Assembly: GCA_026988015.1 (NCBI GenBank)
Contig: JALSMA010000074.1
Location: forward strand, 1 to 34,533
Length of the DNA: 34,533 bases
Source: Desulfobulbaceae bacterium
GTDB lineage: Bacteria; Desulfobacterota; Desulfobulbia; Desulfobulbales; Desulfocapsaceae
Reading direction: 5' to 3'
Positions 1 to 34,533 of this stretch are shown here, piece after piece. Positions within the stretch are counted from its first letter, which is position 1; every line of letters starts with the position of its first letter. Below the pieces are notes generated by a model that was not told the DNA's origin, ran no database searches, and was given only the letters and a program-made list of their open reading frames with translations. The translations under genes and the position numbers were made by a program.

Positions 1-94
1 AGTCTAATTTCAAGTCGAAAACAGGCATTTTGTCGTCAATAGTTTAATAAATTAATAAGTTACGCTGTCTGCCATAAAGAACGTTGGGACAGCA

Positions 95-1366
95 GTGAAC
101 AAGAGTGGAAATATTTTCACGGAAGAGGCCTCCATTACACCTGTCTTTAGTGACAGTGGGAAAATCATCAATTTCGTAGCAGTGAAACATGATATTTCAA
201 GGGAACTTGAGCTTGAACAGCAATTGCGACAAGCGGTGAAGATGGAAGCCATGGGAACCCTTGCAAGTGGCATCGCCCATGATTTCAACAATATTCTCGG
301 AGCAATCCTGGGATACACTAGAATGGCCATGGAAGAGTTACAAAGCGACAGCCAGCCATACCAGGATCTCTGCGAAGTAATCCACTCTGGAGACCGGGCA
401 GTAAATCTTGTCAAGCAGATCCTCCTCTTCAGTCGTCACCAGGAGCAGAGCCTGGTTCCGGTTCAGGTAGAATATCTGGTCAAAGAGGCAACAAAGATGC
501 TCCGCGCAACACTCCCTGCAACAATCTCTCTTGAAGCCAATATTGCCCCGAACTGCCCGGCCATCATGGCAGATCCCAGTCAAATACACCAGATAATCAT
601 AAATCTATGTACTAATGCGAAACAGAGTATGATTGTTAATGGTGGTACTCTCAGCATCAGTCTCTCTCAAAAAGAGTTTCACAAAAATAAACAGAGGCGG
701 GCTGCTGACATAAATCCTGGCTTCTATATTGTCCTGAGCGTGGAGGATACTGGACATGGTATAACGAAAAAAAACCTCACCAGAATATTTGACCCATTTT
801 TCACAACCAAGGGGATCGGGGAAGGAACAGGGCTTGGTCTTGCCGTGGTTCATGGTATTGTTTCAAGTCACCATGGAAACATTTTCGTTGAAAGCACCGT
901 TAACAAGGGGACAAAATTCACTATTTTTTTCCCTGCGGCAAGCCCTGGAGCCCCTTCGGCACAGAATGAAGATACAGACTCTGTTCCCAGAGGAAATGAG
1001 CACATTATGGTGGTGGACGACGAAGCAAACATCCTCACCCTTCGCAGGAGACTGCTTACAAAACTTGGCTATCAGGTTTCCACTTTCTCAAGATCAGCTG
1101 ATGCCCTGACCTCATTCATGAAGGCACCTGATGATTTCGATTTGATCCTCACAGATATGGATATGCCGGATTTGGATGGCAAGAGATTCGCTGACAGAAT
1201 ACTGCAAATACGACAGAAAACACCTATAGTACTCTGCACTGGCCACTCGGAAATCATCAACAGCCACAATGCGGCAGAGTATGGCTTTAAGGACCTCCTT
1301 GAGAAGCCCATTTCTCAGGAGAATCTTGCAAAGACACTCCGTAAACACCTTGACAGCCGTCTATAA
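95..1366 (+). CDS. N-terminally truncated PAS / histidine kinase / receiver hybrid
   Basis: Sensor kinase that should autophosphorylate a histidine and pass phosphate to its own receiver and probably to the regulator encoded next. In order it shows the last strands of a PAS/PAC domain (residues about 1-45, ending FVAVKHDIS), a HisKA helix with the phospho-acceptor His62 in GIAHDFNN, a HATPase domain with GTGLGLAVVHG, and a C-terminal receiver (from about residue 300) with Asp354 in LTDMDMP. No membrane segment or complete input domain is present. The open frame starts after a TAA at 56-58. The codons between that stop and the GTG at 95 still read like PAS sequence, which suggests the 5' part of the gene is lost or out of frame rather than that this is a natural short kinase. 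The GTG has no convincing ribosome site. It could be a cytoplasmic remnant kinase that still works with the downstream regulator. The domain assignment is secure; whether the start is functional is not. Confidence 0.8.
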   Translation: MNKSGNIFTEEASITPVFSDSGKIINFVAVKHDISRELELEQQLRQAVKMEAMGTLASGIAHDFNNILGAILGYTRMAMEELQSDSQPYQDLCEVIHSGDRAVNLVKQILLFSRHQEQSLVPVQVEYLVKEATKMLRATLPATISLEANIAPNCPAIMADPSQIHQIIINLCTNAKQSMIVNGGTLSISLSQKEFHKNKQRRAADINPGFYIVLSVEDTGHGITKKNLTRIFDPFFTTKGIGEGTGLGLAVVHGIVSSHHGNIFVESTVNKGTKFTIFFPAASPGAPSAQNEDTDSVPRGNEHIMVVDDEANILTLRRRLLTKLGYQVSTFSRSADALTSFMKAPDDFDLILTDMDMPDLDGKRFADRILQIRQKTPIVLCTGHSEIINSHNAAEYGFKDLLEKPISQENLAKTLRKHLDSRL

Positions 1367-1385
1367 TCCCACATAAAATCACCAG

Positions 1386-2795
1386 ATGAAAGACTCAAAA
1401 AGCCCCCCCGACAGCATAATCAGAATCTTAATTGTTGATGACGACACCACGCTCTGTGCCATGCTGGTGAAGCAACTGGAGCGCAAAAACTATGCAACGG
1501 GATTTGCCAATACCCTACAGCAGGGAATTGCATTGGCCAAGGAAGGGGGATGGGATGTGGTTCTCCTTGACGTACAGATGCCTGATGGAAACGGACTGGA
1601 ATATCTTCCAAAATTCACCACTACTCCATCATATCCTGAAGTTATTATGATCACCGGTCACGGGGCTGCTGATGGCGCAGAAAAAGCGATCATCAACGGG
1701 GCATGGAGCTATATTGAAAAGCCCCATGTTATCAGAGATCTCCCCCTGCACCTTACAAGAGCCCTTCAGTACCGTAAGGAAAAACAACGGCTGAAAACTG
1801 TCCCCGTATCCCTGAAACGCGAAGATATCATTGGCAACTCCGATAGACTCAATCACTGTCTGGATCAACTCGCCACAGCGACATCCAGTGATATCAATGT
1901 ACTTATCACCGGAGAGACAGGTACGGGAAAAGAACTCTTTGCCCACGCGCTCCATAAAAACAGTAGCAGAGCTAAACGCCCTTTTGTTGTAGTCGACTGT
2001 GCAGCGCTACCGGATACGCTTATTGAAAGCACACTTTTTGGACACGTAAAAGGTGCATTCACCGGAGCCGACAGGGGCCGTGAAGGTCTGATTCAACACG
2101 CCCACAAAGGGACCCTTTTTCTCGATGAAGTCGGAGAACTGCCCCCGGCCATCCAGAAGACCTTTTTACGTGTCCTTCAGGAAAGGACATTCCGGCCGGT
2201 AGGGGGAACAATAGAACAACACTCCGATTTCAGATTGGTGGTCGCGACCAACAGAAACCTCAGTAACATGGTAGCAGCAGGTGCGTTCCGTGCTGATTTA
2301 CTCTTTAGAATCCAAGCTCTCACCATAACGCTGCCTCCATTAAAAGAACGATTAGAGGATATCCGGGATCTGGTTATCTGCTTCCTGGACAAACTCTGTA
2401 GACGCTACGACCAAGAGACAAAAGGAATTGCCCCGGATCTTATCGAAGCCCTGATGAGCCATGCCTGGCCAGGAAATGTCCGTGAACTTTATCAGACAGT
2501 CGAACAGATTTTTGCTGAAAACCGTGAATCACCGACCCTCTACAGCATACACCTGCCCCAAAAACTTCGGATTCGTTTTGCCCGGGCAAAAATCCAGAAA
2601 AAGGACATTGTCCCCCCTCCCAATCTGCAACCATGGAAGGATTTCAAATACCAGGTAGAACGGGATTACCTGCTAAACCTTTTACTCCACTGTGATTACA
2701 AGATCCAAAAGGCCTGCAAACTCTCCGGTATTTCCAGGGCAAGAATCTATCAGCTCCTTGACAAACATACCCTTTCAACCAGTCCACAAAAATAG
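1386..2795 (+). CDS. sigma54-dependent response regulator, NtrC/AtoC type
   Basis: Activator of sigma54 RNA polymerase, switched by phosphorylation. Residues 1-130 are a receiver (VDDD acidic pocket, phospho-acceptor Asp62 in LLDVQMP, TG at the switch position and a conserved Lys in EKPH). Residues about 150-390 are an AAA+ domain with Walker A GETGTGKE (176-183), the sigma54-contact loop GAFTGA (223-228), Walker B TLFLDEVGEL and an arginine-finger region FRADLLFRI. The C-terminus (about 435-465) is a Fis-type helix-turn-helix (ACKLSGISRARIYQLL). Length 469 is normal for the family. It begins 20 nt after the kinase and is presumably co-transcribed with it as its cognate regulator. Its likely target is the sigma54-type promoter 320 bp downstream, ahead of the small gene and chemoreceptor. 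The stop codon lies inside the terminator hairpin. Confidence 0.95.
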   Translation: MKDSKSPPDSIIRILIVDDDTTLCAMLVKQLERKNYATGFANTLQQGIALAKEGGWDVVLLDVQMPDGNGLEYLPKFTTTPSYPEVIMITGHGAADGAEKAIINGAWSYIEKPHVIRDLPLHLTRALQYRKEKQRLKTVPVSLKREDIIGNSDRLNHCLDQLATATSSDINVLITGETGTGKELFAHALHKNSSRAKRPFVVVDCAALPDTLIESTLFGHVKGAFTGADRGREGLIQHAHKGTLFLDEVGELPPAIQKTFLRVLQERTFRPVGGTIEQHSDFRLVVATNRNLSNMVAAGAFRADLLFRIQALTITLPPLKERLEDIRDLVICFLDKLCRRYDQETKGIAPDLIEALMSHAWPGNVRELYQTVEQIFAENRESPTLYSIHLPQKLRIRFARAKIQKKDIVPPPNLQPWKDFKYQVERDYLLNLLLHCDYKIQKACKLSGISRARIYQLLDKHTLSTSPQK

Positions 2796-2815
2796 ACCGT
2801 TTCTATTTTTGTGGA
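2783..2815 (+). terminator. perfect 13-bp hairpin overlapping the regulator stop codon
   Basis: TCCACAAAAATAG (2783-2795) and CTATTTTTGTGGA (2803-2815) are exact reverse complements around a 7-nt loop. The left arm ends with the TAG stop of the regulator gene, so the last codons are part of the hairpin. There is no long T-run after it, but the right arm itself contains five T. Probably the end of the kinase/regulator transcript. Confidence 0.65.
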
Positions 2816-3115
2816 CACCCATCTGCTTCGACACACAACTTCCCCTCTTCATCCCACATTTTTACGCCATAATTCTGAATCCGTAGAGACTTTGTGATTA
2901 TCTTTTGATAACACACTGAAATACAATCATAAAAATCCCAATCAGGTATTTGAAAGGAATTATTTACCTCCCTTCTGGGAGTTCGCTGCCGCCCCATCCC
3001 GATCACCCTGAATCTCTGATATTGTTTACTACATATACGCGTTCGAAAAAGCCTAGAGGCGTCGCCAACGCCCCCCACAGATTTATGACATTTATAACAG
3101 AGACTATCATTTTTC
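2816..3115. other. intergenic region upstream of the sigma54-type promoter
   Basis: No convincing gene. A 91-codon minus-strand frame (3078-2803) has no ribosome site and no recognisable family. A short palindrome, TTATC-TTTT-GATAA (2898-2911, flanked by GTGA and CAC), lies about 230 bp upstream of the predicted start site of the promoter at 3116. It is the best candidate enhancer site for the sigma54 activator encoded just upstream. CTGAATCCGT at 2874-2883 matches one arm of the dispersed palindrome described below and may be a decayed copy. Confidence 0.35.
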
Positions 3116-3131
3116 TGGCGTGAGAGTTGCG
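3116..3131 (+). promoter_or_regulatory. sigma54-type (-24/-12) promoter
   Basis: TGGCGTG-AGAG-TTGCG fits the sigma54 consensus TGGCACG-N4-TTGCW. The invariant GG (3117-3118) and GC (3129-3130) are separated by exactly 10 nt. Transcription would start near 3142, 31 nt before the ATG at 3173. It stands directly downstream of a sigma54 activator gene, which strengthens the call. Confidence 0.65.
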
Positions 3132-3172
3132 TAGTAACACCTGACGAAGCAATTCACCCACTGGTATCCTCC

Positions 3173-3563
3173 ATGAATACGTTCTTCTATGCAGCAAGAA
3201 AAACGGCAGAGGCTGATCTCTTTGCAGAAAAGCTACTCACCTGTAAATCTCTGGCTGATTTAAGAGTTCTGTCTGCCGGAAAAAATCTCTGTTGCAGTCA
3301 GGCGCTCTCACTCAGAAGTGGAGATGTGATGATTCTTTTTGCCCATACAGAGTCTGAGCTCACTAGTCTGATCACAGAGCATGATAGTTTTCTTGAGTTC
3401 CGAATTATTCTCATTCTAGGAACTAGACCTTAAACAAAGAACTGCCAGTCACTCGTTACGACCACGCTATATTTCAGAAATGGAGAGTACTGTCAAAAAT
3501 ATTGAAAAAGTTGTCGCAAAAATACAAAGCCATACAACTCACGGAACTGCAGCTTCACCATAA
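3173..3563 (+). pseudogene. small conserved Desulfobacterota-type protein, frameshifted near codon 82
   Basis: The first frame gives 86 residues and stops at 3431-3433. It ends in FRIILIL just before the break. A second frame, open after a TAG at 3417-3419 and running to TAA at 3561-3563, continues ELDLKQ...LRPRYISEMES...VVAKI. Joined, they give about 129 residues resembling a small protein family I recall from Desulfobacterota, with RIILILPDRD...LRPRF-S...V--KM towards its end. One extra base, most simply a G in CTAGGA around 3418-3420, explains the break. The family has no established function that I can state; its fold looks receiver-like (alternating short beta strands and helices). The gene follows a sigma54-type promoter and precedes the chemoreceptor by 41 nt, so the two are probably co-transcribed. 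It may be a real pseudogene, a programmed frameshift or a sequencing error. Confidence 0.7.
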
Positions 3564-3604
3564 GGCATATTCGCCTGGGAAACTTTAGCAATTGAGGAGA
3601 GTTC

Positions 3605-6600
3605 ATGAAATTCATCCAAATGTTCAAACGAATTGGAGTCAAATTAATCACCGCATTTCTGCTCATAGGTCTTCTACCATTACTTATCAGCAGCTACATC
3701 TCTTCTATGAAAACCTCTGCTGCGCTTACCAATGCAAGTTTTAACCAGCTTTCCGGAGTCAGAGAAATAAAAACAGGCCAGATAAATAGTTTCTTCAAGG
3801 AACGTCGTTCAGACATGCAGATCCTGCTCGAGACTGTAGAGACTTTGAGAAGTGAAGCATTTGCAAAACTTGAGGCACAGCATGATCTGAAAACTGAAAT
3901 GCTGACAGAGTACTTTCAGCAGGCGATCTTAAGTCTTGAAATTATCACCCGCAGTAAAGATGCCACCTCACTTCATGACAGCCTGCTCATGTACCACAGG
4001 AGTAATAATGTTGCCGATAACGAACCCTACAACACAAGCTCAGAAAACTATAAACAGATATGGGAAAATTACGGCGAGCATATCACCCAGTTCCAGAAGG
4101 CCACAGGATACTATGACATCTTCATGATCTGCGGAGAACATGGTCATGTTATGTACAGTGCAACTAAAGAATCAGACCTTGGAACCAACCTGTCCGCAGG
4201 CCCTTTTAAAGACTCGGGCCTGGCTGATATCTGGAAAAAAACGGTTTCCACCAAAACAACATCCATTGTAGATTTCAAGCCATATGCCCCAAGTAATAAT
4301 GAACCCGCTGCCTTCATAGGAATTCCCATGCTTAACAGGGGAGAAGTGCAGGGTGTTATGGTGGTTCAGCTTTCACTTGATCATATTAATAAAGTTATGT
4401 CCGTCAGATCAGGGCTTGGCAAGACAGGAGAAACATACCTGGTCGGTCCTGACAAGCTGATGCGCTCCGATTCATTTCTTGATCCGGTAAATCATTCTGT
4501 AAAAGAATCCTTTGTCAATCCAGAAAAGGGGAAAGTGGACACAGAAGCTGTTCGTTGGGCTTTTGCTGGTGAAGACCGTTCTGATGTTATCCTGGGTTAC
4601 AATAACAACCCTGTCCTGTCAGTAGCTGCCCCATTCAAGATACTTGACCTTACCTGGGCAATAGTCGCGGAAATCGATATTGCCGAGGCGTTCAGCCCCG
4701 TTGATAACAAGGGCAATGAATTCTACAAAAAATACGTTACATCCAACGGATACCACGATCTTTTTCTCTTCAATCCTGATGGATACTGCTTTTATACAGC
4801 GGCCAAGGAATCAGATTATCAAACAAACTTCATAAACGGTAAATACAAAGACTCCAACCTGGGGGAACTCCTCAGAAAAACCATAGCTGAAAAATCGTAT
4901 GGAATCTCTGATTTTGCACCATATGCACCGAATAACGATGATCCTGCTGCATTTATCGCACAGCCGGTTGTTCATGGCGGTGAAGTTGAAATGGTAATCG
5001 CCCTGCAACTTTCCCTCGAAGCCATCAACGGGATCATGCAGCAACGTGAAGGTATGGGGGAATCAGGTGAATCGTATCTCGTAGGTTCCGACAAACTCAT
5101 GCGTTCTGATGCCATCGAGGGTGCATTTCACACCGTTGTTGAATCTTTCAAAAATCCAGAGAAAGGATCTGTAAACTCTGTTGCCTGTATCGAGGCCCTG
5201 AAAGGTAATTCCGGCACTATTCTCAGCAAGGACTTCAATAACCATTCTGTTCTCACAGCATACTCTCCACTGGACATAGACGGCCTACACTGGGCGCTCA
5301 TCACAAAGATAGATGAGTCGGAGGCCATGGCACCCGTTAAGGCAATGCAACGACTTACTGCACTGATAGTCGGTGTTAGCAGTATCCTCATTATAGTTGT
5401 GGCCATCTTTATGCTGCGTATGGTCATGGCACCCATCAAAGTGGTGGTTGGTAATCTCAGAGAACTGGCACAAGGCGAGGGAGATCTTACTCAACGCTTG
5501 CCGGTGGACTGTCCGATATGCTCTGATGTCACAAACTGTAACCAGTCAAATTGTCCTAGTTATGGTAAAAACGGCCTTTGCTGGGAAGAAACTGGAACCA
5601 TGGGAGATAATCCAATCTGTGTTGAGGTTGTGAATGGCAAAATAAAAGACTGCGTAGACTGCCCTGTCTATAAACAGGCAAACTACGATGAACTGCAGCA
5701 ACTCTCAACCAACTTCAACAGTTTCATCCTGAAACTTCAATATATGTTTAAGGAGGTGGTTCAGGGCGTGGTTACCATCTCTTCTGCCACAACTGAACTC
5801 TCGGCCATTGCAGAACAGATGTCCGGTGCCTCAGACAACGTCTCCAGCCAGTCAAATTCAGTGGCAACTGCCGCTGAAGAGATGAGTGTTAATATGGACT
5901 CTGTTGCAGCTGCCACCGAGCAGACAACAACCAATATGAATATCGTCGCCTCTGCTGCTGAAGAGATGACAGCAACCATTGCAGATGTCAACAGTAACAC
6001 TGAACGCGCAAGCAAGGTCACAGGTGAAGCCGTTCAGGAAGCTAAAAGTGCCACCACCAAAGTTCAACAACTAGGTCTTGCTGCCAGTGAGATCAGCAAA
6101 GTTACAGAGGTTATCACTGATATCTCAGGACAGACCAACCTTCTTGCCTTAAATGCAACCATTGAGGCTGCGCGGGCAGGAGAAGCGGGTAAAGGTTTTG
6201 CTGTTGTTGCAAACGAGATTAAAGAGCTGGCCAAACAGACCGCTGATGCAACAGGACAGATCAAGAACCAGATTGAAGATATCCAAAACTCCACCGCTGA
6301 CACGGTCACCCAGATTGAACGTATCACCGAAGTTATCAACAATGTAAATGAAACGGTGAATACCATCACAGGGGCCGTAAGTGAACAGACTGCGGCCACA
6401 GATGAGATCGCCAACAATGTGGCCTAGGCAGCACAGGGACTCAGCGAGGTAAATGAAAACGTAGCCCAGAGTTCTGCTGTATCTGGTCAGATTGCAGAAG
6501 ATATCACTACCGTCAGCCAGGCAGCAACAGAAATGTCGGCATCAAGTGGTGAAGTGCAGAGCAGTGCGGCTGAGCTCTCTGAAACAGCCGAGAAGCTCAA

Positions 6601-6628
6601 AGATATGGTCAGCGGCTTTAAACTCTAG
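3605..6628 (+). pseudogene. methyl-accepting chemotaxis protein with in-frame TAG at codon 941
   Basis: Membrane chemoreceptor that would signal to CheA/CheW. Layout: TM1 at residues about 12-32; two homologous periplasmic sensor units (about 110-365 and 370-578, each with FKPYAP or FAPYAP, then ETYLVG or ESYLVG and KLMRSD); TM2 about 583-608; HAMP from 609, interrupted after LTQRLPVD by an insert with eight cysteines (636-686) and resuming at [12 protein letters not shown] signalling domain follows, with the conserved tip around residues 845-877 ([20 protein letters not shown]). The reading frame stops at TAG 6425-6427, but the same frame continues for 66 codons (AAQGLSEVNENVAQ...) to TAG 6626-6628. 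This matches the normal methylation-helix end of the family. The stop replaces an expected Gln (CAG to TAG). A good ribosome site (GAGGAGA) precedes the ATG. Truncated, the receptor would lack the C-terminal half of the CD2 helix and probably signal poorly. Confidence 0.85.
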
Positions 6629-6629
6629 C

Positions 6630-6650
6630 CTGAATCCGTCACAAATTCAG
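6630..6650. repeat. dispersed 21-bp palindrome, copy 1
   Basis: CTGAATCCGTC followed by ACAAATTCAG. The outer 6 bp (CTGAAT/ATTCAG) pair perfectly. It starts 2 nt after the chemoreceptor stop. It shares length and centre (GTCAY) with copies at 7896, 15897 and 33441. Confidence 0.55.
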
Positions 6651-6663
6651 ATCTAAATCATTC

Positions 6664-6693
6664 CCCGGGGTAGGGCTAAGAACCTGCCCCGGG
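6664..6693 (+). terminator. GC-rich hairpin after the chemoreceptor gene
   Basis: CCCGGGGTAGG (6664-6674) pairs with CCTGCCCCGGG (6683-6693), with one G-T pair and an 8-nt loop. It lies 35 nt after the true end of the chemoreceptor. It has no strong T-run, so it may act as a 3'-end stabiliser or as a Rho-assisted terminator for the convergent genes. Confidence 0.5.
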
Positions 6694-6800
6694 TTCATGC
6701 CGATCAACACCCACCATCCCTTGTTGTAATACACTTCTCTAAACAGGATCAATTCGGTTGCTGTTCCAAGATACGTCAAGCCCCACAACTTACAATGCTA

Positions 6801-6816
6801 GTTCAAGCACTTGAAC
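6801..6816. repeat. 16-bp palindrome GTTCAAG-CA-CTTGAAC
   Basis: Perfect 7-bp arms around CA in the gap between the convergent chemoreceptor and LysR genes. It is operator-like in size and symmetry, but no promoter is evident next to it. The role is unknown. Confidence 0.4.
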
Positions 6817-6852
6817 AGCAAACCATCTTCAATTTGTTGTGAAACCATATTT

Positions 6853-7746
6853 TTATTTAGAATGTTCACACAGGTAATCATAAAAAAAAGACGCCACCGG
6901 AGAAATCGCCCTTCTTCTTCGATGTATCAAATAGAAGTTTCTCTTCATAACATGGTTTCCTATATCAAGCGCCTTGATCCTGCCACAGGCCACATCATCG
7001 GCCACTGCACATCTTGATAAAATTGACACCCCGATGCCGGCCTTTACTGCCTCCTTGATGGCAGCAGTTGATCCGATTTCTGCCACTTCTTCTAAATCGC
7101 TCTCTTTCAGCCCATGTTCCACAAAAATTTTTTTGATAACCTCACGAGTTCCGGAACCAAACTCCCGCATAATAAAGGGTTCACCCAAAAGTGTTTCAAG
7201 CTTCACCGAACCAACGGAAGCCCAGTGATGTGCAGGATGAACGGCAAGACACAGTTCATCTGAAAATATTTCTCTCCACTCGAGTCCTTTTTCATTCCAC
7301 TTGGCACCCACAACTCCAAGCTCCAACTCTCCTTCCAGCACTTTTTGTGCTATAGTCCTGGAACTCGATATCTTCAATGTAGCTTTGATAGCTGGATACA
7401 TGATCCGAAACCTGGCTATTAATTGCGGCAGAATATACGTTCCCGGGATTGTTCCGGAACCCATAACAATTCTGCCAGTCAAAACACCAATGAACTCATC
7501 CACTGCCTGTATCGCTTCCTGCTGTGTTTGCAAAATCTTGGAGGCGTATCCATAAAACAGTTTTCCCACCGGAGTGGGTACCACCTCTTTACTGAGCCTG
7601 TCTAACAGTTTCTGACCAAGTTCCCCTTCAAGGGACCGAATATGCTCACTGACAGTTGGTTGAGACAGTAACATCCGTTCTGCCGCCCTGGTGAAACTTT
7701 TACATTCCACAACCTTACAAAACGCATCCAACTTCCGAATCTCCAT
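6853..7746 (-). CDS. LysR-family transcriptional regulator (CysL-like / selenium-metabolism-associated type)
   Basis: DNA-binding regulator with an N-terminal winged helix-turn-helix (residues 1-60: KSFTRAAERMLLSQPTVSEHIRSLE) and a C-terminal LysR substrate-binding domain (about 88-290: GTIPGTYILPQLIARFR). Length 297 is typical. The sequence closely resembles the LysR subgroup of Desulfobacterota and clostridia annotated as CysL-like or selenium-metabolism-associated. This is from memory of the family, and no selenium gene is present in the window to support it. It is divergent from the transglutaminase-like gene with about 200 bp between them, the classic arrangement for a LysR regulator controlling its neighbour. 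The ligand is unknown. Confidence 0.92.
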   Translation of the reverse strand: MEIRKLDAFCKVVECKSFTRAAERMLLSQPTVSEHIRSLEGELGQKLLDRLSKEVVPTPVGKLFYGYASKILQTQQEAIQAVDEFIGVLTGRIVMGSGTIPGTYILPQLIARFRIMYPAIKATLKISSSRTIAQKVLEGELELGVVGAKWNEKGLEWREIFSDELCLAVHPAHHWASVGSVKLETLLGEPFIMREFGSGTREVIKKIFVEHGLKESDLEEVAEIGSTAAIKEAVKAGIGVSILSRCAVADDVACGRIKALDIGNHVMKRNFYLIHRRRRAISPVASFFYDYLCEHSK

Positions 7747-7895
7747 ATTACTCCATTTATCTGGCTATTTATTAAATACCGCCATTCCTCGGCTCCCCCT
7801 ATGAGCGACAAAATTATTATAGATATTTCCTATTTGATTTATTGTATTTTAAAATATACATTCTCCCTCCACTGAAACCAAGGTTTAATTTACCT
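7747..7895. promoter_or_regulatory. divergent AT-rich control region between lysR and the transglutaminase-like gene
   Basis: Very AT-rich, with a 10-bp palindrome ATTTTAAAAT at 7846-7855 that fits the T-N11-A style of LysR binding sites. No unambiguous -35/-10 pair can be chosen for either direction. Treat it as a likely LysR-controlled region only by analogy. Confidence 0.35.
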
Positions 7896-7916
7896 CTGAA
7901 TCCATCATGGGTTCAG
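7896..7916. repeat. dispersed 21-bp palindrome, copy 2
   Basis: CTGAATCC-ATCAT-GGGTTCAG: 8-bp arms with one G-T pair around a 5-nt centre, 35 nt upstream of the transglutaminase-like start codon. Same length and layout as copies at 6630, 15897 and 33441. Confidence 0.6.
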
Positions 7917-7951
7917 GTTAATAACTCTCACTCACCCTTATGAGGAAAAAC

Positions 7952-8971
7952 ATGAAACAGATATGGATCTTTCTTATCGTTATCAGTTGTCTGCTGCTTC
8001 CGATCAGTTCCCTGGCAATCCAACAGAGCAGTGGCACCATAACCATGGAATTTGATCTCTCCGCCCATGATCGCACAGAAGAGGCACAACTATGGATCCC
8101 CTATCCCCTTTCGGACCGAGACCAGCTCATCACCAAAATCTCGGTAAACGGCGATTACAGTGAATCGGCAGTGTACAGTGATCAAACCTATTCCACTCCT
8201 ATGCTTTATGCCAGATGGAACAAAAACAGCAAAAGCCGAAAGCTTATTCTCTCTTTTCATGTCACCCGCCAGGAAGTGTCGCGACGGGATTTCCCAAAGA
8301 CCGACGCCATTTGGAATCCTGCTGACTATGCACAGTACCTTGCCCCAACCAGACTGGGCCCCATCGATGGTGCCGTAAAAGAGCTTGCCGACCTGATAAC
8401 CGCTGAAAAAAAAGGTGTTCTTGCCAAGGCCAAGGCTATCTATAACTGGACCTGCGAAAACATGTTCCGCGATCCCAAAACCGTTGGGTGCGGCCCTGGA
8501 GATGTATGCCTCCTCCTTACAAATCCCGGCGGAAAATGCACTGATATCCATTCCGTTTTTGTTGCTCTGTGTCGTGCCGCAGGAGTTCCTGCCCGTGAAG
8601 TATTCGGCATCAGGCAAGGAAAGAAGAAAGAGCAGGATATCACTACCTGGCAGCATTGCTGGGCCGAATTTTATTTACCGGGATACGACTGGGTGCCTGT
8701 TGATCCTGCAGATGTCCGCAAGATGATGCTCAAAGAAAATCTACAGCTCGGAGATGCCAAAACGAGATATTACCGGGATTACTTCTGGGGAGGTTGGGAT
8801 CAGTATCGGGTAAAATTTGCCATGGGACGAGACCTACTCCTCAATCCGTCACAGCACGGTTCTCCACTGAACACCTTTGGCTATCCATATGCCGAAATTG
8901 GTGAGAAAGCACTCGACTGGCTCAATCCGAAAACATTCAAATACAACTTCAGTTTTCAAAAAGATTCCTGA
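7952..8971 (+). CDS. exported transglutaminase-like protein
   Basis: Predicted secreted or periplasmic protein with a transglutaminase-like (papain-fold) core. An in-frame ATG lies 12 nt upstream at 7940. I chose 7952 because AGGA stands 6-9 nt before it and the protein then starts with a clean signal peptide (MKQIWIF...PISSLA, cleavage about residue 20). The catalytic triad is visible: Cys196 in GGKCTDIHS, His235 in WQHCWAEF and Asp251 in VPVDPADV. The N-terminal part (about 20-130) is a beta-rich domain typical of these proteins (LWIPYP near residue 47). Family members act as peptidases, amidases or cross-linkers; the substrate cannot be read from sequence. The neighbours are a divergent LysR gene and a convergent small secreted glycine-rich protein. 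Confidence 0.88.
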   Translation: MKQIWIFLIVISCLLLPISSLAIQQSSGTITMEFDLSAHDRTEEAQLWIPYPLSDRDQLITKISVNGDYSESAVYSDQTYSTPMLYARWNKNSKSRKLILSFHVTRQEVSRRDFPKTDAIWNPADYAQYLAPTRLGPIDGAVKELADLITAEKKGVLAKAKAIYNWTCENMFRDPKTVGCGPGDVCLLLTNPGGKCTDIHSVFVALCRAAGVPAREVFGIRQGKKKEQDITTWQHCWAEFYLPGYDWVPVDPADVRKMMLKENLQLGDAKTRYYRDYFWGGWDQYRVKFAMGRDLLLNPSQHGSPLNTFGYPYAEIGEKALDWLNPKTFKYNFSFQKDS

Positions 8972-8993
8972 TTGTATCAGGACCTTGAGGAAC

Positions 8994-9030
8994 AATTAAA
9001 AAAGTGTCGTGCCTGGAAATAGCACGACAC
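8994..9030 (-). terminator. intrinsic terminator of the glycine-rich gene
   Basis: GTGTCGTGC (9004-9012) and GCACGACAC (9022-9030) form a perfect 9-bp stem with a 9-nt loop. Read on the minus strand it is followed by TTTTTTAATT, a proper T-tract, so it terminates the leftward transcript. It also lies 33 nt after the transglutaminase-like gene but has no T-run in that direction. Confidence 0.85.
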
Positions 9031-9107
9031 CCGGAGAGGACAAACAAACAATCAGCCACCTGAGGCGGTCAGGATCTTCCCGTCTGGCAGCGGATACCCC
9101 ATACTGC

Positions 9108-9512
9108 TCAAGATGTCAGACATACTCCGGTACCGGAACCATTTCCAGTTCCATCACCAGGGCCGTTACCGCTCCCATCGCCGGAACCATTACCGGAGCC
9201 ATCGCCGGGACCATCGCCACCGTTGCCACCGTTGCCACTCCCGTCACCAGGGCCATTGCCACCACCATTGCCTCCTCCACCACCGTTGCCTCCACCACCA
9301 CGTGCAAGCAGGACAGCATCAGGATGACTGATCATAGCGTTAATACAGGTACCACTTTTCTGGCCATTTCCAGTTCCGTCTCCAGGCCCATTACCTGAAT
9401 TGCCACTGCCATCACCAGGGCCATGGCCATTACCTGCAATTGCAGGAACAGTGAGCAGACTCATTGCTGAAGCCAAAACAAATGTTCTCATATACTTTGT
9501 TGAAAGTCTCAT
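9108..9512 (-). CDS. small secreted glycine-rich repeat protein
   Basis: Unrecognised secreted protein of 134 residues. The frame is open further upstream, but the ATG at 9512 has a good ribosome site (GGAG, 7 nt upstream) and starts a signal peptide (MRLSTKYMRT...VPAIA, cleavage about residue 26). The mature part is almost entirely Gly, Asn, Asp and Ser in repeats such as GNGPGDGSGNG. A non-repeat island near the middle (QKSGTCINAMISHPDAVLLA) and a final GVCLTS carry the only two cysteines, which could form one disulphide. The Asp-rich glycine repeats might bind Ca2+, but the RTX nonapeptide is not present. It has its own sigma54-type promoter and terminator, so it is a single-gene unit. The clean signal peptide and control signals argue against a chance frame. 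Confidence 0.75.
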   Translation of the reverse strand: MRLSTKYMRTFVLASAMSLLTVPAIAGNGHGPGDGSGNSGNGPGDGTGNGQKSGTCINAMISHPDAVLLARGGGGNGGGGGNGGGNGPGDGSGNGGNGGDGPGDGSGNGSGDGSGNGPGDGTGNGSGTGVCLTS

Positions 9513-9576
9513 CAGGTATCTCCTGTTAAAAGTAATCCTCCCGTTATGAGAAGATATATAAACTAGACACAACCAA

Positions 9577-9591
9577 GCAACAAGCATGCCA
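9577..9591 (-). promoter_or_regulatory. sigma54-type (-24/-12) promoter of the glycine-rich gene
   Basis: On the minus strand TGGCATG-CTTG-TTGC, followed by T, matches the consensus TGGCACG-N4-TTGCW at all but one position. GG and GC are 10 nt apart. The predicted start, near 9565, leaves a leader of about 50 nt containing the ribosome site. A weaker sigma70-like pair (TTGCTT, 16 nt, TATATC) overlaps it. Confidence 0.7.
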
Positions 9592-9666
9592 AAACAGAAC
9601 AAGACACGTTTTACCTATAGTACCAGCAACTTAAAAACAACAGGATTGAAACAGTACGTTGAAAAT

Positions 9667-9702
9667 CTCGACATTTTTCGCAGCAGCGACAAGAATGTCG
9701 AG
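9667..9702 (-). terminator. hairpin downstream of rlmB
   Basis: CTCGACATT (9667-9675) and AATGTCGAG (9694-9702) pair perfectly, with a further TCGC/GCGA stem inside. It lies about 40 nt past the rlmB stop and probably ends the six-gene operon. The minus-strand side continues ATTTTC, only a short T-run. Confidence 0.55.
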
Positions 9703-9740
9703 CTGCAGAGGCAGCATCATAAACCAGACATCCTGAAAGA

Positions 9741-10547
9741 TCAGGCCAACTGCCTCTGACGCAACATTTCAAACATGATAACTCCAGCAGCCACAGAACT
9801 ATTCAAAGAATCCAACTTCCCCTCCATGGGAATGGACAGGAGTATATCACACTGTTTTCGAACAAGAGGACGAATGCCACTCCCTTCGCTCCCCACAACA
9901 ATACAGGCAGGAAGAACCAGGTCAGACTGATATAGGGATTGTGCCTCAGCATCCTTTACTGCGCCAAAAACCCATGCTCCAGCATCTTTCAAAGACTGCA
10001 ACGCTTGAGCCAGATTGGTCACCTGACAGATGTCAATATGGGACATGGCTCCTGCTGCTGATTTTGCTGCGGTTCCGCCAATGGGAGCAGATCGCTCCCG
10101 GGTGACCAGAACTGCATCGACACCTGAAGCATGGGCAGAACGAATAATTGCCCCGATATTATGAGGGTCCTGCAGAGTGTCAAGAACAATGATTCTAGGA
10201 TTAAGTCCTTCTCTCACCCTCTCCTGGAAAGCATCAAGGAGATCATCAAAAGGCATCAGGTTGGTCCGGGACATCTTAGCTACAATCCCCTGATGACGAA
10301 CCTGTGAGGCATCTTCTCCAACAAGCTTAAGGGCAGAGACAAAGTGTACTTTGATTCCTGCCTTCCTGGCATTCACAATGATCTCTTCACGTTTACCACC
10401 TTTTCTATCTTTGACTATGAAAATCTCACTGATTCGTTCAGGTTCCTGCTCCAGTGCCTCGTATACCGGATGAATCCCCCAGAACAGGTCATCACTTAGG
10501 CGAATTTTTCGTTCATTTACCCTGCGAAAGTCTGTGTTTTTTTTCAT
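9741..10547 (-). CDS. rlmB: 23S rRNA (guanosine-2'-O-)-methyltransferase RlmB (SpoU/TrmH family)
   Basis: Transfers methyl from SAM to the ribose of a 23S rRNA guanosine (G2251 in E. coli). Residues about 20-95 form the SpoU substrate-binding domain (GIHPVYEALE, HQGIVAKM). The rest is the knotted SPOUT methyltransferase domain with motif 1 DTLQDPHNIGAIIRSA, motif 2 VVGSEGSGIRP and motif 3 IPMEGKLDSLNSSVAAGVI. Length 268 is typical, with a short basic extension at the N-terminus. The start codon overlaps the gmk stop by ATGA, so translation is coupled. Last gene of the operon. A tRNA methyltransferase of the TrmH family is less likely because of the N-terminal domain. Confidence 0.95.
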   Translation of the reverse strand: MKKNTDFRRVNERKIRLSDDLFWGIHPVYEALEQEPERISEIFIVKDRKGGKREEIIVNARKAGIKVHFVSALKLVGEDASQVRHQGIVAKMSRTNLMPFDDLLDAFQERVREGLNPRIIVLDTLQDPHNIGAIIRSAHASGVDAVLVTRERSAPIGGTAAKSAAGAMSHIDICQVTNLAQALQSLKDAGAWVFGAVKDAEAQSLYQSDLVLPACIVVGSEGSGIRPLVRKQCDILLSIPMEGKLDSLNSSVAAGVIMFEMLRQRQLA

Positions 10548-11170
10548 CTACCTGCCTCCAGGTCTATGGGATCGCCCGAAGGAAGTCGGTGACTGCGACT
10601 TCGTTCTGCAATAAGCACTGCTTTCAGGGTTGCCGCAGCCTCATCGAGATTGTCATTAACGACAAGATAGTCATATTGCTTAGCTGAGTTCATCTCTTTC
10701 CTGGCATTTCCAAGACGAAGCATAATAGTCTCTTCAGAATCCGTCCCCCGTCCCCGAAGCCGTCTCTCAAGCTCTTGAAGAGAAGGTGGGGCCACAAAGA
10801 TCGACACCGAATCCTGAGAGTCATCTTCAGAAATAATAGAAGCCCCCTGAACATCGATATCAAGTATGATGTCTATCCCTTTCTCAAGCTGTTCAAGTAC
10901 GGCCATCCTACTGGTTCCGTATAAGTTACCATGCACCTCAGCCCATTCCAGAAACATCCCCTCGTCACGCATGCCCGTAAATTCTTCCACAGAGACAAAG
11001 TGATAATCCACTCCATCCATCTCGCCTTTGCGGGGCTGTCTGGTTGTGTGTGATACCGAAAAAGCCAGTTTGGCAATTTCCTGCATCACCCTTTTCAAGA
11101 TAGTGGTTTTACCAGCTCCTGACGGGGCAGAAAGCACAAAAAGCTGTCCTTTTGGTTTCATATCAATCAC
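10544..11170 (-). CDS. gmk: guanylate kinase
   Basis: Phosphorylates GMP to GDP with ATP. P-loop [10 protein letters not shown] at residues 14-23; the GMP-binding section contains [11 protein letters not shown] and GVDYHFVS; the lid and core motifs include ILDIDVQGA and IFVAPPS. Length 208 is normal. The start ATG overlaps the stop of the upstream remA-like gene by 4 nt, and the gene overlaps rlmB by 4 nt, so it sits in the middle of a coupled operon. A second ATG three codons in (MKPKGQL) is also possible. The remA-gmk pairing is common in Firmicutes and Desulfobacterota. Confidence 0.96.
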
Positions 11171-11448
11171 TTCCCCATACCACCCTGAGTGGTGGTTAGA
11201 TGGGAAGCCAACTGCAGTGCTGCTAAACGCTGGGAGATCGTATCCGGCTGGATAGAAGAGAGAACCACATGATTTGAATCCATCACCAGGAGCGAACGGG
11301 TACGGCGGCCCTCTGTCACGTCAATCAAACGCCCGGCGTCTTTTGCCAGTTCTTTCAGTTTACGCGCCGGTGAAGAACCGGTATTCACTACAGCAATAAT
11401 ACGATCAGCCATGACTGTATTTCCAAAACCTATATTAATAAGCTGCAT
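11167..11448 (-). CDS. DUF370 / RemA-like regulatory protein
   Basis: Small protein of the DUF370 family, whose Bacillus member RemA is a DNA-binding regulator of matrix genes. The family signature is clear: [28 protein letters not shown] at the N-terminus and [24 protein letters not shown] later. The 93 residues match the usual size. A strong ribosome site (AAGGA) lies 7 nt before the ATG, 14 nt after the yicC stop. Its function outside Firmicutes is not established; the link with yicC and gmk is conserved and suggests a housekeeping role here. Confidence 0.9.
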
Positions 11449-11462
11449 TTTACATCCTTTCC

Positions 11463-12344
11463 TTATTCAAGATTCTGCACCTGCTCTCTCATTTTCTCAA
11501 GTTCGGCCTTGAGATCCACAGTGAGGTGAGCAATCTCAGCATCATTAATTTTTGAGGCCATGGTGTTTACCTCACGCAGAAATTCCTGGAGAAGAAAATC
11601 TATCTTCCGGCCTGTCGCTTCATCTGATTCAAGAAAAACGACAAACTGCCGAATATGACTTTCAAGGCGCACAACTTCTTCGGTAACATCAGTTTTATCC
11701 GCAAGAATCGCAACTTCCTGCGCCAGACGCTGTGGATCAAGCTGCACCATACCGAGCAATTTCTGGAGCCGTTCAGCAAGAGTGTTCTCCCTGCGCTCGA
11801 GAAGTCCAGGAATACTGCCCTCTATTATCTTTACGATACCTGCAAAGTTTTCCAGACGTTCATGAAGATCCTTAGCCATGGCTTCGCCTTCCTCACTTCG
11901 CATACTGTCACAGTTGACGAGTGCCTCTTGCAGGGCACTGCCCATGGCAGCCCATACAAGATCAAGTTCCTCCTCCTGCTGCCTGAGATTCAAGACATCA
12001 GGATAGGATGCCAGCATGGAAACACTGCTATCAGTAGGTATATTGAGCGCATTTCCGAGGTCCGTTAAAGCATTATGGTATGTAACAGCAAGGGTTGTAT
12101 TGACTTCAATCTTCTGAAGATCTGAGAAATCACCGCTGACACTGAGCAAGACATCCACCCGCCCCCTTGTCAGTACAGTAGTAACCACCTTCCGAACCCT
12201 TTCTTCGAGTGCAGCATAGCCTTTCGGCAACTTTATCTTCAAATCCAGGTAACGATGATTCACGCACCGTATCTCTGCCACCCAGTTTCGTCCCTCTGCC
12301 TCAGTTTCACCACGGCCAAAGCCTGTCATACTTTTACTGGACAT
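11463..12344 (-). CDS. yicC: YicC-family endoribonuclease
   Basis: YicC/YloC family protein; E. coli YicC is an endoribonuclease acting on small RNAs. The open frame extends upstream to 12554 inside the kinase gene. I chose 12344 because AAGGA stands 8 nt upstream and because family members begin like this one ([11 protein letters not shown]). It has an N-terminal YicC domain ([24 protein letters not shown]) and the C-terminal DUF1732 part ([43 protein letters not shown]). At 293 residues it is a normal length. It lies 13 nt after the heptose kinase gene and upstream of remA-like and gmk. Confidence 0.94.
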
Positions 12345-12357
12345 CTTTTTTCCTTTG

Positions 12358-13380
12358 TCAGCAACTGCTGAATGCTGTTTCAACTGCGTCCTCTCCATGA
12401 AGTACAGCCAGAAGTTCTTCCCTGTTAACAGTGGCAGTTCCAATTTTTCCCACCACCACCCCAGCTGCAATATTTGCAAACGCAGCTGCATCGGCAAAAG
12501 AACCATGAGCTGCAAGTCCCAAGGCCAAAGCCGCAATAACTGTATCGCCGGCACCTGTCACATCAAAGACGGCTTTGGCAGTCGTGGGGATAGACACCAG
12601 CTCCCTACCCTTTTCTAGGAGTGCCATTCCCGATTCACCACGGGTGATAAGAACCGCCTCACAGCCGGTCCTGGATAGCAGGATTCCAGCAGCTTCTTTA
12701 AGATCCTCAACCGTATCAATGCCCACCCCGGACATCTTTTCAGCCTCCATTTGATTAGGAGTAATGAGTGACGCCCCGAAAAAACGCTCCGGTTGATTTG
12801 GTTTTGGATCAACCACAACTGGTATCTTGCGGCCACTTTCCACCTCTACCCGGGCCACCTGCTGAAGAAGCTGATCCATCAGTCTTTTCCCGATGACCCC
12901 TTTGTAATAATCAGAAATAATAACTGCATCAAAATCTGACATATTCTGATCAAAAAAGGAGATCATCGCAGCAACAGTTGTCTCTGAGGGGGAACTTGTT
13001 TGCTCTCTGTCAAAACGCACCACCTGCTGTCCCTGGGCCACAACCCTTGTTTTCACAGTGGTTGGTCGTTTCCCCTTCACAAGACCTGCCGTGGAAGCAC
13101 CAAGCTCGCCCAGTAGCCCTTGAAGCCTCTGCCCCATCTCATCATCACCGATTATGCCGCATAATACCGCCTCACCACCCAGAGAGTATATATTGTGCAA
13201 AACATTTGCTCCGCCACCAAGCAGATACTCCTCTTCGGTGACATTCACCACAGGAACAGGTGCTTCAGGAGATATTCTATTTACGGATCCCCATATAAAA
13301 TGGTCAACAATGATATCGCCAACCACCAGTATTTTCTTGCCACCAATCCGCTGGACCAGTTTTTCCAATTCAAAATTCAT
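12358..13380 (-). CDS. rfaE1: D-glycero-beta-D-manno-heptose-7-phosphate kinase (RfaE domain I)
   Basis: PfkB/ribokinase-family kinase that makes heptose 1,7-bisphosphate for the LPS inner core. Visible: ISPEAPVPVVNV and GGGANVLHNIYSLGG at the N-terminus, VVDPKPNQPERFFGASLITPNQMEAEKM in the middle, and the anion-hole/catalytic motif FDVTGAGDTVIAALAL near residue 280. The 340 residues cover only the kinase domain; the adenylyltransferase part found fused in E. coli HldE is not in this window. The ATG at 13380 was chosen because it overlaps the upstream stop as ATGA; the open frame continues 6 codons further. This is the only LPS gene in an operon otherwise of RNA and nucleotide functions. Confidence 0.92.
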   Translation of the reverse strand: MNFELEKLVQRIGGKKILVVGDIIVDHFIWGSVNRISPEAPVPVVNVTEEEYLLGGGANVLHNIYSLGGEAVLCGIIGDDEMGQRLQGLLGELGASTAGLVKGKRPTTVKTRVVAQGQQVVRFDREQTSSPSETTVAAMISFFDQNMSDFDAVIISDYYKGVIGKRLMDQLLQQVARVEVESGRKIPVVVDPKPNQPERFFGASLITPNQMEAEKMSGVGIDTVEDLKEAAGILLSRTGCEAVLITRGESGMALLEKGRELVSIPTTAKAVFDVTGAGDTVIAALALGLAAHGSFADAAAFANIAAGVVVGKIGTATVNREELLAVLHGEDAVETAFSSC

Positions 13381-14201
13381 GTTATCATCCCAACCCAACG
13401 CTCAGCCATTCGCTCACAGACAAAAACCAATGACTCAATATCCAGAAAATCATTTACATCCTTATCAAACAGGATTTTAACTTTAGCAGGAAACCCGTCC
13501 TCTTTCTCCTCGTCCCAGAAAAGTACAAAAAGAGGCAGCCGGGGCAGGGCAGGAAGCAAAAATGCGGCACTACAGATCTGCTCCGGATTATCCTGCACAA
13601 CAGCTCCCAGTTCCAGTGCTGAGTCTATCAGCAACCCAGTCTTCCCTGTAAAATAAGAGGCAATCCGTTCCTCACAGTATACCCGCAGAGTCCTCACTTT
13701 GGATATTGAGTTGGGAAGGGATTCCATCCCAATCCAATCCTGCTGTGGTACTCTTCCACCACCAAAATGGACATAGTTATAGAGGAGGATCTGATCACGC
13801 GGATCTTCCACCTCTTCGCCATTGATGAGAATACCATCATGGGACAGTTCAACATCCGTTCCCAAAAACTGAAAAAGAAGACTGTCTTTTTCTGGTCCTG
13901 ACCAGTGGCAACCAATGGCTTCCGCTGCCTCACCAAAATCTATATTACTCGTCTTCTTCTTCAGATAGGCCACCAGGGCAAGATCTTTTTCATCAAGGAG
14001 TTTCCCGACCCCTTCCAGACCATCAGAGCCACGATCTTCACTGGCAAATTCATCCCCGAGTTGTGAGACATCAACATAGGGACATTTTTCCGGCCCCTCA
14101 CCTCCCTTTGTAACAGCTGCAGCAAATGCAAGGCAAGCTGCATAGCCACATTCGCCACAATTTGTCCGAGGGGTATACTTGATAAATTCCAATGGTTGCA
14201 T
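13377..14201 (-). CDS. [4Fe-4S] domain plus DUF3786 protein
   Basis: Cytoplasmic iron-sulfur protein of unknown function. Residues 1-45 hold Cys15, Cys18, Cys23 and Cys40 in TNCGECGYAACLAFA...KCPYV. This is the cluster-binding pattern of the large subunit of the corrinoid iron-sulfur protein (AcsC/CdhE). Residues about 80-265 match DUF3786 (GILINGEEVEDPRDQILLYNYVHFGGG, SYFTGKTGLLIDSALELGAVV). This fusion is frequent in sulfate reducers and other anaerobes with corrinoid or acetyl-CoA metabolism. No corrinoid or Wood-Ljungdahl gene is nearby. It is the first gene of the coupled operon leading to rlmB, and its start lies only 9 nt after the T-tract of the skp terminator, leaving almost no room for a separate promoter. 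Confidence 0.85.
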   Translation of the reverse strand: MQPLEFIKYTPRTNCGECGYAACLAFAAAVTKGGEGPEKCPYVDVSQLGDEFASEDRGSDGLEGVGKLLDEKDLALVAYLKKKTSNIDFGEAAEAIGCHWSGPEKDSLLFQFLGTDVELSHDGILINGEEVEDPRDQILLYNYVHFGGGRVPQQDWIGMESLPNSISKVRTLRVYCEERIASYFTGKTGLLIDSALELGAVVQDNPEQICSAAFLLPALPRLPLFVLFWDEEKEDGFPAKVKILFDKDVNDFLDIESLVFVCERMAERWVGMIT

Positions 14202-14209
14202 TTCTTATC

Positions 14210-14255
14210 CAGAAAAAAAGAAAAACGACACAGGGGACAAAGCCCCTGTATCGTT
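14210..14255 (-). terminator. strong intrinsic terminator between skp and the DUF3786 gene
   Basis: ACAGGGG (14230-14236) pairs with CCCCTGT (14243-14249). The stem is extended beyond one mismatch by AACGA/TCGTT. Read leftwards it is followed by TTTTTCTTTTTTTC (14210-14223). It ends just before the start of the DUF3786 gene, so it may act as an attenuator for the downstream operon. Confidence 0.85.
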
Positions 14256-14292
14256 CTCAAACTACCATAAAAAAAGAGCCTTGAGAGCACCC

Positions 14293-14820
14293 CTATTTCA
14301 TGCGTTTATCCAGCTCTTTTTTAACATCTTCACTGACATCAACGGCAGGAGCAGCATATAAAACAGCTACCTTGGAGTCAAGAATAACGGAGTAGCCATT
14401 CTTTTCACCATAGCTGTTTACCACAGTCTGTAACATTTTCAAGATGGGCTCCAGCTCCTTATCCTGCAACTGCCTAAGTTCCATCTTGGCATCTTCGCTT
14501 TTGGCCTGCAGCTCGCGCTGTCCCATTTGCAGTTCACGAATTTTCTCACCCTTTTTATCTTTGCTCCAGGCAGAGCTCTTCTTCTCAATCTCCTGCTGCA
14601 GCCCAACGAGCTTATCCTGCTCAGCCTTGAATTTATCCTGAAGCTCATTCATCCGTTTTTCAAAAATTGCCTTTGCCTTACGGCCGGATGCGGACTCAAG
14701 AAGAACTTTCTGGATATTCATGACTCCAATTTTCTGTGCTTCGGCATGAGCTGCAGTACTGTTAAGACAAAAACCTGCAACAACAACCAAAGTTACCAGT
14801 ACCATAATACGTTTCAACAT
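14293..14820 (-). CDS. skp: periplasmic chaperone OmpH/Skp
   Basis: Holdase that keeps outer-membrane proteins soluble in the periplasm. Signal peptide at residues 1-27 (MLKRIMVLVTLVVVAGF...AAHA), a short beta strand (KIGVMNIQKVLLES), a long charged coiled coil (about 50-135: FEKRMNELQDKFKAEQDKL...) forming the tentacles, and the C-terminal strand YSVILDSKVAVLYAAPAVDVSEDV typical of OmpH. Length 175 is typical. ATG at 14820 is preferred over a TTG one codon upstream; GGAG lies 8 nt before it. It follows pal on the same strand but is separated by a repeat element, so co-transcription is uncertain. It is followed by a strong terminator. Confidence 0.93.
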   Translation of the reverse strand: MLKRIMVLVTLVVVAGFCLNSTAAHAEAQKIGVMNIQKVLLESASGRKAKAIFEKRMNELQDKFKAEQDKLVGLQQEIEKKSSAWSKDKKGEKIRELQMGQRELQAKSEDAKMELRQLQDKELEPILKMLQTVVNSYGEKNGYSVILDSKVAVLYAAPAVDVSEDVKKELDKRMK

Positions 14821-14861
14821 CAATGTATCTCCTGTCTGTAATTTTACTTTCGATTTTACTT

Positions 14862-14982
14862 GATGGTATCGTAAAAACTCTCCACCTGCTTCGTTGTGCG
14901 CCCTTCAGGAAGTGCCCTTGGGATGCATCTGAAGTTTTTTTACAGATACATCCTGTTTTTGACCTTTTTTTACGATGCCATC
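14862..14982. repeat. MITE-like nested inverted repeat between pal and skp
   Basis: Outer arms GATGGTATCGTAAAAA (14862-14877) and TTTTTACGATGCCATC (14967-14982) pair with one mismatch. Inside, GGATGCATCTG (14921-14931) pairs with CAGATACATCC (14943-14953), again with one mismatch. CTTCAG/CTGAAG offers a competing stem. The element is 121 bp with no coding capacity and resembles a small non-autonomous mobile or REP-type element inserted between two envelope genes. No target-site duplication is obvious. Confidence 0.6.
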
Positions 14983-14991
14983 TTACTTACA

Positions 14992-15501
14992 TTACTCAAT
15001 TATGAAATCATCACGACGATTCTGGGCCCACGAGAGTTCATCATGGCCGTGAAGAAGCATTTTTTCTTCACCAAGACTCACAGTTGTAATTCGCTCAGAA
15101 TCAATACCAAGATTAATCAGGAACTTTTTTGCACCCTGGGCACGTTTTTCGCCAAGGGCAAGATTATACTCTCGGGTTCCCCTTGGGTCACAGTTGCCCT
15201 CTATTCTGATCTTGACATCCTGCTTTTCTTTCAGAAAATCAGCATTCACCTTTATCCGAGGCACCTGATCGGTTCGGATTGAATAGCTGTCGAAGCTAAA
15301 ATAAACAGGCAGCATCGGACCTGTGGTCCGCCCTTCCATAATTCCTATGGAACTCGATTCGAGAGACTCCTCCGTCCCCATGGCAGCAGGATCCTCAGGA
15401 GCAATTATTGCTGCATCATCTTTTTTACTGCTACAAGCAGACAGTAACAGGACAATGCCGCACAAGAGTATTCCGTAACGTAACTTATTTTTTGCGATCA
15501 T
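14992..15501 (-). CDS. pal: peptidoglycan-associated lipoprotein, OmpA/Pal family
   Basis: Outer-membrane lipoprotein that binds peptidoglycan through an OmpA-like domain, working with the Tol system in envelope constriction. A lipoprotein signal peptide ends in the lipobox LLSAC (lipidated Cys at about 23). A flexible linker follows, then the OmpA_C domain (about 65-169: YFSFDSYSIR, RIEGNCDPRGTREYNLALGEKRA). The Asp and Arg of the peptidoglycan-binding motif are present. A strong ribosome site (GGAGG) precedes the ATG. Length 169 is normal. No tolB or tolQR gene is in the window, so the gene is separated from the usual tol-pal cluster or the cluster is split. Confidence 0.92.
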   Translation of the reverse strand: MIAKNKLRYGILLCGIVLLLSACSSKKDDAAIIAPEDPAAMGTEESLESSSIGIMEGRTTGPMLPVYFSFDSYSIRTDQVPRIKVNADFLKEKQDVKIRIEGNCDPRGTREYNLALGEKRAQGAKKFLINLGIDSERITTVSLGEEKMLLHGHDELSWAQNRRDDFIIE

Positions 15502-15896
15502 GTTTTCCTCCTATGGACAAACAGACATACCTTCGGGTATCATAGCTCTAATCCTATGTCATAATACCCTGAAATCAATTTTTTGATTCTACTTTTTTTA
15601 ATTAAAAAATACCAGACGTTTTCCCCTGCAGCATGATAAGATATCCATAACTGTTCATCAGTACCTCTTCTTCATCCATTTGGCCCTTCTCAGGTAGCAC
15701 AAGTAGCTCCGAGATTCCGAATGAACGACTCCAACACCCCATATTGAACAGTTACATTCAGAGCTAGTTGCAATTTTCGCGCTCAGCCAAAATAATGACA
15801 AGTATCCTTTAGACAGGGAATCACCCAATGGCCATTTTGGACTTGAAAAATATCAAGCACCTCTCTAAATATAACTCATGTTCATAAAAAATACTT
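15502..15896. other. intergenic region between divergent pal and glucan phosphorylase
   Basis: Nothing that looks like a gene or RNA gene. AT-rich just upstream of pal, including TTTTTTTAATTAAAAAA near 15595, which may be part of the pal promoter region. No clear -35/-10 pair stands out. Confidence 0.4.
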
Positions 15897-15917
15897 AGGA
15901 AGCCGTCACGGATCCAG
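15897..15917. repeat. dispersed 21-bp palindrome, copy 3 (diverged)
   Basis: AGGAAGCC-GTCAC-GGATCCAG matches 17 of 21 positions of the consensus (arms CTGAATCC and GGATTCAG). It lies upstream of the glucan phosphorylase gene. Confidence 0.45.
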
Positions 15918-15928
15918 AAAAAAGAAAC

Positions 15929-15950
15929 TCTCAGGACTCACCTCCTGAGA
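15929..15950 (+). promoter_or_regulatory. hairpin in the phosphorylase leader
   Basis: TCTCAGGA (15929-15936) and TCCTGAGA (15943-15950) form a perfect 8-bp stem with loop CTCACC, 26 nt before the GTG start. It could be an mRNA leader structure or a protein site. It has no T-run, so it is not an intrinsic terminator. Confidence 0.4.
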
Positions 15951-15975
15951 ATACTCACTATACAGCCCATCTCAA

Positions 15976-18207
15976 GTGGCGTCCATCTTCAACCGACACT
16001 CTACTATGCATGCAAGCAACTACAACAACAAAAATCTGAACCTCCACAACCTTGTTGCCACCAGCAAGTTTGGTACCTTTTTTGGTGTTTCCCAGAAAAT
16101 TTTTGATGAGGTCTGGCAAAAACTCACCGCCTCAGATGCAAATTCCGTTGTCTATATATCCATGGAAATCGGTGCAGACCCCGATGTCTTCCACCCCGTA
16201 AAAGACAAACTCATGGATCTCGAGAAAACTGACAGCATGGACTCAAGACTAAAGAAATTCATCAAAAAACTCTTCCATGGACCTGAAAAAATCCCCTGTT
16301 ACGGTGGAGGGCTTGGAGTTCTTGCCGGAGATACCCTTAAAAGTTTTGCAGATTGCAGAATACCCGTTGTGGCGGTAAGTCTGCTCTACCGTGATGGTTA
16401 CTTTTCTCAGATAGTGGACTCAAAACTTGGTCAGATCTCCCAGATTGTCGAGTGGCTCCCTGAAGACACCCCTGGCCTCTACCTCCTGCAAGACCCTGAA
16501 AATCCTGGCACACCGCTTCAAATCCAGATACCTTTTTTCAATGAATATGACCAGGAAACCATGGCCTCGGCCCATGTCTGGATGAAGATGGAAGTAAACC
16601 ACACACTTGATTACTTTATCCCCGAGCTTCTGCTCGATTTTTCTCTCGATGACAATCCGGCCCCCATAAGAGATGCCGCTGGACGACTTTACAACTCCGA
16701 GTCATCCATCATCAAGGCCACGCAACGCAGAATGCTGGGCACAGGGATTTTACCAGTGATGCAGGCAATGGGAATTACATCCTCAACCCTGCATCTCAAT
16801 GAACAGCACGGAGTTGTGGTCGCGCTGCAGCTCATCGCAGAAGAACTCATGGGAAGCCTCAAGCACACAGATTTATCTCAAGCGACTGATGAACAGATTC
16901 TCAGTGCTGCTGACAAAGTGGCAAAAAGTCTAGTATACACTATTCATACTCCGGTTAAAGCCGGCCACGACCGCTTCAACAAGTCTGTATACGCCGGAAT
17001 CAGCCATAAATCGTGCAGACATATCCTTGAACTACTGGCCCACGATACGGAATCACCACATTCCTACAATTTCACAACCCTTGCCATGAGGGTTAACCGT
17101 ACTGCAAACAGTGTCAGCAGGCTGCACCGGGATGTTACCCATAAGCAATTCCCCGATTTTGCAGAAAAAATTACCGCCATAACCAATGGTGTTCACCACC
17201 TTACCTGGATAAGTGACGCCAGAGCTGAGCTCTTTGACAATTTCCCTGAGCTTGCCGACTGGAGAAGCAACCCGGGAGCACTCAGAAACACTGTCGCGCT
17301 GAAGGATAACAAACGGTTTAGAACCTACCTGCTTCGTGCTTGGGAAGAGGACTCCTCACTCCTTTACTCATTTGTCAATTCCATGCTTCTGCAGCACCGT
17401 AACCAGATGACATCAACCTGGATAGATCCACCAAACCACTATTCAAACATCATCGATATCGACACAAAACTTGACCCCGCTGTCTTTACGGTAGGATTTG
17501 CCAGACGTTTTTCAACGTACAAGCGGGCAGATCTTATTTTTGACAACGTTGACACCCTCTGCGCCATTGCCGTTGACAACAACTGGCCGATCAACTTCCT
17601 CTTTTCCGGCAAGGCCCATCCAGCTGACGAGCCTGGAAAATCTGTCATTAAGCTGATCCTCGATTACCAGCACGAACTCCACACAAAGAGTAACGGCCTG
17701 GTGAACCTGATTTTCATTCCAAATTACGATATGAAGATCGCCAAATTGATGGTTGCTGGTGTCCATGCCTGGCTCAACAACCCCAAACGTCCCCTTGAAG
17801 CTTCTGGAACCAGCGGCATGAAAGCAGCATTGAACGGTATCCCAAACCTGTCAATCATGGATGGCTGGTGGGTCGAAGGATATCACGACGGCCTCACCGG
17901 TTGGAAGTTCGGGTATGAGGGGCCGATTGATGAAGCAGATCTATCCGAATCTCCTGAGACCCTTCTCTACACAGAGGACTCTGCTTCCTTTTATGAAATA
18001 CTGCCAAAAGTACTTGAAGAATTTTATGAAGATGCTGACAAGTCAAAATTTATAGACAAGGCTATCATGAACCTGAGCCTTAACATTCCGATCTTCAACA
18101 CCCATAGAATGGCGGCTGAGTACCTTCAAAAATACAAGATCAACCTTCCGCCATCGCTACAGAGCAGAATGGACACTTTCGCCGAACTTTATAATAGTAA
18201 TGAGTAG
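15976..18207 (+). CDS. glgP: alpha-glucan (glycogen) phosphorylase
   Basis: PLP-dependent GT35 enzyme that releases glucose-1-phosphate from glycogen or maltodextrin. Conserved segments: VVYISMEIG at the N-terminus, CYGGGLGVLAGDTLKSFAD, TLHLNEQHGVVVALQ, the VHHLTWISDARAELFD region, VGFARRFSTYKRADLIFDN, FSGKAHPADEPGK, and the PLP site EASGTSGMKAALNG with the PLP lysine at residue 616. The EASGTSGMKAALNG form and the following LSIMDGWWVEG place it in the archaeal/bacterial alpha-glucan phosphorylase subgroup rather than the classic muscle/E. coli GlgP type. Length 743 (from GTG) fits. The start is uncertain: neither the GTG at 15976 nor the ATG at 16006 has a clear ribosome site. No other glycogen gene is next to it. 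Confidence 0.93.
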   Translation: MASIFNRHSTMHASNYNNKNLNLHNLVATSKFGTFFGVSQKIFDEVWQKLTASDANSVVYISMEIGADPDVFHPVKDKLMDLEKTDSMDSRLKKFIKKLFHGPEKIPCYGGGLGVLAGDTLKSFADCRIPVVAVSLLYRDGYFSQIVDSKLGQISQIVEWLPEDTPGLYLLQDPENPGTPLQIQIPFFNEYDQETMASAHVWMKMEVNHTLDYFIPELLLDFSLDDNPAPIRDAAGRLYNSESSIIKATQRRMLGTGILPVMQAMGITSSTLHLNEQHGVVVALQLIAEELMGSLKHTDLSQATDEQILSAADKVAKSLVYTIHTPVKAGHDRFNKSVYAGISHKSCRHILELLAHDTESPHSYNFTTLAMRVNRTANSVSRLHRDVTHKQFPDFAEKITAITNGVHHLTWISDARAELFDNFPELADWRSNPGALRNTVALKDNKRFRTYLLRAWEEDSSLLYSFVNSMLLQHRNQMTSTWIDPPNHYSNIIDIDTKLDPAVFTVGFARRFSTYKRADLIFDNVDTLCAIAVDNNWPINFLFSGKAHPADEPGKSVIKLILDYQHELHTKSNGLVNLIFIPNYDMKIAKLMVAGVHAWLNNPKRPLEASGTSGMKAALNGIPNLSIMDGWWVEGYHDGLTGWKFGYEGPIDEADLSESPETLLYTEDSASFYEILPKVLEEFYEDADKSKFIDKAIMNLSLNIPIFNTHRMAAEYLQKYKINLPPSLQSRMDTFAELYNSNE

Positions 18208-18236
18208 AGATTTTGATTGGAAGATTCTTGTTTATA

Positions 18237-18266
18237 CTGTAAATTTTAGAAAATTCTGATTTACAG
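18237..18266. promoter_or_regulatory. inverted repeat CTGTAAAT...ATTTACAG upstream of gene 18288
   Basis: Perfect 8-bp arms separated by 14 nt, 21 nt before the start codon of the next gene. A possible -10 (TATACT, 18233-18238) and an upstream TTTTGA 16 nt before it overlap the left arm. The arrangement would suit a repressor site. Confidence 0.4.
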
Positions 18267-18287
18267 CTTCCTCCACAGGAGAACAAC

Positions 18288-18716
18288 ATGGCCAAAGCCC
18301 ATATAAGTGCGACTAATGCCACCGATAAGACCATCCGTGCCATTGACAGAAAACGAGAGCGAGAACGAAGATTTATCCTGAACAAAGCCCGTGACAACGC
18401 AGACGAATTCGCCGCACGGGTAACCCAGCGCCTCATCGACCGTGAGGTTCTTGAGATCACCTCTGTCCAGGCCGTGCGGGATGCCTTTACTGAGCAACTC
18501 AGGCAGCTCCCCACCATGGAAGAATTTGATATTCAGCTAAAAGTTGCTCCCATCCGAACCTTGATTCCTGACCCCAATATCCTCAGCCTTTATCTCACAG
18601 GCTATGTCATAGAAGATCTGATTAACAACCCTGCAGTTGAAGATGTTTTCGGGGAGGATATCGATATTTATCGTGCCATTGATTCGATTTTCAAAGTTCT
18701 TCGACCACAGCAGTGA
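18288..18716 (+). CDS. conserved-looking protein of unknown function, coupled to radical SAM gene
   Basis: I do not recognise this 142-residue protein. It is soluble, with a very basic first helix (residues about 15-35: IRAIDRKRERERRFILNKARDN). A predicted helical middle follows (TQRLIDREVLEITSVQAVRDAFTEQLRQL), then an acidic C-terminal part (LYLTGYVIEDLINNPAVEDVFGEDIDIYRAIDSI). No cysteines, signal peptide or membrane segments. A good ribosome site (AGGAGA) precedes the ATG. Its stop overlaps the GTG start of the radical SAM gene (GTGA), so the two are translationally coupled and probably act together, for example as a partner or substrate-binding protein. That role is inference from position only. 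Confidence 0.8.
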   Translation: MAKAHISATNATDKTIRAIDRKRERERRFILNKARDNADEFAARVTQRLIDREVLEITSVQAVRDAFTEQLRQLPTMEEFDIQLKVAPIRTLIPDPNILSLYLTGYVIEDLINNPAVEDVFGEDIDIYRAIDSIFKVLRPQQ

Positions 18717-19993
18717 CACATCCCTCCGGCCAACCGTCCCTTGTTTATGCAGATGTCCGTGGAAATATAACTGATTTCTCCGATTTGCACGCTGCAGGAA
18801 TGAGTTGTGGCGAGTTCAAGCTACCTGAATTAGATGACTTTATCCCGCTACCTGAAGGCAGCGAGCTTTTTGTCCTTCCCGGCAGGTTACCTGTTGGATA
18901 CCATCGCCAGACAGCAGAGCCCCTGCTTCTTGAAGAAGCCCCCTACTCCAGTGGCATTATCCAGGCAGTGGCCGCCTTCATGTCTCCTGCCCATACAGCC
19001 ATTTTGAACAGTGCCTACCAAACGGGAAAGGATGCTCCAAGGCTGCCGCTCTTTGCATATACCGCAGTCGGCTGGTATGATGATCAGTTCTGGACCACGG
19101 CCTTTCGCAGTGACAAGGATATCAGGCAGGACTGCAGCCAGTTCAACCAGAATGAAATCAACACCAAAACCGCAAAAAAACTCCGTAGCAAACCTGACAA
19201 CAGGCTGATTCAACACCTTGGAAAATGCTGCCTTACCTACGGTTGTCCTGCAGCTAGAAACTACTTTCTCGGTCGCTGGGAGGCACCATTACCGACATCC
19301 CCGACATGCAACGCCAGATGTATTGGCTGTATATCCCTTCAGGCATCCGGCAAATGTTCTGCCACACAGGATAGAATACAGTTTGTCCCCACAGTATCAG
19401 AAATAGGCGAAGTTGCCATTCCACACCTGCAAAAAGCCAGTGATGCCATTGTAAGTTTCGGTCAGGGTTGTGAAGGAGAACCGCTGTTACAGGCAGACAC
19501 CATCGAAAAAGCAATCATTGCTATTAGAAGAAATACTGACAGGGGCACCATTAACCTGAACTCAAACGCCAGCCTCCCCCTTGCCATAAAACGGCTTGCA
19601 GTTGCCGGATTGGACAGCCTCCGTGTTTCCATTAATTCGGCCCAGGAATTTCACCATAACAAATATTACCGTCCCCAGAATTTCACCTTATCAGATGTCC
19701 TGGAATCTATCAGTGTAATGAAAGGAGAAGGGGGCTTTGTCTCACTTAACTATTTTATCCAACCCGGGTTCACCGATTCAGTGAAAGAATTTGAATCCCT
19801 CTGTTCCCTGCTCAGCACCTATCAGCCGGATCGTATCCAATTACGAAATTTAAACATGGACCCTGAATGGTACCTGAAAAGTATCAGACTCAAAGAACCT
19901 GTCATATCAATGGGCATGAGACAGTGGCTCCGCAAATTAAAGACACTTTTTCCTCAATTACAACTTGGTTACTACAATCCCGTAATCCACTAA
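18713..19993 (+). CDS. radical SAM protein of unknown function
   Basis: Radical SAM enzyme that should bind a [4Fe-4S] cluster through Cys199, Cys203 and Cys206 (TCNARCIGC, the CX3CX2C motif) and cleave SAM. The N-terminal 180 residues form a separate domain (YADVRGNITDF, FIPLPEGSELFVLPGRLPVGY, LPLFAYTAVGWYDDQFWTTA) ending in CCLTYGCPAARNYFLGRWEAPLPTSP. I recall this arrangement from an uncharacterised radical SAM family common in Desulfobacterota. After the cluster motif come FGQGCEGEPLL (the GGE-like SAM-binding strand), INLNSNASLP and LRVSINSA, typical of the TIM-barrel core. There is no SPASM domain. The GTG start overlaps the previous stop, indicating coupling. The substrate is unknown. 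Confidence 0.88.
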   Translation: MTHPSGQPSLVYADVRGNITDFSDLHAAGMSCGEFKLPELDDFIPLPEGSELFVLPGRLPVGYHRQTAEPLLLEEAPYSSGIIQAVAAFMSPAHTAILNSAYQTGKDAPRLPLFAYTAVGWYDDQFWTTAFRSDKDIRQDCSQFNQNEINTKTAKKLRSKPDNRLIQHLGKCCLTYGCPAARNYFLGRWEAPLPTSPTCNARCIGCISLQASGKCSATQDRIQFVPTVSEIGEVAIPHLQKASDAIVSFGQGCEGEPLLQADTIEKAIIAIRRNTDRGTINLNSNASLPLAIKRLAVAGLDSLRVSINSAQEFHHNKYYRPQNFTLSDVLESISVMKGEGGFVSLNYFIQPGFTDSVKEFESLCSLLSTYQPDRIQLRNLNMDPEWYLKSIRLKEPVISMGMRQWLRKLKTLFPQLQLGYYNPVIH

Positions 19994-20089
19994 AAAGACA
20001 CAGCTTTCCTGTTTTCCTGATCTACATCAATTTTTTTTCAGTCAAAAACTCCCTTTTCTTTTCATTTTTTCCTTTTATAATTCAAAAAA

Positions 20090-20118
20090 TTGGTCTAGAT
20101 TACCACCTCAAGAATAAT
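20090..20118 (+). promoter_or_regulatory. candidate sigma70 promoter of the Fur-family gene
   Basis: TTGGTC (20090-20095), a 17-nt spacer, then AATAAT (20113-20118), 26 nt before the ATG. The region is very AT-rich. No perfect Fur or PerR box was found, although autoregulation is common in this family. Confidence 0.45.
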
Positions 20119-20143
20119 TACTACTCACTCTAAGAGGATTCTA

Positions 20144-20560
20144 ATGCAACTCACCCCACAAATGCGTTTGACCACTCAACGTCAAATAATTCTAGAAGAA
20201 CTTGGGAAGGTAACCTCCCATCCGACCGCCAATGAAATCTATGACATGGTAAGGAAACGCCTTCCGCGCATTGGCCTTGGTACCGTTTACAGAAACCTTG
20301 AGCTAATGGCTGAAACAGGAATCATCCTTAAACTTGAAGTCGGCGGAACCCAGAAACGTTTTGACGCCACAGTTGCTCCCCATTACCACATCCGATGTCT
20401 CAGTTGTGGCAAGGTAGACGATATTGAGATACCAGTAATGGCAGATATAAACAAAACTGCAGCTGAAATAAGCCACTATGAGGTTCTCGGGCACCACATC
20501 GAATTCTCTGGAATCTGCACTGAATGCAACAGCACCTCCGAAGAGGCACTGATCAACTGA
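20144..20560 (+). CDS. Fur-family metalloregulator, PerR-like
   Basis: Dimeric metal-dependent repressor. The N-terminal winged helix (residues 1-80) contains RLTTQRQIILEEL and PRIGLGTVYRNLELMAETGII. The C-terminal dimerisation domain has the two CXXC structural zinc sites (CLSCGKV and CTECNS) and the HYHIRC metal-site region. Length 138 is normal. The overall sequence is closer to PerR-type members of anaerobes than to classic iron Fur, but ligand residues alone do not settle this without alignment. A clear ribosome site (AGAGGA) lies before the ATG. A rubrerythrin gene, a typical PerR target, is present 12 kb away. It ends at a bidirectional terminator shared with tyrS. Confidence 0.9.
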   Translation: MQLTPQMRLTTQRQIILEELGKVTSHPTANEIYDMVRKRLPRIGLGTVYRNLELMAETGIILKLEVGGTQKRFDATVAPHYHIRCLSCGKVDDIEIPVMADINKTAAEISHYEVLGHHIEFSGICTECNSTSEEALIN

Positions 20561-20585
20561 CACAGCTGATCTCCCTGAGATTTAT

Positions 20586-20632
20586 AAAAAAAGGGGCCTG
20601 TCGGATAGTATCCGACAGGCCCCTTTTTTTTT
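20586..20632. terminator. bidirectional intrinsic terminator between fur-like and tyrS
   Basis: GGGGCCTGTCGGAT (20593-20606) and ATCCGACAGGCCCC (20610-20623) form a perfect 14-bp stem with a 3-nt loop, flanked by A7 on the left and T9 on the right. It therefore terminates both convergent transcripts. Confidence 0.95.
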
Positions 20633-20651
20633 ATACTTTCCCGGAAAACCG

Positions 20652-21863
20652 TTATTCAAAAACAACCTTACAGAAACGTCGTTTCCCAACCTTTATCAGC
20701 AACTCCCCCTGAGGAGACACGTTCGTTTTCATCTCAGTTACTTTAACACCATCAAGGGAAACAGCATTCTGCTTAATCATACGGCGACCATCAGAAGTGG
20801 ACTTGACCATCTCCAGATCAACAAGGAGTTGAGGCAGCCAGATGTCCTCATCGGAATGAATTTTCTTTTTAGCAATATCGTCTGGCAGACCACCCTTTCG
20901 GAAAACCTTTTCAAAGTTTTCCTCTGCCTGAAGAGCAGCCTCATCAGAGTGGAAGCGGGAGGTGAGCTCACGGGCCAACTGCTGTTTGATCTCTTTGGGA
21001 TGGCGTGCGCCAGAATCCATGTCAGCCCTTAAAGCGGCTATATCTTCACTGCTCAGATCACTCAGAAGTTCGTAATAACGAAACATGAGCTCATCCGAGG
21101 CGGAAAGTACTTTACCATAAATATCATTGGCAGGTTCCGACACCCCAATATAGTTGCCAAGGGACTTACTCATTTTGTTCACCCCATCAAGGCCCTCAAG
21201 CAACGGCAGGGTTAGTACAACCTGAGGTTCCTGTCCTCGAGAACGCTGCAGATCCCTTCCCATGAGCAGGTTAAAAAGCTGATCAGTCCCCCCAAGTTCA
21301 ACATCAGCCTTAAGTGCCACTGAATCATATCCCTGAATAAGAGGATACATGAATTCATGAATAGAGATGGGATTCCCATCACGAAATCTAACCTTAAAGT
21401 CTTCACGCTCAAGCATTCTGGCCACAGTGAGCTCTGACGCAAGACGAATCATATCAAAAGAGTCTAAATTGGCAAGCCAATCTGAATTAAACACAACTTT
21501 TGTCTTTTCAGGATCAAGAATTTTAAAAACCTGCTCCTTATAGCTCTCGGCATTTGCAGCAACATCCTCCCGTGTAAGAGCCTTCCGCGTCTCTGACTTC
21601 CCCGTTGGATCCCCAATCATCCCAGTAAAATCACCTATCAAGAAGTAGACATCATGTCCAAGATCCTGAAAATGTTTCAGCTTCTGCAGCAGTACAGTAT
21701 GCCCGAGGTGGAGATCCGGGGCCGTTGGGTCAAAACCTGCCTTTATCCGTAAAGGAACTCCACTTTCTTCTGATTTCTCAAGCTTTTTCAGCAGCTCATC
21801 ATGCCCGATACAGTCAACAACCCCTCTTTCAAGCAGGGCGATCTGTTCTTCAATAGTTGCCAT
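20652..21863 (-). CDS. tyrS: tyrosyl-tRNA synthetase
   Basis: Class I aminoacyl-tRNA synthetase charging tRNA-Tyr. The HIGH-like motif is HLGH in [15 protein letters not shown], and the KMSKS motif is intact ([14 protein letters not shown]). A C-terminal S4 RNA-binding domain ([16 protein letters not shown]...[10 protein letters not shown]) closes the protein. Length is 403. The open frame continues 20 codons upstream, but ATG 21863 ([14 protein letters not shown]) matches usual TyrS starts. It has only a weak ribosome site. The gene lies 91 nt after rny on the same strand and ends at the bidirectional terminator. The sequence fits the long TyrZ-like/TyrS2 group found in many Gram-negatives. 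Confidence 0.96.
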
Positions 21864-21954
21864 TGTACTTACTGATTCTGTATTTTTTATTGTATGTAAA
21901 TGTAACCAACAATGCCGACTCATGTATCATAGCACTGACAGGTAACCTGAATCC

Positions 21955-23514
21955 CTATTTTGCATATTGAACTGCGCGGGTTTCCCTGATTACAGTCACC
22001 CGGATCTGGCCGGGATAGGTTAATTTTTCTTCTATTGATTTTGCAATGTCCTGACTGAGCAGAGTGGCTTCACCATCCTTTACCTTTTGTGAATCCACAA
22101 TAATCCGCAAGTCACGACCAGCCTGAATGGCGTAGGATTTCTCAACACCATCAAAAGCTCCAGCTATTGCCTCAAGATCCTCGAGTCGCTTCACATAAGA
22201 TTGAAGCATCTCCTTTCTGGCACCAGGGCGTGCTCCCGACAGAGCATCAGCAGACTGTACCAGAACATCAAGAACAGACTGTGGTGGCTGATCTTCATGG
22301 TGAGCTCCAATGGCATATACAACCTCTTCGGGTTCTCCATATTTTCTGGCAAGATCACGGCCGATTATTGCATGGGATCCTTCAACCTCATGATCAACGG
22401 CCTTACCAATATCATGAAGAAGACCAGCACGTTTAGCCATCTTCACGTCAATTCCAAGTTCAGCGGCCATGATCCCACAGAGAAACGCAACCTCCAGGGA
22501 GTGCTGCAGCACATTCTGACCATAACTGGTCCTGTACTTAAGCCGACCAAGAGTATTAATGAGTTCCACGTGTACTCCATGTGAACCGACATCAAAGGTC
22601 GCCTGCTCACCAGCCTCACGCATTACGACTTCAAGCTCCCTAGTCACTTTCCCCACAACTTCTTCAATTCGCGCCGGATGAATACGACCATCATTAATCA
22701 ACTGAAGCAGGGCAAGCCGGGCAACCTCACGACGCACGGGATTAAAGCCTGATAATATCACGGCCTCAGGAGTATCATCGATAATAATATCAATACCTGT
22801 CGCAGCCTCAATGGCCCGGATATTTCGCCCTTCACGGCCAATAATCCGTCCCTTCATCTCATCATTTGGCAAAGGTACCATGGACACGGTTTTGTCTGCC
22901 ACATAATCCCCGGCATATCTTGAAATTGCCAGGGCCAGAATATTTTTGCCTTTCCGATCCGCCTGCATTTTCATCTCATTTTCAATGCGGGCGAGGCGCT
23001 TTGCCGCATCCATGCGAGCCTCACTTTCGAGAGACTCCATGAGCATTTTTTTGGCCTCCTCCTGGCTGATACCTGAGAGTTTTTCAAGCTCGTATCTTTT
23101 TTTGCCGATAAGAAGATCAACCTCTTTATTTTTCTCTACCAGCTCTTTTTCCTGTTCCTTAAGATGCCCCAGGCGCTTTTCGTGTTCTGCCTGACGCTTG
23201 TCAAAGGCCGCCCATTCTTGACGCAACTGACCTTTTTTCTGACCAAGACGTTGCAGCTCTTCCTTCAGATCCTGCTTCTCCTTACGGATTTCCTCCTGGG
23301 CCGCCTGTTTCTGCCTATAGGCATCTTCTTTGCTCTTGAGCAAAGACTCTTTCTTAATCTGTTCAGCTTGAGAAATGGCTGTCTCAATGATCTGTTTCCC
23401 CTGGGAGTCAATATTTGCCTGATGACCCTCCACAAGGCGTTTTCGCAGGAAGACTCCGGCAACAATGCCCGCAATCAGACCTGCAACAAGATAGATAATT
23501 AGATAAACATCCAC
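21955..23514 (-). CDS. rny: ribonuclease Y
   Basis: Membrane-anchored endoribonuclease that starts mRNA decay. An N-terminal membrane helix ([20 protein letters not shown]), a long charged coiled coil (about 40-190, rich in K/E/Q), a KH domain ([27 protein letters not shown]), then an HD domain ([21 protein letters not shown]) with the metal-binding His-Asp pair. Start set at GTG 23514: a strong GGAGGA lies 7 nt upstream, and the 519 residues match the family. The frame open to 23538 has no such support. It probably has its own promoter (TTGACA, 17 nt, TGTAGT) with an inverted repeat around the -35. Confidence 0.96.
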
Positions 23515-23669
23515 AAAAACTCCTCCATAACAACACAATTAAACAGCGGCAGGAACAAGAGAGGAGAACCTTCAGCAAGGGGGGAAAGAAAGAAACGAGA
23601 TGAATGAGACCGTGGCAACACCCCCTGAGAAATTTTGATTTCAAAGAGATATCCATATCACGAGCTGGA

Positions 23670-23698
23670 ACTACAACAGTATAACAAGCTAGTGTCAA
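23670..23698 (-). promoter_or_regulatory. candidate sigma70 promoter of rny
   Basis: On the minus strand TTGACA (23698-23693), a 17-nt spacer, then TGTAGT (23675-23670). The -35 is a perfect consensus; the -10 matches 4 of 6 positions. The leader to the GTG start would be about 150 nt. Confidence 0.5.
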
Positions 23699-23720
23699 AC
23701 CTCCACCACCAGCTTGTTAT
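23681..23720. promoter_or_regulatory. 10-bp inverted repeat straddling the rny -35 element
   Basis: ATAACAAGCT (23681-23690) and AGCTTGTTAT (23711-23720) are exact reverse complements with a 20-nt gap containing the TTGACA. It could be a dimeric repressor operator, or a 3' hairpin of the RNA transcribed from the right. Confidence 0.55.
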
Positions 23721-23805
23721 TATTCTGCTATTTCTAATCTGCTATACGAAAAAAACACACCTTACAGATATATACAAACAACTACGAACCAACTACACTA
23801 TATGT

Positions 23806-24048
23806 TAAATCGGCCCCAATCAGGGGAACCGCTCGACAGCAGGTACAAACAGACTCTTCCCTTCCTCTTTTTCGCCTTCCTTCCTGAAACTCTTTAATCC
23901 TACCGCAGTCAATTCTGCCGGTAACTTCCAAGAAGTTCTGCAGAGAGTGCAGAACTTCTCCTGGAATATGCAAACAGGACAAATCAACAAAGCAATGACC
24001 TTCCTGAGAAAATAAAATTCCCCACCCTGCCGTGTCACCAGGAACGTT
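23806..24048 (-). ncRNA. candidate structured small RNA (6S-like) between zapA and rny
   Basis: A 680-bp gap with no gene lies directly downstream of zapA, where 6S RNA (ssrS) sits in many Proteobacteria. A sigma70-like promoter points into it. The predicted RNA has a perfect 11-bp apical hairpin, GAAGTTCTGCA-CTCTC-TGCAGAACTTC, extended by TTCCA/TGGAA. A second small hairpin follows, ACCGGCAG/CTGCGGT. A long-range closing pair, GACACGGCAGG with CCTGCTGTC, joins the ends with a 2-nt bulge. A final CGG..CCCC/GGGG..CCG hairpin may end it. The rod with an apical hairpin fits 6S only loosely, and the length (about 240 nt) is longer than usual, so the 3' end is uncertain. Confidence 0.45.
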
Positions 24049-24054
24049 AAACCT

Positions 24055-24084
24055 ATAATATAGGTGGGCAGACTCATAACTCAA
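24055..24084 (-). promoter_or_regulatory. sigma70-type promoter of the candidate RNA
   Basis: On the minus strand TTGAGT (24084-24079), an 18-nt spacer and TATTAT (24060-24055), the latter matching the -10 consensus at 5 of 6 positions. Start predicted near 24048. Confidence 0.5.
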
Positions 24085-24241
24085 TCGGGGAATTCGCAAG
24101 CGATTTTCCTTCCTGAGACAGCGGAGTTACCCTTTTTAAGAGAGTTGGCTCAACAACACTGATAATCACCAACAGGCCAGGGAAAACTGTAAACTATTCT
24201 TATTGCAAACAGTATAGCAAAGAATTTAAAAAAAATATAGC

Positions 24242-24556
24242 TTATCTTCCAACGAGAGGCTTTTCTCCTGCAAGTTGCTCGTCTATCTGTTTTCCAAGAC
24301 GGGCCAGCCTCCCTTCTGTTTCCTTCTTATAAGCATTGAAATCGCGTTTCAGTTCAACATACCGAGACGCAATGTTCAGACTTGCAAGCACCGCAACCTT
24401 TCCAACAGGGATACTTCCAGCAGCAGAAGATGAGCTGTTTTCACGAACGAGGTCAGTCACCATTTTGATTATTTCATCCACCTCTTCTTCAGGCGCACCT
24501 GTATAAAAAGCAAATTCATGCCCAATAAGTTCAAACCGAACCAGTCGTTCCAACAA
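24242..24556 (-). CDS. zapA: cell division protein ZapA
   Basis: FtsZ-ring associated protein that bundles FtsZ filaments. A short N-terminal beta domain (VRFELIGHEFAFYTGAPEEEVDEIIKMV) is followed by the conserved VAVLASLNIASRYVELKRDF stretch and a C-terminal coiled coil. Length 104 is normal. The start appears to be one of two consecutive TTG codons (24556 or 24553) after a GAGAGG ribosome site; no ATG is available in the right place. It lies 61 nt after a coiled-coil ZapB-like gene and directly upstream of the candidate 6S-like RNA. Confidence 0.88.
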   Translation of the reverse strand: MLERLVRFELIGHEFAFYTGAPEEEVDEIIKMVTDLVRENSSSSAAGSIPVGKVAVLASLNIASRYVELKRDFNAYKKETEGRLARLGKQIDEQLAGEKPLVGR

Positions 24557-24617
24557 ACCTACCTCTCAGCTAAGATATACTGCTCCCGTAACGGCTTTCT
24601 AAATTATACTGTACAAC

Positions 24618-24947
24618 CTATTGGGGTCCTTGGGATTCCACCGAAAACAGATTCCCTTGCACTCCAGAATCTGAAGAAGATTTTTCATCTCCTTCACTTC
24701 CTTCTATGGAAATGCCAGCTGCCGATTCCCATTCTTCAATTTTCCCGATGAGACTGTTCACCCTTGATGAAATATCACTGCGTTCATTTTTCAGCGCCGC
24801 AAGATCATCCCGCAGGGTTTCAATAGTTTCTTCCCGCCTCAGTAAACGCTCTTTAATTTCCTTATTTTCAACCTGTATATCATTAAACTTCTCAAGCAAT
24901 GTGGAAACGAATTTTTCAAGCCGTACAAGTTCATTTTCTTCTGTCAT
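24618..24947 (-). CDS. coiled-coil protein, probable ZapB-like division factor
   Basis: A 109-residue soluble protein, mostly heptad-patterned coiled coil at residues about 5-75 (LVRLEKFVSTLLEKF...IKERLLRREETIETLRDDLAALKNERSDISSRV). An acidic, Ser-rich tail follows (EGSEGDEKSSSDSG). Start ATG 24947 is chosen over the upstream frame because GGAG lies 8 nt before it. Size, coiled coil and position immediately upstream of zapA match proteins annotated ZapB in Desulfobacterota. Similarity to E. coli ZapB is structural rather than in sequence, so the name is tentative. Confidence 0.75.
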   Translation of the reverse strand: MTEENELVRLEKFVSTLLEKFNDIQVENKEIKERLLRREETIETLRDDLAALKNERSDISSRVNSLIGKIEEWESAAGISIEGSEGDEKSSSDSGVQGNLFSVESQGPQ

Positions 24948-25109
24948 AACAATCACTCCAATATAAATAAAAAATAAAACCGATACGATTTGACCGGTAT
25001 TAGCCGTCAATTATACCCTTGATTACTTTTATTGCAAGCATGCTGGACCCGGGAATGCATAGAAGACTCCACTCCAGTTTTGCCATCCTTTGCCCCATCA
25101 TAATATCAC

Positions 25110-25595
25110 CTATCCTCTTGAAAAATTCCACCCCAGGGGAGAGCCGTTTTTATAGGTCATATGACCATGAAATGGCCTGGGATCGCCATCAAAGACCAAT
25201 GGCAGGAAATACTTATCCCCCTCCCACATCGGCAATTCAGAAAGCTCTGATATCCGCTTCCAGTACAAATCACCTTCTTCATTTTCTGCAGCAACTGCAC
25301 CCCGGTAACTCCTCACCAGAAAAATAAAACCAAACCAGTCCTCACCGGCGGGACCAAATCCTGGCCAGTTAACAGTGCCTCGGAGTTCAGTTTCAAGGCA
25401 ATCAATTCCAGCCTCTTCTTTCACTTCCCGCTTCAGGCATGCCAGAGCATCTTCTTCAGCTTCCATTTTTCCACCAAGACCGTTATATTTACCGAGATGT
25501 GCATCCTCGGGTCTCCTATTTCTGTGAACAAGAAGCACCCGCCGTTCGTCCGCGGAAAGGATAAAACCAAGGGTTGCCAAGATAGGTCTATACAT
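25110..25595 (-). CDS. Nudix hydrolase, MutT/8-oxo-dGTP diphosphatase type
   Basis: Hydrolyses nucleoside diphosphate-linked compounds; this subgroup is usually annotated as 8-oxo-dGTP diphosphatase. The Nudix box is intact: GGKMEAEEDALACLKREVKEEAGI fits GX5EX7REUXEEXGU, in residues about 42-66. The C-terminal part (WEGDKYFLPLVFDGDPRPFHGHMTY) is typical of the MTH1-like subgroup. Start ATG 25595 has AAGGAG 7 nt upstream and is preferred over the TTG immediately before it. Length 161. A single gene, divergent from the transglycosylase gene. The true substrate cannot be told from sequence. Confidence 0.9.
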   Translation of the reverse strand: MYRPILATLGFILSADERRVLLVHRNRRPEDAHLGKYNGLGGKMEAEEDALACLKREVKEEAGIDCLETELRGTVNWPGFGPAGEDWFGFIFLVRSYRGAVAAENEEGDLYWKRISELSELPMWEGDKYFLPLVFDGDPRPFHGHMTYKNGSPLGWNFSRG

Positions 25596-25717
25596 CAACT
25601 ACTCCTTATGATTTAATAAGGGGAGACTGATACAAATGTTTCTCATTCCTGCTTATTGTTGTGGCGTCACTATTTTTGATTTATTCCCTTATGTTATATA
25701 AGAAACAAGTCGTCATA

Positions 25718-27661
25718 ATGCAAGGAACCTTTCCCAGCAAACTCGCCTCCAGAAGTGCCGCCATTACTGCAAGCACATGGTTTTTCCTGTTCTGTAGCAG
25801 CGTCTTGTTAATTCTGTGTTGTGGTCCGGCTCAGGCTTCGGCAGATTTTCCCCGCTATCCTGTAATTGAAAAAAACGTCCGATTCTGGGAGAACATATAC
25901 AGCCAATATTCTACCAGCCAGGGAGTTGTCCATGATTCAAACGATCTAGGGATAGTGTATGAAGTAATTCCCATATTCAACCATCGACTCCCAGGTGCTT
26001 CAAAAATTAACAGGCCGATCTTAAAGGGTATCAAAAACAAATACTCTAAAATTCTCAATCAACTTGCCAAGGGTATTCAACCCAAAACAAAAGATGAGAA
26101 AAGAGTCGCCGCCCTCTATGAAAAAAGCACCCGGAAAAGATTTAGACAAGCCGCAGATTCAGTTCGGGTTCAAATCGGCCAGAAAGACCGTTTCCTGGAA
26201 GGGGTGATCAGATCCGGTGCCTATATGGCTGCTATCCGAAAAATTTTCAAAAACCATGGCCTCCCTCAGGATCTCGCCTACCTCCCCCATGTGGAATCTT
26301 CCTTCAACATAAAGGCCTACTCAAAATTTGGGGCATCAGGAATTTGGCAGTTCACCAGATCAACCGGGAAACAGTATCTCACCATCAACTATGAGGTTGA
26401 CGAAAGACAGGATCCCATACTGGCAAGTGAGGCAGCAGCCAGTTTCCTGAAGGCCAACTACAAACTTCTGGGTAGCTGGCCACTAGCCATTACAGCATAT
26501 AATTACGGGCCATCCGGAATGTTACGGGCCAAAAACGCACACCTCAATTATGAAAAAATATTTACCCGCTACGAACGGGGATATTTTAAATTTGCATCTC
26601 GCAACTTTTACTCCGAATTTCTTGCCGCGGTCCAGGTTGCCAAAAAACTAGAAAAAAAACCGGGCCTTCGTCTGGACAAACCACAAAATACGCTGCGTAT
26701 GACCCTGCCAGCATACATTGCCGCCAGTGACCTTTGCAGACACCTCAACATCTCCAAAGACACACTCAAAAAATTCAACCCTGCCCTGAGACAACCAGTA
26801 CTCGACGGAAAAAAACATATTCCAAAAGGATATGTCCTTAAAATACCCAATTACAACAGGCAGAAAGCCCTGTTAAGCTCTATTCCAAGAATTTTTTACC
26901 ACAGCAAACAAAAACCCACCAGATTCTACCGGGTACGGGCAGGAGATACAGCCGGAAAGATCGCCCGCAATCACCGGGTCAGTCTCAAATCTCTGAGGCA
27001 GGCCAATAATCTTGATAAAAATGCTGTTATTTTCGTCGGACAAAACCTGCTCATTCCCAACAAATCCAGTGTTTACAAGAAAAGATGCAGCACGGTTACC
27101 ACCGCTAATAACGTTAAAAAGACTGGTACATCTGTCTCTACAATGCCAATTTTTGCTGATATAAAAAAACAAAAGCCAGTCTGGAAAAATATCCAGACTG
27201 CGCGCAGTGTGGTTCTGGGAGAACTGGGTGTTTATGAAATTTTCCACAAAAACAACAAGCGTCAGGGCACTGTTACCATTCTTCCCAATGAATCATTGGA
27301 ACTCCTTGCCGACTGGTTGCAGGTCCCGACACAGAAGCTGCGTGAGTTGAATAATTTTTCAGCTACCAGAAGACTCCACCCTGATGAGAAGGTTAAAATC
27401 ATTCTAAATAATGTCTCGGCAATCAGATTTGAAGAAAAACGATTTGACTTTCATCTGGAAACTGAGGAAGATTTTTTCAATGCCTACAAGATTGTCGGAA
27501 TCAGCTCATATACTGTGCAGACTGGTGATACCGTCTGGGATATCTGTAGAAAAAAATTTGATCTTCCACTGTGGCTCTTAAAAAAATATAATACAAACCT
27601 AAACCTCAGCAGCCTGCGCACTTCACAGCAATTGACGATACCCATAATCAAGGCGATTTAA
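25718..27661 (+). CDS. LysM-containing lytic transglycosylase, MltD type
   Basis: Exported murein hydrolase that cleaves peptidoglycan between MurNAc and GlcNAc. Signal sequence at residues about 15-45 (FFLFCSSVLLILCCGPAQASA). SLT catalytic domain at about 160-310, with catalytic Glu193 in LPHVESSFNIKAYS, then GASGIWQFTRSTGKQY and ITAYNYGPSGM. Two clear LysM domains (about 402-446, YRVRAGDT...; 598-640, YTVQTGDT...) and two weaker LysM-like stretches (about 335-385 and 507-565) bind glycan strands. Start ATG 25718 is a choice: the frame is open to a GTG at 25661, and neither has a clear ribosome site. Length about 647 fits large MltD-like proteins. The next gene is MoaE-like, 43 nt downstream. 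Confidence 0.9.
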   Translation: MQGTFPSKLASRSAAITASTWFFLFCSSVLLILCCGPAQASADFPRYPVIEKNVRFWENIYSQYSTSQGVVHDSNDLGIVYEVIPIFNHRLPGASKINRPILKGIKNKYSKILNQLAKGIQPKTKDEKRVAALYEKSTRKRFRQAADSVRVQIGQKDRFLEGVIRSGAYMAAIRKIFKNHGLPQDLAYLPHVESSFNIKAYSKFGASGIWQFTRSTGKQYLTINYEVDERQDPILASEAAASFLKANYKLLGSWPLAITAYNYGPSGMLRAKNAHLNYEKIFTRYERGYFKFASRNFYSEFLAAVQVAKKLEKKPGLRLDKPQNTLRMTLPAYIAASDLCRHLNISKDTLKKFNPALRQPVLDGKKHIPKGYVLKIPNYNRQKALLSSIPRIFYHSKQKPTRFYRVRAGDTAGKIARNHRVSLKSLRQANNLDKNAVIFVGQNLLIPNKSSVYKKRCSTVTTANNVKKTGTSVSTMPIFADIKKQKPVWKNIQTARSVVLGELGVYEIFHKNNKRQGTVTILPNESLELLADWLQVPTQKLRELNNFSATRRLHPDEKVKIILNNVSAIRFEEKRFDFHLETEEDFFNAYKIVGISSYTVQTGDTVWDICRKKFDLPLWLLKKYNTNLNLSSLRTSQQLTIPIIKAI

Positions 27662-27704
27662 AAAACACTTTTTAATAGAAACCACTAACCCTGGAGTCAA
27701 TATT

Positions 27705-28070
27705 TTGGATATTTTAAAACGCATAGCAGAACTGAAACAAAAACCCGGATTCAAAGATAATGTCGGGATGATTCTCATCCACAACGGAACAGTCCGAAGC
27801 TGGTCCCGAAAAGATAAAAAAACAGTCGTAGTCCTTGAAGTCACCCCAGATCTTGAAAAAATTGAGTCCATCCGCAGAGAACTCCTGAAAAGGGAAGGAA
27901 TTTTTGATATCATAACAGAGGCAAAGACTGGAAAGTTCCACCCGGGTGACGATCTACTCTTCCTCATTGTAGCAGGAGATATTCGCGAAAATATAAAGCC
28001 TGTTCTTGCCGAATTGCTCGATCGGGTCAAATCCGAGGCAATCACCAAAAAGGAGATTATGGCTAACTGA
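27705..28070 (+). CDS. MoaE-like (molybdopterin synthase large subunit family) protein
   Basis: Member of the MoaE family, whose authentic members transfer sulfur from MoaD to precursor Z. Seen here: IHNGTVRSWSR (the GxVR strand), FHPGDDLLFLIVAGDIRENIKPVLAELLDRVK (the Gd-x-x-v-x-v and R regions), and the C-terminal VKSEAITKKEI matching the catalytic-lysine and WK-K-E section (Lys109, Lys115/116). At 121 residues it is slightly shorter than E. coli MoaE. The start is a TTG with GGAG 8 nt upstream. It stands alone between a transglycosylase and an HDOD gene with no other moa gene, so it may be a divergent paralogue rather than the main synthase subunit. Family call good, function less so. Confidence 0.75.
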   Translation: MDILKRIAELKQKPGFKDNVGMILIHNGTVRSWSRKDKKTVVVLEVTPDLEKIESIRRELLKREGIFDIITEAKTGKFHPGDDLLFLIVAGDIRENIKPVLAELLDRVKSEAITKKEIMAN

Positions 28071-28117
28071 TCTTGCCTAACCCGACAAGTCGGAAAACTT
28101 TTTGAAGTTGCTAAATA

Positions 28118-28207
28118 AGTGCCTTGGTGGCAACTCTAAACTTCTGATCTTAAAAATACCTCACGGGTTCTCGTCTTTTTATTACAGTTCTTATGAAGCA
28201 AGGCACT
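28118..28207 (+). promoter_or_regulatory. leader with two mutually exclusive stems upstream of the HDOD gene
   Basis: AGTGCCTTG (28118-28126) is exactly complementary to CAAGGCACT (28199-28207), which lies 17 nt before the HDOD start codon. The first segment also lies in the loop of another stem, AGTTGC/GCAACT. Only one of the two stems can form at a time, which would expose or occlude the region just before the ribosome site. Confidence 0.4.
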
Positions 28208-28223
28208 AACCAACAGGTTCCAC

Positions 28224-29063
28224 ATGTCTAAAGCGCAGAAGTTTGTCAGAAAATTCAAAGATATCAAAACGCTTCCGCACGTGGTGACAAATCTATCCCG
28301 TCTTATTGCGGACGAGAATTCCACCATGAAAGACTTTGAGGAAGTTATCAAGATGGACCCTATCCTAGTAGTACGTCTGCTGCGACTGGTAAATTCTCCC
28401 TTCTACGGACTGTCGCAGCGTGTGGATTCCATTGGCCGCGCCGTGGCATACCTGGGCATGAAAAATCTTCATAACCTGGCTGTTACCGATGCCCTGAAAA
28501 ACATCTTTCAGGAACAGGGAAAGTCGCAGGCATTTTCCAGGAAACAACTTTGGCTTCACTGCGCTGCTGTTTCCATCTGCGCCAAAATGATTTCTGAAAG
28601 GATATTTGGGAACAACGGAGATGACGCCTATCTCTGTGGTATACTGCATGATTTTGGCATTATCGTGGAATCACAGACAGACCCGAAAAACTTTATCGCT
28701 GCCTGTGACGCATGTGGAGATGGCAGGTCAATCACCATCCATGAACAAGAATACATGGGTACGGATCATTGTGAAATCGGTTATCTTCTCACCATAGACT
28801 GGGAAATGCCCGAAAACATTCAGGAGGCCATCCGTAATCATCACCTAGAAGGCGGAATCTATGAGCCGGACAGTCTCACTGGAATCATACAAATTGCCGA
28901 ATATATCACAGGCCAACTTGGCTACACAGCCCTCGCAGATATCGTTCCGGAGCTCCCTGAACACCTTGTCAGCCACATGCAGACAAATATGGATGAATAT
29001 AAGGTACTCATCGAGGATCTGCCGGAAGATTTGAGAAATGCACAGGATTTATACGGGGGATAG
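28224..29063 (+). CDS. HDOD-domain signalling protein
   Basis: Cytoplasmic protein with an HDOD domain (residues about 15-215), a relative of HD phosphohydrolases that usually lacks nuclease or phosphodiesterase activity and acts in signal transduction. Typical motifs: LPHVVTNLSRLIADENSTMKDFEEVIKMDPILVVRLLRLVNSPFYGL, SIGRAVAYLGMKNLHNLAV and LHDFGIIV. Length 279 is the usual size for single-domain members. It ends 9 nt before the hybrid histidine kinase start, and the ribosome site of that gene overlaps its 3' end. The two are probably one operon and one pathway. A leader with possible alternative stems precedes it. Confidence 0.92.
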   Translation: MSKAQKFVRKFKDIKTLPHVVTNLSRLIADENSTMKDFEEVIKMDPILVVRLLRLVNSPFYGLSQRVDSIGRAVAYLGMKNLHNLAVTDALKNIFQEQGKSQAFSRKQLWLHCAAVSICAKMISERIFGNNGDDAYLCGILHDFGIIVESQTDPKNFIAACDACGDGRSITIHEQEYMGTDHCEIGYLLTIDWEMPENIQEAIRNHHLEGGIYEPDSLTGIIQIAEYITGQLGYTALADIVPELPEHLVSHMQTNMDEYKVLIEDLPEDLRNAQDLYGG

Positions 29064-29072
29064 GTTATTATC

Positions 29073-31223
29073 ATGGCAACAAATTTCACAATTTTTGACA
29101 CGGTAACCTCTTACCAGCAAGAGATTGAAGAACTTCTGCAGCTACTCTCAGATTCTCTGGGGGAATACTATTTTGTCTGTATAGACAAGGAGGGAAAGCA
29201 GTACAGCAACGGTACAGGGTCTGCTCCCACAGAAGCTGAAATTGCACAGCTACAGGATCTCTTCACACAAAACAACTCTAGTTGCCGTCCGGTTAGCGTA
29301 CCACAAAACCCTTGGTCAGCAGTCAACTTCACTCAAATTCAGAGCAGCCTCTACTTTCCAACTCCCCCGGCAAAGCCTTCCCCCTTCCTCACAGAATCAA
29401 TCAAGCTCTGCTGCATGCTCTTTGAAAGCCGACTGGAAACAGCTGCTGCCCTCAAAAAATTAGCTATCCTGAAAAAACAGTTTGATCGTAAATTTTCTGT
29501 CCTTGAAAAAAAATATCAGGCCACCCTTGAGGACAACGAGAAAAGTTACAGAATCATTCAAGAACAGCAGGAAAAATATTCAAAAACCCTGCAGACTGAG
29601 ATAGAAATCCAGACCAAGGAGTTACGAAAAGCAAAACTGGCCGCAGAGGATGCCTCTGTTGCCAAAAGTCAGTTTCTGGCATCCATGAGCCATGAAATAC
29701 GAACTCCCATGAATGGTGTCATCGGGTTCACTGAAATGCTCCTCTCAACAAATCTTGACGAAGAACAACGCGACAGCGCCGAGACCATCAAAAGAAGCGG
29801 GGAGGCCCTGCTCAGCCTGATCAACGATATTCTTGATTTTTCAAAGGTTGAAGCTGGTCAGATGAGCCTGGAATACATCGATTTTGATCCTGAAATTACA
29901 GCCCATGACGTGTGTGAACTGGTGCGACCGCGTGTTGCCGGAAAACCCATAGAAGTACTTTGTCGCATAGATGACAAATTACCTGCTAATATAAGTGGTG
30001 ATCCGGGACGATTCCGACAGGTGTTGGTCAACCTCCTTGGCAACTCTGCCAAGTTCACAGAGAAAGGAGAACTTGAGCTGACCATCAATGTGGAAGAGGA
30101 AGATGACAAAAACATAAAACTTCACTGTATGGTCCGCGATACCGGGATAGGGATCGATCCTGCAAAAACGGAATCTATTTTTGAGGCATTCAAACAGGAA
30201 GATGGTTCCACCACCAGAAAATATGGCGGAACCGGCCTTGGCCTTTCAATATGTCGTAAAATTGCCGGTCTTATGCAGGGCAGAGTCTGGGTGGAGAGTG
30301 TCCAGGGTCAAGGCTCCACATTCCATTTCACTGCAATGATGCGTAAATCATCCATATCCAGAGCTAAGACCCTGAAGCAACTTGATCTTGAAGGCACCCG
30401 GATGCTCATCGTTGATGACAACGCCGCCAACAATGACATCCTGGTGCACCTCCTCACAAAGGCCGGAATTAAGGCAACAGCAATTCAGGACGAAACTCTG
30501 ACCTTGGAGACCCTTAAAAAGGCTGAAAATAGCGGAAGGCCTTTTGATCTCGTAATCATTGATCTCCACATGCCGGTTATCTCAGGTTTCGAACTGGCAA
30601 AAATAATTAGAAGGTCCCAGCTGAAAAGTCATGATATTCCCTTTTTAGCCTACACCTCATCCACTGAAAAAATTGCAAAAAAATGCAAAGATGCTGGCTT
30701 CACAGCATTTCTAAACAAACCGGCCCGACGTGCCATTCTCTTAAGGACCCTGTCACGGACCCTTGGCACGGGTAGTGAGGAAACAGATCATGCAGCGGAT
30801 AAAAAACTTGTTACCCAATACTCTGTCAGAGAAGAAATAAAACAATCTGTGCGAATTCTTCTTGTGGAGGATAACCTTGTAAACCAGAAGCTGGCCACAA
30901 TGATTCTAACCAAGGCCGGCTACAACGTGGAAGTTGCGGCCAATGGGAAAATTGCTGTTGAAATGTTCAGTTCCAACCCAGATCACTTTGACACTATCCT
31001 CATGGATGTACAGATGCCCGAAATGGATGGTTACGAAGCAACGCGCCAGATCCGCAAACTCGGTTTTACTGACATCCCCATCCTTGCCATGACCGCCAAC
31101 GCCATGAAGGGAGACCGCGAACTCTGCATTGATGCTGGAATGAATGACTACATAACCAAGCCAATCAAACGAGATATTGTTTTTAATCTTCTTGAAAAGT
31201 GGTTATATTCCAGGAACTCATAA
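29073..31223 (+). CDS. hybrid sensor histidine kinase with two receiver domains
   Basis: Cytoplasmic hybrid kinase of 716 residues. Residues 1-130 are an unassigned input region with no membrane segment. A coiled coil follows (about 125-200: [29 protein letters not shown]). Then HisKA with His207 in [14 protein letters not shown], HATPase (residues about 310-430: [31 protein letters not shown]), receiver 1 with Asp497 in IIDLHMPV, and receiver 2 with Asp645 in [20 protein letters not shown]. No output or Hpt domain is present, so a separate Hpt protein is expected. It is encoded directly after the HDOD protein, with which it is probably co-transcribed. Confidence 0.94.
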
Positions 31224-31299
31224 ACATCGAATGCTTACGGGTTCTAGAAGACTCCCAGAGCAATACTGAAAACTGCACCAACTCTCAGTAGGCCCTAAT

Positions 31300-32688
31300 A
31301 TGCCCAGACAAAATACAGAGAAGCCAAGTATTTCAAAGCGCATCTTTAACTGGGCCAACGCTCCCTATCAAGCCACCTCCTTCATCCTCAGTACCCTGCA
31401 TAGTCTCCTTCGAATTATCCTTATAACAGGAAAGGAATTCCAAATAAATTCGCTGAACATTCGTGCCTCAGCTCTGACCTATACCATTCTCCTGTCACTG
31501 GTTCCCATGCTTGCCATGAGCACCGCTGTGGTCAAAGGACTTGGTGGCGGAACCGAACTCAGACAACTGGTCTACAGCTACATAGAAACCCTTGAAGAGA
31601 CCACCCCCCTCACCAACGCAACCATCCCTGGCATTCTTAAAAACGGGGAAAGTGATCCAGCCGCCACAAAGATTAAAGCTGAAGAAGATGCCCCCGTGAC
31701 AGCCCATTTTCGTTCAGCAGCAGATCAGATATTTAATTATGTTGACAATACAGACTTTGCAACCCTTGGAACCATCGGTGTTCTGGGTGTCCTCCTCAGT
31801 GCCATTCTTGTGCTCAGTAATATAGAGCTTTCAATGAACACTATCTGGCATGTTCCTGCCGGAAGATCTCTATTACGGAAAGTAACGGATTATCTGAGTT
31901 TTCTTATACTGATGCCCCTCTCCATAAACTTTGGTTTTGCAGCAAACGCCGTCCTGAAAAATGACACCCTGCTTAACAAATTCCTCGATCTGCTCCCCGG
32001 ACCTCTGGTGCAGACTGGATTGCTTTTCCTGGTCCCGCTCTTCTTCATAACCCTTACCCTCTTTCTTATTTATATTTTTTTCCCCAATACAAAAGTGCGG
32101 CCTAGGGCTGCCCTCATTGGTGCCGTTTTTGCCGGTACCCTGTGGTTTGCCACCCAGAACATTTATATAGGCCTGCAGGTTGGTGTGTCCCGTTACAATG
32201 CCATCTATGGATCATTTGCCACCCTGCCACTCTTTCTGGTATGGATGTTTCTTGGCTGGGTTTTCATTCTTGGCGGGGCACAACTCGCATTTGCCTGCCA
32301 GAGACACCAGAGTTACCAATTAAAAGCCCTGGATCACACACCCCTTGAACAGTTCAGCTGTGCCATTGATATTCTCGACACTATTTACACACAGTTTGCT
32401 AATAAGGGCAATATTAGCAAAACAGAACTACCAGCTCACTGTCCATCCTACCCTGCCGCCACTCTTTTCCATACCCTTAAAAAACTTACCAGGTCACAGA
32501 TAATCATCTGCACCGAAAAGGGGCATCTCCTACCCACTACCCCTTCAGCATCTCTGAGCTACCAGGACATAGCCTCATCAATTTTCGGGAACTCCTTCCC
32601 TGATACTGCTGGCGGCAGGAAAGCATCTGCATTACTTCTCAGGAGCAGTGATATCCTAGCAAAAGATTTTTCAATAAATAATGTTTGA
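31300..32688 (+). CDS. YihY/BrkB-family membrane protein
   Basis: Inner-membrane protein of the YihY (formerly "ribonuclease BN") family, function unknown. Several hydrophobic segments are visible, including LTYTILLSLVPMLAMSTAVV, FATLGTIGVLGVLLSAILVL, YLSFLILMPLSINFGFAANAV, TGLLFLVPLFFITLTLFLIYIFF and FATLPLFLVWMFLGWVFILGGAQLAFA. They are followed by a C-terminal cytoplasmic part (about 345-462) with a winged-helix-like stretch (NKGNISKTELPAHCPSYPAATLFHTLKKLTRSQIII). The family signature RASALTYTILLSLVP is intact. Length 462 is longer than E. coli YihY because of that C-terminal part, which is common in Desulfobacterota. ATG 31300 is chosen; no strong ribosome site is visible. Confidence 0.9.
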   Translation: MPRQNTEKPSISKRIFNWANAPYQATSFILSTLHSLLRIILITGKEFQINSLNIRASALTYTILLSLVPMLAMSTAVVKGLGGGTELRQLVYSYIETLEETTPLTNATIPGILKNGESDPAATKIKAEEDAPVTAHFRSAADQIFNYVDNTDFATLGTIGVLGVLLSAILVLSNIELSMNTIWHVPAGRSLLRKVTDYLSFLILMPLSINFGFAANAVLKNDTLLNKFLDLLPGPLVQTGLLFLVPLFFITLTLFLIYIFFPNTKVRPRAALIGAVFAGTLWFATQNIYIGLQVGVSRYNAIYGSFATLPLFLVWMFLGWVFILGGAQLAFACQRHQSYQLKALDHTPLEQFSCAIDILDTIYTQFANKGNISKTELPAHCPSYPAATLFHTLKKLTRSQIIICTEKGHLLPTTPSASLSYQDIASSIFGNSFPDTAGGRKASALLLRSSDILAKDFSINNV

Positions 32689-32715
32689 AACAGTTACCCC
32701 TCACAGGAACTTCCA

Positions 32716-32740
32716 GACTGAAGAGACTGAAGAGACTGAA
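32716..32740. repeat. short tandem repeat, 9-bp unit GACTGAAGA
   Basis: Two full units and a third lacking two bases, in the gap between yihY and the rubrerythrin gene. Too short to be a regulatory array; perhaps a slippage product. Confidence 0.6.
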
Positions 32741-32777
32741 CCATAACAATAATTTTTCCTGATTTTCATTTTTCCCC

Positions 32778-32805
32778 TTGCATTTTATCTGAAAACTAAT
32801 ACTAT
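32778..32805 (+). promoter_or_regulatory. sigma70-type promoter of the rubrerythrin gene
   Basis: TTGCAT (32778-32783), a 16-nt spacer and TACTAT (32800-32805). Transcription would start near 32812, giving a leader of about 45 nt with a GGAG ribosome site. Confidence 0.6.
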
Positions 32806-32806
32806 A

Positions 32807-32823
32807 TGGGAATAGTTATCCCA
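32807..32823. promoter_or_regulatory. palindrome TGGGA-N7-TCCCA at the rubrerythrin start site
   Basis: 5-bp perfect arms around ATAGTTA, immediately after the -10 box and covering the predicted start. It is positioned like a repressor operator. It does not match the PerR box consensus (TTATAATnATTATAA), so the regulator is unknown. Confidence 0.4.
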
Positions 32824-32856
32824 ACAAACCTTAACCAAATATTATGGAGAAATATT

Positions 32857-33402
32857 ATGAGAAAATTTACTTGTTCAGTATGCGGCTATACCCATGAAGG
32901 TGACAGTGCACCAGATAAATGTCCGCAGTGCGGTGCCACTGCGGATAAATTCAAAGCAGCTGTAGAAGGTGAAATGGCATGGGCAGATGAACATGTTATT
33001 GGAGTTGCAAGAGACGTTGATCCTGAAATCGTTGAAGGCCTGCGTGCTAATTTTAATGGCGAATGTACCGAAGTTGGCATGTACTTGGCCATGAGTCGTC
33101 AAGCTGACCGTGAAGGATATCCTGAAATTGCAGAGGCCTACAAACGTATCGCATGGGAAGAGGCAGAACATGCTTCTAAATTTGCAGAGATGCTTGGTGA
33201 AGTTGTGGTTGCCTCCACCAAAGAAAATCTTGAAGCCCGAGTTGCTGCTGAGCATGGCGCATGTCAGGGTAAAAAAGACCTTGCTGTGGAAGCCAAGAAA
33301 CAAAACCTTGATGCCATCCACGATACCGTTCATGAGATGTGTAAAGACGAAGCACGTCACGGAATGGCTTTCAAAGGCCTTCTGGACAGATACTTCGGTT
33401 AG
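32857..33402 (+). CDS. reverse rubrerythrin (rubredoxin-like N-terminus, ferritin-like diiron domain)
   Basis: Peroxide/oxygen-detoxifying protein of anaerobes that takes electrons from NADH via rubredoxin-type proteins. The order is reversed relative to classic rubrerythrin: a rubredoxin Fe(Cys)4 site comes first (Cys6, Cys9, Cys22, Cys25 in CSVCGY...CPQC). The four-helix ferritin-like domain follows, with diiron ligands in [22 protein letters not shown] and DEARHGMAF. The open frame begins at 32806, but ATG 32857 has GGAG 8 nt before it and starts exactly at the rubredoxin domain. Length 181 is that of reverse rubrerythrins. It has its own promoter and a terminator, so it is monocistronic. 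Confidence 0.95.
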
Positions 33403-33440
33403 TTAAAAAAAGAATTGCATTGATGTAACAGGTGTTATAC

Positions 33441-33461
33441 CTGATGCCGTCATGGATTCAT
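33441..33461. repeat. dispersed 21-bp palindrome, copy 4
   Basis: CTGATGCC-GTCAT-GGATTCAT, agreeing with the consensus except at two left-arm positions and the last base, 39 nt after the rubrerythrin stop and just before its terminator. Confidence 0.55.
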
Positions 33462-33469
33462 GAATATAA

Positions 33470-33499
33470 GCCTCTGTGTTAGCACAGAGGCTTTTTTTT
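33470..33499 (+). terminator. intrinsic terminator of the rubrerythrin gene
   Basis: GCCTCTGTG (33470-33478) and CACAGAGGC (33483-33491) form a perfect 9-bp stem with loop TTAG, followed by eight T. Confidence 0.95.
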
Positions 33500-33539
33500 C
33501 ATACCATCCTCACAAACAAACGTTACCAGGGATATCTCA

Positions 33540-34205
33540 ATGAATACAATTACCGCCCTGCAACAACGAAAATCTGTACGCTCCTTCCAGGACAAGCACG
33601 TTGACACTGAAACTATCAATGCCATCCTCTCAGCAGCATCCTGTGCACCATCCGGTGCCAACACCCAGCCGTGGCAGGTTGCAGTCGTTTCAGGAGAGAC
33701 CAAAAAGTCTATTCAAACAAAAATTGAAAACAATTTCAGACAGGGACAACATGGCAATGCCGATTATCAGTACTACCCGAAAAGCTGGCATAATCCCTAC
33801 AAGATTCGCCGTATCCAATGTGGTCGCCTGATGTATAATACTCTCGACATCGGACGTCAGGACAAACAGCGACGCCTTGATCAATGGGCTGCAAACTATC
33901 GCGCTTTCGATGCACCGGTGATGCTCCTCTTTTTTCTGGATAAAATCCTGTTCCCCGGATCTTTTCTTGATTATGGCATGTTTCTCCAATCAATCATGCT
34001 GGCAGCCATTGACAAGGGCCTTGCCACCTGCCCCCAGGCATCGCTCAGTGAATACCCCGAGATAATTAAATCCGCTCTCGGATATCCTGACGATACAATT
34101 CTGGTTGGTGGCATGGCACTTGGCTATGAAGACAAAGGGGCACGGGTAAACCGGTACCGCACGCCCCGGGAAAATATCTCCTCGTTCACCAGATACTTCA
34201 GCTGA
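33540..34205 (+). CDS. nitroreductase-family flavoprotein
   Basis: FMN-dependent NAD(P)H oxidoreductase of the nitroreductase family. N-terminal FMN-binding motif RKSVRSFQDK, then APSGANTQPWQVAVV, and the C-terminal SIMLAAIDKGLATCPQASLSEYPEIIKSALGYPDDTILVGGMALGY typical of the family. Length 221 is normal for single-domain members. Ribosome site AGGGA lies 8 nt before the ATG. Probably monocistronic: it follows the rubrerythrin terminator. The natural substrate (quinone, nitro compound or other) is unknown. Confidence 0.93.
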   Translation: MNTITALQQRKSVRSFQDKHVDTETINAILSAASCAPSGANTQPWQVAVVSGETKKSIQTKIENNFRQGQHGNADYQYYPKSWHNPYKIRRIQCGRLMYNTLDIGRQDKQRRLDQWAANYRAFDAPVMLLFFLDKILFPGSFLDYGMFLQSIMLAAIDKGLATCPQASLSEYPEIIKSALGYPDDTILVGGMALGYEDKGARVNRYRTPRENISSFTRYFS

Positions 34206-34475
34206 CAGAACAAACCGGGTCCAACAACCACAGCAGCAGAAACAATACAACAAGGCAACTGATATCGCAGAAAATCTGTGATGACAGTCACCCACATTCA
34301 CTCTTAACCGACCTTGACTTTCAGTCCACTAGCGACTTGGGGAGAGCTGGACGATAGCAACGAGGTCTGCAAGATTTTCAAGCTTTCCTTCAATGGAAAG
34401 TTCTATATAGATTGTCCTCAAAAAGTCACAACCAACTGTTATTGTAGAGTAAAGACTTTAAAAAGGTAGTACACT
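34206..34475. other. intergenic region right of the nitroreductase gene
   Basis: No gene recognised. Two weak hairpins: ATCGCAGA/TCTGTGAT (34264-34282, one G-T pair) and CTTTCC/GGAAAG (34383-34400). Neither is followed by a T-run, so no terminator for the nitroreductase gene can be named. Confidence 0.35.
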
Positions 34476-34533
34476 ATGCAAGCATACAGAGCAATACTCA
34501 ACAAAAGGCTTGCACATGATACGTTACAAAAGT
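34476..34533 (+). CDS. 5' end of an unidentified gene, cut by the window edge
   Basis: An ATG with AAAGG 9 nt upstream opens a frame (MQAYRAILNKRLAHDT...) that runs to the end of the window without a stop. Only 19 codons are visible, too few to assign a family. Confidence 0.35.
   Translation, partial: MQAYRAILNKRLAHDTLQK

Follow-up and report, generated by a model that had tools for sequence, protein, structure and literature searches.

The HAMP domain of a dCache chemoreceptor from a Desulfobulbaceae bacterium, a relative of sulfate reducers, is interrupted by a cysteine-rich insert, confirming an observation of the initial annotation. The receptor lies on contig JALSMA010000074.1 (assembly GCA_026988015.1), whose 34,533 nt, read on the forward strand, were analysed as a whole and are called the window here. 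There is about an even chance that this insert is a divergent two-CW-like metal-site module that would modulate the output of the HAMP.

The chemoreceptor ORF (3605–6427, forward strand; 940 aa) started with ATG and ended with TAG. It comprised a membrane segment, a dCache region, a second membrane segment, the split HAMP and a signalling domain, both membrane segments being assigned by eye. With the frame read through the TAG, the Pfam scores were 82 bits for dCache_1, 114.9 bits for MCPsignal and 20.9 bits for HAMP; the MCP signalling domain (PF00015, 118.3 bits) was placed at 5996–6481 of the forward strand, with the one TAG inside it. The sensor (3605–5400) seemed by eye to consist of two similar dCache units in tandem, and Pfam gave two dCache_1 stretches. 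Upstream of the receptor, 95–2795 encoded a kinase-receiver hybrid and, after it, a sigma-54 activator. The genes adjoining the receptor, a kinase/regulator pair and a LysR gene, had no evident link to it. A DUF3786 protein with a putative Fe-S cluster domain at its N-terminus was encoded at 13377–14201.

The split HAMP domain and its insert

The first HAMP helix, AS1, and the bulk of the connector were found at 5408–5506 (Pfam HAMP positions 1–31), and helix AS2, restarting at DELQQL, at 5687–5740 (positions 35–52, a match obtained with a 111-residue segment starting at 5441), both on the forward strand. Between them lay the cysteine module (5507–5686, forward strand), whose 60 codons (residues 635 to 694) encoded eight cysteines. 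When the insert was removed, the flanks gave a single HAMP match (PF00672) covering positions 1–52 of 53 at 35.6 bits, both helices and the connector matching together as one domain; the HAMP of the intact protein scored 20.9 bits, a partial match below the Pfam cut-off of 25. Thus the window receptor has AS1, connector and AS2 like other HAMP domains, but differs from them by a 60-residue module at the connector end. Among seven receptors from which the insert was removed, three scored above the HAMP cut-off of 25 and four scored 15.7–24.4 bits. The empty site was visible in four insert-less receptors of related bacteria (L007, L010, L012 and L017), and the HAMP of L010 scored 51.2 bits. L007 read LTVRLPVTSGDEIGEL at this site, as against LTQRLPVD, the insert and then DELQQL in the window receptor; the L007 sequence across the empty site was also given as RLPVTSGDEIGEL.

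An AlphaFold2 model of the monomer, made with 54 sequences and starting at 5405, had a mean pLDDT of 87.2 (92–95 in the module), and its long helices stood solely at the places expected for AS1 (helix 2–22) and AS2 (helix 96–122). For a kinase-type relative, the model showed a similar run of helices at a mean pLDDT of 84.5, falling to 67–70 over residues 61–80. By VIA-align, 64 residues of the receptor model, both ends included, were aligned with residues 200–263 of a WalK model, presumably the region that holds the WalK HAMP, in a weak match (1.9 Å, Z 5.2) from a comparison of these two chains only. This alignment is weakly consistent with an intact HAMP from which the module is looped out. 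Foldseek with the receptor model gave no solved fold at E up to 10, and solved relatives were found neither with the module sequence alone (E up to 10) nor with the kinase-type profile (E up to 1). The 14 distinct solved sequences matched by the 54-row profile at E 0.063 or worse were dismissed as relatives; five of them were HAMP hybrids covering profile positions up to 34 only.

The initial annotation had placed eight cysteines between the two HAMP helices, and both the number and the site were borne out by these alignments. It had also named the absence of a predicted fold as evidence that would count against its reading, and the fold predicted for the module was a confident one.

Cysteine framework and kinship to the two-CW domain

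The eight cysteines of the insert (residues 636, 639, 645, 650, 659, 672, 683 and 686; codons from 5510 to 5662) accounted for 8 of the 11 in the whole 1007-residue frame read through the TAG, the others being residues 176, 395 and 528. In 54 aligned receptor modules, C639, C650, C659, C672, C683 and C686 were invariant, as were the tryptophan that follows C659 and Gly664, and C645 was kept in 52. These are the seven conserved cysteines (5519–5662, forward strand; C659 belongs to a CWE motif), and the eighth, Cys636 (5510–5512, forward strand), was present in 14 of the 54 rows. Seven cysteines were counted in 29 of the inserts, eight in 23 and ten in two, and histidine occurred in at most five of the 54 rows in any column. 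When receptor and kinase-type modules were pooled, a six-cysteine core fitted 86 of 88 rows, and 85 of these 86 had at least one additional cysteine between the CW and the final CxxC, most commonly 13 or 8 residues downstream of the CW cysteine.

The aligned rows, 54 of receptor type and 34 of kinase type, divided by hand, had been gathered with a cysteine-rich profile built from four rows, so that selection of the rows accounts for part of the cysteine conservation. The profile matched 95 loci, of which seven were excluded from the alignments (three window copies, two duplicates, one with N and one with a stop); with L126 excluded from the 34-row alignment, the aligned set consisted of the window and 87 loci. 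Both cysteine codons were used at all eight positions among 12 sequences, i.e. the window and 11 relatives, L041 being left out. The module is under purifying selection: between the window and L005, which like L006 resembled the window receptor by eye along its whole length, dN was 0.10 and dS a saturated 2.87 (the module dS against L006 and against L193 was not computable). The corresponding values were dN 0.12 and dS 2.30 in the 100 codons upstream of the module, and dN 0.05 and dS 1.28 in the 240 codons downstream. The mixed codon use, the low dN of the module and the conservation among relatives speak against a chance cluster of cysteines. In the same-genus locus L040 (G098:C29:42793-42999), the CW tryptophan codon of the module was replaced by a TGA and the upstream frame looked broken; it is probably a decaying gene.

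The NCBIfam two-CW model (NF045718, cut-off 35) matched the C-terminal part of the window module at 17.8 bits and the whole protein at 13.4 bits. Matches at E up to 1 were obtained for 14 of the 54 receptor-type rows (best E 0.00025) and for 31 of the 34 kinase-type rows, the first of which scored 36.8 bits, above the cut-off. By hhalign, the receptor modules were linked to the kinase-type modules at E 2.5e-17 and these to 29 canonical two-CW domains at E 8.2e-20; a direct comparison of the receptor modules with the canonical domains gave E 2.3e-4 and a probability of 44. These figures are E-values of pairs, not of a database search, and the receptor and kinase-type sets had been fetched with one profile.

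The cysteine framework C-x5-C ... C ... CW ... C ... C-x2-C is common to the window module and the two-CW domain. The window module differs in having one CW instead of two (a criterion taken from the name of the domain), the first cysteine being followed by S and not W, as in most rows shown. Its stretch from the second to the fourth conserved cysteine is also shorter, and the cysteine after the CW is 13 residues downstream as against about 8. Because profiles link the module to the two-CW domain by way of the kinase-type modules, yet 17.8 bits falls below 35, we class the module as remote kin of the two-CW domain, divergent and more compact, which does not qualify for membership under the NCBI criterion. 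A NuoG match to the module, at 9.4 bits far below its cut-off, was disregarded. No paper on the two-CW domain was found in the open-licence literature.

Occurrence in other receptors and genomes

Ten matches to the MCP signalling domain were found in the window's genome, and the module was present in two and absent from eight of these chemoreceptors. In the second receptor (L002), the insert recurred at an identical position of the HAMP, behind a different N-terminal region. A protein of 136 aa in this genome (L003) had a two-CW-like domain (31.8 bits, below the cut-off), which by eye sat behind a helix-turn-helix-like region.

Of 257 genomes in the class, 131 had a match to the module profile (E up to 0.01). 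A profile of HAMP plus module matched, at E up to 1e-4, in at least 138 of the 257 class genomes and in at least 93 of a sample of 395 from the phylum; it found no match in at least five genomes of the same genus. Two of the five genomes that had been named through loci matched. Some matches cover only part of the profile, and therefore an insert within a HAMP is not established for every matched genome. In the phylum of G636, a Chromobacterium, matches with E up to 1e-4 came from at least 4 of 398 genomes, each of them in a short frame. For these last three counts (138, 93 and 4 genomes) only the best 10–16 candidates were scored in most genomes, so that they are possibly too low. Loci L227–L230 were stand-alone frames of 73–87 codons with a similar cysteine framework, although stop codons lay within two of the matches; the sequences of these short frames suggest that the module can fold alone.

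Other receptors, and some kinases, carried the insert at this position of the HAMP as well. The MCP tip motif was found downstream of the module in 46 of the 54 receptor-type rows; in the other eight the pattern was unmatched, though most of the tails looked MCP-like by eye. Among the 34 kinase-type rows, 23 matched a loose kinase H-box pattern, six GGDEF and five neither, so MCP, kinase and GGDEF are all among the outputs that follow such modules. Since a HAMP was recognised by Pfam (E up to 1) in only 13 of these 34 rows, the module is not bound to HAMP domains. By eye, seven of the kinase-type loci (L108, L112, L114, L117, L128, L141 and L142) had the module in a HAMP- or coiled-coil-like linker with no membrane segment immediately upstream of it, and in five receptors (L095, L097, L098, L099 and L103) another HAMP-like stretch seemed to come immediately after the HAMP that carries the module. 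Pfam CheW matched one of the 34 kinase-type rows, taken to be L148 (G246:C158), where a two-CW-like module occurs in an apparently CheW-like protein. On a tree of MCP domains, 59 with and 19 without the module, six changes of module state were needed, three of them forced by well-supported branches; six rows had been dropped (five long branches and one window copy) and sampling was uneven. Therefore a single gain without loss does not explain the tree.

The initial annotation had compared the cysteine spacing to CW-type motifs and had left it to homologues to tell whether the insert and its cysteines recur. The insert proved not to be peculiar to the window receptor, seven of its eight cysteines are conserved in the aligned receptor modules, and the CW comparison holds as a remote relationship to the two-CW domain. 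The earlier interpretation is thus supported in part: the site between the helices, the discrete conserved module and the CW likeness stand. Cys636 is the one cysteine of the eight that is not generally conserved.

Possible function of the module

Judging from sequence, it is highly probable that the module binds a metal, most likely Zn or Fe-S, because it has six to seven conserved cysteines and no conserved histidine and is cytoplasmic. The zinc-sensing CZB domain of McpA, described in PMC13370339 as having a 3His-1Cys site, would be similar as a metal or redox input to a chemoreceptor, but the module, having no conserved histidine, lacks the 3His-1Cys motif; it has six to seven conserved cysteines and lies inside the HAMP. 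FixT, according to PMC7078487, is an Fe-S-binding receiver protein with a four-cysteine motif, its Fe-S being shown in vitro. It is likewise a two-component signalling protein with a cysteine cluster; the window module differs in lying inside a HAMP and in having six to seven conserved cysteines.

Situated at the connector end, just before AS2, the six to seven cysteines would form a Zn or Fe-S site in the reducing cytoplasm. Loading, loss or oxidation of this site could shift the register of AS2 and alter the way in which the connector packs against the HAMP helices, which would bias the output towards kinase-on or kinase-off. The receptor would in this way integrate two inputs, one periplasmic through dCache and one from metal or redox conditions in the cytoplasm, and the arrangement shared by many related receptors may be one by which the cell interior adjusts the receptor. 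This full switch mechanism could as readily prove right as wrong.

A purely structural site also fits the sequence data: a permanently bound Zn could staple or stiffen the HAMP connector or the dimer and sense nothing. The near-absolute cysteine conservation and the compact, high-confidence fold agree with such a zinc knuckle, which requires no change of state, and constant cysteine conservation would be equally expected from it. We regard it as rather unlikely, since most HAMPs work without the module, as in eight of the ten chemoreceptors of this genome and in the four related receptors with an empty site. Because at least three changes of module state are forced on the MCP-domain tree and relatives of the module also occur outside recognisable HAMPs, it looks more like an added input than a scaffold. 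Small cysteine-rich folds often serve as protein-binding modules, and two-CW relatives occur in very different proteins; the module might thus be a docking surface for a cytoplasmic partner, its metal site being only structural. This is improbable, as no partner was identified and the adjoining genes lack an evident link to the receptor. Most improbable is a thiol-disulfide switch without metal. The many cysteines of this cytoplasmic domain, two of them in a CxxC, would suit it, but six or seven conserved cysteines exceed the need of one disulfide, the total of cysteines in the insert is seven, eight or ten among the 54 rows, and the host's relatives are, going by their names, presumably anaerobes with a reducing cytoplasm.

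The receptor could also be a decaying gene whose module has no present function in the window's genome. The in-frame TAG at 6425–6427 (forward strand), absent from the initial annotation, would remove the last 67 residues; the frame beyond it was open to 6626, with the next TAG at 6626–6628. With PylS models, no pyrrolysine synthetase over the cut-off was found in this genome: the N-terminal model had no match and none of four matches to the C-terminal model, which in a control of 14 genomes responded in 13 and passed the cut-off in one, was over it. Read-through of the TAG as pyrrolysine was therefore rejected. The close relatives L005 and L006 were intact at this position, the remaining frame is open, the module is under purifying selection, and a base error is possible in a draft assembly, all of which tells against decay. 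Either the window receptor has lost its last 67 residues or the TAG is an error of the draft sequence, and decay is a serious but minority prospect. The interest of the module rests on its relatives and not on the window copy, and decay here would be compatible with any functional reading for them.

To return to a metal site tuning the HAMP, signalling by this domain is described as switching between conformational states in PMC3570549, PMC3699570 and PMC8199190, and how its helices and connector set the output is, according to the last of these, still debated. Among the titles and abstract openings of the open-licence literature, no cysteine module inside a HAMP was found described. More tentatively, the HAMP connector might be a place where two-CW-like metal modules insert throughout the phylum, making the HAMP a sensor and not a passive relay. 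If this is true, many receptors and kinases would read cytoplasmic redox or metal in the transmission domain and combine it with the outside signal. HAMP is among the commonest relay domains of bacterial signalling; a natural connector module repeated across a phylum would make the connector accessible to experiment and would give a clue to what the two-CW family of cysteine domains does.
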